A stretch of 64,000 nt of DNA from Candidatus Poribacteria bacterium. Its GTDB lineage: Bacteria > Poribacteria > WGA-4E > WGA-3G. The stretch is from positions 248,001 through 312,000 of the forward strand of contig JAJDTM010000005.1 of assembly GCA_022827185.1 (NCBI GenBank). Reading direction: 5' to 3'. Below, in pieces: positions 1 to 64,000 of the stretch (positions are counted from its first letter, which is position 1; each line of letters begins with the position of its first letter). A program made the position numbers and the translations under genes. The notes beneath the pieces are model-generated. The model searched no databases, was not told where the DNA came from, and worked only from the letters and a program-made list of their open reading frames with translations.

Positions 1-1
1 C

Positions 2-2509
2 CCTTACTGTGAAGTTGAGATCCCAATCCGTTCACACCATCAGATTTTAGAGCGGATGCTCTCGCTACCTGAAGACACTGAGGTCGAAATTCATGCCCCG
101 GTCTTCAAAATCTACGGTGAAGATTACGACTATCTCTTTGACGACATCCGGACGAAAGGATGCAGACACGTTAGAATTGACGGTATCGAACACGACATCA
201 GCGAGGAAATTGAACTCGATCCAGATCAAGAATATGATTTGCAAGTGATTGTTGACAAATTCTATGTTAAAAAAGATATTGACAAACAGGTACTCGCCTC
301 CCTTGAACACGCCATGCTCGTAGGCGAAGGCTTCATGCGTTTCGATGTCCAGTTTCCAGAGGATGCCGAGGCGGACGCAATAGAGCAGTTAGAAGGATTC
401 GGATGCCCGAAACACGGGGTCCTCATGGCTGAACTCGGACCGCATCACTTCACTTTTAACGAACCGAGCGGTGCGTGCGTAACCTGCTCAGGACTCGGCA
501 CCTACCTACAGGTCCATCCAAACTTACTCGTTCCTGATAAGACTCGCAGCATCATCGATGGTGCGTTCGTCCATCAAGCCTTTAATTACGATCCAGATAG
601 ATGGGACGGCAGAACAATGTTTAGCCTCGCCGCACACTACGGATTTGACTTGGACACGCCTTTTGCTGATTTACCAGAAAATATTATTGACATCCTCTAT
701 CACGGGACACACGGCGAAGAATTCCCTATTAAACAGCCAGAAGGTGCACGTCCCGTCGAGAAACGCCATCTCGGTAGGAAAATTCGTTTCGACGGAATCG
801 TTACCCGGATTGATAGACACTATCGCCACTACCGAAAACGCGGCGAAGCACACTCCGGCATGGAAGAATATCTCCGAAAAGTGATGGTAGAGCGCACCTG
901 TCCAGATTGTAACGGTGCTAAACTCAAACGACAACGACTCCTTGTCACTATTGAGGGACAGACCATCCACGAAGTCGGCGAATTACATTTTGAAGAATTG
1001 AGAGATTTCCTGTTAAGTATCAAAGATATTCCAGAAAAGCAACGAGAAGCGGGCAACCGCGTCATTAATGAACTTGTAACGCGGATTAACCTCCTTCTCG
1101 GTATCGGCCTCGATTATCTGAACCTCAATCGTCGTTCCGCAACACTCTCCGGCGGCGAATCGCAGCGGATCCGTCTCTCCACACAGATCGGGTCGGGGTT
1201 GATGGGTATGCTCTATGTCCTGGACGAGCCGAGTATCGGTTTGCACCCTAAGGACAACGCGAAAATGATAGAGACGCTACGAAAATTGCGGGACATCGGC
1301 AACACTGTGATCGTCGTTGAACACGATGAAAGCACGATTCGCTCCGCCGATCATATCATTGAACTCGGACCCGGACCGGGTATCCACGGTGGGCATGTCG
1401 TCGTTCAAGGTAAACTGGAAAAGATACTTGACTGCTCCGAGTCTTTAACGGGTCTCTATTTGAGCGGAAGACGAGAGATTCCGTTGCCAAAGGAACGGCG
1501 CAACTTGAACGGTAAATTCTTGAGTATCACCGGTGGCAGAGAAAACAATCTGAAGGATATTGACGTTGACATTCCGATCGGCGTGTTTATCTGCATCACG
1601 GGTGCTTCCGGTTCCGGTAAGAGTACCCTCATCAACGAGATCCTCTATAAAAGATTACATTCCATCTACCACGACAGCCGGACGCTCTATGGCGAACACG
1701 ATGAACTCGAAGGACACGAACACATCGGCGATGTCATTAACATTGATCAGTCACCGATCGGACGTTCGTCACGTTCCAACCCTGCCACCTACATCGGATT
1801 TTACGATAATATCCGTAAACTCTTCGCGAGTGCTCCGCTCTCGGTTTCAAGAGGGTACACCGCTTCACGATTCAGTTTCAACGTCAAAGGCGGACGGTGT
1901 GAAGAGTGCCACGGTGATGGCACGATCACCACGCAGCTCCACTTTATGCCGGATGTTGAGGTTGTCTGTCCGACTTGTAAAGGGGCACGCTATAATGAAG
2001 ATACGCTTGACGTTACGTATAACGGCCGGAATATCTCCGAGGTTCTTAATATGTCAATTGAGGAAGGCGTTGACTTTTTCGCCGATCAGCGGTTGATTAA
2101 CCATAAATTGAGTGTTTTGAATCAACTCGGTATGGGGTACCTTCAGATTGGACATCCCGCGCCAATTCTCTCTGGTGGCGAAGCGCAGCGGGTAAAATTG
2201 GCAAGCGAACTCGGCAAACTCAAGCGCGGTAAGCACAATCTCTATATCTTAGATGAACCGACCACAGGGCTGCATATTGCGGATGTGCAGAAACTTTTGG
2301 ATAGCCTCAATCGTCTTGTCGATAGTGGTCATACAGTACTTGTGATTGAGCACCATCTGGATGTCATCAAAACCGCTGATTATGTCATCGACCTCGGTCC
2401 TGAGGGTGGACATAAGGGTGGGGAAGTCTTAGCGCACGGCACGCCTGAAGATATAGCAAAAGTCAAAGCCTCTTTCACCGGGCAATTCTTGAAGGAATAT
2501 CTCATTTAA
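2..2509 (+). CDS. uvrA: UvrABC excinuclease subunit A, 5' end cut by the window
   Basis: ATP-dependent damage-recognition subunit of nucleotide excision repair, which loads UvrB on damaged DNA. The reading frame is open from base 2, before the ATG at 56 listed in the track, so the gene starts outside the window; about 835 residues are present of roughly 940 usual. Visible are the first ABC signature ([12 protein letters not shown]) with its Walker B ([12 protein letters not shown]), the second Walker A (GASGSGKST), the second signature ([12 protein letters not shown]) and Walker B ([10 protein letters not shown]). The C-terminal zinc module shows C-x2-C pairs [10 protein letters not shown] and [10 protein letters not shown]. 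In the first zinc module the usual CPxCG reads CPKHG, so a His replaces one Cys. This, and unusual residues near [11 protein letters not shown], leave open that it is a UvrA paralog rather than the main copy. Confidence 0.95.
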
Positions 2510-2711
2510 ATGCAGCGTATCATCTGCAATGGTAGATGACACATCCGGTAGCGCGTTTCTAATCGCTGAGAACCGATAGCCATTAGATCTCATAATGATT
2601 TAAGAAGATATTGGAATGCTGACCTTCCGAGCAAAAACACTTTTCAATAGTATTCTGTCACGATAAGTGCTATTATCCTAACGTAACAATTTTGCTAAAG
2701 GTGGTCACATC

Positions 2712-3473
2712 ATGTTCCGTGACATTCTCTTCAGCAGAGGTCTTATTGCTGGACTCGTGTTTTTTGTGCTAAGCGTCAGCGGAAGCCTATTTTACGATTG
2801 GCATGTCCGGCGCATCAATGAAGCCGAGTTGCAGCGACATGACCAGTTTTTGCGGGGACTTGAAACACAGCACACAACACGCCCCACAGAAACGGTTGAC
2901 GTTCCAACAGACACTGAACTCTCCGGTTCTGTTAGCACGCCTGATGAAAACACAGACACATCCATATCTGATGAGACAGAGGCGTTACCCAACGAGACTG
3001 AGAACCTTGACTTTGTGGATGCGTTCTTGCCCGATGCCCTCGTTTCAGAGGAAATACCGATTGAAGATGTCCCTGTCTCGGCTTATGGATTCGGACCGTA
3101 CCCCGAACTTCCACCAGAATTCCCAGAAGACTATTGGGATGGCATAAGCAAAAAACATGAATTAATTTCTCGTGTTTGGATGAAGCTGTTGGAACAAGGA
3201 GTAGATGTGGTAGGGGCTAGCATGCAAAATGGACTCGTTTATCCCAACATCCGCGGCACAATTTATGTCGAATGGGATTGGAATGGAACAAAAAGATACA
3301 TTTCTCGTATGATGGGTGATCCTGACACGGCAAGGCGTATCAGGAATTTACATGATCCTGATGCGTATCCACTACAACCATCCACAGAAAAAGATATACC
3401 TGCGGATATTACTGTGGTTAATTTACCTGATGGCGGGATTGATCCATATCAATTTCTTGGTTTAAAGAAGTAA
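2712..3473 (+). CDS. Hypothetical membrane-anchored protein
   Basis: I do not recognise a family. The 253-residue protein begins with one hydrophobic segment (about residues 8-27), followed by a basic and helical stretch, then a Thr/Glu/Asp-rich low-complexity linker to about residue 125. A compact C-terminal part (residues 130-253) holds aromatic and proline-rich motifs such as YGFGPYPELPPEFPEDYW. This suggests a single-pass inner-membrane protein with an extracytoplasmic domain on a flexible stalk. The ATG is preceded by AAAGGTGG, a good ribosome binding site. It stands alone between uvrA and the helicase gene. Confidence 0.7.
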   Translation: MFRDILFSRGLIAGLVFFVLSVSGSLFYDWHVRRINEAELQRHDQFLRGLETQHTTRPTETVDVPTDTELSGSVSTPDENTDTSISDETEALPNETENLDFVDAFLPDALVSEEIPIEDVPVSAYGFGPYPELPPEFPEDYWDGISKKHELISRVWMKLLEQGVDVVGASMQNGLVYPNIRGTIYVEWDWNGTKRYISRMMGDPDTARRIRNLHDPDAYPLQPSTEKDIPADITVVNLPDGGIDPYQFLGLKK

Positions 3474-3661
3474 CAGTAGTTAGGAAACCGTGCGCGCGTT
3501 TTCAATTTCTCTGCACCTCGGAAACGGGCAATGAATTGCTCTACTACCAACTAAATTATCTCTAATTTAAATGTGGACCGAACACTAATCACCCTGAAAA
3601 TCCTGAAATTCTGCAAATCCTGATTCTCACAACTGAAAACCATTCCCCTGAAATTTTCCCC

Positions 3662-3691
3662 TTGCAAAATTAATTCTGAATCGTGTATACT
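3662..3691 (+). promoter_or_regulatory. Sigma70-like promoter upstream of pcrA
   Basis: TTGCAA (3662-3667) and TATACT (3686-3691) are 18 bases apart and point toward the helicase gene about 100 bases downstream. The palindromic repeat at 3736 would lie in the transcribed leader. Confidence 0.45.
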
Positions 3692-3735
3692 TTATAGCAT
3701 GAAATTGGAGCACTAAACCGGATGCTTGCAAGTCT

Positions 3736-3766
3736 GTTACGGCACACGGAGTGTGCCTACTACTTT
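3736..3766. repeat. Interspersed palindrome GGCACACGGAGTGTGCC
   Basis: The core GGCACAC-GGA-GTGTGCC is an inverted repeat able to form a 7-bp hairpin. The flanking TACTACTTT is part of the repeat, because the same unit occurs in reverse orientation at 45494-45525 with only one or two differences. In both places it lies in the leader just upstream of a gene. Confidence 0.65.
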
Positions 3767-3792
3767 AAATACTACGAGACAAGAGGCAGACC

Positions 3793-5982
3793 TTGACCGA
3801 TAACCTTTTAAGATCCTTGAACGATGTCCAACGCGAAGCCGTCGAACATGCCGATGGACCGCTTCTGATTTTGTCCGGTGCGGGCAGCGGCAAAACGCGC
3901 GTCATCACACACCGTATCGCCCACCTCATCAAACACCACGGTATCTCGCCTTTCCGTATCCTCGCTGTGACATTTACCAACAAAGCGGCAAATGAAATGA
4001 AGGAACGGTTGGATACACTCGTGGAAGGCGGTGTTAGCCGAGACCTCTGGGTGTCAACCTTCCACGCGACTTGTGCGCGTATACTGCGCCGAGATATTGA
4101 GAAGTTAGGCGCGGGATCTGGAGGTGCGTCCCGATCCAAAAAACGTGCTTACACTCGCGATTTTACTATCTTCGATACAGGTGAGCAGGCTACGCTTGTC
4201 AAAGATGTCCTCCGGCAACTGAACTATAGCGATAAGGATTACAACCCGCGCGCGATTCTCGGTCTCATTAGCCATGCCAAGAACGAATCTATTTCGCCAC
4301 AGAAATACGAGATAATCGCTGACGGCTATTTTGAAAGGGTCGTTGCAGAGGTCTACCCGCTTTATCAAGATGCGCTTTGTCTGAACAACTCCCTTGATTT
4401 CGATGATCTGCTGCTTTTTACGGTGGAACTCCTGAATAAAAACTCCAACGTACGCCAAGACTATCAGAACAGGTTTGAGTATATTCTCGTTGATGAGTAT
4501 CAGGATACAAATCGATGTCAGTATGAGTTGGTGCAGTTGTTAGCCGGTGAGAAACAGAATGTCTGCGTCGTCGGAGACGATGACCAATCTATTTACGCTT
4601 TTCGCGGTGCGGACATCAGAAATATCCTCGATTTTGAGAAAGATTATCCGAATGCCCGCGTCCTCCGTTTAGAACAGAATTACCGTTCCACACAAAACAT
4701 CTTAGACGCGGCATGGAGCGTTGTACAAAACAATAAAGCACGAAAACCGAAAAAACTCTGGACAGAACAGGATGAAGGTGAACTGGTTACTTGCTACGAA
4801 GCGATGGACGAAAACGACGAAGCGGGTTACGTCGGCACACAAATTGAGGATTGGCACGCTGAAGGTGTAGATTATAAAGACTTTGCAGTCTTTTATCGAA
4901 CCAACGCGCAATCCCGTATCTTTGAGGAGGCATTCCGAACAGCGAATATTCCGTATCAGATTGTTGGGGGTGTCGGTTTCTATGATCGGATGGAGATTAA
5001 GGATCTGCTTGCCTACCTCCGTGTGATGTGTAATCCCAACGACTCTATGAGTGTCCGTCGTATTATCAATGTGCCGAGTCGCGGTATCGGTGCGACAACC
5101 CTTGAACGCCTCATTGATTTTGCTGCCGCAGAAGATATTACGCTCTTTGAGGCTGTCCAACGTGTTGATGAAATCTCTACAATTAACCGCGGCCTCCAAA
5201 CAAAAGTCCGACGTTTCGCTGAAATTTTTGATGAATTTGATGCCACTGTGTTCCCCGTTGATGCGCTTGACTATGTGTTAAAAGTAACCGGTTATCTTAA
5301 AAATTTGCAGTCCCAAAATAGTATTGAAGCGCAGAATCGCGTTGAGAACATTGAGGAACTTATTAACGCCGTTATCGAATATGAACAAAACGAACCGGAA
5401 CCGAGCCTTTCGGATTATTTAGAAAACGTGGCACTCATCGCTGATATAGACACTATGGAGACCGACAGTACCGATATGGTGACGTTGATGACTTTGCATA
5501 GTGCTAAAGGCTTGGAATTCCCATTTGTTTTTATTGTCGGTGTAGAAGAAGGTTATTTACCGCACCAACGTTCCATCAGTACGGAATCGGAATTGGAAGA
5601 AGAGCGGCGACTCTGCTATGTCGGCATCACGCGAGCGATGGAGCAGCTTTATCTTTCACATGCGAAATCGCGCCGAACATTTCGGGAGACAGAGTATCGT
5701 ACGCCATCTCGCTTCATCTCTGAAATCCCGGAATATCTTATCAAGCATGTCGATCGCTACCGATCTCCATTCGGTCAACCCCACGGCTTATATGAAGAAG
5801 TTCTTGAAAATCCGGTGGATTACTGCGTTGACCAGATTGTTCATCACCCACAATTCGGGAGAGGTAAGATAACGAAAATTAGTGGGGCAGGCGGAGATAT
5901 TCATATTACCGTTCGCTTTAGTCGTGCTGGCATGACCAAGCGATTCGCTGCTTCTCTTGCACCGCTGACAATATCTGATTAA
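3793..5982 (+). CDS. pcrA: UvrD/PcrA/Rep-family superfamily 1A DNA helicase
   Basis: ATP-dependent 3'-5' DNA helicase acting in repair and replication restart. Its 729 residues match the family's usual length. All SF1A motifs are visible: Walker A GAGSGKTRVITHR, motif II VDEYQDTN, motif III GDDDQSIYAFRGAD, motif IV LEQNYRST, motif V LHSAKGLEFPFVF and motif VI CYVGITRA. The C-terminal 50 residues (FGRGKITKISG...) resemble the Tudor-like domain that binds RNA polymerase in PcrA/UvrD. The start is TTG at 3793 behind AAGAGG. gatC follows after 21 bases, so they are probably co-transcribed. Assignment to PcrA rather than UvrD or Rep rests on overall layout. Confidence 0.93.
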   Translation: MTDNLLRSLNDVQREAVEHADGPLLILSGAGSGKTRVITHRIAHLIKHHGISPFRILAVTFTNKAANEMKERLDTLVEGGVSRDLWVSTFHATCARILRRDIEKLGAGSGGASRSKKRAYTRDFTIFDTGEQATLVKDVLRQLNYSDKDYNPRAILGLISHAKNESISPQKYEIIADGYFERVVAEVYPLYQDALCLNNSLDFDDLLLFTVELLNKNSNVRQDYQNRFEYILVDEYQDTNRCQYELVQLLAGEKQNVCVVGDDDQSIYAFRGADIRNILDFEKDYPNARVLRLEQNYRSTQNILDAAWSVVQNNKARKPKKLWTEQDEGELVTCYEAMDENDEAGYVGTQIEDWHAEGVDYKDFAVFYRTNAQSRIFEEAFRTANIPYQIVGGVGFYDRMEIKDLLAYLRVMCNPNDSMSVRRIINVPSRGIGATTLERLIDFAAAEDITLFEAVQRVDEISTINRGLQTKVRRFAEIFDEFDATVFPVDALDYVLKVTGYLKNLQSQNSIEAQNRVENIEELINAVIEYEQNEPEPSLSDYLENVALIADIDTMETDSTDMVTLMTLHSAKGLEFPFVFIVGVEEGYLPHQRSISTESELEEERRLCYVGITRAMEQLYLSHAKSRRTFRETEYRTPSRFISEIPEYLIKHVDRYRSPFGQPHGLYEEVLENPVDYCVDQIVHHPQFGRGKITKISGAGGDIHITVRFSRAGMTKRFAASLAPLTISD

Positions 5983-6003
5983 TAAGGAGACAAAATACGA
6001 AAA

Positions 6004-6336
6004 ATGGCAACGATTACCATCGAAGGCGTACGCCATGTCGCAAATTTGGCGCGCCTTGAATTTAACGACGCGGAAACAGAGCACTTTACCGAGCAGCTTG
6101 CCCGAATCCTGGACTACATCGGGAAGTTGAATGAACTTGAAACAGATGATGTGCCGCCAACATCGCATATCCATCCACATCAGGTTTTCATCATGGGTTC
6201 GCAAGAGGGTGCAGCACATGTCGCTAAAGCGGATGTCGTCAAACCCTCCTATCCGCGCGAAGCGGTCCTCGCGAACGCACCTGAACCTGAAGAGGGATAT
6301 TTCGGTGTACCGAGAGTGGTTGATCGCAGCCATTAA
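6004..6336 (+). CDS. gatC: Asp/Glu-tRNA amidotransferase subunit C
   Basis: Small subunit of the GatCAB amidotransferase that converts misacylated Glu-tRNA(Gln) or Asp-tRNA(Asn) to the correct amide. The 110-residue protein shows the family pattern: an N-terminal helix VRHVANLARLEF, then LDYIGKLNELETDDVPPTSH, and the C-terminal proline-rich ending YFGVPRVV that packs on GatA. It starts 21 bases after pcrA behind AAGGAGA. gatA follows after a 108-base leader; gatB is not in the window. Confidence 0.93.
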   Translation: MATITIEGVRHVANLARLEFNDAETEHFTEQLARILDYIGKLNELETDDVPPTSHIHPHQVFIMGSQEGAAHVAKADVVKPSYPREAVLANAPEPEEGYFGVPRVVDRSH

Positions 6337-6353
6337 TTAAATGAAAAATAAAA

Positions 6354-6444
6354 GACCGAAGCCCAAGCAACGCGCCGGGCTGGATATACGGAAAAGAATA
6401 CTTATGCCAAGGACCATCTCACCGAACCGCAAGGAAAGTTAAAA
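6354..6444 (+). promoter_or_regulatory. Repeat-derived 5' leader of gatA
   Basis: The leader ends in ACCGAACCGCAAGGAAAG followed by TTAAAA and the gatA ATG. Almost the same string precedes an unrelated oxidoreductase gene at 41147-41174. A GCCC...GGGC stem can form upstream (about 6360-6380). The AAGGAAA part serves as the ribosome binding site, so the repeat carries the translation signal. Confidence 0.55.
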
Positions 6445-7926
6445 ATGCTTTGTGAATTGACGGCGCACGCCTTACATGAAAAACTCAAAAATCGGGAAAT
6501 TACTGCTGTAGCGTTGGCTGAATCTGTCTACGCGCGTATTGATGAAGTGGAATCCCACGTCAAAGGGTATTTGACGCTAACGAAAGATTTGGCTTTAGAG
6601 CAGGCAGATCGTGCCGATGCTGGATTTCAAAAAGGCGATGAGATGCCTGCCCTGGCAGGTATCCCGATCGCTATTAAAGATGTAATCTGTACCAAAGGTG
6701 TACGCACGACGTGTGGCTCTAAAATTCTTGAGTCCTTTGTCCCACCCTACGATGCGACCGTCATGACGAAACTCTACGAACAAGGGGTCGTCATGATCGG
6801 TAAAACGAACATGGACGAGTTCGCGATGGGATCCTCCACCGAAAACTCGGCATATCAGATTACGCATAACCCGTGGAATCTGGACACGATCCCTGGCGGT
6901 TCAAGTGGTGGTTCTGCTGCAGTTGTATCCGCAGATACGGCTGTCTGTTCGCTCGGTTCAGACACTGGTGGCTCCATTCGGCAACCCGCGGCACTCTGTG
7001 GTGTGGTCGGGATGAAACCGACTTATGGACGTGTCTCTCGCTATGGACTGGTGGCGTTCGCCTCTTCACTCGACCAGATCGGCCCGTTTACCAAAGATGT
7101 CACGGATTGTGCCTTGCTGCTCAACGCCATCTGTGGGAGCGACGCGATGGATGCCACCTCTGTTGATGTCCCTGTGCCCGATTGGACGCAGAGCCTCATC
7201 AATGATGTCCAAGGCTTAAAAATTGGGGTTCCGAAAGAGTATTTCACACCCGCATTAGACCCAGAAATTGCCGATAGCATTCAGCGTGCGACTGCTGTCC
7301 TTGAAGGCCTCGGCGCGACCGTTGAAGAAATATCGCTGCCACATACGGAGTATGCAATCGCGACGTATTACATTATCGCTCCCGCTGAAGCGAGTGCCAA
7401 TCTCGCGAGATACGACGGCGTTCGCTACGGATACCGGAACGAAAACCCGGAAAATCTAATCAATATGTACAAAAAGACCCGAAGCGAAGGGTTCGGTGAA
7501 GAGGTGAAACGTCGGATTATGCTCGGCACTTTTGCCCTGAGTGCTGGCTATCAAGATGCCTACTATAAAAAGGCGCAGAAAGCCCGAACGTTGATTAAAT
7601 CTGATTTTGATGCAGCATTTGAGAAGGTTGACGTTATCGCAACGCCTACCTCGCCTACGCCAGCGTTCAAAATAGGCGAACGCACCGCGGATCCGTTGCA
7701 GATGTACCTCTCCGATGTGATGACAACACCGGCGAGCCACGCCGGGTTACCCGGTATCTCTGTCCCGTGCGGCTTTGTGAAAAGTGGGTTACCCGTCGGA
7801 TTACAACTCCTCGGCGCGCCTTTCGCAGAAGAGAAAGTTTTGCGTGTTGCCTATACCTTTGAACAGAACACTGAACACCATCGGCGGAAACCACAAATCC
7901 AAACCAATGGAGTCGTTTCATCATGA
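6445..7926 (+). CDS. gatA: Asp/Glu-tRNA amidotransferase subunit A
   Basis: Glutaminase/amidase subunit of GatCAB, which releases ammonia from glutamine for transamidation. The 493 residues match the family. The amidase signature is complete: catalytic Lys in AIKDVI, glycine/serine-rich loop [10 protein letters not shown] and the cis-Ser/Ser pair in [28 protein letters not shown] and [14 protein letters not shown] are typical of GatA. The end overlaps the next ORF by 4 bases (ATGA), so the two are translationally coupled. Confidence 0.95.
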
Positions 7927-8402
7927 ACACCGTTATAGCCCCATTTGGTGGATTTCTCGGCGCGATGATAGGCGGTGTGCTTTGGGCAAAGTATATCCAG
8001 TGGACGGGACACACCGCTGGTTTCATTGCGATAGGTATCGGTGTATTGACCGGAGCCGGGATGCTCCTAACAAGCAGCCGAAGCCTGCCGCAAGAATCGA
8101 AAAGGACGTGGTACCTTGTCGGTATTGGTGCTGCAATTTTTGCGATATTCGGTATTTTTGTCGGAAAATACTTGGATGTCCAATGGAATGCGGTTGCACA
8201 AATCGCGGCGCAGCTCAGTCAGGAGAATAATATGTCATTAGAACAAGCGATGCCTATCGCTACAACAGTGTTTAAAGGACAGTCTGTTTGGGAATTAATG
8301 CAGTCCCGGATGAATTGGACTGATCTGCTTTTTGGTGTAGTTGCTGCCTTTATCGCTTTTCGCATTCCAAATATTCAACGACTACGAAACTTTCTGTATT
8401 AA
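7923..8402 (+). CDS. Small multi-pass membrane protein, function unknown
   Basis: 159 residues with hydrophobic segments at about 5-22, 32-49, 59-78 and a C-terminal segment near 137-150, interrupted by a polar region (residues 82-125) carrying [20 protein letters not shown]. No family recognised. It starts inside the gatA stop (ATGA overlap), so it is expressed with gatC-gatA, although nothing in it suggests a tRNA role. It may be a cargo gene of the operon. Confidence 0.8.
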
Positions 8403-8497
8403 CTCGGACTTACTAAATTCCATTTCTCTGCGGCTCGATTTCAACCGTACGCTTTTTTAAAATGCGACAACAACGTGCCTGCAGGAGGGAGTAAAAA

Positions 8498-9928
8498 ATG
8501 AAACTGCTAACGGCAAGTTCTCGCTTGCAAACCTCACCTAAAATCTGTTTTTACATCTTCTTATCTATATTTCTGCTCAGTACATTATTACCACCCGGTT
8601 GGAGTTCGGAAGAGATAACTGACGATCAAGTGTTAGAGAGCCTCGCTCTTTTTTCAGATGTATTAATGCATGTTCACCAATATCATCTTGAAACACCCGA
8701 CAATCAAGAGATCATAAAAGGTGCCATCAATGGGATGCTTCGCAAATTGGACCCATATAGCCAATTTATCCCGGATTATCTCGAATTTCAGACCCAGAAC
8801 CAAGGCAAATACGGCGGGCTTGGTATGCAAATCGGGATTCGAGAAGATATGTTAACCGTGATTACGCCCTTTAAAAATAATCCCGCTGCGTTGGCTGGCG
8901 TTCAAAGCGGCGACATCATCAGCCAAATTGAAGGCGAATCCACAGCAACGATGTCCGTGTACGATGCCGTAGATGTGTTACGGGGTGAACCGGGGACCTC
9001 TGTTTCTATTACAATTATACGTGAGAACGAGAGTCGTCCGATTGAAGTTACCATTACCCGTGATGTTATCCGGATCCCAAGCGTTGAACAAGATATTATC
9101 GGAGATAATATCGGTTACATCAAGATCAATCAGTTTCTGCAAACGACCCCAAATGACGTAGATAACGCCCTGACGACGTTTAAAGCGCAGAATGTCCGTG
9201 GCGTTATTCTCGACCTCCGCTTAAATCCGGGCGGATTACTGACTTCCGCCGTTGATATTGCAAGTGATTTTCTGACACCGGGTCAACTCGTCGTTTATAG
9301 TAAAGGTGTTGGGAAACCTGAGAATTTCCCTGCCAAAGGCACAAAAAGAGAACATTTTCCACTAATTGTACTCGTTAACGGCGGAAGCGCGAGTGCTTCT
9401 GAAATCGTCGCTGGTGCCGTAAAGGATCATGGACGTGGACTCGTCATGGGCGACAAGACCTTCGGAAAGGCATCCGTCCAGCGCGTATTTCAACTAAGTA
9501 ATTCAAAATCCGCTGTGAAATTAACTGTTGCACACTACTATACACCGAACGGCGTTAATATTGACAAAGTCGGCATCATCCCGGATGTCGAGACGGCATG
9601 GTTCAGTCGTTCTGAACAGCAGATGCAATTGAAACTCCAAAATCACGAGAAACTTAAAACCTTTATAGACGACAATGGAGACGATGTGTTAGCGAAACTC
9701 ACATCTGCTGAACATGCCCCCCGCGATGACCGGCAAGCCGAAAGGCTCCGACGGAGTTACCAACGCTTAAGTGATGCGCTTGCCGAAGAGCAGATCGCCC
9801 TCAGCGATATCGGTATTAAATACGCACTCGCTCAGATTACAGAAACGACCCGTGATGAGCTGGAGCACGATCCGCAGATCGTCGCTGCTATGAATCAATT
9901 GAAGGTACTCGAACTTTTCGCGAACTAA
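8498..9928 (+). CDS. S41 family C-terminal processing peptidase (CtpA/Prc type)
   Basis: Exported serine protease of the CtpA/Prc family, which trims C-termini of envelope proteins. A hydrophobic signal segment lies at about residues 15-31. A PDZ domain (about 100-185, GLGMQIGI... SGDIISQIEG) precedes the S41 core. The Ser/Lys dyad is visible as NGGSASASEIVAGA and GDKTFGKASVQ, and DLRLNPGGLL is the family motif. The 476-residue length fits. The ATG is preceded by GGAGGGAG. A short helical tail after residue 390 is variable in the family. The MITE-like element begins two bases after the stop codon. Confidence 0.92.
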   Translation: MKLLTASSRLQTSPKICFYIFLSIFLLSTLLPPGWSSEEITDDQVLESLALFSDVLMHVHQYHLETPDNQEIIKGAINGMLRKLDPYSQFIPDYLEFQTQNQGKYGGLGMQIGIREDMLTVITPFKNNPAALAGVQSGDIISQIEGESTATMSVYDAVDVLRGEPGTSVSITIIRENESRPIEVTITRDVIRIPSVEQDIIGDNIGYIKINQFLQTTPNDVDNALTTFKAQNVRGVILDLRLNPGGLLTSAVDIASDFLTPGQLVVYSKGVGKPENFPAKGTKREHFPLIVLVNGGSASASEIVAGAVKDHGRGLVMGDKTFGKASVQRVFQLSNSKSAVKLTVAHYYTPNGVNIDKVGIIPDVETAWFSRSEQQMQLKLQNHEKLKTFIDDNGDDVLAKLTSAEHAPRDDRQAERLRRSYQRLSDALAEEQIALSDIGIKYALAQITETTRDELEHDPQIVAAMNQLKVLELFAN

Positions 9929-9930
9929 AA

Positions 9931-10034
9931 TAGGACTTACGCAGCCCCCACTGCAGGCGGGGTTTTAAACCCCGCCTGCAGTGCGTAGGATTGCCTCGCA
10001 GTGAGAGTTATCATGGAAAAATGTGTAAGTCCTG
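9931..10034. mobile_element. MITE-like element, copy A (hairpin subtype)
   Basis: About 104 bases bounded by TAGGACTTACGCA and TGTGTAAGTCCTGTA, an imperfect terminal inverted repeat. The interior has a near-perfect palindrome CTGCAGGCGGGGTTT / AAACCCCGCCTGCAG (9951-9981), then TTGCCTCGCAGTGAGAGTTATC. No ORF is encoded. It fills the gap between ctpA and mmsA and supplies the false N-terminal extension of the track ORF at 9991. Copies occur at 25373 and, with a different interior, at 42262. Confidence 0.75.
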
Positions 10035-10056
10035 TAAAACTAACGGAGGAAGTCTG

Positions 10057-11517
10057 ATGCCTGCAGTACAAACGCCACTACCAAACTATATTAATAACGC
10101 ATGGCAGGAATCAGCAGCGGACGAACTGCTTGATGTTACGAATCCCGCGACTGCGGAAGTCCTCGCGCAAGTGCCGCTTTCACCCGCCGAGGAGGTGCAT
10201 CAAGCTGCCACTGCCGCCGCCGATGCGCTCCACGAATGGCGACGTACGCCACCTGTCCAGCGCATTCAATACCTCTTTACCTTGAAAAATCTCCTTGAGG
10301 AAAACTTAGACGATATTGCCAGAACGATTACTTTGGAGTGTGGTAAGACACTTGACGAGGCAAGAGGTGAAATGCGACGTGCTATCGAGAATGTTGAGGT
10401 GGCGTGCGGGATTCCGACACTCATGCAAGGCACGAACCTTGAAGATATTGCCACGGGTATTGATGAATTCATGATCCGTCAACCTGTCGGCGTATGTGCT
10501 GCGATCGCGCCTTTTAACTTTCCGGGGATGATTACCTTCTGGTTTTTACCGTATGCTATCGCTTGTGGTAACACTTATATCGTCAAACCCTCCGAAAAAG
10601 TACCGCTCACGATGCAGAAGGTGTTTCAGTTGCTGGAACAGACCGGACTCCCCAAAGGTGTGGTCAACCTCGTTAACGGCGGACGTGAGACTGTAGATGC
10701 CATCTTAACACATCCAGACATCCGTGCTATCAGTTTTGTTGGTTCGACTGCGACTGCGAAAGCCATTTATGCGAAAGCCGCTGCAAACGGGAAACGCGTT
10801 CAATGCCAAGGCGGTGCGAAAAATCCTCTGATTATCCTCCCAGATGCCGATCCGCAGTTCACTGTCAACGCTACAACGGAAAGTGCCTTTGGGTGTGCTG
10901 GGCAGCGGTGCCTCGCGGCATCTCTGGCACTCACTGTTGGAGGTGCCCGTAATTGGTTCACAGAAGCGATCGCTGACACTGCCACCGATAGGGTTGTCGG
11001 AAATGGGTTAGAGGCAGCGGTCGAAATGGGTCCCGTTATCACTGCTGAAAGCAAGCAGCGAATTGAGGGGCTAATTCAGGCAGGTGCGGATGAAGGCGCG
11101 CAGCTGCTTGTTGACGGTAGGTATCCGAGCATACCCGGTGGTGAAAACGGTAATTTCATCCGCCCCACGATCCTCAACGGTCTTAACCCGGAGGGTGAGA
11201 TTGCTCAGACTGAGATCTTCGGACCCGTTTTAGGACTTATTCATGTTGAAACAATTGACGATGCAATTGGGATCATCAATAGCGGCAGTTACGGCAATAT
11301 GGCGTGTCTGTTTACAAGTAGCGGCGCATCTGCCCGGAAGTTCCGCTATGAGGCAGAGATCGGAAACATCGGCATTAACATCGGTGTCGCTGCGCCGATG
11401 GCGTTTTTCCCGTTCAGCGGTTGGAAGGATAGCTTTTTTGGGGATCTCCACGGTCAGAGTTGGGACGCTGTAGACTTCTTCACAGAGAAGAAAGTCGTCG
11501 TCGAACGCTGGGCATAA
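10057..11517 (+). CDS. mmsA: CoA-acylating methylmalonate-semialdehyde dehydrogenase
   Basis: Aldehyde dehydrogenase family enzyme oxidising methylmalonate or malonate semialdehyde to the acyl-CoA with NAD, used in valine and inositol breakdown. The 486 residues carry the catalytic Cys in [10 protein letters not shown], the NAD-loop pattern [13 protein letters not shown] and [20 protein letters not shown], all typical of MmsA/IolA. I chose ATG 10057 behind GGAGGA; the track start at 9991 lies inside the MITE-like element and lacks a ribosome binding site. IolE-like and IolG genes lie 8 kb downstream, so an inositol role (IolA) is possible. Confidence 0.92.
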
Positions 11518-11578
11518 TCTCGCAACTTTTCCTGACGCTTCACTGACACGGAGTTTTAAAATTAATCCTCATACACGC

Positions 11579-12040
11579 GTGCGAACCGATTCACCTTTTT
11601 GGAAAATTTATCTTGACACATGTTGTCTGAGTCGGCTTTTTGATCCGCCGACACAAGAACGGATTGTTCAAGAAGCCGAAGCTATTAGACATATCCTCGC
11701 TTATTTTTCCAGACAGCATTGGCATTGGATTGTTAGTGACGTTTTGTTGAGTGAAATCAACCGGATATCAGATTTAGAAGAACGCTCTCAAATTAGAATT
11801 TGGCTAACTCTTGCACATCGAATTATTCGCGTTGGACCAACGGAGGTATCAAGAAGTTTACAACTTAAAATGTTAGGGTTCCACGAATTAGATGCCTTCC
11901 ATATCGCTTGTGCGGAAAGTGGCGAGGCAGAGATCTTCCTGACAACTGATGACAGACTGCTCAGAAGGGCACAACGTTATCATACACGACTTTATGTCCG
12001 GGTTGAGAATCCTTTTATATGGTTGCAGGAGGTGAATTGA
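11579..12040 (+). CDS. PIN-domain protein, probable ribonuclease toxin
   Basis: 153 residues with the PIN fold pattern: first acidic residue in IYLDTCCLSRLFD, a middle Glu in LLSEINR, and ELDAFHIACAESG followed by TTDDRLLRRA near the C-terminus. PIN toxins cleave RNA and are held inactive by an antitoxin. The GTG start at 11579 has only a poor ribosome binding site, so the exact start is uncertain. No antitoxin lies upstream; the next gene starts one base after the stop, so that protein is the candidate partner. Confidence 0.8.
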   Translation: MRTDSPFWKIYLDTCCLSRLFDPPTQERIVQEAEAIRHILAYFSRQHWHWIVSDVLLSEINRISDLEERSQIRIWLTLAHRIIRVGPTEVSRSLQLKMLGFHELDAFHIACAESGEAEIFLTTDDRLLRRAQRYHTRLYVRVENPFIWLQEVN

Positions 12041-12041
12041 G

Positions 12042-12428
12042 ATGAATGTTTTAGAAATGACAGATATTGAAATCTACCAACTGGGGATTAAGGAACTTAC
12101 AGAGCAAATTGGCCCAGCATATACCGAATGGTTCCTCCAGCAGTGTAAACCGCGCGCGTACGATTACACTGCTGAACGACCCAAATTGCTGACGAATACC
12201 CCAGATATCCCTACAATTGCGAAACAGATCCAGCAAGCACGCGCGATGGAGGAAAAGGAGGAACGTATCAAAACGGAGAGAGTCACCGCTTGGCGCAACG
12301 GGTTATTAGAATTGACCAACATCGAAATCTATGAGCTCGCTCTTGGTATACTTAGAGATAAACTTGATGCTTACGGATTAGCAACTTTTATCATGTATCA
12401 TTTCAAACAGACCAACAAGACTAAGTAG
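12042..12428 (+). CDS. Doubled-motif small protein, candidate antitoxin
   Basis: 128 residues with an internal repeat: LEMTDIEIYQLGIKELTEQI near residue 4 and LELTNIEIYELALGILRDKL near residue 89, separated by a charged helical linker rich in Glu/Lys/Arg. The segment between (DYTAERPKLL) resembles the DYTxERxxWL motif of small antitoxin-like proteins known from cyanobacteria and related genomes; that link is from memory. The ATG lies one base after the PIN stop behind GGAGGTG, so they are coupled. A paralog is at 14504. A reverse-order toxin-antitoxin pair is a reasonable but untested reading. Confidence 0.7.
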   Translation: MNVLEMTDIEIYQLGIKELTEQIGPAYTEWFLQQCKPRAYDYTAERPKLLTNTPDIPTIAKQIQQARAMEEKEERIKTERVTAWRNGLLELTNIEIYELALGILRDKLDAYGLATFIMYHFKQTNKTK

Positions 12429-12434
12429 GTCCTA

Positions 12435-14327
12435 TTACCACGGATGCCCATACGATGGCGCATTTACAAAACGCTCCATCCCTAATTCCAAATCAATTTC
12501 TGTGTTCGGCGGCAGCTGGACGTGGAGATACATCCCATTGATCGGAACCGTTCGCGCATCTTGACCGGTGTTGACACGCGCGGAGGTAAAGTTATGCTCA
12601 CCCATCGCGCCTGCCTGCACAATTACCTCCCTTGCTTCCGTGCTATTAAGGTTGACAAGTCGTAATTCTGTTGTATCCGCTGTCATCTTGGTGACCAATG
12701 CCCCGACATCCGGTGGAAGTCCCGGACGTTTCTGCTGTGCATCAAAATGTCGGATCCGTGTCACGAACAAGCCACCATTATAGTGGGGTAATGGCGCACC
12801 GCATGTAAGTTGGACGAGTCCTTCACATGTAACGGGGTTACGTCTCTGGAAATAAGCGTCGCCATATCCTGCCGGATCTTCATCATCATTTTCCATGTAG
12901 TTGAGGCGTTGCTCAACTTGTGATATGTTATGATTGAGGATTGCTTCTGGATATTCAGGATAATCGCCTCGCATATACGCGAGCCATCCGCCATCGCGAC
13001 CGCCGCTATCTTTCGTATGATGCCACGCGTTGATGTCAAATTCAGACCCTGTCCTTTTAGCAATCTGTTCCGCACGGTGTTGGTCGTCAGCATCCATTGA
13101 CATTGCCCACAGATGCGCCACATCAGACGGATGCATCGGCATGAATTCAAACCAACCATCAATCTGTAGAACAGTGCCATCCTCGTTTGTTATTGGATAC
13201 TGCATCCACGGACCAGGCGCATAGTTTGCAATGCCAGGATCCCCATATTTCTGCGGCACATAGAGTTGGTCGTTGTGTTCTATCCCTTGCTGTATGAGCA
13301 CATCAATCTGGGAACGCGGAAAGTCCATATAAGTTAAATCTTTGTGAAGGAGTGCAGCATTCTGTGCGGCAACACTCACCGCCTGACCGACACTATGCCA
13401 CCCATGGGGCCAACTCCAGCCATACCGTGAACCGTACCACTTACCGTCTATATGTTCACCGATTATGCCCGAAAGCCCAACGTTATCCGGTACAATCCCG
13501 TCGTTTTCTTCCGTTCGGCGAATCCATGCATCAACATATTCCTGAACCCACGCCTTGTATTTCTCATCACCTGTGAACATATACGCATTGGTAGCCAGCG
13601 TCGTAGCAGCGAGGTTGCCGACTGCATCCCCTTTTCCTTGTCGTTCATAGACAATTCGTCCCATTAGATCGCGCAATTCTTCGCTTTCCAGCATCACATC
13701 ACGACTTGTGCAGCCCGGAACATCGCTAAACGGCAAATTGTAACCCATTGACGGATAAAAAGATTCTCTTTCAAGAATCCAAAATGCCGGTCCTTTACTG
13801 CCGTTCATTACACACTTGATGATTTTGTGTTCCGGGTCGTAATTCTGTGCATCTGGATCCTCGTTCATGAAGAATCCTGCGAAGCGTATCGCGCGTTCAA
13901 CATTCTTTGTATGTGACGGATCCGCCATGCAGAGCATATAAAACAGATAGTTCCCTTCGCTTTGGTGAAACCAGTCATATCCCGGTTGATACTCTTTAAA
14001 GACCATCGGATAGTCGTGTCCTGATCCGAATCGCGCCATGTCTTTCGTGATAACCTCAAATTCGGTTTGTGCATCTACCAAGAACTGCGCATCTCCACCA
14101 AGCATGTAGAATAACGGCCAGTTGTGGAAACTTTCATAAGCATCATCTAATCCATCAAAACTTTGAAAATCCGGATGTGTTGGCCAATACAGCGTCCCGT
14201 CTGGACGCGTGTATTTCTTCAGGACCTGTGGTGCTGCGTCATTGATTTTGTCAATCAGTTCACGTTCAAGGACTGCCCACGTCGGTGGTGTTTGGAGTCG
14301 TGTCTGTGCTTCAATCGTTGGGAACAT
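12435..14327 (-). CDS. Putative (alpha/alpha)6-barrel carbohydrate-related protein
   Basis: 630 residues without a signal peptide. Repeated Trp/Tyr/His-rich segments (YESFHNWPLFYMLGGD, DWFHQSEGNYLFYMLCMADP, YGWSWPHGWHSVGQAV) and the spacing of helices resemble six-hairpin glycosidases. The last 100 residues look like a beta-sandwich cap (LRLVNLNSTEAREVIVQ). I cannot name a glycoside hydrolase family or catalytic acids with confidence. The gene is convergent with the PIN pair, with a 6-base gap between stops, and diverges from the 14504 gene. A cytoplasmic sugar-degrading or sugar-binding role is inferred. Confidence 0.75.
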   Translation of the reverse strand: MFPTIEAQTRLQTPPTWAVLERELIDKINDAAPQVLKKYTRPDGTLYWPTHPDFQSFDGLDDAYESFHNWPLFYMLGGDAQFLVDAQTEFEVITKDMARFGSGHDYPMVFKEYQPGYDWFHQSEGNYLFYMLCMADPSHTKNVERAIRFAGFFMNEDPDAQNYDPEHKIIKCVMNGSKGPAFWILERESFYPSMGYNLPFSDVPGCTSRDVMLESEELRDLMGRIVYERQGKGDAVGNLAATTLATNAYMFTGDEKYKAWVQEYVDAWIRRTEENDGIVPDNVGLSGIIGEHIDGKWYGSRYGWSWPHGWHSVGQAVSVAAQNAALLHKDLTYMDFPRSQIDVLIQQGIEHNDQLYVPQKYGDPGIANYAPGPWMQYPITNEDGTVLQIDGWFEFMPMHPSDVAHLWAMSMDADDQHRAEQIAKRTGSEFDINAWHHTKDSGGRDGGWLAYMRGDYPEYPEAILNHNISQVEQRLNYMENDDEDPAGYGDAYFQRRNPVTCEGLVQLTCGAPLPHYNGGLFVTRIRHFDAQQKRPGLPPDVGALVTKMTADTTELRLVNLNSTEAREVIVQAGAMGEHNFTSARVNTGQDARTVPINGMYLHVQLPPNTEIDLELGMERFVNAPSYGHPW

Positions 14328-14426
14328 GATTTTTACCCCTGATATTTGGATTGTAATTGGTTGCAGTATACCACATTTTGGTTTTTGTATATTCGTAAAA
14401 TTTATGTTTTGTTGAACGGAAACAGT

Positions 14427-14455
14427 TTGCTATGTGATATGGATTATGGTATAAT
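14427..14455 (+). promoter_or_regulatory. Sigma70-like promoter upstream of the 14504 gene
   Basis: TTGCTA (14427-14432) and TATAAT (14450-14455) are separated by 17 bases, with the ATG about 49 bases downstream of the -10 box. No clear Shine-Dalgarno sequence precedes the ATG. Confidence 0.55.
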
Positions 14456-14503
14456 TGCGTATCGGTAATTATCCAGCAAACAATTTATAGAACATTACCA
14501 AAC

Positions 14504-14944
14504 ATGGACATCTTAAAGATGACGGATATTGAGGTTTATGAACTTGGGACTAAAAAACTTACAGAGCAAATGGGTACGACGTATGCTGCGCAGTTTCTGC
14601 AGAAATGTAAACTACGTGACTATGATTACACTGCTGAGCGACATAAATGGCTAGCTGACGACCCGGATATCCTCACGATGGCAAAGCAGATTCAAGAGGA
14701 AAAAGTCTTGCAAGCAAAGGAAGAACGCGTTAAAGCTGAAAGAATTGCCGCGTGGCGAAACGGCTTATTGGAACTCACCGATATTGAGATCTATGAACTC
14801 GGGCTCAAAGTTCTTGCGGATAGCCTTGGTGCTTACGGGTTGTTGCGGTTTATCACGCAGCATTTTAAACACCTCAATAACAACCAACCTATTGACTCAC
14901 CACAGCAATCCGTACCCGATGGTGATATGAATAGTGTTGCGTAA
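14504..14944 (+). CDS. Doubled-motif small protein, paralog of the 12042 gene
   Basis: 146 residues with the same layout as the 12042 product: LKMTDIEVYELGTKKLTEQM, then DYDYTAERHKWLADDP, a charged linker, and a second unit LELTDIEIYELGLKVLADSL followed by a helix ending in RFITQHF. Here the DYTxERxxWL motif is intact, unlike the paralog. The C-terminal 20 residues are polar and variable. It has its own promoter. No PIN gene is adjacent; the next frame is an antitoxin-like ORF beginning right after its stop. Function unknown, possibly a toxin-antitoxin regulator. Confidence 0.75.
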   Translation: MDILKMTDIEVYELGTKKLTEQMGTTYAAQFLQKCKLRDYDYTAERHKWLADDPDILTMAKQIQEEKVLQAKEERVKAERIAAWRNGLLELTDIEIYELGLKVLADSLGAYGLLRFITQHFKHLNNNQPIDSPQQSVPDGDMNSVA

Positions 14945-14959
14945 ACTACAAATCAGACG

Positions 14960-15181
14960 ATAGAACAGAACAAATTTCCCCCTGGCTGGGACGAAGAACG
15001 CGTACAACGCGTCACTGATTATTACGAAAATCAGACGGAAGATGAAGCCGTTGCTGAAGCTGAAGCTGCATTCCAGGATGAATCTGTTACGCTGATGGAA
15101 GTCCCCACAGAATTAGTGCCTATCGTGCTTGAACTGATTTCCAAACACGCAAAGGGAAGCGATAATGCAAGACCGAACTGA
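14960..15181 (+). CDS. Antitoxin-like small ORF without a standard start codon
   Basis: Not in the ORF track. The frame after the 14504 stop reads NKFPPGWDEERVQRVTDYYE, then ENQTEDEAVAEAEAAF and MEVPTELVPIVLELISKHAK. From memory this matches a small family of about 70 residues seen next to toxin genes in cyanobacteria and similar genomes. The codon where homologs start appears here as ATA (14960-14962); no ATG, GTG or TTG lies upstream in frame before the stop at 14942. It therefore uses a rare start, depends on readthrough, or is newly inactivated. It overlaps the TPR gene start by 17 bases, which implies a former or present coupling. Confidence 0.55.
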   Translation: MEQNKFPPGWDEERVQRVTDYYENQTEDEAVAEAEAAFQDESVTLMEVPTELVPIVLELISKHAKGSDNARPN

Positions 15182-15995
15182 TTCCGAAGCCTATTACAAT
15201 CGTGGCATGGCTAACTACGAAAAACGCGAGTATGACAAAGCCATTGCAAACTTTAGTGAAGTCATAAAGCGCGAACCCGATCATGCCGATGCCTATTACA
15301 AGCGCGGCAACGCTTATGATGATAAAGTTGATTTTGACAACGCCATTGCAGACTATACCAAAACGATAGAACTCAAGCCAGATTATGCCGAAGTCTATTA
15401 CAAGCGCGGTAGAATTTACGCTGAGTACGATGCGTATGGCAAAGCCATTGCGGATTTTGGCATGACAATAAAATTTGCCCCTGAACATTCTGATGCACAT
15501 GGTTATCGCGCGGACCTTTACCGTGAAAAAGGCGAATATGACAAAGCCATTGACGGGTATAACATGGAAATAGAACTTCGCCCCGATGATCCCGAGATCT
15601 ACTATGATCGCGGTGACACTTACTGCGAAAAAGGCGAGTATGTTAAAGCCATTGAAGACTTTAGCACGGCACTGGAACTATACCCAAGATATGAAAATGC
15701 CTATATTGGACGAGGTTTTGCTCACTTCCGCGTAGGCAAATTTGAACCTGCTATTCAAGATTACAACAAGGTGTTGGAGATGCAGCCTGCCTTTAGAAAA
15801 GTTTATGCTGCACGCGGCATAATGTGGCTACATATAAGAGAATGGGATTATGCGAAATCTAATCTAACCTTTGCTCGGAATTTAGGCGCGGATATTATTG
15901 ACACATTTCATAAGTTATACGCAAGTGTTGCTGATTTTGAGATGAAGAATAATATTCAGTTACCGGAAGACCTCACAGCAATGTTGCGGCGATAA
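15165..15995 (+). CDS. Tetratricopeptide repeat protein
   Basis: 276 residues made almost entirely of TPR units of 34 residues (for example SEAYYNRGMANYEKREYDKA, then ADAYYKRGNAYDDKVDFDNA, AEVYYKRGRIYAEYDAYGKA). At least six are clear from residue 3 to 210, and a more divergent helical end follows. No signal peptide, so probably a cytoplasmic scaffold. The ATG lies inside the antitoxin-like ORF, behind AAAGGGAAG. TPR proteins bind partners; the target is unknown. Confidence 0.88.
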   Translation: MQDRTDSEAYYNRGMANYEKREYDKAIANFSEVIKREPDHADAYYKRGNAYDDKVDFDNAIADYTKTIELKPDYAEVYYKRGRIYAEYDAYGKAIADFGMTIKFAPEHSDAHGYRADLYREKGEYDKAIDGYNMEIELRPDDPEIYYDRGDTYCEKGEYVKAIEDFSTALELYPRYENAYIGRGFAHFRVGKFEPAIQDYNKVLEMQPAFRKVYAARGIMWLHIREWDYAKSNLTFARNLGADIIDTFHKLYASVADFEMKNNIQLPEDLTAMLRR

Positions 15996-16043
15996 TAGCA
16001 CCAAAATTTTGATGATATATGATTTCAATTAAAAGGAGATTGA

Positions 16044-16718
16044 ATGCCGATTTCTCGTTACTCGTTACACCAATATTCTGTTGATACATTGTTGAATTGG
16101 ATTAGAACCGAGGAGATAGTTATCCCAGAAATTCAGAGACCTTTCGTTTGGTCCCCAAACAAAGTGCGTGACTTTATTGATTCACTTTACCACGGTTATC
16201 CTGTCGGGTATCTCATCACTTGGCCGAAGTCGGATGTCTCCCTCCGAGGCGGAGAATCATCAAACCGTGAACGGGTCCTGATTGATGGACAGCAACGCAC
16301 AATGGCACTCCGAGCAGCATTGTTGGGAAAAGAAGTTTTGACCAAAAAATATAGGGAACAGCGAATTCAGATAGCTTTTCATCCCAGCAAGGAAAGTTTC
16401 GCAGTGACAACTAATGCTATCCGTAACGACCCAGAATGGATTGCTGACCTCTCCACTGTTTTCAATTCCAATTCGGGGCTGCTCCGATTAGTTGATGAGT
16501 ACTGTGAGCGAAACGACGAAGCAGACAGATATGAAATGGGAGAACGGATAGGGAGACTTCATGAGATTCGGAACAATTCTCTGGGCGTTATTGAGCTTGA
16601 TGCAGACATAGATATAGATACTGTCATGGAAATTGTTGATCGTATGAATAGAACAGGTGTGCACTTACATACAGCGGATTTCATTAGGTCTATGATGGCT
16701 GCTAACGATTCGTTATAG
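16044..16718 (+). pseudogene. DUF262 (GmrS-like) protein, truncated at the C-terminus
   Basis: 224 residues matching the N-terminal ParB/sulfiredoxin-like DUF262 domain: IPEIQRPFVWSPNKVRDFID, GYPVGYLI and LIDGQQRTMALRA, the DGQQR motif being the nucleotide-hydrolysis site of GmrSD-type defence enzymes. Family members usually continue for 150 or more residues after the point where this one ends (TADFIRSMMAANDSL). The stop comes exactly where a MITE-like element begins (16719), and no DUF262 continuation follows it. The N-domain reading frame is intact, with ATG behind AAAGGAGA, so a shortened product could still be made. Confidence 0.75.
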
Positions 16719-16875
16719 CAGGACCTGCACAAGGCGCAATAAGGCACGTCGCATTTGGGCGAGTACGCCGCAGGATTGCGCCACTACGAACCCTATCTCT
16801 TTTTAGAAAAACTGTCATTGTGAAGCCCATCTGTTGGTAGTGAAGTGATTTATCGCCTCTGTACGTAAGTCCTAA
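16719..16875. mobile_element. MITE-like element, copy E, at the DUF262 truncation point
   Basis: The right end is TGTACGTAAGTCCTA. The left end CAGGACCTGCACA differs from the family end TAGGACTTACGCA mainly by transitions. The interior carries the inverted repeat GGCGCAAT (16733) / ATTGCGCC (16775). No ORF. The element abuts the stop codon of the shortened DUF262 gene and lies upstream of the methyltransferase gene. Left-end assignment is less certain than the right. Confidence 0.5.
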
Positions 16876-16903
16876 TTTATTTTTAGAAATGGTATTATCA
16901 TGA

Positions 16904-16924
16904 TATACTGTTTTTATCAGTATA
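16904..16924. promoter_or_regulatory. Inverted repeat upstream of the methyltransferase gene
   Basis: TATACTG-TTTTTAT-CAGTATA gives 7-bp arms around a 7-base spacer, 22 bases before the ATG. The first arm contains a TATACT -10-like hexamer. An operator overlapping the promoter is plausible, as used for self-control in many restriction-modification systems, but no controller protein gene is visible. Confidence 0.45.
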
Positions 16925-16946
16925 AGGAAAGGATATATCTTAATTC

Positions 16947-18260
16947 ATGTCACCGAATGAAATTCTGGAATGGTTTGATCAGACATCTATCGACAAATCA
17001 TGGTCGTTTATTGGCTACAAACCATCGGACACGGGGAAGTGGACGCACGGTTACCACCGTTACCCTGCCAAGTTTATTCCGCAACTTGTTGAACGTTTGA
17101 TGGATATCTACATAACCAACGGCACCGCTAGTGTCAATGACCCGTTTATGGGTTGTGGGACAACCGTTGTTAGTGCTATATCGCGAGGGTTTCAAGCAAG
17201 TGGGACAGATATTAACAAAGTCGCCCATTTGGTGACTGGTGCCAAAGCCAAAGCGATCTGCCCTGACTATCTTGCTGGAAAGGTTAAACGATTTCTATCA
17301 CAAATTTCTTGTTTTGAGGCAGGATCAAGTCTGTTTCCAGTTAGTCAAGTAGAACCTCACATTCCGGAGAAACATTTAGAGAAGATTAACTATTGGTTCA
17401 CACCGGCGATTCGAGATGAACTTGGAAAGATTCTCGCCTTAATTCTTGAGGAAACAGATCCTGCCGTTCAATCCTTTCTTCTTGTTGCGTTCAGTCATGT
17501 TCTCAAAACGTGTTCAATTTGGAGCCAAGGTAGCACCAAACCCACGCGAGATATGAAAAAGCGGCCTACGCCCCCTTATGATGCTATCAAAAGACACCTT
17601 TTGAAAATGCAGAGGGGAAATGCCCAGTTTTATAACGTTGTACCGCCTGAAATAAAAGACAACTTAGATGGTTACCTAGATATCCAAATAGGTTCGGCTA
17701 CAACGCAGGCAGTTCCTGATAATGGCGTTGATTTAATTGTGAGTTCAAGTCCGTATGTGACAAGTTACGAATATGCCGATCTGCATCAACTTTCAACCCT
17801 CTGGTTGAATTTAGCGGATGATCTTAAAGAATACAAGAAGCAGTTCATTGGCACGTCCTACAAGCAATATGATGACAAACTACTATTGAGTCAAATCGCA
17901 TCCCACATTGTTGATGAAATGATGCCTAAGAGTAGGAAAAAGGCAAAGGAAATTGAAGCTTTCTTTATTGACATGCAAAAAGTCTTTAATGAAAGTTTTA
18001 GAATCCTGAAACCGGGCGGTAGGTGCTGCTACGTCATCGGAAATACGAAGTTAAAAGGTGTTGATATACTTAACGCTGAAGCATTCGCTGAATCTTTGCA
18101 ATACTCTGGTTTTAAGCTGGATCGACTCATAAAACGGGAAATTCCCTTGAAAATTCTTCCTCAGAAAAGGGATGAAAAAACGGGACGTTTTGCTAGCAAG
18201 GATAAGGCTGATTCCGAAGCATATCCAACGGAATATATCATAATTGGGTTAAAGGAATAG
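16947..18260 (+). CDS. DNA methyltransferase of a type II restriction-modification system
   Basis: 437 residues. AdoMet motif I reads NDPFMGCGTTVVSA (about residues 67-81) and the catalytic motif IV reads VSSSPYVTSYEYADL (about 269-283), the S-P-Y form of N4-cytosine or N6-adenine amino-methyltransferases; FRILKPGGRCCYVIGNT is a later fold motif. It begins with the HRYPAKFIPQLVERL segment common in this group. The two endonuclease genes follow 5 bases and 0.85 kb downstream, so its role is host DNA protection. A copy of its last residues remains between those genes. Confidence 0.88.
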   Translation: MSPNEILEWFDQTSIDKSWSFIGYKPSDTGKWTHGYHRYPAKFIPQLVERLMDIYITNGTASVNDPFMGCGTTVVSAISRGFQASGTDINKVAHLVTGAKAKAICPDYLAGKVKRFLSQISCFEAGSSLFPVSQVEPHIPEKHLEKINYWFTPAIRDELGKILALILEETDPAVQSFLLVAFSHVLKTCSIWSQGSTKPTRDMKKRPTPPYDAIKRHLLKMQRGNAQFYNVVPPEIKDNLDGYLDIQIGSATTQAVPDNGVDLIVSSSPYVTSYEYADLHQLSTLWLNLADDLKEYKKQFIGTSYKQYDDKLLLSQIASHIVDEMMPKSRKKAKEIEAFFIDMQKVFNESFRILKPGGRCCYVIGNTKLKGVDILNAEAFAESLQYSGFKLDRLIKREIPLKILPQKRDEKTGRFASKDKADSEAYPTEYIIIGLKE

Positions 18261-18265
18261 TAATC

Positions 18266-18946
18266 ATGAAGTTTGAAGATTTGAAAGATATGTACAGTGA
18301 GACGCAATTGATAGAAGGGGAGGGAGCCTATAGATCGGTTTCCCAGCTTTTGCAAAAGGCTAAAGAACGTCATAAGCAGGACTTTTTGAGGGACAAACCC
18401 GATGGGGACCATGAACAGAGTTGGCGTGCTTTCAAAGGAAAGAATTTTGAAAAATTGATTCAGCATATTATCACTGAGTCAATAGAAGCACTTGGACTTA
18501 AGGTAATCAACGGTAATCAGTTAGAAAGGAGTAAAAACCTATCGTTAGAACTGAGCCGAGTTAAGCGAAATTTGGCAATTGATTACGGGGCATTTGGGTT
18601 GCATCTACCTGATGTTGATATTGTGGTTTACAACCCCAAAGACTCTCAGGTTATCGCTGTAATTTCAAGCAAAGTTACATTACGCGAACGAATCGCTCAA
18701 ACAGGTTACTGGAAACTCAAACTTCTGGAAAGTGAGACAACGGAACACATTAAGGTCTATTTTATCACGCCAGACGAAGATGGTACCTTGACAGATACGT
18801 ATCTTCCAAAGAAAGGAAGAGCCATTGTAGAGATTGATCTTGATGGGACCTATGTACTAACGGAAGCAAATCTTGAGGAGAGCGATAAGGTTAAACTTTT
18901 TGAGCATTTTATTCAGGATTTTAAGAGACTGATCGAAGAAAACTAG
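18266..18946 (+). CDS. BsaWI-like type II restriction endonuclease, copy 1
   Basis: 226 residues. The pattern SWRAFKGKNFEKLIQHII (Glu62), LPDVDIVVYNP and VIAVISSKVTLRERIAQTGY gives a PD-(D/E)xK-type nuclease core with ISSK as the metal-site lysine motif. The layout resembles BsaWI, one of the CCGG-cutting enzymes; the family link is from memory and the target W-CCGG-W is inference. Start ATG at 18266 lies 5 bases after the methyltransferase stop, and the ribosome binding site AAAGGAA lies in that gene's end. A paralog follows at 19106. Confidence 0.75.
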   Translation: MKFEDLKDMYSETQLIEGEGAYRSVSQLLQKAKERHKQDFLRDKPDGDHEQSWRAFKGKNFEKLIQHIITESIEALGLKVINGNQLERSKNLSLELSRVKRNLAIDYGAFGLHLPDVDIVVYNPKDSQVIAVISSKVTLRERIAQTGYWKLKLLESETTEHIKVYFITPDEDGTLTDTYLPKKGRAIVEIDLDGTYVLTEANLEESDKVKLFEHFIQDFKRLIEEN

Positions 18947-19060
18947 TATTTTATCCGTTTTTCAACGCGGTGGAGTATTTTTTTATAGGGCATCTACTGC
19001 ATCGCAACAGCAATCCAAGATGGAACGGACTTCGCACTATGCTTCGTCCACTACACAAGT

Positions 19061-19096
19061 GTACCTAAGGTATATACCCTTATCGGATTAAAGGAA
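19061..19096 (+). pseudogene. Remnant of a methyltransferase 3' end between the endonuclease genes
   Basis: The 36 bases translate as VPKVYTLIGLKE, matching the last residues YPTEYIIIGLKE of the methyltransferase at 16947, and lie in the same position before the second endonuclease gene as the true 3' end does before the first. This shows the duplicated unit included at least the methyltransferase tail; the rest of the 160-base gap is not recognisable as coding. Confidence 0.6.
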
Positions 19097-19105
19097 TGGA
19101 CAACT

Positions 19106-19798
19106 GTGCAAAATTTTGAAGATTTGAAAAATTTGTATCACGAAATGGAAGATGAAAAAGGTGAAGATACCTACAAATATATGCCTGAACTCTTGCAGAG
19201 GGCAGAGGAACTTCATCGGGCGTACCATATTGAACATAAAACAGGCAAAGACATAGGTCAAAGTTGGCGTTCATTTAAGGGAAAGAACTTTCAAAAATTG
19301 ATTCAATACATTATCACGGAGTCAATTGAAAAACTTGGGTTGAAAGTGGTTAACGACAATAAATTAGAGAATAGACAACTCTCGCCACAATTAGATACCG
19401 TTAAGCGAAACCTAACAATTGATTATGGGGAATTTGGTTTACTCCTACCTGATGCTGATATTGTTGTTTACAATCCTGAAGATTCACAAATTATCGCTAT
19501 TATTTCAAGTAAAACTTCTTTGGCAGAACGAGTTGCTCAGACAGGCTATTGGAAATTCAAACTTCTGGAAGGTAAAGATACAAAACATATCAAGGTTTAT
19601 TTGATTACATCGGATGCAAAGAAAGACTTGACACGGATGGATACTGTGACAGATTCTAAAAAGAAATCACGAATCATTGCAGAGGTAGAACTTGATGGGA
19701 CTTATGTACTAACGACGGAGGAATTGGAGGAGAACGACAAAGTCAAACTATTTGAGCATTTCATTGAGGATCTTAAACAGGTCATAGGAGAGAACTAA
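19106..19798 (+). CDS. BsaWI-like type II restriction endonuclease, copy 2
   Basis: 230 residues, clearly paralogous along the full length to the 18266 product (SWRSFKGKNFQKLIQYII, LLPDADIVVYNPEDSQIIAI, ISSKTSLAERVAQTGYWKF). The Glu of the FEKLI helix in copy 1 is Gln63 here (GAA to CAA); in the related BsaWI enzyme this position is Glu. If it is an active-site residue, this copy may be inactive as a nuclease. The PD...SSK core is kept. GTG start behind AAAGGA. It could be a second specificity, a heterodimer partner or a decoy. Confidence 0.72.
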   Translation: MQNFEDLKNLYHEMEDEKGEDTYKYMPELLQRAEELHRAYHIEHKTGKDIGQSWRSFKGKNFQKLIQYIITESIEKLGLKVVNDNKLENRQLSPQLDTVKRNLTIDYGEFGLLLPDADIVVYNPEDSQIIAIISSKTSLAERVAQTGYWKFKLLEGKDTKHIKVYLITSDAKKDLTRMDTVTDSKKKSRIIAEVELDGTYVLTTEELEENDKVKLFEHFIEDLKQVIGEN

Positions 19799-19805
19799 TA
19801 ACATA

Positions 19806-20699
19806 ATGAAAATAGCAAATGCCCCGTGTTCTTGGGGTGTACTTGAGTTTGAGTTGGATGGTGATGCACCCGGCTACGCACAGGTGTTAGACGAGATGCA
19901 CGCCATCGGTTACATCGGTACCGAGTTGGGAGATTGGGGGTTTATGCCGACGCATGCGGGGCAGCTTCGCGACGAACTTGCGAAACGAGAATTAACACTC
20001 TTAGGTGCGTTCGTAGGTGTTGCGCTTGCTGATCCTGAGACGCGCACAGCAGGAGAAGCAACGGCACTGCGTCACGCTCGCTTGTTAGCGGATGTCGGCG
20101 GAAAGATGCCCTTCATCGTGCTTTCAGATGACAACGCTACTACGGAACTCCGTACCCGCTATGCGGGTCGTGTCCGACCTGAACACGGGTTAGTACCCGC
20201 ACAATGGAATACTTTTGTCGATGGCGTGCACCGGATCGCACAATCGGTGAGAGATGAAACCGGACTTCGCACGGTCTTTCATCCGCACTGTGCGGGATAT
20301 ATAGAGACAGCAGCAGAGATTGACACACTCATGGAACGCACGGATCCTGACCTCGTTGGCCTGTGTTTCGATACGGGACATTACCGATTCGGCGGCGGTG
20401 ATCCGATTCAGGCATTTGCACGACACGCGGACCGGATCTGGCACGTCCACTTCAAGGATTGCCATCCTGACATCGCTGCTCGTTCTCGGAGAGATGGATG
20501 GGATTACTTCGCCTCTGTCGGCAACGGCGTTTTTTGTGAGTTAGGGAAAGGCGATGTCGATTTTCCGGCGTTCCTTGCGGAATTAAGAAATCGGGACTAC
20601 GACGGTTGGATCGTTGTAGAGCAGGATGTCTTACCGGGGATGGGCAGCCCTTACGAGAGTGCGGCGCGGAATCTGCGGTATCTGCGTTCAATTCTATAG
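19806..20699 (+). CDS. IolE/IolI-like sugar phosphate isomerase or inosose dehydratase
   Basis: 297-residue TIM-barrel protein of the xylose isomerase-like/AP endonuclease 2 superfamily. Metal-site motifs include FHPHCAGYIET, GLCFDTGHYRFGGGD and HVHFKDCH, with a final Glu in WIVVEQD. The opening IANAPCSWGVLEFE is common in inositol-linked members. The iolG gene follows 47 bases later, so conversion of an inosose-type keto-inositol is the likely step. Start ATG at 19806, seven bases after the endonuclease stop, with a weak binding site. Confidence 0.82.
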   Translation: MKIANAPCSWGVLEFELDGDAPGYAQVLDEMHAIGYIGTELGDWGFMPTHAGQLRDELAKRELTLLGAFVGVALADPETRTAGEATALRHARLLADVGGKMPFIVLSDDNATTELRTRYAGRVRPEHGLVPAQWNTFVDGVHRIAQSVRDETGLRTVFHPHCAGYIETAAEIDTLMERTDPDLVGLCFDTGHYRFGGGDPIQAFARHADRIWHVHFKDCHPDIAARSRRDGWDYFASVGNGVFCELGKGDVDFPAFLAELRNRDYDGWIVVEQDVLPGMGSPYESAARNLRYLRSIL

Positions 20700-20746
20700 C
20701 GATAAAATCGAAATTGGCGGACAGCGTTGGCGTTAGGAGACCTTTG

Positions 20747-21769
20747 ATGAATAATAAACCCTCAAAAATCGGTGTCGGTGTTATTGGTGCAGGACGTATC
20801 GGCAAACTTCACATTGAACACCTCGCTCAGAATATACCAGAGGTTGAACTGGTTGCGATTTGTAGCTTGAACCATCAGGGTGCCGAATCCGTTGCTGAAC
20901 AGTTTAATGTCCCGAAAGTGACAACCGATTATAACGCGCTTTTGGCGGATCCGCAGATTGATGCAGTGCTTGTTACCTCTTCAACCGATACACATGTCGA
21001 GATCAGCCAAGCCGCGGCGCAGGCGCGGAAACATATTTTTTGCGAGAAACCGATCGCTTTTGATCTTGAACAGATTGACGAAACCTTAGCGATTGTCGAA
21101 GAGGCTGGTGTGAAATTTCAGATCGGTTTTAATCGTAGGTTCGATGCGAGTTTTAAGCGTGTACGGGAAGCGGTTGTCTCTGGCGAGATTGGCGAACCCC
21201 ATATCATGCGTATCACGAGCCGAGACCCGGCACCACCGCCGATTGAATACGTTAAGGTCTCCGGTGGGATTTTTCTTGACATGACGATCCACGATTTCGA
21301 TATGGCGCGCTATCTCGTTGGGGATGAAGTTGTTGAAGTCTACGCGACGGGCGGCGTGCGTGTTGATCCACAGATCGGTGAGGCAGGCGATATTGACACG
21401 ACGGTTATCACCTTACGATTTCAGAATGGGGTGATTGGAACGATTGATAACAGTCGGGAGGCGGTTTACGGCTACGATCAACGGGTTGAGGTGTTCGGTT
21501 CCAAGGGGATGGTTACGGCGGCGAATCCACCGACGGATACTGTTACCTTCAGTGGTAGCGAAGGGACCCGTGCTGCATCGCCTCCGTATTTCTTTGTGGA
21601 ACGCTACAAACCGGCATTTCTCTCCGAATTACAAGCATTCTTCACGTGTATTCAGGAAGATACGCCACCGCCGGTTACAGGTTCGGATGGTCGCGCACCT
21701 GTCGTGATGGGATTCGCAGCGTTGAAGTCGCTTCGCGAAAACCGTCCTGTCCTTTTGTCGGAAATTTAA
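20747..21769 (+). CDS. iolG: Inositol 2-dehydrogenase (Gfo/Idh/MocA family)
   Basis: NAD-dependent oxidation of myo-inositol to scyllo-inosose. Rossmann motif GVIGAGRIGKLH at the N-terminus; catalytic EKPIAFD lysine; DMTIHDFDMARYLVGDEVVE and NSREAVYGYDQRVEVFG are typical of IolG. 340 residues from the ATG at 20747, which has TAGGAGA upstream; the track start at 20606 overlaps the previous gene by 94 bases and lacks support. Together with the IolE-like gene, and mmsA 9 kb upstream, it forms part of an inositol degradation route. Confidence 0.9.
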   Translation: MNNKPSKIGVGVIGAGRIGKLHIEHLAQNIPEVELVAICSLNHQGAESVAEQFNVPKVTTDYNALLADPQIDAVLVTSSTDTHVEISQAAAQARKHIFCEKPIAFDLEQIDETLAIVEEAGVKFQIGFNRRFDASFKRVREAVVSGEIGEPHIMRITSRDPAPPPIEYVKVSGGIFLDMTIHDFDMARYLVGDEVVEVYATGGVRVDPQIGEAGDIDTTVITLRFQNGVIGTIDNSREAVYGYDQRVEVFGSKGMVTAANPPTDTVTFSGSEGTRAASPPYFFVERYKPAFLSELQAFFTCIQEDTPPPVTGSDGRAPVVMGFAALKSLRENRPVLLSEI

Positions 21770-21898
21770 CCCCCTAAATCCCCCTTATCAGGGGACTTTA
21801 ATTTGTTATTTAACCCCCTAAAGAATCAACGGTATGAATGCCGTATGGCATTCCCCGCCCCTTATCAGGGGGACTTTAAGAGGAGATGCGTAAGTCGT
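21770..21898. mobile_element. MITE-like element, copy D, left end missing
   Basis: Contains two units of AACCCCCTAAATCCCCC / CTTATCAGGGGGACTTTAA and ends in GATGCGTAAGTCGTA, close to the family right end TGCGTAAGTCCTA. The left inverted repeat is absent; the homology starts at the iolG stop codon. It fills the gap between convergent iolG and the ABC ATPase gene. The interior matches copy C at 42262. Confidence 0.6.
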
Positions 21899-21910
21899 AT
21901 TGAAGGTGCT

Positions 21911-22645
21911 TTATTCGCCTTCACCGCCGACTTCACCGACTTCGATTTCAATCTCGTCTCGATTTCGGATACGTTCCACGAGTCCATCCCGGATGTCCAC
22001 AATCCTGTCAGAGACATCGAGCATCTTCAGGTCGTGCGTTGCTGAAATTACAGTGACACCTTGCTCCGTATTCAAGCGTTTAATGAGGTCAATAATCTCA
22101 CGTCCTGTAATGGTATCAAGGTTCGCTGTCGGTTCATCGGCAAGGACGATGCTTGGATCATTTGCGAGTGCTCTGGCAATAGCGACGCGTTGGCGTTGAC
22201 CCCCAGAGAGTTCATCGGGCAGGTGGTACATCCTGTCCCCTAAGCCTACCATATCCAACAACTTTTCCGCTTTTTGATTGCGTTCTTTCTCAGAAATCCC
22301 TGCGAAAATCATCGGTAGCGTCACGTTGCCGTGCGCGCTCCGCACGTGCAGCAAGTTGTAACTCTGGAAAATATAACCCACGCGGTGGCACCGAAACGCC
22401 GCAATCTGTCTTTGCGAAAGTTGCGACATATTTTGCCCATCAATGTAGACCTGTCCCTCTGTCGGTCGGTCAAGCGCACCGATCATGTTAAAGAGCGTGG
22501 ATTTGCCGGAGCCGGAGGGCCCCATGAGCGAGATATACTCCCCGCGTTCGATTTCAATATTGATGCCATCCAAAGCACGAAGAATGTTTGAACCCATGCG
22601 GTATTCTTTGACAACATCTTCCGTTTTCACAACGATATCATTCAT
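21911..22645 (-). CDS. ABC transporter ATP-binding protein (MacB/LolD type)
   Basis: 244 residues with Walker [20 protein letters not shown]-loop region YIFQSYNLLHVRSAHGNV, signature LSGGQRQRVAIARAL, Walker B IVLADEPTANLD and H-loop ISATHD. This is the LolD/MacB/FtsE-like group that works with FtsX-fold permeases by mechanotransmission. The permease gene lies two bases upstream on the same strand. The C-terminal tail is acidic (EIEIEVGEVGGEGE). Substrate unknown. Confidence 0.92.
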   Translation of the reverse strand: MNDIVVKTEDVVKEYRMGSNILRALDGINIEIERGEYISLMGPSGSGKSTLFNMIGALDRPTEGQVYIDGQNMSQLSQRQIAAFRCHRVGYIFQSYNLLHVRSAHGNVTLPMIFAGISEKERNQKAEKLLDMVGLGDRMYHLPDELSGGQRQRVAIARALANDPSIVLADEPTANLDTITGREIIDLIKRLNTEQGVTVISATHDLKMLDVSDRIVDIRDGLVERIRNRDEIEIEVGEVGGEGE

Positions 22646-22647
22646 AA

Positions 22648-23325
22648 TTATACCTCAGTACGCATCGCTTCAGCGGGCGGGAGTTTCGCAGCACGCCACG
22701 CAGGGAACGATGAACCGATCACTGCCAAAATCATACCGAGTATACACCCAAGTAAAATGACGATGATCACACCGAGCTGCATCGGTCCGTTTTCAGGTTG
22801 TGCAGGTAATAGGGGGAAATAGAAAAAGAGGTCTAATCCGTAATCTTTAAGTCCTAAAAGTACCGCGCCCAACGTTCCGATGAGCGCACCGATAAGCGCG
22901 CCTGAGAACCCCTGAAATCCTGATTCAAGTAGGAACAGTCTCACCACAAATCCATCTAACGCACCGAGACATTTCATTGTACCAATTTCGCGGAAACGCT
23001 CTGTTACTGCCATCAGCATTGAGTTGGCGATCCCTACGACACAGACAATCAAGGACATAACAATGAGCCATATATCTTTTGTGGAAATACCTTGTTCCGT
23101 TGTCTCTTCAAAAGTGTTAATTGTTGTTTGTCGTCCGCTCTCCTGTAGCGCGACACCGATTTCGTTATTTGTCCATACCGAAACCAGAAACGCAATACCC
23201 AGTGTAATGCCTGCTGTCGTGATGATTGAACGACCAAAACGGATTTTCAGACTCTGGAAACTAATCCGTAGCGATTCTACGAAGGGCAGATCAATCTGTT
23301 CTTCAATGGGTGTTCTTTGCTGCAA
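22648..23325 (-). CDS. FtsX/MacB-fold ABC transporter permease, short form
   Basis: 225 residues with a hydrophobic segment near residues 34-52, then three in the FtsX-like C-terminal region (about 83-103, 133-157 and 186-210) with the conserved RFREIGTMKCLGA and a C-terminal PAWRAAKLPPAEAMR. MacB-type permeases usually carry a periplasmic domain of about 200 residues between the first and second helices; here only about 30 residues remain, so the periplasmic part is nearly absent. The frame is intact. It is coupled to the ATPase (2-base gap). Confidence 0.85.
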   Translation of the reverse strand: MQQRTPIEEQIDLPFVESLRISFQSLKIRFGRSIITTAGITLGIAFLVSVWTNNEIGVALQESGRQTTINTFEETTEQGISTKDIWLIVMSLIVCVVGIANSMLMAVTERFREIGTMKCLGALDGFVVRLFLLESGFQGFSGALIGALIGTLGAVLLGLKDYGLDLFFYFPLLPAQPENGPMQLGVIIVILLGCILGMILAVIGSSFPAWRAAKLPPAEAMRTEV

Positions 23326-23424
23326 ATCTTTGTCTCCTTGTTGTTATTTTGTTTCATACGAGTGTATTATATCAAATTTACGATTTCAAGTCAAATTTTT
23401 CATGCAGACTTATAGTTCTGCCTA

Positions 23425-23495
23425 TCTGCTAATCTTGAAAATCCTGATTCAGATAACTGAAAACCGACTGCTGATGGCTGACTGCTTCTATAGCA
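23425..23495. repeat. AATCCTGATTCAG and AACTGAAAACC repeat tract
   Basis: Contains AATCTTGAAAATCCTGATTC followed by AGATAACTGAAAACC and GACTGCTGATGGCTGACTGC. Related strings occur at 3597, 29721-29852, 33249, 47565, 61630 and 63206. It lies between divergently transcribed genes. Confidence 0.55.
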
Positions 23496-23546
23496 TTGAC
23501 TTTTCAATTTTAGGCTGTTATACTGAAGGCAAGGCAGGACAAACCG

Positions 23547-24140
23547 ATGCTCCGAAAATTTTTCTTTATCCTACTGCTATTAGTGTGCTACGGGACTCCG
23601 ATTGCTGCACACGATGCTTTCTATCCGCATCATCGTGAGGATTTTGAGAACATGGCGCGCCGTCGTGAATTACGAACGACTGTCCTTCTCAGCACGGCTG
23701 CTTTTCTCTGTGTCCTTGGGACAGTCGTCTACGTCGCCTTGCGGCGAAACACAACTGAGAGTGATGTTGACGAAGCTGATACAAAAACGGCTCAAGAACA
23801 TTTGGAACATGCCATAAATAGAGCCGCAAATGCTGCACAACAGGTACTTAAGGCAAAGGGAGATGTCGCGGCGGCTGCCACAGTATGCCTCACAACCTAT
23901 GCTGAGGCGTGCGGCGCGACATGGCAACAGCGTTCCTACGGACAGCCGCATCCAGAATCAATTCCATACCAGATACGATGTAAAATTGGATCGGATGTTG
24001 TCACGCTCAGCATCAACACCAAAGTCATCCAATTGAAGGTAGAACGCGGTTTATCTAAAACAGGTTTCGGCTCGCCAGGATCCTCAAAAAGTACCAGTGC
24101 GACTGTTGTCCTGGAAAGATCGGATAAGGGAGCGGAATAG
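23547..24140 (+). CDS. Hypothetical membrane protein
   Basis: 197 residues: a signal-like hydrophobic start (about residues 4-19), a second hydrophobic segment at about 45-66 (VLLSTAAFLCVLGTVVYVAL), then a helical Ala-rich part with two cysteines and a beta-like end. I recognise no family. No clear binding site precedes the ATG at 23547 (CAAGGCAGGACAAACCG). Codon pattern and the two membrane segments support a real gene. Confidence 0.65.
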   Translation: MLRKFFFILLLLVCYGTPIAAHDAFYPHHREDFENMARRRELRTTVLLSTAAFLCVLGTVVYVALRRNTTESDVDEADTKTAQEHLEHAINRAANAAQQVLKAKGDVAAAATVCLTTYAEACGATWQQRSYGQPHPESIPYQIRCKIGSDVVTLSINTKVIQLKVERGLSKTGFGSPGSSKSTSATVVLERSDKGAE

Positions 24141-24151
24141 GGGGTTGCAAG

Positions 24152-24901
24152 TCACGCTGTAAGTCGATTGATGAGTGAAGCACTATAACCCGCACCGAAA
24201 CCGTTATCAATGTTCACAACGGTAACACCAGATGCACAACTATTTAGCATCCCTAACAGCGCAGCAAGTCCGCCAAAACTTGCGCCGTAGCCGATACTGG
24301 TGGGTACTGCAATGACAGGACAGTCCACCAATCCACCGACAACACTCGGCAGCGCGCCTTCCATACCCGCAACAACGATGATAACACGGGCTGTCAAGAG
24401 TTTTTCGTGGTTTCCTATTAAACGGTGCAATCCGGCTACGCCGACATCGTAGAGGCGTTCGGGTTGGTTACCCATCATCAGTGCCGTTTCGGCGGCTTCC
24501 TCCGCGACTGGCAGATCAGATGTGCCGGCAGAGACAACGAGAATCCCCGGCATGCCTTCATCTTCAGATTGTCTGACGGTAATCGTACGTGCGAGGTCGT
24601 TATAGCGTGCCGCGGGCTGGATTGCTTTTATCGCTTCGTACATGTCTGAGGTCGCGCGAGTTGCGAGGAGTGGGTGTCCGGCGGAGAGGATGCGTTCACT
24701 AATCTGCTTAACGTGTTCAACAGTCTTCCCTTGGCAGAAAATGACTTCAGGAAATCCTGTGCGCAGCTGACGATGGTGATCTATTTTTGAAAACCCTAAA
24801 TCTTCAAACGGAAGCGTACGGAGAGATTGCAGCGCATCATCCACCGCAACCTCTCCGTCTTTAACCTGTTCAAGCAAGGTTTTTAACTTTTCGATTTCCA
24901 T
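24152..24901 (-). CDS. larB: LarB, pyridinium-3,5-biscarboxylate synthase
   Basis: LarB carboxylates and hydrolyses nicotinic acid adenine dinucleotide in the first step of nickel-pincer nucleotide cofactor synthesis. The 249 residues show the family's N-terminal part ([11 protein letters not shown]) and C-terminal PurE-like domain with [27 protein letters not shown] and [16 protein letters not shown]. The start overlaps the YtxH gene stop by one base (TAATG), so they are coupled. larC and larE are not in the window, so the cofactor's user here is unknown. Confidence 0.9.
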
Positions 24902-25311
24902 TAGGCTTCTTCGGTAGCCTCTTCATCGGCTCCATCGTCGGCACCGATGCCAGGAATGGACTCAGCGATTTTAGCACGAACATCTGCGGAGACTTTACGT
25001 CCCGTGTCCACAGCACTCTTCACCTGCTCGCCTGCTTCTTGGAGACGTTCCTTACTACTATCTACGATACCGTGAACGCTCTCTTTACCCTGTTCTACGA
25101 GCGTCTGAACGCCTTGTCGCGCATTATCAGATGCCTGATGTGCAAATTCAACCGTCCGGTTCTTTGCATCAATAGACGTGTCGCGAATCTTCTGTCGAGT
25201 CTCTTTGCCGGAATTCGGTGCATAGAGCAGGCTGACAACAGCACCTGCCATGAACCCAGCGAAAAAAGCAAAAACCATTGTTAGCCCGTTGTTCTGTCCA
25301 TCATTGCTCAT
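24901..25311 (-). CDS. YtxH domain protein
   Basis: 136 residues: one N-terminal hydrophobic segment ([21 protein letters not shown]) followed by the YtxH motif [12 protein letters not shown], then long amphipathic helix to about residue 118 and an acidic tail. YtxH proteins are membrane-anchored, general-stress-related proteins of unknown mechanism. ATG behind AGAAAGGAC. Coupled to larB, which is likely incidental. Confidence 0.85.
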
Positions 25312-25372
25312 TTTTTTGTCCTTTCTGTTAGATCGAATCTGTTTCGGTGCAGCTTGCCTACCAAAACTTATT

Positions 25373-25467
25373 TAGGACTTACGCATCCTCCCTTGCAGTC
25401 GGGGTTTGAAACCCCGACTGCAGTGCGTAATACATCTGTTATCATAGAAAAATGCGTAAGTCCTGTT
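25373..25467. mobile_element. MITE-like element, copy B (hairpin subtype)
   Basis: TAGGACTTACGCA at the left and TGCGTAAGTCCTGTTA at the right, an 11-13 bp terminal inverted repeat, around a central palindrome TGCAGTCGGGGTTT / AAACCCCGACTGCA. The right part GTTATCATAGAAAAATG matches copy A. It lies upstream of the YtxH-larB genes in the 286-base gap before DUF948; nothing else recognisable is in that gap. Confidence 0.75.
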
Positions 25468-25597
25468 ATTGTTGAAATTTACGAAGATTGACGCTAAAAG
25501 TTTCAATTCTCAGATTTATCTCTTAGTGTAATTTTTAATCCGTTTCTTGTGTAATTAAACGTCCCGATGCTTTTTAAGGTTGACAGTTAGACACTGC

Positions 25598-26164
25598 CTA
25601 ATTCGGTTCCGCGTCGGACGCATCGGGTGCCGTGGTATCTGCTTCTGGTGCTTGCGATTGTCCGGAAGCGAAACTATCCCATCCTGCTTTGATACCCTGC
25701 CATAAACTGACAATATCAGCAAGTGAGACCGCTATCTGGTTGCGAAAAAACGTCGCTTGTTCAATCGTCTGCCCAGAAAAACCGCTCACTTTCTGAACCA
25801 AGTCTTCGAGTTGTTGAATGCTTTGGTTCAGCGCACCACTCATCTCTTGGATGTTATGCACAGTGGGTTGAATTTCGGTCTCGCTAATCCCTTGTAAAGA
25901 TGCCGTCAACCCATTTAGATTTTGTAGTAGCTCGGGTAATTCCGCGTTCACCTCTTTCACTGTCTTATCCACATCCATAATCAGTTCCCCGATTTCCTGA
26001 TTAACGATGTTTTCTATGGAATTCAGGGTGTTTCGGACGCTATTGAGTGAATTGCGGAGGCTGCCGATTGCCGCGCAGAGATACCCCGCAAGTGCCGTGA
26101 GTGCAAGTAACAAAATACCGAGGCTAATTTTCCAAAAAATTGAACTAATAAAAGCCCAATCCAT
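25598..26164 (-). CDS. DUF948-like membrane-anchored coiled-coil protein
   Basis: 188 residues. One N-terminal membrane segment (about residues 10-32), then heptad-like helices (NSVRNTLNSIENIVNQEIGE...) to about residue 150 and a low-complexity tail. This matches DUF948 family layout, often found next to YtxH genes, as here. ATG behind AAAGGAGG. It is 72 bases downstream of alaS on the same strand and may be co-transcribed. Confidence 0.8.
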   Translation of the reverse strand: MDWAFISSIFWKISLGILLLALTALAGYLCAAIGSLRNSLNSVRNTLNSIENIVNQEIGELIMDVDKTVKEVNAELPELLQNLNGLTASLQGISETEIQPTVHNIQEMSGALNQSIQQLEDLVQKVSGFSGQTIEQATFFRNQIAVSLADIVSLWQGIKAGWDSFASGQSQAPEADTTAPDASDAEPN

Positions 26165-26236
26165 AAATCCTCCTTTACACGCCCGCTGTAGGACATCATC
26201 CCACAGTAAACAAACTTTTCAGGTGTCTCCACAAAC

Positions 26237-28894
26237 TTAACTTTCAAGTTGTTTTTTGACGATTTCACCCGCTGCATCAATTGCCGCGTCTACTTTGTTC
26301 GGATTTTTGCCGCCGCCTTGTGCGAGTTCAGGACGTCCGCCGCCGCGACCGTCTGCCAACTGTGCTAATTCAGAGATAATTTTGCCTGCCTGTAAACCGC
26401 GCTGCTTCACCAAGTCCGGGGTTACACCGACCACAAATGCCACCTCATTTCCAGCCACAGCAGCAAGTGCGACAACACCAGATTCTAAACGGTTTTTGAG
26501 TTCATCAACAAGCCGCCGCAATCCATCTCTATCCGTATCAGCAATACAGGAAGCGACCACTCGGACACCTTCTACAAGCGTCGCATCTTTGACTAAAGCG
26601 TCAACGTTGCCAAGGGCGTGTTGGCTCTTAAGTTGTTGGAGCTGCTGTTCCAACTCGCGTTGTTCTTGCAATAGCCGTTCAATACGCTCAAGCAAATCCG
26701 TTTTCGGGGCTTTTAAGAGACTCGCTGCATTGGAAAGGAGTGCGGTGTCTTCTTGAATAGTCGCGACCGCTGTGTTTCCCGTCAATGCCTCAACGCGTCG
26801 GACACCCGCAGCGATGCTGCTCTCACTCATGAGTTTCACGAAACCGAGTTCACCGGTCGCACCAACATGCGTGCCACCGCATAATTCGACGCTATAGTCT
26901 CCAGTTTGCACGACGCGGACGATGTCTCCATACTTGTCGCCAAAGAAGGCTAAGGCACCTTTCTCTTTTGCCGCATCCAGCGACATTTCACTGATAGACA
27001 GTGCGTCATTTCCACGGATTTTTTCGTTGACGTATTCTTCAATGTCCTGCAATTGCTCAGCGGAAACTGCTTCGTAGTGTGAGAAGTCAAACCGCAGCCT
27101 ACCCGCTTCAACGAGCGAACCGGCTTGTCCAACGTGTGTTCCAAGAACGTGCCGCAATCCACTGTGCAAGAGGTGTGTCGCTGTGTGGCTCACCGCGACG
27201 GCGTTTCGCTGATCGGTATCGATTTGTGCTTGTACAGCGGTATAAGGTGTGATTTCACCTGCAATCACCTTACACTTATGGGCGACCAGATCAGCAGACG
27301 GTTTGAGCGTGTCTTGTACAGCCAACTTCGCATCTTGGCTTTCAATCGTACCAACATCACCGACTTGTCCACCTGATTCGCCGTAGAAAGGCGTTCGGTT
27401 CAGCAGCACAAACACCTCGTCTCCTTGCTGTGCACTCCCTATTGACTCAGCATCGGCAATTAAGGCGACAATTTCGGCTTCGATGTTATTTTGTGTGTAA
27501 CCGACAAATTCCGTCTCCCCATGCTCTTTAAGGACTTCTGCATAGATAGAAATCTCTTCGTCTTTAGTGCCGCCTCTCGCCTCCCATACTGCCCGTCCCC
27601 GCGCGCGTTGCTCTTCCATGCTATCTGCAAAGCCTGCATCGTCTACAGTAAACCCGCGTTCACGGGCGAGCATCTGGGTCAAATCGAGCGGGAAACCGAA
27701 GGTATCGTGCAACTCAAAGGCACGCTTTCCATCAAGTTGGGTGTTGTTTTCCGTTGTGAGTGTATCAAACGATTGATCGAGGCGTTCTAAGCCGCGTTCA
27801 ATCGTTTGGTGAAAACGGTTTTCTTCACCCTGAATCGTTCGGGTAATAAATTCACGGCGCGGCAAAACATCAGGAAATACATCACCGAGCAATTCAATAA
27901 CGTTATCAACGAGTCGGTAGATAAAGGCTTCGTCCATCTCTAATTTTTTGCCGTAAAGCACAGCGCGCCGCAAAATTCGGCGGATGACATAACCGCGCCC
28001 TTCGTTAGACGGCATTACACCATCCCCGATTGCGAATGTCAAACACCGGATATGATCAGCGATAACCCGATGCGGTAACCCCCGTTCATCATCGAAATAG
28101 GCAGTGTCTGCCATATCAGCAATAGTTGACAAGAGCGGTGTAAAGAGGTCCGTCTTGTAGTTTGAATCGACACCTTGCAATATAGAGGTAATCCGCTCAA
28201 AGCCCATGCCTGTATCTACGTGTGTCGCAGGTAGCGGTTCAAGCGCACCGCTTTCGTTCCGATTGTATTGAATAAACACCAGATTCCAGATTTCTCGGAA
28301 CCGATCACTGATGTTCGGACCGGTGTTCGGGTCATTCGCGGTTTCAGGGTAGGCTTCAACACCCATATCAACAAAAAGTTCGCTACAGGGACCGCAGGGC
28401 CCCGTCTCTCCCATTTCCCAAAAATTGTCCTTATCGCAGCGACGGATACGCGAGCGCGGGATATCTGTCTCTTGGAGCCAAAATTCCTCTGCTTCGTCAT
28501 CTTCAAGATAGACTGTTGCCCAGAGAAGTTCCTTTGGAATCTGCCAGAGTTCAGTTACCAATTCCCATGCAAAGGCAATCGCTTCTTGTTTGTAATAGTC
28601 GCCAAATGACCAGTTGCCAAGCATCTCGAAGAAGGTATGATGGCTTGGCGAGTAACCGACCTCTTCAAGATCATTGTGTTTACCGCTGACTCGCAGACAT
28701 TTTTGCGTATCAACGGCGCGCGTATACTCCCGCTGCTCGATACCGAGAAACACATCCTTGAATTGGTTCATACCAGCGTTGGTAAACAATAGCGTCGGGT
28801 CATCAGCGGGTATCAAGGATGCACTCGGGACGATTGCGTGCCCGTGTTTGCGGAAGTATTCTAAGAAACTGGCTCTGATTTCATCTGATGTCAT
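26237..28894 (-). CDS. alaS: Alanine-tRNA ligase
   Basis: Class II synthetase charging tRNA(Ala). 885 residues, the normal length. The catalytic core (residues 1-250) includes FTNAGMNQFKDVFLG and HHTFFEMLGNWSFGDYYK; the editing domain has the zinc motif HTATHLLHSGL and the Cys-His pair CGGTHVGATGELG; the C-terminal domain ends with GGRPELAQGGGKNPNKVDA. recX lies upstream on the same strand, a frequent neighbour. No binding-site oddities. Confidence 0.97.
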   Translation of the reverse strand: MTSDEIRASFLEYFRKHGHAIVPSASLIPADDPTLLFTNAGMNQFKDVFLGIEQREYTRAVDTQKCLRVSGKHNDLEEVGYSPSHHTFFEMLGNWSFGDYYKQEAIAFAWELVTELWQIPKELLWATVYLEDDEAEEFWLQETDIPRSRIRRCDKDNFWEMGETGPCGPCSELFVDMGVEAYPETANDPNTGPNISDRFREIWNLVFIQYNRNESGALEPLPATHVDTGMGFERITSILQGVDSNYKTDLFTPLLSTIADMADTAYFDDERGLPHRVIADHIRCLTFAIGDGVMPSNEGRGYVIRRILRRAVLYGKKLEMDEAFIYRLVDNVIELLGDVFPDVLPRREFITRTIQGEENRFHQTIERGLERLDQSFDTLTTENNTQLDGKRAFELHDTFGFPLDLTQMLARERGFTVDDAGFADSMEEQRARGRAVWEARGGTKDEEISIYAEVLKEHGETEFVGYTQNNIEAEIVALIADAESIGSAQQGDEVFVLLNRTPFYGESGGQVGDVGTIESQDAKLAVQDTLKPSADLVAHKCKVIAGEITPYTAVQAQIDTDQRNAVAVSHTATHLLHSGLRHVLGTHVGQAGSLVEAGRLRFDFSHYEAVSAEQLQDIEEYVNEKIRGNDALSISEMSLDAAKEKGALAFFGDKYGDIVRVVQTGDYSVELCGGTHVGATGELGFVKLMSESSIAAGVRRVEALTGNTAVATIQEDTALLSNAASLLKAPKTDLLERIERLLQEQRELEQQLQQLKSQHALGNVDALVKDATLVEGVRVVASCIADTDRDGLRRLVDELKNRLESGVVALAAVAGNEVAFVVGVTPDLVKQRGLQAGKIISELAQLADGRGGGRPELAQGGGKNPNKVDAAIDAAGEIVKKQLES

Positions 28895-29011
28895 GTGTCG
28901 GATCTACTCCTATTATTCCTATTTCTATTATAGTTTTTTACCATAGAGAAGTCAAGACAAAAACGGATACAAAGATGCAATTGGATTGCCTGTATAGAAT
29001 GTCTCCACACG

Positions 29012-29692
29012 TTAAAAAATCTGCTCAAGTACCTGTCGAACAACGTCCGAACCGAACCCGCGCCGCGCTAAGAATCCGTGAAGTCGTCGTTTAGCAACGT
29101 GCGTCGGCAGCCGCTTATACTGCTTCACCCGTTTTTGTGCGATTTGCAGCGCGACTTCTGCCTCATCTTCCGTTTCTACTGTCGCGACGACCTGCTCTGC
29201 CGTTTCTCTGTCGATACCTTTGTCAACCAGTTCGTGCTTAAGTAGCGTTTTTCCTCTCGGGTTTGATTTTTGTCTACGGACTATCCAATTCTCCGCGTAC
29301 TTCCGGTCGCGAATATGCCCTGAACGAATCAATTCTTCAATAGATGTTTCAATCGCGTTTGCTGAAAAACTTTCCCGTTCAAGCCGCCGCTCTATTTCGC
29401 TTTTGGTATACGTTTTCGATTTTACTGTAGGGCGAGAATCTTCTGGTTCGTCTGTTATGGCGTTATCTTTTTCTTCGCGGAGTAGCCTGAGCGCGTGGTT
29501 TTTCGCACGCATCACTTCGTCCGCCGTAATTATCTTTTCAATGACTTCGGCTGCAATTTCCAGACCGATACGCAGCCCGAATTTTTCAATCAAGGACGCG
29601 TGGATGACAACAAAGGGAGCACCATTCAGAAAGAGTTGTCGGTGTGAAGTCAATTCAGATGCTACCTGAATATCGGTAATTTTCTGTTTCAT
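29012..29692 (-). CDS. recX: RecX family regulatory protein
   Basis: 226 residues. RecX binds RecA filaments and limits recombinase activity. The three-helix RecX repeats begin near residue 60 (ALRLLREEKDNAI) and include the family signature RHIRDRKYAENWIVRRQKSN-like segment and KRRLHGFLARRGFGSDVVRQV at the end. An N-terminal 55-residue extension (DIQVASELTSHRQLFLNG) resembles that of some longer RecX proteins. recA is not in the window. Confidence 0.85.
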   Translation of the reverse strand: MKQKITDIQVASELTSHRQLFLNGAPFVVIHASLIEKFGLRIGLEIAAEVIEKIITADEVMRAKNHALRLLREEKDNAITDEPEDSRPTVKSKTYTKSEIERRLERESFSANAIETSIEELIRSGHIRDRKYAENWIVRRQKSNPRGKTLLKHELVDKGIDRETAEQVVATVETEDEAEVALQIAQKRVKQYKRLPTHVAKRRLHGFLARRGFGSDVVRQVLEQIF

Positions 29693-29859
29693 AGCGGCTC
29701 TCGGAAACTTTCGGAACCATCAGCCATCAGCGGTCAGAGACCTGAATCAATGCCGAATGTATATATGGCGTTCAGTGGGTAGGGACTGTGGCGGTTACCA
29801 TTTCTGCAACTGCCACAGTTCCCCTCTTTACCGAAAACCGACTGCTGACGGCTATGCGT

Positions 29860-30492
29860 CTATTCTTCGCCGTTACTGCCTGCCCAAAGGGCACCACGCT
29901 GTAGGAGCGTCCCAAACATCTCATGTTGGCATGCCGAAGGATCATGACCGAGTGCGAGATAGAAAACCTTACCTTCGCCCCAGTTCTTTGTCCATGCTAC
30001 TGGTGCCGCGGCGCCTTTCCATAATGCGGATGCGAGTATATGGTTGCGTGGATCGTAATCGAGGATATACTGTTCATCCGTCACGACGAACTCGTCAAGC
30101 CCTTCGGTGATTTCGTGTTCGCTATCAACGATGCTAACTTGGTAGTCGCGGTAGCGTGGGTGTGTAACGAAATAACCGCCTACCATAGAGCGGTATTCTG
30201 GACATCCGCGGAACGAATCTGCCGCTGAATGGACACCGACATACCCCTTGCCCGAAGCGACGTGGTTAAGCAAACCGTTTTTCTGTGCGTCCGAAATCTC
30301 ACCGACTGTGTAATAGAAAACGATGAGATCGTATGGATCCAAATTCGGTGAAACGAGCGCGTCAAGGTCTTCCTCAACTCTCGTAATCTCAAATTCATCA
30401 CGTTGTGAAAGCACATTCACAATTGCGTCGCTACACCCTTTCCAATCGTGAATCGCGCCACCCGCAAAAACAAGTGTGTTAATCTTTGCCAT
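29860..30492 (-). CDS. ThuA-like (trehalose utilisation) domain protein
   Basis: 210 residues with a class I glutamine-amidotransferase-like fold lacking the usual nucleophile: GGAIHDWKGC near the start, DLIVFYYTVGEIS, GKGYVGVHSAADSFRGCPEYRSMVGG and HDPSACQHEMFGTLLQRG at the end are ThuA hallmarks. I chose the ATG at 30492 because AAGGAGG lies 10 bases upstream; the track start at 30543 lies in the promoter region. A role in sugar metabolism is inferred from the family. Confidence 0.88.
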   Translation of the reverse strand: MAKINTLVFAGGAIHDWKGCSDAIVNVLSQRDEFEITRVEEDLDALVSPNLDPYDLIVFYYTVGEISDAQKNGLLNHVASGKGYVGVHSAADSFRGCPEYRSMVGGYFVTHPRYRDYQVSIVDSEHEITEGLDEFVVTDEQYILDYDPRNHILASALWKGAAAPVAWTKNWGEGKVFYLALGHDPSACQHEMFGTLLQRGALWAGSNGEE

Positions 30493-30525
30493 TAGTTCGT
30501 TAGCCTCCTTGCTAAATGATATGCT

Positions 30526-30554
30526 ATTATAGCACACGTGCAAAATGCAGGCAA
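30526..30554 (-). promoter_or_regulatory. Sigma70-like promoter of the ThuA gene
   Basis: On the minus strand, TTGCCT (30549-30554) and TATAAT (30526-30531) are 17 bases apart. This supports the downstream start at 30492. Confidence 0.55.
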
Positions 30555-30741
30555 ATTTTTTTTCGGCCTTGATAATGCCGTTTAGTTCTTCTGTAGGAGC
30601 GACTTCTTAGTCGCGACTCTTACTGACCGCTGATTGCCGATTGCTTTTAGGGTTTGCCTCCCAAGGGTGCTTGTGGTAAAATAAAAGGAGCATCCGAAAA
30701 ATCCGCTACTCCAATATTTCTAATGCCAAAAGGAAATTGAA

Positions 30742-32706
30742 TTGCGTTCCAAAAAACTTTTACCTCTGTATGTGCTTAGTACGCTCCTGATCGCGGGTTT
30801 GATGGGTTTCTATATTTTTATGAAAATGGACCCATCAAATCAGAGATTTGCGGAACTACCAGAAAAACTCACGCCACTTGCCGAGTTTAACCACGAATCT
30901 CTGATTTACGATGTCGCATTTTCGCCTGTGGATGCTTCACTTGTCGCGGGTGCTGGCGGCGATAACACCATAAAATTGTGGAACCTAAGCAACATGACGG
31001 AACCAAAGGCAATTCTTAAGGGGCACACCGCCGCAGTTAAATCAATAGACTTCTCACCTACAGGCGAATTGCTCGCGAGTGCAGGTTTAGATAATCAAGT
31101 TATATTGTGGAACGCGCTCTCGGCAACGAAAGTTAATTCCTTTAAGGCTCCCGCTATAGCAGTGGCTATTTCGTCGGATGGGTACTATTTGGCGACCGCC
31201 GGTAGGCACTTGAAACTCTGGGACATTCGGAACTCAAAGGAGATAACTGAAGCTGAGACACTTCCGCATGATAAATCAGTGTTACTTTGGACAGTTGACT
31301 TTTCACCCGATGGAAAATGGATCGCCTGCGGAGATGCAAATGGCGAACTCAAAGTTTGGGATATTCAGCACCAGAAACTTGTTCAATCTCTAAAGGTAAA
31401 CTCTGATAGAATTTTTTCTGTCCAGTTTTCTGCTGATAGTCAATTCCTTGTAAGTATAGGGTCCCATAGACATACGCTCTTGCGCTCACCGGAGTGGCAA
31501 CTTCACGGCAAAATACTCGGTGAAACACTCGGTTTAGATACTGCTTTTTCCCCTAATAGCAAAATGTATGCAACCTCTGATCTCAGAGGGGTGACACTCC
31601 GCTCCACTACGAATGGTGCGCGAATTGTTTCGCTTAAAGGATCTGCTGCTGCAATCATATCTCTCGCTTTTTCACCCGATGGAAATACAATTGTTGGTGG
31701 TGGTAAAAATGGCATACTTAGTGTGTGGAATATTTCAGAGCAGCAATTAGCAAAAAGTGACATCACCCAACACGATAGTGTCCGACTCATCTACTTTCTT
31801 TCAAAGGAGCATCCACCACAGCACGGCATTTCTACCAAGTTTCATAGATTGGTAAAACAAGTCCAGCACTTTTATGCGTCTCAGATGAAAAACCACAAGT
31901 TCGGGAGAAAAACCTTTACCCTTGAGACAGATGACAGCGGTAGACCGAAGGTATATCTTTTTAAAGCACAGCATCCTGACGCTTATTATCGTGAAGATAC
32001 TACTGAGAAAATCAGGGCAGAGATAACCAAACATTTTGACCGTTCAAAAAACATTTTGCTTGTTGCTGTAGATATCAGGAGCGGCATATTTTATGATAAA
32101 GATAGTAAAACAGTTGGTGTAGGGGGTGTTACACCCTTTGTATATAACGATGAACTGGACAGAGCACTCCATGGCGGTAATGCTTTCGTCTCCGCTTCCG
32201 CTGACGATTTGGAGTGGGATACGATTGCACATGAACTCGGACACGCATTCGGTTTAAAACACGATTTTCGTGGACGTAATGCCAGAATTATGTCTTACAA
32301 AAGCGGAAGATATGTGCTGTCTAAATGTGCTGCTGAATGGCTCGATAAAAGCCGATTCTTTAACCCAAGCCAGCCCTTTTTTGACAAACGCGCGACAATT
32401 GAGATGCTCTCACTTCCCGATGTTTCTGATGCCACCACCCTCCAATTTGAGGTTACCGATGAAGATGGCATGCATCAAGTCCAACTGATTGTACCAACAA
32501 TCCGGCGCGACCCGGTCACGGAACAAGGTTTCAAGCTGCACAGTTGCCAATCGCTAAACGGGGCGGAAAAGGCTACTGTTGAATTTGAATTAGTAGGAAC
32601 TATTGTTAAGGAAATTAAACTCTGGATGATGGACCTGCACGGAAACATTGTATGGAGAGAATTTGACCTCGAAGAAGAATCCGAACAACCGTCCGAAAAC
32701 CCTTAA
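30742..32706 (+). CDS. WD40 propeller fused to a metzincin-type metalloprotease
   Basis: 654 residues. An N-terminal membrane segment (about 8-27) is followed by about seven WD40 blades (residues 40-335; for example NTIKLWNLS, ILKGHTAAVKSIDFSPTGE, LKLWDI, LKVWDI). A protease-like domain follows with the zinc motif HELGHAFGLKHD (near residue 496) and a Met-turn-like IMSY; a beta-sandwich-like domain ends the protein. TTG start behind AAAAGGA. The layout suggests a membrane-anchored periplasmic or surface protease whose propeller binds partners. The fusion is unusual. coaD follows after 21 bases. Confidence 0.85.
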   Translation: MRSKKLLPLYVLSTLLIAGLMGFYIFMKMDPSNQRFAELPEKLTPLAEFNHESLIYDVAFSPVDASLVAGAGGDNTIKLWNLSNMTEPKAILKGHTAAVKSIDFSPTGELLASAGLDNQVILWNALSATKVNSFKAPAIAVAISSDGYYLATAGRHLKLWDIRNSKEITEAETLPHDKSVLLWTVDFSPDGKWIACGDANGELKVWDIQHQKLVQSLKVNSDRIFSVQFSADSQFLVSIGSHRHTLLRSPEWQLHGKILGETLGLDTAFSPNSKMYATSDLRGVTLRSTTNGARIVSLKGSAAAIISLAFSPDGNTIVGGGKNGILSVWNISEQQLAKSDITQHDSVRLIYFLSKEHPPQHGISTKFHRLVKQVQHFYASQMKNHKFGRKTFTLETDDSGRPKVYLFKAQHPDAYYREDTTEKIRAEITKHFDRSKNILLVAVDIRSGIFYDKDSKTVGVGGVTPFVYNDELDRALHGGNAFVSASADDLEWDTIAHELGHAFGLKHDFRGRNARIMSYKSGRYVLSKCAAEWLDKSRFFNPSQPFFDKRATIEMLSLPDVSDATTLQFEVTDEDGMHQVQLIVPTIRRDPVTEQGFKLHSCQSLNGAEKATVEFELVGTIVKEIKLWMMDLHGNIVWREFDLEEESEQPSENP

Positions 32707-32727
32707 TTTCACGAAAAAGGAAACCAC

Positions 32728-33240
32728 ATGCCGAAAAAAATCGCTATCTTCCCCGCCAGTTTCGATCCTGTCACCAATGGACATGTTGACCTCATTGATC
32801 GTATTTGTAATCTCGGCATCTTTGACGAACTCGTTGTTACCATCGGTGTGAATCCGGCGAAACCCGCACGCTTTACGCTTGAGGAGCGCACTGAAATGCT
32901 TCAAACCGTTATTAAACCGTATCCGCAAGCCACGATTGATGGGTATACCGGATTGACGGTGGATTATGCCCAGACGCGCGGCGCGTGTGCGATCGTCCGT
33001 GGACTGCGCGAAGTTTCCGATTTTGAATGGGAATTCAAGATGGCACGTATGAATCAACAGATCGCGCCGGATATTGATACCCTCTTCATGATGGCAAATA
33101 CGCAGTACGCACATATCAGCTCAACGCTTGTGATGGAGGTCGTGCAGATGGCGCAACGGCAGGTGAGCGAGGAAAAGCTGCGGGAGATGGTGCCAGAAAT
33201 CGTGATTGAGTTTATAAAGAAAAAATATGATGTGTTGTAA
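32728..33240 (+). CDS. coaD: Pantetheine-phosphate adenylyltransferase
   Basis: Fourth step of coenzyme A synthesis: 4'-phosphopantetheine plus ATP to dephospho-CoA. 170 residues, slightly longer than the usual 160. Nucleotidyltransferase motif PASFDPVTNGHVDLIDR (with the TxGH form of HIGH), VRGLREVSDFEWEFKMARMN and the C-terminal HISSTLVMEVVQ are diagnostic. ATG behind AAAAGGAAA. Confidence 0.96.
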   Translation: MPKKIAIFPASFDPVTNGHVDLIDRICNLGIFDELVVTIGVNPAKPARFTLEERTEMLQTVIKPYPQATIDGYTGLTVDYAQTRGACAIVRGLREVSDFEWEFKMARMNQQIAPDIDTLFMMANTQYAHISSTLVMEVVQMAQRQVSEEKLREMVPEIVIEFIKKKYDVL

Positions 33241-33248
33241 ATGGCTAT

Positions 33249-33365
33249 CAGTCGTCAGAGTCATCAGTTATCAGTTCGGTTTTTCAGTTTCCAGTCACCA
33301 GTTACGAGTTTCCAGTTCCCTCTTAACTGGTTACTGGTTACAGGTAACTGGAAACTATTCCTCTG
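33249..33365. repeat. AGTTTCCAGTYACCAGTTAC-type inverted repeat between convergent genes
   Basis: Left arm AGTTTCCAGTCACCAGTTAC (33288 onward) pairs imperfectly with TAACTGGTTACTGGTTACAG and GTAACTGGAAACT on the right (to 33356). The ATCAGTTATCAGTTCGG prefix belongs to the repeat type seen at 42176, 47565 and 63206. Lying between coaD and the TonB-dependent receptor gene, the long hairpin could act as a two-way terminator, but no strong U tract follows. Confidence 0.55.
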
Positions 33366-33372
33366 ACAACTG

Positions 33373-35718
33373 TTAAAACCGATTGTCCAAACTCAGACTC
33401 ACATTGAAACCCGGTGAATTTACACCAGACCCGTGCTGACGATACCGCTTATTAAGCAGGTTCTCAACGGATAATGTCAAACGTGTGTAACTAAAGAGTT
33501 TGACACCACCGCGGATGTTGAGTGTAAACCATCCAGGCGTACCCGCATCTATAGCGGCACCATTGGCATCGAATTTAACTTCCGCAGGATCGCGTGTTGA
33601 TCCCTGAATTCGTGGGTCGCGAATGTCACTTCTGTTCAACCGTCTCTGTTCGGCTGCGCCGCGCACAAAGAACATTGCCCAATACTGCGTATTCAGCGGC
33701 TCCCACTGGATTCCGATGATGCCGTTCAACGGCGGTTCTCTTCGGGTGCGTGCTTCCCACGGCTTCTTCGGATCGGGGGCTTCACCACTAATCGTGAGCA
33801 CTTCTCCACGCAGCAACGCCACATTACCAAAAACAGACAACTCCGGAAGAATCGGAACGCGTCCAGCTGCTTCTACGCCCTGAAACTGTGCTTCATCAAT
33901 ATTATCAAACACGAGTACGTCAATACCTTCGTATTGTTTGATTAGGTCTTGGTGGAGTTGCGGTATCTCTTGACCTTCGTATGCCTCTTGAACAGGTTTG
34001 CGCCCAACTAAACCGCTAACCCGGCTGTAGAACAGCGTTAAGGTGCCACGGAAATAGGAATGTTGTGCCTTGAGTCCACCCTCGACTGTCCACGAAGTCT
34101 CCGGTCTCAGATCGGGACTCGGTGCTGTAACACCTTCATTGGTGACTTCCACCGCTGTTGTGTCATTGAGAGAGGGCGCACGGAAGGCGGTTCCAAAATT
34201 GCCGACAATGTTCAGGTAGTTTGTCAAACCGACCACTACTCCGGCACTTCCTGTCAAACTGTTGTCAAATACATTGAATTCATCAAAAGCCGGATCTCGA
34301 ACAGAGAGGTCTGCATTGGTTTGATAAAACGTCGCGCGACCACCGAGCGTGAATTCTACCCGCTCATGAACCCGAATCTCATCTTGAATATACAGACTCG
34401 CATCCCAGAACTGAGAACCGCTAATGAAGCGTCCCTTCTCTTCGTCAATATCCTCCTTACCGCCATCAGTTTTGACGGTACGGCTCTGTATCGTATCAAA
34501 ATAGAATTCAGCACCACCGACCAAACGTTGCCGAGGCAGGATCGAGCTGACCGCTTGTGCACTCAAGCCGATAGTGTTGACCGTATCATATCGATGCCGT
34601 CGTGCTGTTTCACCGCTTTTCACCTCGTTTCGCCCCTCTTTTTGGCGGTGATAAGAGGCTGTCGCTCGGAACGTGTCAATGTTCCATTCTGCCGGGTTAA
34701 CTATATAGTTGGCATAAACGAGATCACGATCTTGTGGTTCAAAAAAGAACTCGGTAAACTCTTGTGGTGCGATCTTATCATACCGCGGTGTTTGTGGTTG
34801 CCGCCACATCTGGTAAGCAACATTGATATTGCTGGTATCGCTAAGTTGATACCCAAATTTTGCGTCCGCATTAAAGGCTCTCCACCCTAAGGGACCTTCA
34901 GTGTCAATGAGCCATTTGTCAGGGATTTTATCCTTTGGTAGCGCGCTAATCTCATCGTAGTTATAGAGTTTCACGCCACTCGGCATATCGTCCACTATTT
35001 CATACTTCCGATTCTTGTAGTGGAGATCATATCCACTTCCGGGCGTTATATCACCGTAGTCTCGCACACCACCACCAACAATGAATCCAAATCGTCCTTG
35101 GTTCCCTGATACCTCTAACCGACCCAGTTTTTCCTGTGTAGCAGTCGAGTAGCGAGCAAGGAGTCGTGGGTGTATATCCCAAGTTTGCTGTGCTGGATTG
35201 ATCGGTACCGATTTCGTAAAGAAACTGACAACGCCACCCATTGCCCCGCTTCCGTATAGCATGGAACTTGAACCGAGTAACACCTCTCCGCGCTCTAACA
35301 TCTCTGGTGCGATTGTTGCCGTGTACTGATTTGGACCCGAACGAAATGTTGAGTTATTGAGGCGGACCCAATCAACTTGTACCAACGTCTGGTAACCGGT
35401 TAAACTTCGGAGCATCGGCGACCCTTGTCCGACCGTTGTCTCCTGAGCGATTACGCCAACGGAATCACGAAGTAGGTTGGATGCGTGTTCTACGTTGGTC
35501 CGTTCCAATTCTTTTAGGTTAAGCACGGTGATGGCGTTCGGGGTTCTGAACGGCTCTTTTTCAGCACGTGTAGCTGTCACCGTCACCTCCGGTACCTCCA
35601 CAACTTCTTCAGCATTATGCTTTTTTGGGGCATTATCCTTTTTCGCGAGTGTTTGTGGTGCCCAACTCACTGATAGACTTAGGGATACAATCAGGAAAAG
35701 ATAAAACGATTTTTGCAT
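33373..35718 (-). CDS. TonB-dependent outer-membrane receptor
   Basis: 781 residues. Signal peptide (residues 1-25, ending near WAPQTLA), a TonB-box-like segment VPEVTVTATR, plug domain with LLRDSVGVIAQETTVGQGSP and LLGSSSMLYGSGAMGGVVSF, then a 22-strand-type barrel with typical aromatic ends and a final SLSLDNRF. The plug pattern is closest to haem/siderophore or hemoglobin-type receptors, but no ligand can be assigned. TonB, ExbB and ExbD are not in the window. Confidence 0.93.
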   Translation of the reverse strand: MQKSFYLFLIVSLSLSVSWAPQTLAKKDNAPKKHNAEEVVEVPEVTVTATRAEKEPFRTPNAITVLNLKELERTNVEHASNLLRDSVGVIAQETTVGQGSPMLRSLTGYQTLVQVDWVRLNNSTFRSGPNQYTATIAPEMLERGEVLLGSSSMLYGSGAMGGVVSFFTKSVPINPAQQTWDIHPRLLARYSTATQEKLGRLEVSGNQGRFGFIVGGGVRDYGDITPGSGYDLHYKNRKYEIVDDMPSGVKLYNYDEISALPKDKIPDKWLIDTEGPLGWRAFNADAKFGYQLSDTSNINVAYQMWRQPQTPRYDKIAPQEFTEFFFEPQDRDLVYANYIVNPAEWNIDTFRATASYHRQKEGRNEVKSGETARRHRYDTVNTIGLSAQAVSSILPRQRLVGGAEFYFDTIQSRTVKTDGGKEDIDEEKGRFISGSQFWDASLYIQDEIRVHERVEFTLGGRATFYQTNADLSVRDPAFDEFNVFDNSLTGSAGVVVGLTNYLNIVGNFGTAFRAPSLNDTTAVEVTNEGVTAPSPDLRPETSWTVEGGLKAQHSYFRGTLTLFYSRVSGLVGRKPVQEAYEGQEIPQLHQDLIKQYEGIDVLVFDNIDEAQFQGVEAAGRVPILPELSVFGNVALLRGEVLTISGEAPDPKKPWEARTRREPPLNGIIGIQWEPLNTQYWAMFFVRGAAEQRRLNRSDIRDPRIQGSTRDPAEVKFDANGAAIDAGTPGWFTLNIRGGVKLFSYTRLTLSVENLLNKRYRQHGSGVNSPGFNVSLSLDNRF

Positions 35719-36011
35719 GGTGGCATTCTCCCATATATTTTACTGTGGTGTGTGGTATGGATATGGAACATCTTAACCTATATTCTACATATAAGCAAAT
35801 TGTATGCCATTCCCAATTCAATATGAATCGGTAGATTTCGACGCTTTTCCGCCATAATTTGTGCTATGGTGTTCATTTATTGAACAGTATTTGCAAGTGA
35901 TTCTATACAGTATATCCGGCCCTTGATTCAAAAATTAACGCTTGCATTTTGCTATAGGTTATGATAGGTTACATGACATAACTTCGTAGATCCAAAAGGA
36001 GCATTCAACAG
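35719..36011. other. Divergent promoter region, no gene seen
   Basis: The 293 bases between the divergent receptor and 36012 genes are AT-rich. A direct repeat ATAGGTTATG/ATAGGTTACA lies at 35954-35973, close to the 36012 gene and possibly an operator. I saw no clear Fur-like palindrome and no coding frame. Confidence 0.4.
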
Positions 36012-37040
36012 ATGGCATATTTCAGGTTGAGCCTTGTTTTGATGGCATTCGCGATACTGGCCAGTGGAATCGCTGTACCAGCAGATCAAGATACGTCAAA
36101 GGGCGGTACGATCATAGGGGATATTCAAGATACAACACTTTTTGAACTTCCGATTAGTGGAGTTCGGGTTGTATTTGTAAAAGCAGATGGTCAGGAATTT
36201 GAAACGCAGTCTGATAAAGACGGACATTTTGAACGTTCGGGTCTACCGGCAGGTCGGTACACTGTCAACCTCTACAAACCAAAATACCAAGATCGTCTGG
36301 GAAAACCCGTTTCAGTTATTGATGAGGGTCGCCATTATGTCCCACTAACGATGAACATATCCAAGAATCCCGACGATAACAGCAATCGAAGCGGTGTCCT
36401 CCGGTTCCGGGCTCACAATCGCACTAAAACCGGAGGTCCAATAGAGGGACTTGAGATCATAATTACCGGAACTGTTGGAATTGATCCACCAGTAATGACC
36501 GGTATTACCGGCGTACACGGACAATACCGAAGCGATAAATTGTCTCCGGGTACCTACATCGTAACGCTCATCAAAAACGATTATCACGTTGTCTGTCCAA
36601 TGACTGTTCATCCCGACAAAATCACTAATGCCGGTATATCCATCTCAATTCCAGATAAAAACACAGATGCCAATGTTCCACCAGCACCAGAATCGGATTG
36701 GTCAAACGCAAAGAATGTTATCCACGGCAGGATTCATGAGATGATTCCGCTTTGGCCTGCCCTGAGTGATGTTAAAGTTGTGATTGAGAGCGCAGACAGG
36801 ATTGTGTTTAGTGACATATCCAACGCCGATGGCGAATACGAGTGTCGGGGTTTGTCAGCAGGTCGCTATCTCATTAGCCTCCATAAAGAGGGATATATTG
36901 AAAAAAAAGGGATGCCCCTAATTGTTACGAACAATGGAAACCATGGTCTGTGGGTTACCGAAGAAGGTATGTTTGTTAGTTATGCGACGGTTACGGACGG
37001 TAGCCTGCTTAAACTCACGCACGGAATGCGGAAACAATAG
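36012..37040 (+). CDS. Exported protein of carboxypeptidase regulatory-like domains, copy 1
   Basis: 342 residues. A signal peptide (residues 1-24) is followed by three beta-sandwich units of the carboxypeptidase-regulatory/CNA-B type: each has a GxIxD...PISGVRV start, a Gly/Asp turn and a PAGRYTVNLYK-like strand (about 33-115, 128-205, 237-320). No catalytic domain. ATG behind AAAGGAG. The next gene encodes a paralog. Extracellular adhesion or scaffold role is inferred. Confidence 0.82.
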   Translation: MAYFRLSLVLMAFAILASGIAVPADQDTSKGGTIIGDIQDTTLFELPISGVRVVFVKADGQEFETQSDKDGHFERSGLPAGRYTVNLYKPKYQDRLGKPVSVIDEGRHYVPLTMNISKNPDDNSNRSGVLRFRAHNRTKTGGPIEGLEIIITGTVGIDPPVMTGITGVHGQYRSDKLSPGTYIVTLIKNDYHVVCPMTVHPDKITNAGISISIPDKNTDANVPPAPESDWSNAKNVIHGRIHEMIPLWPALSDVKVVIESADRIVFSDISNADGEYECRGLSAGRYLISLHKEGYIEKKGMPLIVTNNGNHGLWVTEEGMFVSYATVTDGSLLKLTHGMRKQ

Positions 37041-37116
37041 AATCACTGGGTGGACGCGCTTTTAAACCGTCCTTACCGAGGGCAGGTTTACTCGGACATT
37101 TAAAAGGGAAAGACAA

Positions 37117-38385
37117 ATGGTGCCTTTTAGGGTAACTCTCATTTTAGTTGCGTGTGTAGTTCTATATATCGCTGGAGCCGCCGCGCAGGAATCAGACACA
37201 CTGCGTGAAAAAGGCACTGTCCACGGATATATTGTTGATACAACCCCTGCACAACTTCCTATTGTTGGTGTCCGTGTTCAGATCGATAACAGAAGTGGGC
37301 ATATTTTTGAAACAATGTCTGCCGAGACAGGCGAATTCATATACAGAGATATACCCGCGGGGGATTATCAGATTAATATCCACAAGTCTGGATACCAAAG
37401 TCGAATTGGGAAGCCGGTGTCAGTCACCAACGGTGGCGTTCATTATGTTCCGTTTACAATGAACATACAGGAGAATATATTCACCGGATTCCAGAATTTG
37501 TTCAGATCCAAAGAATCGCAAGGCGGCACGCTTCAATTTCAGATTACAACCCCATCTCCGCAATCTGTTCCGATTGAAAACGCTGATATTAAAATTAGGG
37601 ATATTGATCTTATCGCTGAAAGAGTTAAAAGGGATCCTAACCTTATTGCTGACATTGAAGTCACTGGAACATCTGACGCGGATGGACAGTATCGGCGAGA
37701 CAATTTACCATCGGGACTCTACTTCGTTACCGTTAGTAAGGACAGTTATCATACTACAATTTCGATGACTGTTCGAGAAAATCGGATGACGACTGCCGCT
37801 GTAAAACTTCCTATTTCTAATGGGACTTTACCTTCACAAGAAACAGACACAAAATGGGTGATTCGTGGTAAAATTTTTGATACCAACTTTCAACAAACTC
37901 CAGTAAGCGGTGTTAAAGTCAATATTAGGGGTAGAGACTTGAAATACCCTATGAACGCTTTCTCCAATGCGGATGGCGAATATGAGTTTGACTTACTTCC
38001 AGGGCACTACATGATTTTCCTTGATAAGGACGGATATGAGGGCGCAATTGGTTTTGCTGAAGTAACTGCTGCGAGTCGGCAAAGCAGTGTCACTGTAATT
38101 AAAGAAGATATGTTCGTTGTTTACGAGGCGGTTGCGAAGGGGAATGTCCTTACGCTTAAACACGGCCTACCGAAAGAACAGAAAAGTTTTTCCGAGAAAT
38201 ATGGGGAAACGATTCAGGAAGCACTTTTCACCGCAATCATCAGTAGTATATTAGGCTTTTTCTTTTTAAGGTTCTCAAGGTTCTTAAACAAACGTCGACA
38301 AAAATATAAGATACTATGGGACTTAAGGACCGATAGACATAAACAGTTCTTAAACAAACGTCGACGAACATACAATCAGGAGTAA
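37117..38385 (+). CDS. Carboxypeptidase regulatory-like protein, copy 2, with C-terminal membrane anchor
   Basis: 422 residues with the same three-unit layout as copy 1 (PIVGVRVQI, PAGDYQINIHKSGYQ, PVSGVKVNI). It differs by a C-terminal membrane segment (EALFTAIISSILGFFFLRF, about 367-387) followed by a basic tail in which FLNKRR occurs twice, encoded by a repeated GTTCTTAAACAAACGTCGAC. So copy 1 would be released or secreted and copy 2 anchored. ATG behind AAAGGGAAAG. The following oxidoreductase starts two bases after the stop. Confidence 0.82.
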   Translation: MVPFRVTLILVACVVLYIAGAAAQESDTLREKGTVHGYIVDTTPAQLPIVGVRVQIDNRSGHIFETMSAETGEFIYRDIPAGDYQINIHKSGYQSRIGKPVSVTNGGVHYVPFTMNIQENIFTGFQNLFRSKESQGGTLQFQITTPSPQSVPIENADIKIRDIDLIAERVKRDPNLIADIEVTGTSDADGQYRRDNLPSGLYFVTVSKDSYHTTISMTVRENRMTTAAVKLPISNGTLPSQETDTKWVIRGKIFDTNFQQTPVSGVKVNIRGRDLKYPMNAFSNADGEYEFDLLPGHYMIFLDKDGYEGAIGFAEVTAASRQSSVTVIKEDMFVVYEAVAKGNVLTLKHGLPKEQKSFSEKYGETIQEALFTAIISSILGFFFLRFSRFLNKRRQKYKILWDLRTDRHKQFLNKRRRTYNQE

Positions 38386-38387
38386 GT

Positions 38388-39389
38388 ATGTCAAAAAAGA
38401 AATTAAACTTTGCATTCATCGGATGTGGTGGCAACGCACGTGGACACGGACGCAGTGTCTCAAGTGTTGAAGACGTAGAGATTGTTGCCCTCGCGGATCC
38501 GAGTGCAGGTTCACTTGATGCGTTCAAAGAGACTGTCGGTTTGGACGATTCAGTCCCGACCTATGCTGACCATGTTGAGATGTTAACCGCTGCTAAACCC
38601 GACGCTGTCGTCATTAGTTCACCACACGGTCTACATTTCCAACATATTATGGACGCACTTGATGCCGGATGCCATGTGCATACCGAAAAACCGATGGTCT
38701 GTACGGTGGATCACGCCAAACAGGTGATAGCGAAGGTCGAAGAGACCGGCTTGCATCTGATGATTGGCTACCAACGACATCTAAGTTCTACTTATCAATA
38801 CTGTCGCAACGTGGTCCAGAGCGGTGAACTGGGTCGCGTTAACTTCGTTGCCGCGCATCAATCGCAGAATTGGTATCGGAATCAGCAGGGAAAATGGCGA
38901 CAGGATCCGTTCCTCGGCGGTGGTGGTCAACTGAACGATTCGGGGAGCCACCTGATCGACATCTTGCTCTGGGTATTGGAGGCAAGTCCCGATACCGTCT
39001 TTGCGATGATAGACAATTTGGACATTGAAGTAGATGTGCTCACTGCGATGTCAATCAAGTTTGATACGGGTGCCTTGTGCAATATCAGCATTGTTGGGCA
39101 TGCCTATGGCGGTGTGCGAGAAGCATTTTCTATCTGGTTAGAGGAAGGCGCGCTGCACCTCCGTGAAGGCAAACTCCTTCGCCAAGAACAGTCAGGATCG
39201 CCAGAACCCGTTGATGAATCCGAAATGCCAGCACAAGGCAACAAAGATGTCGCTTTTATTGAGATTATCCGCGGCGAACGGACAGAGAATCCGATCGGTG
39301 TTGAGAATGGGTTGCGTGTTATCCAATTAACAGAAGCTGCGTGGCAATCTGCCGAACTCGGTAGACCCGTCAAGGTGGATCTGAGTTGA
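38388..39389 (+). CDS. Gfo/Idh/MocA family oxidoreductase
   Basis: 333 residues. NAD(P)-binding N-terminus AFIGCGGNARGHGRSV, catalytic region HTEKPMVCT (EKP lysine), MIGYQRHLSS, and a C-terminal alpha/beta domain with GGGGQLNDSGSHLIDILLW. Substrate unknown, probably a sugar or polyol. The binding site lies in the previous gene's last codons (CAGGAG), showing coupling. The ABC ATPase gene follows after 4 bases. Confidence 0.9.
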   Translation: MSKKKLNFAFIGCGGNARGHGRSVSSVEDVEIVALADPSAGSLDAFKETVGLDDSVPTYADHVEMLTAAKPDAVVISSPHGLHFQHIMDALDAGCHVHTEKPMVCTVDHAKQVIAKVEETGLHLMIGYQRHLSSTYQYCRNVVQSGELGRVNFVAAHQSQNWYRNQQGKWRQDPFLGGGGQLNDSGSHLIDILLWVLEASPDTVFAMIDNLDIEVDVLTAMSIKFDTGALCNISIVGHAYGGVREAFSIWLEEGALHLREGKLLRQEQSGSPEPVDESEMPAQGNKDVAFIEIIRGERTENPIGVENGLRVIQLTEAAWQSAELGRPVKVDLS

Positions 39390-39393
39390 GCTA

Positions 39394-40158
39394 ATGCTTG
39401 ATGTCCAAAACCTCAGCAAATCCATTGACAAGAAACCTTTTCTCACAGAGCTCACGTTCCAGGTAGCAGCTGGAGACTCTCTCATCCTGCTCGGCAAAAA
39501 TGGCGCAGGAAAGACACTTCTGCTCAACATCTTGGCAACCTTAGTTGAACCGACATCAGGCACCGTTGCTATTGATGGCGTTGACGCATTTGCAAACCTT
39601 AAACAGGTACGTCCGTCTATTGGATATATCCCGATCGCATTTGAGGGATACCCTGAATTGTCTGTTGTGGATTATCTCAATTTCTTCGCCGCTGCATACA
39701 AATTAGAGAAACGCGGGCGCACGGATGCAATTGCGGCAGTGCTTGAATTAATGGACATCCAACACCTACGCGATATTAAAATCGGGGTTTTGTCAACGGG
39801 TGAACGGCAGCGCCTTTTGTACGCGAAGACCTTTCTGCACGAGCCGCAGCTGTGGCTGCTTGATGAACCGCTCACACCTCTTGATCCGAGTGGACAGGTC
39901 GAGATGATAGAATTGTTTAGTGAGCTTCAAGCCATGGGAAAAGTCGTCGTAATTGCGACCAATCGCCTTGAGGATGTCCATCGGTTGGGCAGTACGGATG
40001 CACAAGACAAAAGCTACATCGGAATTCTAAGCAATGGGCAATTTGCTGTGTTCGAGAAATTTAACGAATTGCGCAATGCGAATGCTGAAGCCAATACCGC
40101 AGACTCCCTCTCATCAAATTGGTTTAATGAACTCTTTTTGGAGGTTACAAAAACATAA
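39394..40158 (+). CDS. ABC transporter ATP-binding protein without adjacent permease
   Basis: 254 residues. Walker A LLGKNGAGKTLLLNIL, signature LSTGERQRLLYAKTF, Walker B LWLLDEPLTPLD and an H-loop replaced by IATNRLEDV. The signature form LSTGxxQR resembles CcmA-like heme or drug exporter ATPases. The switch histidine expected after the D-loop is Asn here (ATNR). No permease gene flanks it; it overlaps the dioxygenase gene by one base (TAATG). Confidence 0.88.
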   Translation: MLDVQNLSKSIDKKPFLTELTFQVAAGDSLILLGKNGAGKTLLLNILATLVEPTSGTVAIDGVDAFANLKQVRPSIGYIPIAFEGYPELSVVDYLNFFAAAYKLEKRGRTDAIAAVLELMDIQHLRDIKIGVLSTGERQRLLYAKTFLHEPQLWLLDEPLTPLDPSGQVEMIELFSELQAMGKVVVIATNRLEDVHRLGSTDAQDKSYIGILSNGQFAVFEKFNELRNANAEANTADSLSSNWFNELFLEVTKT

Positions 40159-40931
40159 TGTCAGATATAGGAAAATTCTTTGACGAAAACGGATACTATT
40201 TCGCCAAAGGGGTCTATTCACCTGAAGAAATCAATGCAATGGAAAGCGATTTCGATCGGGTCGTGGATCAGCTCCTCAAAAGCGATGAGAATGTCAACGC
40301 TCGCTGGGGTGGCAGATTGATGGATGCCCTTGATGGTGGCGAGTCCGTTATTATCCATACGCACAATATCCAGAGTTTCTCTGGTGTCTGGATGCAGGCA
40401 TTCATGCAGGAGAAGTTTCTTGATGTTACCGAAGCCATCCTCGGACCGGATATTATGCTGCATCATTCAAAACTTTTCTGTAAACCCCCTGAGAAAGGCT
40501 CGCCTTTCCCGATGCACCAAGATTGGCAATACTTCCCTTCTGTCAAAGACACGATGATAGCGGCTATTATATACGTCTCAGAGGCTACCGATGAAATGGG
40601 GTGCGTTCGCGTCTATCCGGGTTCCCATAAGGAGCTTAGACGTATGGATGGTATGATGGGGAGTGGACAAAACGCTGAAGTTACTGACCGATACCCGATT
40701 GAGAACGCGACCGTTTTGGAAGCAGAACCCGGAGATGTGCTTTTCTTCAGTTACTTCACGCTGCACGGTTCAATGCCGAACCATTCAAATAAGACGCGGA
40801 AAAGCGTTCTCGTTCAGATGCTCGCTGGTGACGATGAAATTGAAGATGAAAACCGACACACCAATGTCAAACTGGTGCTCCGCGGCTGGAACCATCTCGC
40901 AACCCGCTCTTCTGTTGGAAGGATTATATAA
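40158..40931 (+). CDS. Phytanoyl-CoA dioxygenase (PhyH) family protein
   Basis: 257 residues. Fe(II)/2-oxoglutarate dioxygenase: the iron site H-x-D is in PMHQDWQYFPS, the distal His in FTLHGSMPNHS, and the oxoglutarate-binding Arg in KTRKSVLVQ. GCVRVYPGSHK is typical of PhyH. Substrate unknown; PhyH paralogs are abundant in Poribacteria. It overlaps the ABC ATPase gene by one base, so expression is coupled. Confidence 0.9.
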   Translation: MSDIGKFFDENGYYFAKGVYSPEEINAMESDFDRVVDQLLKSDENVNARWGGRLMDALDGGESVIIHTHNIQSFSGVWMQAFMQEKFLDVTEAILGPDIMLHHSKLFCKPPEKGSPFPMHQDWQYFPSVKDTMIAAIIYVSEATDEMGCVRVYPGSHKELRRMDGMMGSGQNAEVTDRYPIENATVLEAEPGDVLFFSYFTLHGSMPNHSNKTRKSVLVQMLAGDDEIEDENRHTNVKLVLRGWNHLATRSSVGRII

Positions 40932-41051
40932 ATCAAGGGCATTTTGGCCCACTTGGTTATTGGGTGGGTCAGATGTTTTTAGAGCTTTAATCTATTGACG
41001 CGTCTTCCACATTTTTTAAGGAAACCCGGGTTGATAGTTAAGCAAAATCAC

Positions 41052-41067
41052 GGGATTGCGTAAGTCC
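41052..41067. mobile_element. Solo right end of the MITE-like family
   Basis: GGATTGCGTAAGTCCT carries the family right end without a recognisable left partner in the 120 bases upstream. It is a relic or the end of a diverged copy. Confidence 0.4.
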
Positions 41068-41109
41068 TATTAGAAAAACGAAACGTAGCCCGTAATGAAA
41101 TGGAGGGCG

Positions 41110-41174
41110 GATCTACGGGATGGTACTCCAAACCCCAAACCCGCTCTGACCGAACCGCAAGGAAATTTAAAAAA
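41110..41174 (+). promoter_or_regulatory. Repeat-derived 5' leader of the 41175 gene
   Basis: The leader ends ACCGAACCGCAAGGAAAT then TTAAAAAA before the ATG, nearly the same as the gatA leader at 6418. A GCGG...CCCGC stem can form upstream (41107-41143). The AAGGAAA element is the ribosome binding site. Confidence 0.55.
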
Positions 41175-42170
41175 ATGATTAGAGTTGGAAAAATTAGTAT
41201 GGCACATGTCCACGCCGGTGGCTATGCCCGCAGAATTCACGAAAACCCTGAAACCGAACTCGTCGCTGTCTGGGACGAAGAAGAATACGGCGGTAGAGAT
41301 GCCGCGGAACAATACGAAGTCCCGTTCTACACGGATCTTGATGAAATGCTCAGCCGTGACGACGTAGATGCAGTCGCTGTTGACGCGGTTACATCCGACC
41401 ATCCGCGTGTGATGATCGCCGCCGCTGAAGCCGGTAAACATATCTTCACCGAAAAGGCACTTGCGATTACCGTCGCTGAATGCGATCCGATTATTGATGC
41501 CGTTGCGAAAGCGGGTGTGAAGTTCATGATTTCGCTGCCGTCCCGTGCGAACCCCGAAATCCTGTTCGCGAAAAAGGCAATCGACGACGGGCTGCTTGGG
41601 GACATCACATTCGGTAGAGGACGGATCGCACATTCCGCTGCACTGGATAGTTGGTTCAGCGGCACGAGCGCGTGGTTCGCGGATCCAGTACGCGCAGGTG
41701 GCGGTGCCCTCTTTGATTTAGGGTGTCACCGCGTTGATGTTATCCGATGGCTGATGGGTGAACCTAAGAGTGCGATTGCGAAGATTAACAACTTCACCGG
41801 CAATTTCCCGATTGATGACAACAGCGTTTCCGTCGTTGAATTTGCCAACAAAGCACTCGGCGTGATTGATGTTGCGTGGACACACCGTTCCGGTCCGAAC
41901 ATGCTTGAGATTTACGGCTCAGAAGGTTCATTTGCTGCAGGACACGGTGAGATGCATTTTGAGACCCGCAAACTCTCTGACGAAGAAAAAGCGGAATACA
42001 TCGCCAACGCACCGGCTGCACCCCCTGAACCGATGCAACAGTGGATCAATGCAATTCTTCGCGATGAACCGATGACGATTACGATCCAAGATGGACGGAA
42101 CCTCACGGAGTTGATGCAGGCATTCTACATGTCCTCCGAACAGGGACAGTCAATTGATTTTCCACTCTAA
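41175..42170 (+). CDS. Gfo/Idh/MocA family oxidoreductase
   Basis: 331 residues. The N-terminus reads VGKISMAHVHAGGYARRI, where the usual GxGxxG is degenerate, so nucleotide binding may differ. FTEKALAITVAE has EKA in place of the common EKP; FMISLPSRANPE and GGGALFDLGCHRVDVIRWLMG are typical of the C-terminal domain. I chose ATG 41175 behind AAGGAAA; the track start at 41100 lies inside the leader repeat. Substrate unknown. Confidence 0.87.
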   Translation: MIRVGKISMAHVHAGGYARRIHENPETELVAVWDEEEYGGRDAAEQYEVPFYTDLDEMLSRDDVDAVAVDAVTSDHPRVMIAAAEAGKHIFTEKALAITVAECDPIIDAVAKAGVKFMISLPSRANPEILFAKKAIDDGLLGDITFGRGRIAHSAALDSWFSGTSAWFADPVRAGGGALFDLGCHRVDVIRWLMGEPKSAIAKINNFTGNFPIDDNSVSVVEFANKALGVIDVAWTHRSGPNMLEIYGSEGSFAAGHGEMHFETRKLSDEEKAEYIANAPAAPPEPMQQWINAILRDEPMTITIQDGRNLTELMQAFYMSSEQGQSIDFPL

Positions 42171-42261
42171 GTAGTTATCAGTTATCAGTTGTCGGTTCTC
42201 AGTAACTTAGCAGAGAAAGTTTCCTACCGACACATCAGAGACCGTTCTTGGTAAAGTATCT

Positions 42262-42353
42262 TAGGACTTACGTAAAAATCAGTAATTTTGGTATTTTTAA
42301 CCCCCTAAATCCCCCTTATCAGGGGGACTTTGAGAGGAAATGCGTAAGTCCTA
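42262..42353. mobile_element. MITE-like element, copy C (complete, 92 bp)
   Basis: TAGGACTTACG at the left and CGTAAGTCCTA at the right form a perfect 11-bp terminal inverted repeat, so the ends could include a TA target duplication. The interior has AACCCCCTAAATCCCCC and TTATCAGGGGGACTTTGAG, as in copy D. No ORF. It produces the false N-terminal part of track ORF 42248 and ends 36 bases before the BrnT-like gene. Confidence 0.8.
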
Positions 42354-42388
42354 TACTTGAATGTGCGAAAGGATGTGACCAATTCAGT

Positions 42389-42673
42389 ATGTATATTGAG
42401 GATTGCATCTGGCTCCCTGACATTTTAGTCAAACTTTTCGTAAAGCACAATGTCACACAAAAGGAAGTTGAAGAAATATTTTTTAATCGTCCGAAATACC
42501 GTTTTGTTGAATCAGGATATAGAAAAGGAGAAAATGTGTATTCCGCTGCTGGACAAACAGATGCCGGCCGCTATCTGATTGTATTTTTTATTCAGAAACG
42601 GGAGAATCTTGCACTCATTCTGAGTGCCCGCGATATGGATCAAAAGGAGCGAAGAAGGTATGAAAGAAAATAA
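42389..42673 (+). CDS. BrnT/DUF4258-like toxin
   Basis: 94 residues. The pattern WLPDILVKLFVKHNVTQKEV, FFNRPKYRFVESGYRKGENV, a beta strand RYLIVFFIQ and the ending ILSARDMDQKERRRYERK fits the RelE-fold BrnT/DUF4258 group, which are RNases of type II toxin-antitoxin systems. I chose the ATG at 42389 because everything upstream in frame is the MITE-like element. The next gene overlaps by 14 bases and looks like its antitoxin. Confidence 0.75.
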   Translation: MYIEDCIWLPDILVKLFVKHNVTQKEVEEIFFNRPKYRFVESGYRKGENVYSAAGQTDAGRYLIVFFIQKRENLALILSARDMDQKERRRYERK

Positions 42674-42935
42674 AGACGAACAGATTACCAGTATATCTAA
42701 GGCTCGAAATTTGGAGGAGATAGCTGACTATTGGGACACGCATAGTTTGGCTGACCACTGGGATGAAACACATGAAGTCGATTTTGAGGTGCGGATGCAG
42801 CGAAAGTGTCGTGTAACGCTTACCCCAGAGATCTATGAAAAAATAGAAAAGCAAGCACTGGAACAGGGAATCTTACCGGAAACTTTGGTTAACTTGTGGT
42901 TAGCTGAACGCCTCCAAGCGATCGAATCATCATAA
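42660..42935 (+). CDS. BrnA/CopG-type antitoxin
   Basis: 91 residues: an N-terminal EIADYWDTHSLADHWDET segment typical of CopG-type antitoxins that pair with BrnT-like toxins, then a ribbon-helix-helix-like part (CRVTLTPEIYEKIEKQALEQ) with LPETLVNLWLAERL. It binds the toxin and probably the shared promoter. ATG behind GAAGG inside the toxin gene (14-base overlap) gives coupled translation; toxin-first order is usual for this group. Confidence 0.8.
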   Translation: MKENKDEQITSISKARNLEEIADYWDTHSLADHWDETHEVDFEVRMQRKCRVTLTPEIYEKIEKQALEQGILPETLVNLWLAERLQAIESS

Positions 42936-42999
42936 TAGAAAAAATTACTATATGTTTCAGATTTTACTTTTCGCCCCATAAACCAAATTGAGGAAAATC

Positions 43000-45495
43000 A
43001 TGCAAGACTATCAACCTATTTTGCTCTCCGCTTTGTGCAATGTCGGCACAGAGATTATCGGCGAGAACGCAACACCGGGTGTCGGGACCCAGACGCTTCA
43101 CGGGCTTCCTTTTGAAATTGCTGATGGGACAAACTGCTTCTTAGGCTTCGGTGACGGTGTTAACGCCGATCCGATCCAAGTGCCTGTCAATGCAAACCCG
43201 AAACGGGTGATTTTTGTGCATCGCTTACTTGAGTCGCGTATCCCTGAAGGCGAACCGATCGGTAGGCTCATCGCCAATTATGTTTTCCATTATACCGATG
43301 GTGAAACCGAAAGTGTACCAATTCGTGAACGTTTTGAGATCGGCAGTGTACCACAAGGGTGGGGACAACAGACGTTCCTCGCTATACCTGACCGGCAGGA
43401 AAGTTTGGCATCACGACACGAGGGACCTTGGGGGTCCGCGGGCAACCGGCAAACCGAGGTAAGCCAAGGGACACCACGCGACTACTATCTATGGGTATGG
43501 AAAAATCCGAGAGATGGTGCTGAAGTGGCATCTATTGAGATTCAACCGCAGGAACGGCGTTTTATCGTTGCAGCAATCACGCTCGGTTATCTCGACGAAG
43601 ACCCGATACCGCGTCGTCCGCGCCGCGAAGTCAAAATCACGCTACCACAATCCGATGACGCTGAAAAACCCTTTGATATGGCAGTCAATGTTGACCGTGG
43701 CGTTGCGACCTACCCGTATCCGTTGCCGGAAAACGACCCTGATGCCTTTATTAATGACGATTTCAAAGGCTGGGGTGAATCCCAAAACAACAAGAGCAGT
43801 CCTGCGTATGTTGAAGTATCCGCTACGCCTTCTGCAAGTGTTGAAATCACGAACCATGGAGAGACACTCGGTAGTGTCAATTGGGGAGAAGTCCAAGAAA
43901 AAGGAAGCGTGCAACCCAACGAACGCGTCAAGGTAGAGGTTATTGATTCTGGCAGGAACTGGGTGCATACCACCGTGATTGATGAAGACACAGGTAAACC
44001 CGTACCGTGTCGCGTCCATTTCCGTTCCCCACACGGCGTGCCTTACGCGCCACACGGACACCACGCACATGTTAATTCAAATATGGGTACGTGGCACGTA
44101 GATATCGGCGGGGATGTGCGGTTGGGACAAATCAGTTACGCCTACATTGATGGTACCTGTCAGGGATGGTTGCCTCGCGGGGATGTTATTGTTGATGTTG
44201 CCCGCGGCTTTGAATACACGCCTTTGCGGACGACCGTCAACATAAAACCGGGGCAACGAGAATTGACACTCCGCTTAAAGCGGTGGTGCAATATGAACGC
44301 TGAACGCTATTTCAGCGGTGATACGCACGTCCATTTTCTGTCTACACAGGGCGCGCATACCGAAGCACAAGGCGAAGATCTCGGTGTTGTCAACCTTCTC
44401 CTCTCACAGTGGGGGCACCTTTTCACGAATACAGAGGAATTCATTGGGAGACCTACCACCTCTGCTGACGGACGGAGCATTGTCTACGCAACACAAGAAA
44501 ATCGCCAGCACCTTCTCGGGCATCTTACGCTCCTCGGTTTAAAAGAACAGGTCGCGCCGTGGTGTTCCGACGGACCGGGTGAAGCCGAACTCGGTGGGAA
44601 CATGGAGGTCACGCTCTCACACTGGGCAGATGCGTGTCACGCGCAGGGTGGCACCGTCGTCTTACCCCATATTCCGAATCCGAATTGCGAACCGGCGACG
44701 CTCATCGCTACGGAACGCGTTGACGCTGTTGAGTATCTCACCAATGCGATGTATGGGCACCTTGAGTACTATCGCTATCTTAACTGTGGTTATAAATTGC
44801 CGCTCGTCGGTGGGACGGATAAGATGAGTAGCGATGTACCAGTAGGCGTTTATCGCACTTATGTTCACATCCCAGACGATCAGGAATTCAATTACGATAA
44901 CTGGTGCAAATACATGAGTGCCGGAAACACGTTCCTCAGTGGCGGTCCGATGATCCGACTTTCCGTTGATGGACATCCCATCGGTAGCACGGTTAACCTA
45001 CCCGGTAACGGTGGCACTGTTGAGGTTGAAGCCTCCGCCGATTCCATCTTCCCGATCCATACGTTGCAGATTATTCAGGCGGGGCAGGTCGTTGCCTCAA
45101 CTGAAGACAAAGATGGAACAGGACATCTGCACCTGAAAGCGAATTTGAAAGTGGATAAACATTCGTGGATCGCCGCGCGGTGCGGCGGACCTAACTACGC
45201 GCAAGCCGTTCCGCATTATGATGGATGGGGACGCGGCATCATTGCGCATACCTCTCCTGTCTATATTGCAGTCGGTGGCGAGTGGTGGATGTTTGATCCA
45301 GAAACAGCGAACTATATGCTGACCTTGATTGAGGGCGGATTGTCCTATATTCAGCAGACAGCACGCCATCATGAACACGGCACTGTGACACACCATCACG
45401 GTGAGGATGATCATTTGGAATTCCTCTCTCGTCCGTTCCAAGAAGCGCGAGAGGCGATTCACCGTCGGATGCACCAATTAGGTATTCCGCATTAA
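43000..45495 (+). CDS. CehA/McbA family metallohydrolase (PHP-like domain)
   Basis: 831 residues. Metal-site motifs of the PHP-like CehA/McbA group: HxH in FSGDTHVHFLS, VVLPHIPNPNCEPAT and GGTDKMSSDVP. The first 430 residues are beta-rich, with a carbohydrate-binding-like part and a CarboxypepD-type unit (PVPCRVHFRSPHG). No signal peptide. I chose ATG 43000 behind TTGAGGA; the track start is TTG 42988. The substrate is unknown; the name derives from carbaryl hydrolases. A His-rich segment (HHEHGTVTHHHGEDDH) near the C-terminus could bind metal. Confidence 0.85.
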   Translation: MQDYQPILLSALCNVGTEIIGENATPGVGTQTLHGLPFEIADGTNCFLGFGDGVNADPIQVPVNANPKRVIFVHRLLESRIPEGEPIGRLIANYVFHYTDGETESVPIRERFEIGSVPQGWGQQTFLAIPDRQESLASRHEGPWGSAGNRQTEVSQGTPRDYYLWVWKNPRDGAEVASIEIQPQERRFIVAAITLGYLDEDPIPRRPRREVKITLPQSDDAEKPFDMAVNVDRGVATYPYPLPENDPDAFINDDFKGWGESQNNKSSPAYVEVSATPSASVEITNHGETLGSVNWGEVQEKGSVQPNERVKVEVIDSGRNWVHTTVIDEDTGKPVPCRVHFRSPHGVPYAPHGHHAHVNSNMGTWHVDIGGDVRLGQISYAYIDGTCQGWLPRGDVIVDVARGFEYTPLRTTVNIKPGQRELTLRLKRWCNMNAERYFSGDTHVHFLSTQGAHTEAQGEDLGVVNLLLSQWGHLFTNTEEFIGRPTTSADGRSIVYATQENRQHLLGHLTLLGLKEQVAPWCSDGPGEAELGGNMEVTLSHWADACHAQGGTVVLPHIPNPNCEPATLIATERVDAVEYLTNAMYGHLEYYRYLNCGYKLPLVGGTDKMSSDVPVGVYRTYVHIPDDQEFNYDNWCKYMSAGNTFLSGGPMIRLSVDGHPIGSTVNLPGNGGTVEVEASADSIFPIHTLQIIQAGQVVASTEDKDGTGHLHLKANLKVDKHSWIAARCGGPNYAQAVPHYDGWGRGIIAHTSPVYIAVGGEWWMFDPETANYMLTLIEGGLSYIQQTARHHEHGTVTHHHGEDDHLEFLSRPFQEAREAIHRRMHQLGIPH

Positions 45496-45525
45496 AGTAG
45501 TAGGCACGCTCCGTGTGCCGTTAAC
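45494..45525. repeat. Reverse copy of the GGCACACGGAGTGTGCC repeat
   Basis: AAAGTAGTAGGCACGCTCCG is the reverse complement of the 3736 repeat with a single base change (T to C side). It follows the CehA/McbA stop and precedes the MDR gene's ribosome binding site AAGGAGA. Confidence 0.65.
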
Positions 45526-45543
45526 CACTTTAAGGAGACAAGC

Positions 45544-46518
45544 ATGCCAAGGGAATTAGTCGCGGTTGCTCCTCGGCAACCCGTTTTAAGAGAGTATGAA
45601 GATGGTCCCGTTTCAGCGGATCATGTCCGCGTCCAAGTCGAATTCGGTGCCCCCAAACGTGGCACCGAACTGACAGCGTACTACGGATACAACAGCGCAA
45701 ATTTTCCGATGGGACTTGGGAATATGTGCGTCGGAAAAGTTATTGAAATCGGTGATGATGTAGAAGGTTTCGAGATCGGAGAACGCGTCACGCATCACGG
45801 ACATCTCAAGGAAACACACACATGGCGTGCAGACAGTGTCCTCAGAATGCCAGACCACATGACCTGGAAAGAGGCGGTCTGCTATGATCCATTGCACTTC
45901 GCTATGTCCGCGATTCGTGATGGGAAAGTCCGCGTCGGTGAGCGGGTCGCTGTTTTTGGGTTGGGTGCCATTGGATTGATGACGGTGCAGATGGCACGGA
46001 TCGCCGGGGCTGATTTCGTTGCTGCCGTGGACCCGCTCGAAAGACGGCGGAAAGTCGCCGAAAAGACAGGCGCGGAGCTTGTTATTGATCCAACCGCCTG
46101 CAATACTGGCGAAGTGCTCAAAGAAGCGACGGGTGGGCGTGGCGTTGATGTGGCTGTAGAAACCAGTGCGGTCTACGAAGCACTTGATGATGCACTGCGC
46201 AGCGTCACTTTTGAAGGAACAATCGTCTACGCTGGACGCGCGAAATTGTGTACTGGCGGACTTGACCTCGGGGCTGTCGCGCACGTCAATATTCCGAACA
46301 TCATCTTTGCGCGTGCTAACAGCGACCCGAACCGCGATCATCCGCGTTGGGATTTCAGACGCATCGTGGATACCTGCTGGAAATGGCTTGAAGAAGGACG
46401 ATTTAACTGTGAAGATGTCGTTGATCCGGTGGTGCCGTTTGAAGATTCAGTCGAAGCCTACATAGAGATGGACAACCACCCTGAACGGAGCGTCAAATTG
46501 GGTGTCTCCTTTGGGTAG
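45544..46518 (+). CDS. MDR-superfamily dehydrogenase lacking zinc ligands
   Basis: 324 residues. The cofactor fold is clear (VAVFGLGAIGLMTVQMARIAG). In zinc alcohol dehydrogenases the catalytic Cys is in C-G-T-D and the second ligand in G-H-E; here they read KRGTELT and GNMCVGKV, and the four-Cys structural zinc lobe is missing. So it is a zinc-independent MDR enzyme, or one with altered chemistry. ATG behind AAGGAGA. Substrate unknown. Confidence 0.87.
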   Translation: MPRELVAVAPRQPVLREYEDGPVSADHVRVQVEFGAPKRGTELTAYYGYNSANFPMGLGNMCVGKVIEIGDDVEGFEIGERVTHHGHLKETHTWRADSVLRMPDHMTWKEAVCYDPLHFAMSAIRDGKVRVGERVAVFGLGAIGLMTVQMARIAGADFVAAVDPLERRRKVAEKTGAELVIDPTACNTGEVLKEATGGRGVDVAVETSAVYEALDDALRSVTFEGTIVYAGRAKLCTGGLDLGAVAHVNIPNIIFARANSDPNRDHPRWDFRRIVDTCWKWLEEGRFNCEDVVDPVVPFEDSVEAYIEMDNHPERSVKLGVSFG

Positions 46519-46548
46519 TTATACGGAAATAGTCCGTTTGTTAGTGGG

Positions 46549-47439
46549 CTACTGATATGCAATGAAAAAAATGCCGAGTACCATCACAACAGCGGCGATC
46601 AAGCGGCGTTTTGTATACGTCTCTTTCAAAGCATACCCACCGAGCAAAACAACGAAAATGACAGAACACTGCCGAACCGCGGTCACGTAACTCACCTTTT
46701 CTGTCATCAAAACGTAGAGGATAAGTGAATAGGATGTCAACGAAAGCACAACAACAGTGAGCGTCCGTTTCCATTCTGTGCGTCCAATCTCTGCAATCTG
46801 TTGGTGTGGAAACCGAGCGAGGCAGGATAACCCGTAAAAGACTTGCGAGATACTGTTCTCCATTAAATAGTAGGTGACAGCGCGCCACAAAGGCGCATCC
46901 GTCGAATAACGATGAAATTCAGACATCCCTTGTTTGTCTATCAGTGAGTATCCAATGACGCTTGCCAACGTGGCATAAGCCCAACGGGCATCGGGTTTGC
47001 CAAGGTAACGAAAGAACGTCTTGAACTCGATACGCGCCTCGCGTTGTTGATAGAGGACTATAGATACCATCACACATAGGATACCGATCATGCCTTGCCC
47101 CGAAATGCGTTCATTTAGGAAAAGGAAGGCAAATAGTGGCAAGAAGGCTGGCGCAGCACGTGTAATCGGATAGACAAACGAAATCTCGCCAACTGTATAA
47201 GCATGCGTCAGAAACAGACGGTAGAACAGATGAACCAGTGCAGAGGCAATAATATATACCCATACCGATTTCGGAATTACCGGATGTCTGATACCAAAGG
47301 CAACGAACGCTATGGCTACGGTGTAAAATCCACACCAAAAAAAGAGGATGCGTGTATCTCTGCTGGATTTACTGTAGAAATTCCATAACGCATGGCAAAA
47401 CGCTGACAGCAGAATGAGGGAGATTGAAGTCAGACCCAT
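46549..47439 (-). CDS. EamA family (DMT) transporter
   Basis: 296 residues with about ten hydrophobic helices in two EamA halves (residues 1-130 and 145-296), for example LILLSAFCHALWNFYSK and VSYVTAVRQCSVIFVVLLGG. DMT exporters move small metabolites out of the cell. Convergent with the MDR gene (30-base gap). No substrate can be inferred. Confidence 0.88.
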   Translation of the reverse strand: MGLTSISLILLSAFCHALWNFYSKSSRDTRILFFWCGFYTVAIAFVAFGIRHPVIPKSVWVYIIASALVHLFYRLFLTHAYTVGEISFVYPITRAAPAFLPLFAFLFLNERISGQGMIGILCVMVSIVLYQQREARIEFKTFFRYLGKPDARWAYATLASVIGYSLIDKQGMSEFHRYSTDAPLWRAVTYYLMENSISQVFYGLSCLARFPHQQIAEIGRTEWKRTLTVVVLSLTSYSLILYVLMTEKVSYVTAVRQCSVIFVVLLGGYALKETYTKRRLIAAVVMVLGIFFIAYQ

Positions 47440-47675
47440 AAAATTGCTCTGTTTTTTTCAAATTCCAAAAAAATGTAAATTTACCCTAAACTTCTTCAGT
47501 TTCATATCTGTACTAAATATATTACTGATTACAAATTTGTGCAACTGCCATAGCACACCTCTTTAACTGAAAACTGATAACCGACAACTGAAAACTAATA
47601 CTGTAGCATAAACTTTCAGTTTGTGCAGAGGAATTGTCAATCGTCAGTTGGTTTTGCCTAATATCAAGGAGAGAA

Positions 47676-50651
47676 ATGAAAGCGTTAATTTTGATTGTTG
47701 GCGTAAGTTTATTGGTGATCTCTTGTAATTCCACAGATAGGTCTACCAACATAATAGAACGTGACTTCACGATTAATGTTACCACCGAAATTGGTCAAAA
47801 TTTTGGAGAAGGGGCGTTACGCGTATCAAAATTAAACGAACTTTTGACATTAGACTCCTTTTCCTTTACTCGTTCAAACGTAGTTCCGGACGCTATGCGT
47901 GTGTTGTTTGTAAATATTGCTGATGAGTACGAAGGTAAGATGTTTCGATATCCACTCACCGTAGGAAAGACATGGGAGGACAAGTGGAACGCAACTGCTA
48001 AAACCACGCTTGAAGGTTATGAAAAGGTGGAAATTGTGCTTGGCACTTTCCCAGCGTGTCTCAAGCACAAAACCGTTCTTGCGGGCGCGCATATCGGCAG
48101 TGAATTGGAGAAATCACTTGTTAACGGCACCCGCTATCTTTGGTTTGCGAAGGGGATCGGAATTGTCAAAATGCGGTATGAACATTCAAACGGAATTGTT
48201 ACTGAAGCCGAATTAATCGCGCACTATGTCCCAGAAAAAAGCGATGAATACCTCCCAACAAATTTAGGCACTGCATGGACTTACAAATGGCAAAACGACT
48301 ATTACAACGAAGTGTTCATTGAAAAAGCACACATTGACGCTAACTCTAACACCAGAGAACACTTTAAAGGAGACCTCCGTCTCGCTATCAAAGTCACGAC
48401 TGAGAACGGCGAAGCATTAGGAACGAGAGATTTCTATATGAAAAAAACCGGGGCATTTCTGGGATTGAAACAGGCGAGTTCAAGACCCAGTATCCGGTCA
48501 AGTAGGACTGTTCCAGCTTCTCCAAGCCTATTCTTAAAGAATGTTAGTTCCTTTCATAGAACGGTGCTGTTCCACTTCCCGCTAACTATTGGACAGACTT
48601 GGAAGTACCAAGGACGGTCAGCTTCGCAAGCGCGGGTGACTATAGAACCTTATGAACAGGTTGAGATTTCGGTTGGTACTTTCCCTAAATGCCTCAAACA
48701 CAAAACTGTCTTTACGGAAGCAACCGCTAACACCGAAGCGGAAAGCGCAGTGGTTAACGGCACGCGTTATCTCTGGTTTGCGAAGGGTGTCGGGCTTATC
48801 AAAATGCGGTATGAACATTCAAACGGCGTTGTCACCGAAGCCGAATTAACCGAATACGAGGTGCCAGGAAAAAGTAAGGAATATCTACCGCTAAACCTCG
48901 GAACGACGTGGACTTATAGATGGCAGAACGACTATTACAAACCTATGATTGAAAAGGTTCGGGTTGTTGAAGCCGAAAGTGCCCATGAAACGCCTCTTCG
49001 GGATGCGCGATATGTTGTAACCGTATCTGCCGATCAACCCGCAGAGGCACAAGTCGTTTGTAAATTGACCCCACAGGAGCGTAGGGGCAAGAAAATTCGG
49101 CTGCGTACCAATAGTTATGGCTATTACATTTCTGGTCATCCTGTACACATTAAGGATACTACCGGTCGCATCCCGACGCGTCGATCAGGCAATTGGAAAT
49201 ACGAGTTTCGCAAAGCATATAAATCGCCACTAACGCTTACCTACAACGTTTCAATCAAACGTGATGAAGAGACCAGAGCATTTCTGGAAGCACGTGATGG
49301 TCGAGAGTTTGCTCGAGATCCAGCAACACATCCGTATCTCAGAGAAAACTGCACATTTTGGACAGGTCATCATTTATTTATCATTGGAGGGACAAACCGT
49401 AATATTGAGGTAGCATTCAACCTTCCGAAAGGTTGGCATGTTTCAACACCTTGGAAACACATCGGAAGCACAGGACACCGGTTTACTGTCAAAGATCAGC
49501 GAGAACTGACAGATTCCGCGATTCTCATCGGTGAATATGCTGAAGCGGTAGCAAAATTAGGCAAAACACAGGTGTCACTCGCCATCGGTGGAAGTCTGAA
49601 AGCGTCGAAAGCCGAGATGCAGAGTACTATTGAAAAATTTTTACGGGCATACTCCGAAGTGTTTAATGGCGGACCGGCAGATCCCGTTTTGTTTGTCATA
49701 AATCCTTATGAAAAGAAAGGACAGGAACGACTGAAAGGGCGTAGTATAGGGCGCAGCATCAGTATCCTTATGGACAGCACTTTAGATGAAACAAGCAAGC
49801 ACGGTTGGGGACCTTTCCTTGGACATGAAGTGTTCCATATCTGGAACGGGAACACCGCGCTGGAACCCTTCAGCCTGAGGGAACACTGGTTCCTTGAAGG
49901 CATCACCGATTATTATGCCGAGATCACTTCGGTTGACCTTGGTTATCTCTCGGAGCGTGAATTTTTTGATCGATTAGAGCGGGCGTGCGAATCGTATCTA
50001 TCAACGCCGAGCGATGATACTATCGGCGGCAGTTTCAAAGCGTCTCGGTTGGGTTATGATGGTGGCAGTATTGCTGCTGCCGTGTTAGATTTGCGAATCC
50101 GTCATCTCACAAAAAACAGGAGAAGCCTGGATCACGTGATGAAGCAGATGTACCGCAAATTCGGAGAGACTACCGAGAAATACACGCATCACGATATTAT
50201 TCAAGCACTCAATAAAGTCGCTGGTAAGGATTTTGAACCTTTTTTCCAAGCTTATATCTCAGGAAAAGAGAGACTGCCGATTCCAGAATATTTCAACTAT
50301 GCAGGTTTAGATGTACAGATAGAATACGGCGAAGAATTGCCGACAACTCGCTATGTAATTGGTGTGCTTCAAACCAGTTTGAAGAAAAAAACGTGGCGTT
50401 TAATTTCCGTCAACGGTATAGAGGTTGACGCGTTTGCAGACCTGCGCGAGCGTGCTAAAACATGGCAATCCGGTGACGTGCTGGAGTTAACAATCGAAGA
50501 AAATGGTGAAACGCTTACCTTACCTGTCACATTAAGTGGGGTTTCTGACAATCCGCCAACAGCATCGGATGCAAGTGTGTCTATTAGAAAAAAAGCAGAG
50601 ACTACTAAGTTGCAGCGCGCCATTTTGGCGGGCATTTTAGGTAAGAAATAA
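47676..50651 (+). CDS. M61-like lipoprotein aminopeptidase with duplicated N-terminal domain
   Basis: 991 residues. A lipoprotein signal ends LLVISCNS (lipobox Cys near residue 17). Two tandem repeats of about 120 residues follow (about 89-212 and 302-423), sharing NGTRYLWFAKG and KMRYEHSNG. An M61-like part shows HEVFHIWNG and EHWFLEGITDYYAEI (HExxH plus third-ligand Glu), and a PDZ-like end (about 888-958, RLISVNGIEVDAFADLRERA). It should be an outer-membrane-anchored or periplasmic peptidase. I chose ATG 47676 behind AAGGAGAG; the track start at 47634 gives no signal peptide. The cyclase gene follows after 20 bases. Confidence 0.85.
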   Translation: MKALILIVGVSLLVISCNSTDRSTNIIERDFTINVTTEIGQNFGEGALRVSKLNELLTLDSFSFTRSNVVPDAMRVLFVNIADEYEGKMFRYPLTVGKTWEDKWNATAKTTLEGYEKVEIVLGTFPACLKHKTVLAGAHIGSELEKSLVNGTRYLWFAKGIGIVKMRYEHSNGIVTEAELIAHYVPEKSDEYLPTNLGTAWTYKWQNDYYNEVFIEKAHIDANSNTREHFKGDLRLAIKVTTENGEALGTRDFYMKKTGAFLGLKQASSRPSIRSSRTVPASPSLFLKNVSSFHRTVLFHFPLTIGQTWKYQGRSASQARVTIEPYEQVEISVGTFPKCLKHKTVFTEATANTEAESAVVNGTRYLWFAKGVGLIKMRYEHSNGVVTEAELTEYEVPGKSKEYLPLNLGTTWTYRWQNDYYKPMIEKVRVVEAESAHETPLRDARYVVTVSADQPAEAQVVCKLTPQERRGKKIRLRTNSYGYYISGHPVHIKDTTGRIPTRRSGNWKYEFRKAYKSPLTLTYNVSIKRDEETRAFLEARDGREFARDPATHPYLRENCTFWTGHHLFIIGGTNRNIEVAFNLPKGWHVSTPWKHIGSTGHRFTVKDQRELTDSAILIGEYAEAVAKLGKTQVSLAIGGSLKASKAEMQSTIEKFLRAYSEVFNGGPADPVLFVINPYEKKGQERLKGRSIGRSISILMDSTLDETSKHGWGPFLGHEVFHIWNGNTALEPFSLREHWFLEGITDYYAEITSVDLGYLSEREFFDRLERACESYLSTPSDDTIGGSFKASRLGYDGGSIAAAVLDLRIRHLTKNRRSLDHVMKQMYRKFGETTEKYTHHDIIQALNKVAGKDFEPFFQAYISGKERLPIPEYFNYAGLDVQIEYGEELPTTRYVIGVLQTSLKKKTWRLISVNGIEVDAFADLRERAKTWQSGDVLELTIEENGETLTLPVTLSGVSDNPPTASDASVSIRKKAETTKLQRAILAGILGKK

Positions 50652-50671
50652 CCACTCATAAGGAGGCAACA

Positions 50672-51619
50672 ATGTTCAACAAATCGAAACGGTTCATACT
50701 ATTTGCACTTACAGTTGTGTTGATCGCACTCACCGCGACGTTTACGCTAACCCAAGAATCGTGGTTTCCGTCCGAATGGGGTGCCGATGACCGGCGCGGT
50801 GCTGTGAACCGATTAACGCCGGAAAAAGTGTTAGAAGCCGCGAGTTTGATTAAAACAGGTGAAGTCTTTCAACTCGGCAGGGTCTATGAAAGCGGCATCC
50901 CCGTCTTCGGAACGCGGCATTATAGCCTACGGATCCCAGCGATGTCGGGTCCACTCGGTGAAAACAAAACGACGTGGTTTGAGGAGATCTTCAGCGGTGA
51001 GATCGGTCAGATCGGCACGCAATTCGATGGTCTCGGCCATATCGGTATCGGCGACCTCTACTACAACGGCTTGGACCAACACGATTTCGCCAAAGCCGAG
51101 GGACTCACAGAACTCGGTGTCGAGAACGTGGGACCCATCGTAACACGGGGTGTACTCATTGATGTCGCTGGCTATAAAGGCGTTGAAGTACTTGGCGATA
51201 GTTATGAAATCACGCGCGCCGATTTGGAGGGCGCACTGAAAAAGCAAGATGTCAAGATTACGCCCGGCGATGTTGTGATTATCCATACCGGTTGGGGTAA
51301 ATTCTGGATGACGGACAATGATCGCTATGGGACCACGGAACCCGGCATTGGATTAGAGGCGGGACAATACCTCGTTGACCAGAAGATTGTGATGTTGTGT
51401 AGTGATAACTGGGGCATCGAAGTCGTCCCGAATCCGGATGAAACCCTTGCGTTCCCGGTACACCAGTTATTTATCGTTAAACACGGTATTTACAATCTTG
51501 AGAACATTATCACGGAGGAGTTAGCGGCGGCGAAGGCCTACGAATTCGCCTTCAGTTTCGCACCGCTGCGCCTCAAAGGTGCAACGGGTTCCCCTGGTAA
51601 CCCCATCGCCATTCGATAG
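50672..51619 (+). CDS. Exported cyclase family protein (kynurenine formamidase-like)
   Basis: 315 residues with an N-terminal signal or anchor (about 8-27). The family motif HxGTHxD appears as GQIGTQFDGLGHIG, the TQxD...H variant used by many members, with further ligands in GLDQHDF. Later GDVVIIHTGWGKFWM is also typical. Cyclase-family hydrolases open lactam or formamide-type bonds. ATG behind AAGGAGG. Likely co-transcribed with the M61 gene. Confidence 0.87.
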   Translation: MFNKSKRFILFALTVVLIALTATFTLTQESWFPSEWGADDRRGAVNRLTPEKVLEAASLIKTGEVFQLGRVYESGIPVFGTRHYSLRIPAMSGPLGENKTTWFEEIFSGEIGQIGTQFDGLGHIGIGDLYYNGLDQHDFAKAEGLTELGVENVGPIVTRGVLIDVAGYKGVEVLGDSYEITRADLEGALKKQDVKITPGDVVIIHTGWGKFWMTDNDRYGTTEPGIGLEAGQYLVDQKIVMLCSDNWGIEVVPNPDETLAFPVHQLFIVKHGIYNLENIITEELAAAKAYEFAFSFAPLRLKGATGSPGNPIAIR

Positions 51620-51627
51620 TTTTTATG

Positions 51628-51653
51628 ATGGGACAGCAGTCCTGCTGTCCCAT
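51628..51653. terminator. Strong hairpin after the cyclase gene
   Basis: ATGGGACAGCAG and CTGCTGTCCCAT are perfect 12-bp arms around a 2-base centre. The following tract is CTTTCTCTTTTC rather than a pure T run, so termination is likely but not certain. A poly-T stretch also lies on the other side. Confidence 0.6.
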
Positions 51654-51787
51654 ATCCCTTTCTCTTTTCTATCAGTATCTGCACAAATTCGTGCAGTCAA
51701 CTTACGCTTTGCCCCATTTCGTGCAATCAATACATACGCCAAGCTTACTAAATCCGCTATATCTCCCATTCTGTCTACTGTTTTAAA

Positions 51788-51839
51788 TTGGCATAGAAAT
51801 TGCTATTTACTTGACAAGGTTAACAAGACAGCGTTTATT
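51788..51839 (+). promoter_or_regulatory. Promoter block of PD40 gene 1
   Basis: GGCATAGAAATTGCTATTTA leads into TTGACA (51811-51816) and, after 17 bases, TTTATT (51834-51839). The same block, with few changes, lies at 52944-52993 before the lipoprotein gene, so it was duplicated and conserved. Confidence 0.55.
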
Positions 51840-51897
51840 GTGCGGACTCGAAAAGGGGTCCATGAATACTGGACGTACAATTTAAGGGAAATTTCCT

Positions 51898-52875
51898 ATG
51901 AAACGACTATATACTTTCTGTTTGTGTTGCTTGAGTTTGGGGCTGGTGTATTCTGTCTCTGCGAAACCGCTCACAACCGAAAAAATTATCTTTTCGTCCT
52001 ATCGGAATGGCAACTCAGAAATTTATATGATGAATCCCGATGGCAGTGAACAGGTTAGATTAACCAATCACCGAGCAGACGATTTCAGTCCGGTCTGCTC
52101 ACCAACAGGGGAAGGAATCCTCTTCGTTTCTGATCGAGGTGGGGAGCGTGATCTCTATATTATGCGTGCTGATGGACACGGAGAGCGGCCTGTATTTCGC
52201 ACGTCACGCGCATATAGAGATGATCCCGCTTGGTCCCCTGATGGGAAAAAAATTGCTTATATTCAACTTAACCGTGAGGCTAAACGGACAGCCGTCTATA
52301 CTGCCAAGGCAGACGGAACGTCGGCAAACCGCGTTGTTGAAATAGAAAAAGCGGATGGTGAAGAGCCCGTCTGGTCCCCGGATGGAACAGAAATTGCGTA
52401 TGTTGTGAGGGATGAGATTCGCTGGGCGAGCCGCCAGATCCGATTTATCAACCTAAAAACCGACGAGCAAGAGACACTCCAACTGGAGGGTGACCAGCGA
52501 ATGTTCCAACCGGCATGGTCACCGACTCACAACAAAATCGCCTTTGTCTGGCACAGACAGGAGCTTGGGCAACAGTCTATATTCATCGTCAATCGCGATG
52601 GTAGTGGACTTCAACAGATTGTTGACGCGATTGTTGTTGTCCCGGGGCGGACAATGCTCACTTGGTCGCCGTCTGGTGATGAACTCGTCTATTCCCAATC
52701 GGTTGGCGGTAAATTTCAGATTTTCAAAATCAATGTGGTAACGCTCGAAATTACGCAACTGACGCATGAAGGAAGCAATTATGTAGGCAATTGGTTTGAC
52801 CCATTGACTTTATCTGTTTCACCGCAGCCCCAATTGTTCAAAACCACATGGGGTGAAATCAAAGGTCAGGATTGA
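51898..52875 (+). CDS. PD40/TolB-like beta-propeller protein, copy 1, TTWG tail
   Basis: 325 residues. Signal peptide (residues 1-22, ending SVSA). Then six TolB-like units with the PD40 signature (GNSEIYMMNPDG, DRGGERDLYIMRADG, PAWSPDGKKIAY, PVWSPDGTEIAY, MLTWSPSGDELVY). The C-terminus reads LSVSPQPQLFKTTWGEIKGQ; TTWGxLK-like tails are shared with two other proteins in the window. A periplasmic or surface protein-binding role is inferred. ATG behind AAGGGAAA. A lipoprotein gene follows. Confidence 0.85.
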   Translation: MKRLYTFCLCCLSLGLVYSVSAKPLTTEKIIFSSYRNGNSEIYMMNPDGSEQVRLTNHRADDFSPVCSPTGEGILFVSDRGGERDLYIMRADGHGERPVFRTSRAYRDDPAWSPDGKKIAYIQLNREAKRTAVYTAKADGTSANRVVEIEKADGEEPVWSPDGTEIAYVVRDEIRWASRQIRFINLKTDEQETLQLEGDQRMFQPAWSPTHNKIAFVWHRQELGQQSIFIVNRDGSGLQQIVDAIVVVPGRTMLTWSPSGDELVYSQSVGGKFQIFKINVVTLEITQLTHEGSNYVGNWFDPLTLSVSPQPQLFKTTWGEIKGQD

Positions 52876-52943
52876 ACCTGGATGATTGCGTATGTTGATA
52901 AATGCTAAATCCTTTTACGCCATCAATATTTCATAGATTCTGT

Positions 52944-52993
52944 TGGCATAGGAATTGCCATTTACTTGACGAGGTTAACGAGGGGAGTTTATT
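52944..52993 (+). promoter_or_regulatory. Promoter block of lipoprotein gene 1
   Basis: GGCATAGGAATTGCCATTTA precedes TTGACG (52966-52971) and TTTATT (52988-52993), 16 bases apart. It matches the block at 51788. If this is the promoter, the GTG at 52994 of the track ORF is too close to be the start codon. Confidence 0.5.
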
Positions 52994-53023
52994 GTGGGAA
53001 CTCAAATTTTCCAACAAGCCTTT

Positions 53024-53479
53024 TTGAAAATAAACAGATTTGCGTTAACTTTACATTTCGCGTTTATCGTAAGCATTTTACTGACCGGATGTACGGCACC
53101 AGCGCATTTGCGGCATAAGTCACATCCTTCTACCTCAGAACTCTCGTCGGAAGAGAAAATGCAGCAAACTATAGATAGATGGAAAGGCACACACATTTCA
53201 AAAGCTGTTCAGAGATGGGGATCACCAAAGGCGGTTAACGACGACGGTGCAGGTTGGCAAACCTATATTTGGCAAGTGCCCGTGCAGACATTCCTTGCCC
53301 CACAACATCACCGAATCTTTTCCCAGCGACACCCCAACGGCTTAAACGGAGTATCAGGAACAATCTTACAGACAGATTACAACTACGAACTCACCTTTTA
53401 TGCGCGTCCGGACGGTATAATTTCCAAAACTGACATCAAAAAAAATTATGACCCCGCAAGTGAACTCAAATGGAAGTAG
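53024..53479 (+). CDS. Small lipoprotein, copy 1
   Basis: 151 residues from TTG 53024: KINRFALTLHFAFIVSILLTGC gives a normal lipoprotein signal with the lipobox LLTGC. The mature part has ISKAVQRWGSPKAVNDDG and TYIWQVPVQTFL, shared with copy 2 at 54656. The track start GTG 52994 sits directly on the -10 box, so I prefer TTG 53024; aligned to copy 2, the base triplet at its ATG is ATA here (53030). The family is unknown; the RWGxP...YIW pattern recalls small outer-membrane lipoproteins. Confidence 0.7.
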   Translation: MKINRFALTLHFAFIVSILLTGCTAPAHLRHKSHPSTSELSSEEKMQQTIDRWKGTHISKAVQRWGSPKAVNDDGAGWQTYIWQVPVQTFLAPQHHRIFSQRHPNGLNGVSGTILQTDYNYELTFYARPDGIISKTDIKKNYDPASELKWK

Positions 53480-53580
53480 AAGTCTTTAGTACTATTCACT
53501 ACGGAATAACCACATTTATTTTCTGATGCCGTTAGCATTTTATTGGGTATTTCTGAATGACCTACATGGAGCATATAAAC

Positions 53581-54549
53581 ATGAAAGAAAAATTTACCTA
53601 TATTGTCGTGTTGGCGACGACACTACTATTCGGGCATTTCTTGCTCGCGGCGAACTGTTATGTCTACGCGTCAGATGTTCCGTCCATCGCCTTTAGTTCC
53701 AAACGGAATGAAAATTATGATATCTACATGATGGATATAAACGGCAAGAATCTCCAGCAGTTGACAGACGATTTAGCCCATGAGACTTATCCCACGTTTT
53801 CACCGGACGGACAGCAGATGGCTTATGTTTCCTCTCGGGCAGGTAATGACGACATTTATGTGATGAACCTCGAGACAAAGGTATCCGAACCCTTGACGAA
53901 CCATCCGGCAGATGACTTTAGTCCCGCATGGTCTCCAGATGGACGATGGATAGCGTTTGTTTCCGAGAGAGCAGGGACGCTTGACATCTACAAAATCGAA
54001 CCCAGCGGTGCGAATCTCCAACAGTTGACGGACGCGGATGAGAAGAACAACACCCCTGCTTGGTCCCCTGATAGCCAATTCATCGCTTATCGTTCTTTCA
54101 AAAACCCCGCTGGTATCTATATAATGGATGCGGAGGGCGGAAATCCGAGGAGGCTCGACAACCAACCTAACCAGGCATGGACACCGGCGTGGTCTCCGGA
54201 TGGGAAGCAGATCGCCTTTAGCGCAGTTTTTTTTGAAGGCTATGACATCGGCATCCTAAACGTTGATGGGACAGATCTCAGACGGATCACCCGCCATCTG
54301 AACGGTGAGACATCGCCGGTCTGGGCCCCTGATGGACACACGATTGTTTTCATGTCCTGGTGGGACAGAACTTCTGACATCTATCGAACAGATATCAACG
54401 GCATCATAGGGAATCGTCGTAGATTGACTCGCCATCCGGAGATAGACATGGGGCCGACGTGGATACCAACAGGTGCTCTTTCTGTCTCTCCGACGATCAA
54501 CACACACACGACCTTGTGGGGTAGACTGAAGCAGGCTGTCCACGACTAA
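53581..54549 (+). CDS. PD40/TolB-like beta-propeller protein, copy 2, TTLWG tail
   Basis: 322 residues from ATG 53581 (GGAG nine bases upstream); the track start at 53557 adds residues before the signal peptide. Signal peptide to about residue 31. PD40 units include NYDIYMMDINGKN, TFSPDGQQMAY, DDFSPAWSPDGRWIAF, TPAWSPDSQFIAY and SPVWAPDGHTIVF. The C-terminus GALSVSPTINTHTTLWGRLK parallels copy 1. It is the second half of a duplicated two-gene module. Confidence 0.87.
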   Translation: MKEKFTYIVVLATTLLFGHFLLAANCYVYASDVPSIAFSSKRNENYDIYMMDINGKNLQQLTDDLAHETYPTFSPDGQQMAYVSSRAGNDDIYVMNLETKVSEPLTNHPADDFSPAWSPDGRWIAFVSERAGTLDIYKIEPSGANLQQLTDADEKNNTPAWSPDSQFIAYRSFKNPAGIYIMDAEGGNPRRLDNQPNQAWTPAWSPDGKQIAFSAVFFEGYDIGILNVDGTDLRRITRHLNGETSPVWAPDGHTIVFMSWWDRTSDIYRTDINGIIGNRRRLTRHPEIDMGPTWIPTGALSVSPTINTHTTLWGRLKQAVHD

Positions 54550-54655
54550 ATGAGGGGCATTTGTTGACAAGGTGTCCGGCCCCTGCACATTTAATGCGGA
54601 TCTTAGAACGTTCTCAAGATGAGAGAATGCAGCCATATCGCAAGGAGATTTGAAA

Positions 54656-55135
54656 ATGAACAAATTCACACCGCTCGTATTCGTCGCAAGTATCTTACTC
54701 GTCGGTTGTACGGCACCCAAGTATTTGATGAACACCCCCGAACCTTCACCAGAGAAAGAAGAAATACAGCGGAAAGAAGTACAGCGGATTCTGGAGGTGT
54801 GGCACGGAAGGCACATTTCAACGGCGATTCAAAAATGGGGAACACCCCATGGAATCAGCAATACCGACACAGGTTCAAAAATTTACATCTGGCAGACACC
54901 TTCGCTGACTTTTCTACAGCAAGCACATCGCGAAATCATTTCCAGCAGACAGTCAGTTAACCTCGGACGCCGGGTAACACAGACACCCGAGGTAACAGTT
55001 AAAATGTATCAACTCATGTTTCACACAGATCCAAAGGGTGTAATTTACAAAATTTCGGCGAAAAGGGATCTGAACCCCAGTGCTGGTTCTCGGAGTTCCC
55101 ATTTTTCTCAAGAGAAACCGGGGGTCAGAAAATAA
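54656..55135 (+). CDS. Small lipoprotein, copy 2
   Basis: 159 residues. Lipoprotein signal FVASILLVGC ends with the lipobox Cys at residue 18. The mature part carries ISTAIQKWGTPHGISNTDTG and KIYIWQTPSLTFLQQ, homologous to copy 1, then a polar tail. ATG 54656 has AAGGAG eight bases upstream; the TTG at 54650 in the track is less likely. TTGACA lies at about 54564 but a -10 box is not clear. The next gene starts 4 bases after the stop. Confidence 0.8.
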   Translation: MNKFTPLVFVASILLVGCTAPKYLMNTPEPSPEKEEIQRKEVQRILEVWHGRHISTAIQKWGTPHGISNTDTGSKIYIWQTPSLTFLQQAHREIISSRQSVNLGRRVTQTPEVTVKMYQLMFHTDPKGVIYKISAKRDLNPSAGSRSSHFSQEKPGVRK

Positions 55136-55139
55136 TACA

Positions 55140-55979
55140 ATGAAACTACCGACTATTTCTATCGCATCACATCGCGTCACGCGGCTTATCATCGGTGGCA
55201 ACCCGTATAGTGGCATTTCGCACCGTTCTGCAGCAGCATCAAAAGCGATGATAGACTACTATACGGTGCACCAAATCATGGCAGACCTCCGACAAGCGGA
55301 GGAGAATGGGATCAATACCGTCCTCGCGCGTGCCGATCGACATATCATGCGCGTCCTCAACGAATATTGGAATACCGGTGGCACAATTCAGTGGATCGCG
55401 CAAACCCCCAAAGATACAGAATACGCCGATCTCAATGAATACCTACAGATGATCGCGCGCTATAAACCGATTGCTATCTACCATCACGGCGGTACCACCG
55501 ATAAGTTATATGTCGAAGGACGACTGGACTCGTTGCACGAAAGCCTCAAACACATTCGGGATCTCGGCTGCGCTGTCGGACTCGGCACGCACGATCCGTT
55601 GGTCCTCAAACATTGCTACACTGAAGGATATGATGTTGACTTTTATGTCTGTGCATTGTATAATCATACAAGACATAGAGAACGCTATCTGCCAGATGAT
55701 CGAGAGACAGCTTTCACCGCCATACAAGCCATACCTACACCGATAATCGCGATAAAGGTATTAGCCGCTGGCAGAAATGAACCGCGTGAGGCATTTCAAC
55801 TTGGACTCGAAAACATCAAATCCATAGATGCAATGGCAGTTGGAATGTACACACAATTTCAACCCGACCAAATCCACCAGAATGCAATAACTGTTGCTGA
55901 ACTCATTAGAAAGTCAGAAAATGAACCGAATTGTAGAACCAGAAGTTATGGACACAACGGAAGCCGCCGAAGCTTATGA
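55140..55979 (+). CDS. TIM-barrel protein resembling aldo/keto reductases
   Basis: 279 residues from ATG 55140. The start RLIIGGNPYSGISHRS, and later IAIYHHGGTTDKLY, VGLGTHDPLVLKHC and PTPIIAIKVLAAGR, look like an aldo/keto reductase-type barrel, but the Tyr/Lys catalytic pair is not clear. Function unknown. The track start 55080 overlaps the lipoprotein gene. It overlaps the methyltransferase gene by about 59 bases. Confidence 0.72.
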   Translation: MKLPTISIASHRVTRLIIGGNPYSGISHRSAAASKAMIDYYTVHQIMADLRQAEENGINTVLARADRHIMRVLNEYWNTGGTIQWIAQTPKDTEYADLNEYLQMIARYKPIAIYHHGGTTDKLYVEGRLDSLHESLKHIRDLGCAVGLGTHDPLVLKHCYTEGYDVDFYVCALYNHTRHRERYLPDDRETAFTAIQAIPTPIIAIKVLAAGRNEPREAFQLGLENIKSIDAMAVGMYTQFQPDQIHQNAITVAELIRKSENEPNCRTRSYGHNGSRRSL

Positions 55980-56574
55980 TGCGATGGGGCACGGCGAAGT
56001 TGATCAGGCTTTCGTTGACCGCGTCGTCGCACTCGGCGCGAGCACCGGACATTTTCTCGATGTCGGCACCGGTCCCGCACAGATTCCCATCCTACTCGCA
56101 CAACGTTGTCCCGATATCCACATCACCGCCATTGACCTGTCCGAGGAGATGCTAAAGATAGCGAAACGCCACGTCGCAGATGCGGGTCTCACGGATCGGA
56201 TAACCCTCGAACGCGTCGATGCCAAAACCTTACCTTATCCCGATAACACCTTTGACGGACTGATCTCCAACAGCATCGTGCATCACATCCACGACGCGAT
56301 GAAGGCACTCAAAGAGATAGGCAGAGTTGCGCGTTCCGAAGGCGTTATTCTCATCCGAGACCTCATCCGTCCAGAAACCCCAGCAGACGCACAAGCCTTT
56401 GTCGATCGCTATGCAGCAGATGATACTCCTTACCAACAGAAGTTATACTACGACTCTTTCTTCGCCGCGTTCACCATCGCAGAAGTCAACGAAATGCTAA
56501 CGCAGATGGATATGCCCGGTGCTGTTGTCGTCCAAAGCACGGATCGGCATTGGTCCATTGAGCGTGCTGGATGA
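55921..56574 (+). CDS. Class I SAM-dependent methyltransferase
   Basis: 217 residues from ATG 55921. Motif I FLDVGTGPAQIPILLA, motif II ITAIDLSEEMLKIAKRH, motif IV DGLISNSIVHHI and motif VI region ILIRDLIRP are those of class I enzymes. Substrate unknown. Binding site weak, and an upstream TTG (55894) is possible. A diverged copy of its 3' end lies 0.5 kb downstream. Confidence 0.85.
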   Translation: MNRIVEPEVMDTTEAAEAYDAMGHGEVDQAFVDRVVALGASTGHFLDVGTGPAQIPILLAQRCPDIHITAIDLSEEMLKIAKRHVADAGLTDRITLERVDAKTLPYPDNTFDGLISNSIVHHIHDAMKALKEIGRVARSEGVILIRDLIRPETPADAQAFVDRYAADDTPYQQKLYYDSFFAAFTIAEVNEMLTQMDMPGAVVVQSTDRHWSIERAG

Positions 56575-56671
56575 TTTTCAAATCAGGATTTACAAAATAA
56601 GGCGGGTTCACGCGGCTTGGTACTTCCTATGTAATGACAGGTTCATATCCACTAACCAAATATGTCCGTGC

Positions 56672-56929
56672 CTAATATTCATCAATGAAATCTCCTGATT
56701 GCCATTCAGTGCGTTCATCTGCTGTTTCTTCATAATGAGTTTTCATCTGTTCCGCTTGTTGTGCCAGAACTTGGCGGCGTTCATCTACGGAAAGACGCAT
56801 GAAGGCTGCTTGAGGTGACTGTGCTTCCCCTACCGCCAACTCAGCCAATAAGCAGTACGCTAAAGGTAACTCCGTTTCTGGAATTTTCGTGACTAATTGC
56901 TGGATCTCGGCGTATGTGATTGTTTTCAT
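56672..56929 (-). CDS. Orphan antitoxin-like protein
   Basis: 85 residues: YAEIQQLVTKIPETELPLAY, then MRLSVDERRQVLAQQAEQMK and the ending DERTEWQSGDFIDEY. From memory this ending (WxxGDFxDxY) is common in small antitoxins partnered with PemK/MazF- or PIN-type toxins. No toxin gene lies downstream on this strand; the neighbour is the convergent methyltransferase gene. A good promoter lies at 56984-57013, so it may still be expressed. Start ATG at 56929 behind AGGAGAGA. Confidence 0.65.
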   Translation of the reverse strand: MKTITYAEIQQLVTKIPETELPLAYCLLAELAVGEAQSPQAAFMRLSVDERRQVLAQQAEQMKTHYEETADERTEWQSGDFIDEY

Positions 56930-56983
56930 CTTTCTCTCCTATCATAATAACGCAACATTTTCAACTTTGGATAGTTCAATAGA

Positions 56984-57013
56984 ATTATACAACGATTTTT
57001 TGCAAAGGGTCAA
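56984..57013 (-). promoter_or_regulatory. Sigma70-like promoter of the orphan antitoxin gene
   Basis: On the minus strand TTGACC (57008-57013) and TATAAT (56984-56989) lie 18 bases apart, 54 bases upstream of the ATG at 56929. Confidence 0.5.
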
Positions 57014-57076
57014 TAAAAAACAAAGGTCAGTGAAAAGTTAAGTTTGATAGATCTCTAAAAATGTGGATAATACCCT

Positions 57077-57223
57077 TACCAACAGAAGTTGTATTACGAC
57101 TCCTTCCTCACCGCGTTCACTATCGTAGAAGTCAATGAGATGCTAACACAGATGGACATGCCGGGTGCCACCGTCGTCCAAAGTACGGATCGGCACTGGT
57201 CTATTGAACGCGCTGTTTCGTAG
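57077..57223 (+). pseudogene. 3' fragment of a methyltransferase paralog
   Basis: The segment translates as YQQKLYYDSFLTAFTIVEVN, then EMLTQMDMPGATVVQSTDRH and a stop, matching the last 47 residues of the 55921 methyltransferase. There is no start or motif I upstream. About fourteen differences are silent and only about four change residues. So it is the remnant of a once functional paralog, cut off by deletion. Confidence 0.7.
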
Positions 57224-57681
57224 CAACCAGTTTTGTGGGGGCCGCTGGAAGCATTAGTAGTCTGTCAATATTGAAATTTAGGACGAGATTACAGGAGAAA
57301 ACCAATCTTTTCCTATAGGAGCGAGTGTTTTTGCTTATAGGAAATCCGAAGAAATACCCAAGCAATACGCAGAAATACCCTATCAAAGACCCCAAGCAAA
57401 AACACCCCCAGCAAAAACGGGGTTTCTTGTCGCTCGCGATTTATACCCTTGCCAGATTTTTTCGCATAGCCTGTAGCATAGGCTGTTAGCCTGTGCATCT
57501 GTAGAGACATTCAGTTTTCAAGGTTGTAGCGCGCTTTTAAATGGCAACACTGCAGGCACAACCTAACAGGTTATGCTACAAAGACCTATCTTTTTTAAAC
57601 CCATGTCCTATTAGATGCTGCATGTCCATAATAGCACCATTTATTGACAAAAACTTTACACACCCTATCTTTCAAAATGGT

Positions 57682-57710
57682 TTGACATTCGCGTTGGAAT
57701 GTGTTAATAT
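57682..57710 (+). promoter_or_regulatory. Strong sigma70-like promoter upstream of the 1280-aa gene
   Basis: TTGACA (57682-57687) and TAATAT (57705-57710) are 17 bases apart, 38 bases before the ATG. One of the closest matches to consensus in the window. Confidence 0.65.
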
Positions 57711-57748
57711 GTGATTTTAAATTTTAGACCGAAAAAGATAAAAGAAAA

Positions 57749-60700
57749 ATGAAACGCGACGCTTCGACAAAAGAAAACAGCATGCGCTTTCTAACCACGA
57801 CAATTCTAATTGGGATAGTCTGTATGCTTTGGGCTGAACCCACCGAACCTGCCGAACTGACCATCGTTGACAATACCGTTCTTGTCAAAACCGACGCGTA
57901 CGAAGTCCAATTTGAAAACGGTGTTATTACGCAGCTCCATAACAAACTCACAACTGAAACTTACACCTTGCCTCTCAGTGTTGATGGGGTGCCTATAGGT
58001 ATTGGGGGGCGCAGTGGATTATTAAGGAGAAACGGTGGACATGTTTGGGTGGACCAGATTGCGCTAACAGCGGCAAGAAAAACCGCTCCACTTAAAGCAG
58101 AACTTGTGTTTAGCCATAGGAAAAATGAAATTCGCTTGTTTATAAGGGTCGACGAGCATACAAGCGATCTGCTGATTGAACAAGAGGGTATTTCGGGCAC
58201 AGGTGGGGTCTATGGGATTCAATGGGGGTGTGGAAATCTGGGGGTCAGGGATGTAGACCTCATTCTTCCAGCAGAAGGAGGGCAAATCATTGGAGCGACA
58301 TCTCCAATTACCTCTAAAAGTTTTGGTTACCCCGGTAAGTGGGAAGTACAACTCGCGATACTTCAAGGCGAACACGGAGGATTTTTCGTTCGCGGAGCAG
58401 ATGAAACTTTTCAGTTTAAAGCACTCCACTATGAAAAAGATGTAGACAGTTTTGCACTCGGCTTTGAAACTCAAAACCAGGCCCCTTTTGACACACTTAC
58501 CTCCGCTCAGTCTGTTACGTGGCGATTGAATACATACAGAGGGGACTGGCGTGTACCTGCAAGGGAATATAGGAATTGGATGGAACAGACATTTGAGCCT
58601 TGGAGTTTGTCAGATATACCAACATGGATTTCCGAAATCGGTTTGGTTGTTATTCATACAGGGCACTTGGATACCAGTATGTTGGATAAGTTGGCAGAAC
58701 AAATAGATCCGACAAAAACCTTACTGTATGTTGTAGATACTTGGCGTAAAGACAATTACGATGTTAATTACCCGGATTATACAGCGAGAAGTGGTTTTAG
58801 TAATTTCCTTGAGATCGCCCATCAACACGGATTCCGTGTTATACTTCATACAAATCTTCTCGGCATATCACCATATCATCCGCTCTACGCGGAATTTCAG
58901 CAATTTCAATTTCGAGACCCCTGGAACGGCAAACTCATCGGTTGGCGTTGGAACGAAACAGAGAATCCAAAGCGGCACGCCTTTATTAACCCAGCAAGTT
59001 CTGAATTTAGAAAGTTGTTTGTTCAAAAACTTAAGGCGGTATGGGAAAAATACAAAGTAGAAGGTTTTCACTTAGATGTCAGCCACCTGGTTGTAAACGA
59101 TGCAAATGGACTGATTGAAGGATTAAATGCCGCTCAAGGTAATATGCTGCTTCACCGAGAATTGGTAGAAGCGATGCCGGGTGCTGTTTTCAGCGGTGAG
59201 AGTCTTCACGAAGTCACTTTTTTCCGTGAAAACTTTGTTCAGCGTTGGCCTCTACATCCAACAGTAAAACCTGATCCTGTCAGCACATTTCTTTTTTCTC
59301 CTTACACATCGCCTTACGGGTATTTGGGCATGCCAAATCCAGATACAGACCCCTCACGGTATCAACAAATCCTGGATTCATATGAGAGTTGGGGGATTCT
59401 CCCTACCTTTCGTTACGGAAGTATAGAACAATTGGAACCTGAACGTGCTGGAATGCAGAAATTACTCTCAATCGCTCGTGCTTGGCAGCAACTTGGTTTT
59501 AAGCCTGACTTTGAAACAGACTGGGGGATTGATACACTGTTCCAGTATGTGGGTAAGGATGGTGAAATTGCAACGATCAAAGCCACGGATGGAGGAGCTG
59601 CTTTTGATTTGCCACTTGGTGAGGTCGGATATGAAAGGGTCTTTGGTGTAACACAGGTGAAGACGAATCGGAGTCTACCACATTGGCATGCTTACAATGA
59701 GACGCAAATACTCGGTCTGGATCCCAAAAAGTCTTATCTCTTGAGCGATACCCCACGCGATTTCTCTCAAGCACATATTAATTCATTACCAGAAGGCGTT
59801 TCTGTCACAGAATCACGTGTGACTAAAAACGCTGCACTGTTTCGATTGGAAAGGATTAATGTCTCTCAGGAAATTGATTTATTGTCTCAGTTACATCTTG
59901 TAAGGCAAGGTATCGTCGTGAATGGACAAGAATTGCCACGGCAAAAGGGGGCAACTTTTCGGCTGGTTGAAACGTCCATTTCTGGAATCCGTAAGACTGC
60001 AATTGACGCACATCCACCTTGGCAAGGTATTATCGGTGATACATTCGCGGAATGGACACTTTCTCTTCCGGATAGTTCAGATATTTGTTTAGAATTTGAT
60101 ATCGGATTACCAGATGATTCTAAAAACTCTGATGGGGTGTCTTTTATTGTTTCTATCCAAGGCAATGAAATTTTTAAAGAACATTACAATCAACAAAAGT
60201 GGAAACATATTAGTCTTGATTTGACATCTTATCGTGGACAAGATATCACACTCCGTTTAACAACTAATCCGGGCCCCAATGAAAACACAGTGTCGGATGG
60301 GGCAAAATGGGGAGAACCTAAAATCATTGCCGCACCACCGGATACGCTTACTAAAATAGGGTTTTTCTTACCAAACGAGCCGATAAAGAGTTCCCCCGAA
60401 ACCATAAAACGGATAGGAAATGGACAATATTCACTTGAAACTCTGCTCCCCGCACAAATTCTTTTTTTCTTTCAATCCGGTGAACAAGTTGATTTTCCAT
60501 ATAATCTGAGAAGTGCTCATTTTGTTGCAGGGCTGCAATTTGATGGTATATTCCAATTAGGAAATGTCTGGCACTCAGGTGAACGATGGGAACCAACTAT
60601 CGGTGGAATACGTAAGAAAAGCATTTCTGCCCATCCTCCTTCTCACGGACAAACTGTTCTGCAGTTCTTGTTGTCTCTACCTCAAACCCAAAAGGTAACG

Positions 60701-61591
60701 TTTTCTTTTGCAATGGGATTACCCGATGAAAGTTGGAGTTGCAGTGATGGTGTGTCGTTTAAAGTGATGCTAAACGGACATGAACAGTTTGAGCACTTCA
60801 TAAAGACTCACGGATGGACAGACGCGTCTATTTCTCTTTCTGAATTCTCAAGTAAAACCGTGTTATTAGAATTAGTAACAGATCCGGGCCAACACACCTG
60901 CGGTGATTCGGCGCAATGGGCCGATTTGCTTATCATCGCTGAGGGAGCTGAACTGAATGGCGATGTCAATCAGGACGGAACAGTCAACATCCTTGATCTT
61001 GTGCTTGTGGGACAGAATCTTGGGCAAAAGCCACCGTCCGATCCGAGGGCAGATGTCAACAATGATGGACAGGTAAACGTTCTTGACCTTGTGTTTGTCG
61101 CAGAGCGTCTCGGTGAAAAGGTAGCTGCTGCACCTACACAGATAGATACTATTGTGTCCAATACATTCTCTTCTGAAGAAATTATTGTGGTACGGCGTGC
61201 CCTGAAAGAATTAGAAGCAATGTCCCAGAAGTCTCAAAATGTTAAAGTAGCGATTCAAGTTTTACGTGCTTGGCTAACAAACGCCAATCAGAGCGTCACG
61301 GAAACGAAATTACTGCCAAATTACCCCAACCCATTCAATCCGGAAACATGGATCCCTTATCAGTTGGCGGAAGCAGCAGATGTAAGTGTGAAAATCTACG
61401 ATATCGGTGGGCGTTTGGTCCGAACAATTCCTGTCGGGTTCAAACCTATAGGATACTATCTTACGCAAGAACGTGCAGCCTATTGGGATGGACGGAATGA
61501 GATAGGCGAGTCTGTGTCAAGCGGTGTCTATTTTTTACAGTTCGTAGCAGGGGACTTTTCCACGACACAGCAAATCGTGATATTGAAATAG
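57749..61591 (+). CDS. Secreted glycosidase-like protein with dockerin and PNPFNP sorting domain
   Basis: 1280 residues. Signal peptide near the start (ATG 57749; ATG 57782 is a shorter option). A beta-sandwich N-terminal part (about 30-275) and a TIM-barrel-like region (about 280-620, FHLDVSHLV; GWRWNETENPKRHAFINPAS) resemble DUF6259/GH-type glycosidases. Two similar beta-sandwich modules of about 110 residues (about 745-865 and 950-1065, each with AHPP and SDGVSF) look like NPCBM-type sugar-binding units. A dockerin type I pair (GDVNQDGTVNILDLVLV and ADVNNDGQVNVLDLVFV) precedes a type IX-like C-terminal domain beginning LLPNYPNPFNPETWIPYQL. Confidence 0.87.
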   Translation: MKRDASTKENSMRFLTTTILIGIVCMLWAEPTEPAELTIVDNTVLVKTDAYEVQFENGVITQLHNKLTTETYTLPLSVDGVPIGIGGRSGLLRRNGGHVWVDQIALTAARKTAPLKAELVFSHRKNEIRLFIRVDEHTSDLLIEQEGISGTGGVYGIQWGCGNLGVRDVDLILPAEGGQIIGATSPITSKSFGYPGKWEVQLAILQGEHGGFFVRGADETFQFKALHYEKDVDSFALGFETQNQAPFDTLTSAQSVTWRLNTYRGDWRVPAREYRNWMEQTFEPWSLSDIPTWISEIGLVVIHTGHLDTSMLDKLAEQIDPTKTLLYVVDTWRKDNYDVNYPDYTARSGFSNFLEIAHQHGFRVILHTNLLGISPYHPLYAEFQQFQFRDPWNGKLIGWRWNETENPKRHAFINPASSEFRKLFVQKLKAVWEKYKVEGFHLDVSHLVVNDANGLIEGLNAAQGNMLLHRELVEAMPGAVFSGESLHEVTFFRENFVQRWPLHPTVKPDPVSTFLFSPYTSPYGYLGMPNPDTDPSRYQQILDSYESWGILPTFRYGSIEQLEPERAGMQKLLSIARAWQQLGFKPDFETDWGIDTLFQYVGKDGEIATIKATDGGAAFDLPLGEVGYERVFGVTQVKTNRSLPHWHAYNETQILGLDPKKSYLLSDTPRDFSQAHINSLPEGVSVTESRVTKNAALFRLERINVSQEIDLLSQLHLVRQGIVVNGQELPRQKGATFRLVETSISGIRKTAIDAHPPWQGIIGDTFAEWTLSLPDSSDICLEFDIGLPDDSKNSDGVSFIVSIQGNEIFKEHYNQQKWKHISLDLTSYRGQDITLRLTTNPGPNENTVSDGAKWGEPKIIAAPPDTLTKIGFFLPNEPIKSSPETIKRIGNGQYSLETLLPAQILFFFQSGEQVDFPYNLRSAHFVAGLQFDGIFQLGNVWHSGERWEPTIGGIRKKSISAHPPSHGQTVLQFLLSLPQTQKVTFSFAMGLPDESWSCSDGVSFKVMLNGHEQFEHFIKTHGWTDASISLSEFSSKTVLLELVTDPGQHTCGDSAQWADLLIIAEGAELNGDVNQDGTVNILDLVLVGQNLGQKPPSDPRADVNNDGQVNVLDLVFVAERLGEKVAAAPTQIDTIVSNTFSSEEIIVVRRALKELEAMSQKSQNVKVAIQVLRAWLTNANQSVTETKLLPNYPNPFNPETWIPYQLAEAADVSVKIYDIGGRLVRTIPVGFKPIGYYLTQERAAYWDGRNEIGESVSSGVYFLQFVAGDFSTTQQIVILK

Positions 61592-61610
61592 AACATAGGT
61601 TTTCAACATC

Positions 61611-61658
61611 TCCTCATCCTGGTCATCCTATAATCTTGCGAATCCTGATTCAGACAAT
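61611..61658. repeat. AATCCTGATTCAGA repeat tract
   Basis: CATCCTGGTCATCCTATAATC then GCGAATCCTGATTCAGACAA match the repeat type seen at 3600 and 23430. It lies between the glycosidase-like and LamG genes. Confidence 0.5.
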
Positions 61659-61686
61659 ATTTTTATACATTTCATTTCCAAAAATG

Positions 61687-61695
61687 TGTTATAAT
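61687..61695 (+). promoter_or_regulatory. Extended -10 promoter of the LamG gene
   Basis: TGTTATAAT gives TGn directly before TATAAT (61690-61695), an extended -10 element, 62 bases before the ATG. No good -35 box is visible at 17 bases. Confidence 0.45.
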
Positions 61696-61757
61696 ATTAA
61701 CAACAAATCCCCAAGATACAAATCTAAAATTTCGCGCTTACAATAGGAGAAATTGCA

Positions 61758-62507
61758 ATGCCTAAAGTTACCTTTGTTTTGTCGCTATGCGCGCTCCTGA
61801 TTATCCCCAGCCTTAGTATCGCCAATGTCGCAGAAGACGGACTCGTCGCCTACTGGCCCTTTGATGAAGGCGATGGTAAAAAAGCCGAAGATATCACTGG
61901 CAATGGACATGACGGAGAATTTAACGGGAATCCCAAGTGGATTGATGGAAAGTTCGGTACCGGACTCGAATTTGACGGTGAGGAGGACCATGTCGTTGTC
62001 GCCGATGACGCCGCTTTAGCAATTGAAGAAAATATCACCTTCATGGCGTGGTTCAGTCCAAACGATGTACTCACCAGACGCCGCTTAATGGTTAAAAATA
62101 ACTCTATCTTCGTTATTTTTGACTTCGGTAATGTGGATAGCATCGATTTCCTCGTCAAACCGAACAATACCTTTGCAGAATCCAAAACAACCGATTGGAA
62201 AATTGGCGAATGGTATCACTTCGCTGGGACGTTCGATGGAAAGACCATGAAGGTCTACGTGAACGGCAAGCTCGAAGGCGAAGCGGATAACGATGTACCG
62301 ATTGCGCCTTCCAACTTAGAACTTTGGATTGGTGGTGACGATTTCGGGAGACCAACCGACTTTTTCCCGGGTAAAATTGATGAAGTACGCCTTTATGAGA
62401 AAACCTTGAGCGAAGCCGACATCCAAAAGGTCATGGAGACACCACAAGACGTTGAAGCGCGTGGTAAACTCACCACAACGTGGGGGAAACTAAAGACTGG
62501 GTTATAA
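61758..62507 (+). CDS. Exported LamG/concanavalin-like domain protein with TTWG tail
   Basis: 249 residues. Signal peptide (residues 1-22, ending SIANVA). One LamG-type jelly roll (about 28-225): DGLVAYWPFDEGDGKKAEDI, GHDGEFNGNPKWIDGKFG, WYHFAGTFDGKTMKVYVNGK and KIDEVRLYEKTLSEADI. It then ends GKLTTTWGKLKTGL, the third protein of the window with a TTWGxLK tail. Probable sugar or surface binding. ATG behind AGGAGA. Confidence 0.9.
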   Translation: MPKVTFVLSLCALLIIPSLSIANVAEDGLVAYWPFDEGDGKKAEDITGNGHDGEFNGNPKWIDGKFGTGLEFDGEEDHVVVADDAALAIEENITFMAWFSPNDVLTRRRLMVKNNSIFVIFDFGNVDSIDFLVKPNNTFAESKTTDWKIGEWYHFAGTFDGKTMKVYVNGKLEGEADNDVPIAPSNLELWIGGDDFGRPTDFFPGKIDEVRLYEKTLSEADIQKVMETPQDVEARGKLTTTWGKLKTGL

Positions 62508-62544
62508 GATAATCGTCCTAAAAACAAAAATTGCGGAGGCATGC

Positions 62545-63123
62545 ATGTCAACGCTTACGGCACAAACCCATCTGACACCTGAGGAATACCTCACTTGGGA
62601 ACGCAAGCAGCCCTTTAAAAACGAATACCACAACGGACAGATCATCGCGATGTCTGGAGCAAGCCGTTCGCATAATCGCATCACGGTAGATATAACAATT
62701 CAACTTGGCAACCAATTAATGGATAGTGAGTGTGAAGTCTTCGCTAACGAGATGCGCGTAAGGACGAGTCCGGAGATCTCCTACTTCTACCCGGACGTTA
62801 TCGTTGTCTGTGGTGAACCTCGTTTTGAGGATGACACCTTTGACACACTCCTCAATCCAATTGTTGTTGTAGAAGTGCTATCACCCTCAACAGCGGCGTA
62901 TGACCGTGGTGAGAAATTTGAGTACTATAAGCAGCTCGCGTCCTTGCAAGAATACATCCTGATTTCACAGGACAGGGTACGCGTTGAGTCCTACCAACGC
63001 CAAGGCACGCGATGGCTCCATAACACCTTGCAGCGTCTTGAGGATGTGCTATCACTCCCTTCAATTGAATGTGAGGTGCCTTTGCGTGCCATCTACAGAC
63101 GTGTCGTGCACAATGCATCATAA
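62545..63123 (+). CDS. Uma2/DUF820 family restriction-endonuclease-fold protein
   Basis: 192 residues. The PD-(D/E)xK core is visible as YFYPDVIVVCG and PIVVVEVLSPSTAAYDRGEK, with LTPEEYLTWERKQPFKNEYH near the start. The family is expanded in cyanobacteria and similar genomes; cellular role uncertain. ATG behind GGAGG. Confidence 0.9.
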   Translation: MSTLTAQTHLTPEEYLTWERKQPFKNEYHNGQIIAMSGASRSHNRITVDITIQLGNQLMDSECEVFANEMRVRTSPEISYFYPDVIVVCGEPRFEDDTFDTLLNPIVVVEVLSPSTAAYDRGEKFEYYKQLASLQEYILISQDRVRVESYQRQGTRWLHNTLQRLEDVLSLPSIECEVPLRAIYRRVVHNAS

Positions 63124-63177
63124 AAGTTTCAGTTCGCTTCGCTTTCAGTTAAAAGGGTTTCTGTAGCGACTACGGTA

Positions 63178-63250
63178 AACGGGACTGCCACAAGAGGTTT
63201 CTGAACTGATAACTCTCACTGCGAGGCAACTGACAACCGATAACTATATG
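63178..63250. repeat. Repeat tract with a reverse copy of MITE A interior
   Basis: GATAACTCTCACTGCGAGGC (63208-63227) is the reverse complement of bases inside MITE-like copy A (9992-10012). It is followed by AACTGACAACCGATAACTAT, of the AACTGATAAC repeat type. Confidence 0.6.
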
Positions 63251-63268
63251 CAATAGGAAGGAATTTGC

Positions 63269-64000
63269 ATGGCAACCCAGCAGAAACGCCCCGTCGTTCT
63301 CATCATTCGAGACGGCTGGGGCAATAATCCGTATCCTGAATTTAACAACGCCAACGCCGTTCATCTCGCAAAAACACCTGTAGATGATTGGCTTCGGCAA
63401 AACTATCCACACGTACAGATCCACACTTCAGGCGAAAATGTTGGGCTACCCGCGGGTGTTATTGGCAACAGTGAGGTCGGACATCAGAACATCGGCGCAG
63501 GACGTATCGTGAATCAGGAACTCCTCCGTATCAGTACCATGATCCGCTCCGGCGAGTTTGCACAGAACGAGGTGCTCTTAGACGCGATTGCTCACGTAAA
63601 AAAACACGGGACGTATCTGCATCTTATGGGGTTAGCAAGCGATGCCGGTGTTCACAGTTCACTTGAACATCTCTATGGGCTGCTCACACTCGCTAAGGCG
63701 AACGGACTCGAATCTAACCAAGTTTTGATTCACAATTTCAGCGATGGACGCGACTGTCAGCCTGACCTCGGTATCCAATTCTGTGAGCAAATTGAGGCGA
63801 AGTTGAAAGAGATCGGGATCGGACAGATAGCCTCCGTTGTTGGTCGCTATTACGCCATGGATCGGGATGACCGATGGGAACGTGTTGAGATTGCGTACCG
63901 TCTCTTAACCGAAGGCATCGGCGATCGCGTCAGCACCGCGACAGATGCCTATCGCGACTATTACGAAAACCCCGATGATGCCAATCTCAAAGGAGATGAG
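63269..64000 (+). CDS. gpmI: 2,3-bisphosphoglycerate-independent phosphoglycerate mutase, 3' end cut
   Basis: Glycolytic interconversion of 3- and 2-phosphoglycerate by the metal-dependent mutase. Missing from the ORF track because the frame runs off the window. The 244 residues visible include VVLIIRDGWGNNPYP (metal Asp), VIGNSEVGHQNIGAGRIV (catalytic Ser in GNSEVGH), GLASDAGVHSSLEHL, FSDGRDCQP and GRYYAMDRDDRWERV, all diagnostic. ATG 63269 lies behind AGGAAGG. Confidence 0.95.
   Translation, partial: MATQQKRPVVLIIRDGWGNNPYPEFNNANAVHLAKTPVDDWLRQNYPHVQIHTSGENVGLPAGVIGNSEVGHQNIGAGRIVNQELLRISTMIRSGEFAQNEVLLDAIAHVKKHGTYLHLMGLASDAGVHSSLEHLYGLLTLAKANGLESNQVLIHNFSDGRDCQPDLGIQFCEQIEAKLKEIGIGQIASVVGRYYAMDRDDRWERVEIAYRLLTEGIGDRVSTATDAYRDYYENPDDANLKGDE

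Follow-up and report, generated by a model that had tools for sequence, protein, structure and literature searches.

Why should exported proteins of unrelated fold end in the same short peptide? In the window, the whole 64,000-nucleotide stretch of a Candidatus Poribacteria genome analysed here, two PD40 proteins and a LamG protein, whose differing upstream folds were confirmed by Pfam, terminate in TTWGEIKGQD (stop codon at 52873-52875), TTLWGRLKQAVHD (stop codon at 54547-54549) and TTTWGKLKTGL (stop codon at 62505-62507), exactly where an earlier sequence-only reading had placed these endings. A 1280-aa protein encoded in the same stretch carries a PNPFNP domain instead. The features concerned are:

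51898..52875, + strand: PD40 (TolB-like) beta-propeller protein 1, with signal peptide and tail (ORF; Pfam PD40, 8e-28)
52810..52872, + strand: tail LSVSPQPQLFKTTWGEIKGQD of PD40 protein 1 (PSSM 27.4 bits, abuts the stop codon; alignment with 17 paralogues)
53557..54549, + strand: PD40 beta-propeller protein 2, with signal peptide and tail (Pfam PD40, 2e-54; AF2 model)
54478..54546, + strand: tail LSVSPTINTHTTLWGRLKQAVHD of PD40 protein 2 (PSSM 29.0 bits; AF2 pLDDT <50, residues 309-330)
57749..61591, + strand: 1280-aa protein (DUF6259, NPCBM, dockerin) in which a PNPFNP CTD replaces the tail (TIGR04183, Dockerin_1, NPCBM)
61322..61582, + strand: PNPFNP / Por_Secre_tail domain of the 57749 protein, never found with the tail
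61758..62507, + strand: LamG/ConA-like (Laminin_G_3) protein, with signal peptide and tail (Pfam, 8.5e-29)
62448..62504, + strand: tail DVEARGKLTTTWGKLKTGL of the LamG protein (PSSM 47.8 bits; AF2 pLDDT <50, residues 233-246)

A conserved unit confined to the extreme C-terminus

The shared ending had been described as the last 10-13 residues of each protein. A common C-terminal ending is indeed present, but the conserved unit is longer, comprising about 20 residues in all three window proteins, with the consensus [LF]xVx[PA]xxK[LA][TA]TTW[GA]x[LI]K-x(1-10)-COOH. Counting from the tryptophan (W 0), the logo shows conservation of V -10, P/A -8, K -5, L -4, TT -2/-1, G/A +1, L/I +3 and K +4. The LSVSP string reported ahead of the tail occurs in both PD40 proteins, although it is not a separate element but the start of this unit, and it corresponds to DVEARGK in the LamG protein. 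Only 1-10 residues follow the motif, without a hydrophobic helix.

Matches to the motif were found exclusively at protein ends. In 1.2 Mb of the window's genome, which was sampled as stretches of at most 20 kb and not as a whole genome, six-frame PSSM searches gave 111 matches above 20 bits, all 111 abutting a stop codon, and in the window itself only the three tails listed above exceeded 10 bits in any frame. Among 915 predicted proteins the regular expression matched 92 times at the C-terminus and never internally, while PSSM scores fell cleanly into two groups: 107 proteins reached at least 21 bits, always at the C-terminus, and the best score of any other protein was 8.4 bits. The same position was observed in 89 of 89 matches in public loci. 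The DNA pattern ACNTGGGGNNNNHTNAAR matched 109 times in the genome and its reversed form 3 times, which excludes a chance origin.

The LamG protein belongs to a large paralogue family, with 103 match stretches in its own genome, and most full-length paralogues align through the tail. Despite a mean column identity of 32% among these paralogues, W and K of the tail never vary and V, K, L and T hardly do. An internal or fold-linked motif is ruled out by this alignment together with the exclusively C-terminal matches.

AF2 models predict the tail to be disordered and detached on both folds modelled (LamG and PD40), and the propeller blocks of PD40 protein 2 mostly reach pLDDT >90. A low-confidence helix is seen in the tail region of the LamG model; we do not claim an amphipathic helix, because the hydrophobic moment (0.284) is no better than that of shuffled sequences (0.274). 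No PDB relatives of the tail peptide were found, neither NCBIfam nor Pfam has a curated model covering the tail of the window proteins, and no description of it was found in the open literature searched.

Tail-bearing proteins are predicted to be exported by the Sec/SPase I route

The 107 tail proteins include 54 with Laminin_G_3, 21 with PD40 and 11 with 3keto-disac_hyd domains according to Pfam, besides Kelch, NPCBM plus dockerin, CBM9 and DUF4960 proteins and others without an assigned family. Most are small (<450 aa) and consist largely of carbohydrate-binding or propeller-type exported domains. Expanded LamG and PD40 paralogues make up most of the set, though the tail is also common to unrelated folds. 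The possibility that the tails merely align as part of a wider homologous domain is not borne out, given the at least seven Pfam architectures, the variable linker and the disorder of the tail.

Signal-peptide-like N-termini, called by a home-made heuristic, were found in 103 of the 107 proteins; the other four comprise two ORFs cut at a locus edge, one fragment and one with an alternative start. The enrichment on exported proteins expected by the sequence-only reading was clear, since the tail occurs on 31 of 97 SPase I proteins versus 7 of 464 (odds ratio 31, p = 1e-19). In the 0.8 Mb sampled, about one third of Sec/SPase I-type proteins are therefore tailed, the share among the small ones being 31 of 67, and none of 19 Poribacteria lipoproteins from the same 0.8 Mb has a tail. 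Export in general does not require the tail, since some two thirds of the SPase I proteins encoded on the sampled contigs lack both it and a CTD.

Distribution in Poribacteria and in a second sponge lineage

A tail was present in 85 of 85 Poribacteria genomes, and ten families of the phylum retain the peptide; the remark in the sequence-only reading that Poribacteria proteins have similar endings is thus borne out, and the tail is phylum-wide. A second sponge lineage (genomes G089 and G085) carries tails on at least 15 proteins, which are other exported proteins (matrixin-like/ankyrin and others). Some of these, judged by eye, begin with a lipobox-like SAC. Isolated matches occur in archaeal, Deltaproteobacteria and Clostridia MAGs. 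The first two are likely, by inference, to be binning contamination, and the Clostridia match was rejected, being a 24-codon ORF in which the V(-10)/P portion is missing.

For Poribacteria, uncultured symbionts that are dominant in sponges, the route by which their many lectin-like and propeller proteins arrive at the surface had not been settled. One tail on about a third of the SPase I-exported proteins makes the secretome of the whole phylum directly accessible from sequence.

The tail is an alternative to the T9SS-type CTD

The tail had been proposed to be distinct from the PNPFNP domain, and the two never co-occur (0 of 303 tail proteins). The 57749 protein matches TIGR04183 at 30.8 bits (cut-off 23), and the T9SS CTD profile (TIGR04183/PF18962) has no match on the three tailed window proteins. 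In five of ten CTD proteins the body is homologous to that of a tail protein (E 3e-40 to 6e-6); tail and T9SS-type CTD are alternatives on interchangeable bodies. T9SS CTDs possess motifs B and D (GxY) and a terminal basic motif (PMC11969387). Motif B and the GxY Motif D are absent from the tail logo, and the terminal K alone is in common.

A T9SS-like reader was tested, since Poribacteria encode SprA, a PorU-like C25 protein and many PorV-family proteins. SprA homologues were found in 38 of 39 Poribacteria genomes and in none of 14 controls (whole protein 162 bits, E 1e-47), PorV-family proteins occur above the cut-off in at least 13 copies per Poribacteria genome, and a PorU-like C25 protein was present in 11 of 11 Poribacteria (NF033707, 406 bits); one adjacent C25-PorV gene pair was also found. 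A 2014 single-cell study of Poribacteria reported T9SS-type tails and no T9SS genes (PMC3909097), and we found no report of a T9SS in Poribacteria in the open literature searched; the genes found here correct that earlier picture of a phylum lacking the machinery.

A probable sorting tail, its putative reader and the alternatives

Taken together, these features give the tail the look of an address label, not described before, that would direct proteins to the cell surface or beyond it. In the absence of localisation data, we consider it probable that it is a mobile C-terminal sorting tail for Sec-exported, SPase I-cleaved proteins. The suggestion that the tail is a fold-independent signal for sorting, anchoring or docking is supported by the exclusively C-terminal position, the enrichment on SPase I proteins and the diversity of architectures, its function being inferred. 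According to this model, the bearer would cross the inner membrane by Sec and be cut by signal peptidase I, after which the tail would be presented as a flexible linear peptide to a cell-envelope receptor. The contact residues for this putative receptor would be W and K(+4), which are invariant, together with V(-10), K(-5), L(-4) and G/A(+1), which are largely so, and its role may be to take the folded protein through the outer membrane, to retain it at the surface, or both. No receptor or dedicated processing enzyme for the tail was found, and clustering of the neighbours of tail genes gave no recurrent membrane enzyme. An exosortase-like enzyme is not expected, because the tail has neither a transmembrane helix nor a basic cluster. 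The same pattern would be expected of several non-sorting roles of a conserved linear peptide, such as complex assembly, chaperone binding or a stability tag.

The tail raises a testable question about its reader, for which the T9SS-like SprA/PorV/PorU machinery is the most concrete candidate. A divergent Poribacteria T9SS might then read both the 89-aa PNPFNP CTD and, as a very short equivalent of T9SS type, the tail, with SprA as translocon, PorV as shuttle and PorU as sortase. The genes described above, including the C25-PorV pair, and the mutual exclusion of tail and CTD on homologous bodies agree with this proposal, as do two precedents, the last 22 residues of Hbp35, which suffice for secretion of GFP by the T9SS, and Prevotella CTDs as short as 40-51 aa (PMC11969387). 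We nevertheless regard it as unlikely, though worth keeping in view, given that the tail lacks Motif B, GxY Motif D and any T9SS model match, that SprA was not detected in the tailed genomes G089 and G085, nor C25 in G085, and that PorV copies do not track tail number (109 pattern hits and 13 copies in the window's genome, 23 and 21 in genome G025). A search for the GldM motor gave no match either, but absence is not shown because the control also gave none. Rather unlikely as well is a non-covalent docking tail that binds a scaffold and keeps or assembles proteins at the surface in the manner of dockerin and cohesin. This would suit the abundance of lectin-like and propeller domains, the lack of obvious enzymes among them and the tandem arrays of tail genes (neighbouring pairs 95 same-strand versus 3 opposite). 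Moreover, of 19 exported FG-GAP/UnbV_ASPIC proteins, 18 are encoded no more than two genes away from a tail gene, at a number of paralogous loci (all 6 of those in the window's genome; background 24%). However, this adjacency was noticed post hoc in loci picked for their tails, no cohesin-like partner was identified, and one examined tailed protein already has a dockerin.

The remaining alternatives fare worse. Recognition by a type II secretion system, the machinery by which folded exoproteins leave the periplasm through GspD in the outer membrane, would fit the cargo (folded, SPase I-exported, with small lectin, propeller and protease domains), and a T2SS-type gene cluster in genome G089 (T2SSE 437 bits, T2SSF 197 bits) and a GspG-type pseudopilin in the window's genome (113 bits) were detected. 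We hold it to be improbable: we know of no linear T2SS signal, Poribacteria showed GspG only, without adjoining gsp genes, so that a complete T2SS is not shown, and the system is widespread in phyla without the tail. The extreme C-terminal position and the disorder would also suit a processing or turnover tag for a periplasmic protease (Tsp/DegP-like) or chaperone. Such tags are usually generic and hydrophobic, whereas here a 20-residue motif with invariant W and K marks a third of the SPase I-exported proteins, and the phylum restriction would be left unexplained, which makes this a very improbable reading. Lastly, the strong expansion of the LamG and PD40 families and the tandem arrays of tail genes could suggest an artefact of paralogy or DNA-level spread, the tail being a remnant of a shared ancestor or a mobile gene-end element. 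This is already contradicted, and we give it hardly any credence: the tail is found on unrelated folds, the ten families retain the peptide, and synonymous codons vary freely (T(-1) is encoded by ACA 23, ACT 23, ACG 23 and ACC 11 times), so the tail is selected as a peptide and not as DNA. The same synonymous diversity rules out a DNA repeat as its origin.

Within the sorting-tail explanation, a more specific proposal can be made only tentatively, as somewhat short of an even chance when its parts are taken jointly: that Poribacteria have a dedicated, undescribed sorting system in which the linear 'TWG' tail is read by its own envelope receptor, belonging neither to the sortase/exosortase type nor to the classical T9SS CTD type, and passed to or shared with at least one other sponge-symbiont lineage.

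Comparison with known C-terminal signals

Like the tail, the type A and B CTDs of the T9SS (TIGR04183, TIGR04131; short CTDs of Prevotella intermedia, PMC11969387) are C-terminal and fold-independent and occur on Sec/SPase I-exported proteins, with no transmembrane helix and with conserved basic residue(s) at the end. They consist, however, of 40-100 residues of beta-sheet bearing Motif B/GxY and are cleaved by PorU, the cargo becoming linked to surface glycan, whereas the tail of about 20 residues is predicted to be disordered, lacks both motifs and is also present in the second lineage, where no SprA was detected. The type I dockerin/cohesin pair is similar in its modular C-terminal docking on diverse extracellular proteins, but a dockerin folds into a Ca-binding domain, some 60 aa long and with a duplicated loop, and the tail is a linear peptide; Dockerin_1 had no match on the tails, and the dockerin of the tailed protein L056 is a separate domain upstream of its tail. 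Encapsulin cargo-loading and BMC encapsulation peptides are likewise short C-terminal linear targeting peptides behind a flexible linker, but their cargoes are cytosolic and tail bearers have Sec signal peptides.

PEP-CTERM/exosortase, LPXTG/sortase, GlyGly-CTERM/rhombosortase (PMC3237569) and MYXO-CTERM also place a short signal on many unrelated exported proteins, following the same many-to-one logic within one genome. Unlike sortase-, exosortase- and rhombosortase-type signals, the tail has no transmembrane helix or C-terminal Arg/Lys cluster, and no paired integral-membrane enzyme was found, none recurring beside the tail genes. The few fold-independent C-terminal sorting signals described so far would thereby be joined by one that involves no membrane anchor and no folded domain.

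Sequence and position of the tail

The sequence-only reading had claimed a common ending for three window proteins, and all three endings are present as stated. This tail covers about 20 residues, [LF]xVx[PA]xxK[LA][TA]TTW[GA]x[LI]K-x(1-10)-COOH, numbered from W = 0. The window genes concerned are:

51898..52875, PD40 protein 1, tailed
53557..54549, PD40 protein 2, tailed
61758..62507, LamG protein, tailed
57749..61591, 1280-aa protein ending in a PNPFNP T9SS-type C-terminal domain (CTD), no tail
47634-50651, 1005-aa protein lacking both tail and CTD; its N-terminus is lipoprotein-like and its domains resemble M61 glycyl aminopeptidase and DUF3108

A six-frame PSSM scan of the window exceeded 10 bits at the three endings only (27.4, 29.0 and 47.8 bits); since the training set consisted of genome paralogues including these three proteins, these values show that the motif stands apart but do not test it independently. 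Independently of the PSSM, the tail DNA pattern matched 109 times in the genome (6.1 Mb in 65 contigs) versus 3 times when reversed. That the motif is specific to C-termini was confirmed in sixty stretches, mostly of 20 kb, representing about 1.2 Mb of the genome and enriched for tail matches: among 915 proteins, from ORFs predicted by a simple codon-usage caller, the tail regex found 92 C-terminal and no internal matches, the PSSM placed its best match at the C-terminus in each of 107 proteins scoring at least 21 bits (next score down, 8.4 bits), and a gene-call-free six-frame scan gave 111 matches of at least 20 bits, each within 16 residues of a stop.

Among the 92 regex tails, the residues favored upstream of W were V(-10) (67), P/A(-8) (69), K(-5) (71), L(-4) (69), T(-2) (73) and T(-1) (69), followed by W (92), L/I(+3) (85), K(+4) (92) and 1 to 10 variable residues. 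The regex itself fixed W, G and K, and A replaces G in some members found later. Because synonymous codons vary freely (for T(-1), ACA 23, ACT 23, ACG 23 and ACC 11), selection acts on the peptide.

Protein bodies and export

Among the 107 tailed proteins, Pfam identified Laminin_G_3 in 54, PD40 in 21 and 3keto-disac_hyd in 11, and ten odd members include Kelch, CBM9, NPCBM plus dockerin, DUF4960 and several without any family, in agreement with the earlier suggestion of different folds upstream of a shared tail. In 26 LamG proteins (32% mean column identity), two of the three invariant columns sit in the tail. AlphaFold modelled the folds of the window LamG protein (pLDDT 82.5) and PD40 protein 2 (86.5) confidently and gave the tail a pLDDT under 50 in each model, and therefore the tail lies outside these domains.

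A signal-peptide-like N-terminus was detected in 103 of the 107, using our own heuristic rather than SignalP. The enrichment among signal-peptide proteins, suggested as a check, was found in two contigs sampled nearly whole (C44 and C19, about 0.8 Mb), where 31/97 SPase-I-type proteins carry the tail versus 7/464 others (odds ratio 31, p 1e-19), most of these seven reflecting a wrongly called start or falling just short of the heuristic. In the same contigs the tail occurs on 31/67 SPase-I-type proteins below 450 aa and on none of 19 lipoproteins.

Distribution

Similar endings do occur in Poribacteria, as the sequence-only reading had suggested: the pattern was found in all 85 genomes of the phylum examined (10 families, 22 genera), with 3-109 matches versus 0-7 for the control pattern. 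A few low-count genomes score close to the control, and the one with three matches has additional WA-type tails; nearly all of 30 loci inspected in five distant genomes were true C-terminal tails. Among the matches listed for a stricter pattern against 85,462 species genomes, 76/80 loci were named Poribacteria and 89/89 pattern matches were C-terminal. Two MAGs, labelled Deltaproteobacteria and Thermoprotei, contain tailed genes (L159, L188) that look like binning contamination. One lineage beyond the phylum is a credible carrier, namely a sponge MAG labelled Pseudomonadota (G085, about six tailed exported proteins) and its relative G089 (about nine), in families different from those of Poribacteria (matrixin-like/ankyrin and unassigned; L255-L257, L317-L325); further relatives of G085 show the pattern only at background level. 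Some tailed proteins of this lineage have a lipobox-like start.

Relation to the T9SS CTD and candidate readers

The proposed distinction from the PNPFNP domain was upheld, since among the Poribacteria loci collected 303 proteins carry the tail, 10 the 89-aa CTD and none both. Most CTD proteins are large, the longest having 2912 aa; the tailed proteins are small, with a median length of 257 aa. As five of the ten CTD proteins share a homologous body with some tailed protein (E 3e-40 to 6e-6), the same modules can end in either; the 57749 protein reads NPCBM-dockerin-PNPFNP and a protein of locus L056 NPCBM-dockerin-tail. Judged from sequence, the tail is an alternative to the T9SS CTD, mobile, always C-terminal, borne phylum-wide by exported proteins of many folds and selected as protein. 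By the membership tests it does not qualify as a T9SS CTD, an exosortase/sortase-type signal or a dockerin, and neither a publication nor a model in Pfam or NCBIfam describing the tail was found.

No Por (T9SS) structural genes were reported in Poribacteria in 2014 (PMC3909097). A SprA homologue of about 2,200 aa (162 bits, E 1e-47, below the curated 200) was detected in 38/39 Poribacteria genomes versus 0/14 controls, and this SprA-like translocon is single-copy across the phylum (contig C59:25422-29270 of the window's genome, L105; L106-L110). The PorV/PorQ family is expanded to 13-21 copies per genome, and three genomes have a PorU-like C25 gene (1.8-2.1 kaa product; 406 bits versus a cut-off of 420) with a PorV2-like/PorV-family gene directly downstream:

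L250:6113-13499, C25-PorV pair
L251:7047-13642, C25-PorV pair
L252:8547-15233, C25-PorV pair

Given these three components, a T9SS-like apparatus is likely; the PNPFNP proteins agree with its presence. Further C25 copies (L253, L254) end in a FlgD/T9SS-type domain, and the gene immediately upstream of the SprA-like gene encodes, in the window's genus, a tailed LamG protein.

We can only infer that the tail acts after Sec export, as a signal for sorting or docking. FG-GAP/UnbV_ASPIC (CRTAC1-like) exported proteins are a lead as docking partner, as their genes repeatedly adjoin tail genes, within two genes in 6/6 cases in the window's genome, but this neighbourhood was noticed only after the fact:

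L022:9066-10703, FG-GAP/UnbV_ASPIC gene
L050:16537-18228, FG-GAP/UnbV_ASPIC gene
L057:9246-10850, FG-GAP/UnbV_ASPIC gene
L059:2656-4419, FG-GAP/UnbV_ASPIC gene
L067:13751-15415, FG-GAP/UnbV_ASPIC gene
L070:5865-7601, FG-GAP/UnbV_ASPIC gene

Reading of the tail by a T2SS is a weaker rival, resting on a T2SS-type gene cluster in G089 and, in the window's genome, on a pseudopilin of GspG type. Reading by the T9SS-like apparatus is only possible: CTD Motifs B and D are absent from the tail and no SprA is detectable in G085 or G089, which bear tails, yet very short signals have precedents in known T9SS, given that 22 C-terminal residues are enough for Hbp35 of P. gingivalis and that CTDs in Prevotella can be as short as 40-51 aa (PMC11969387).
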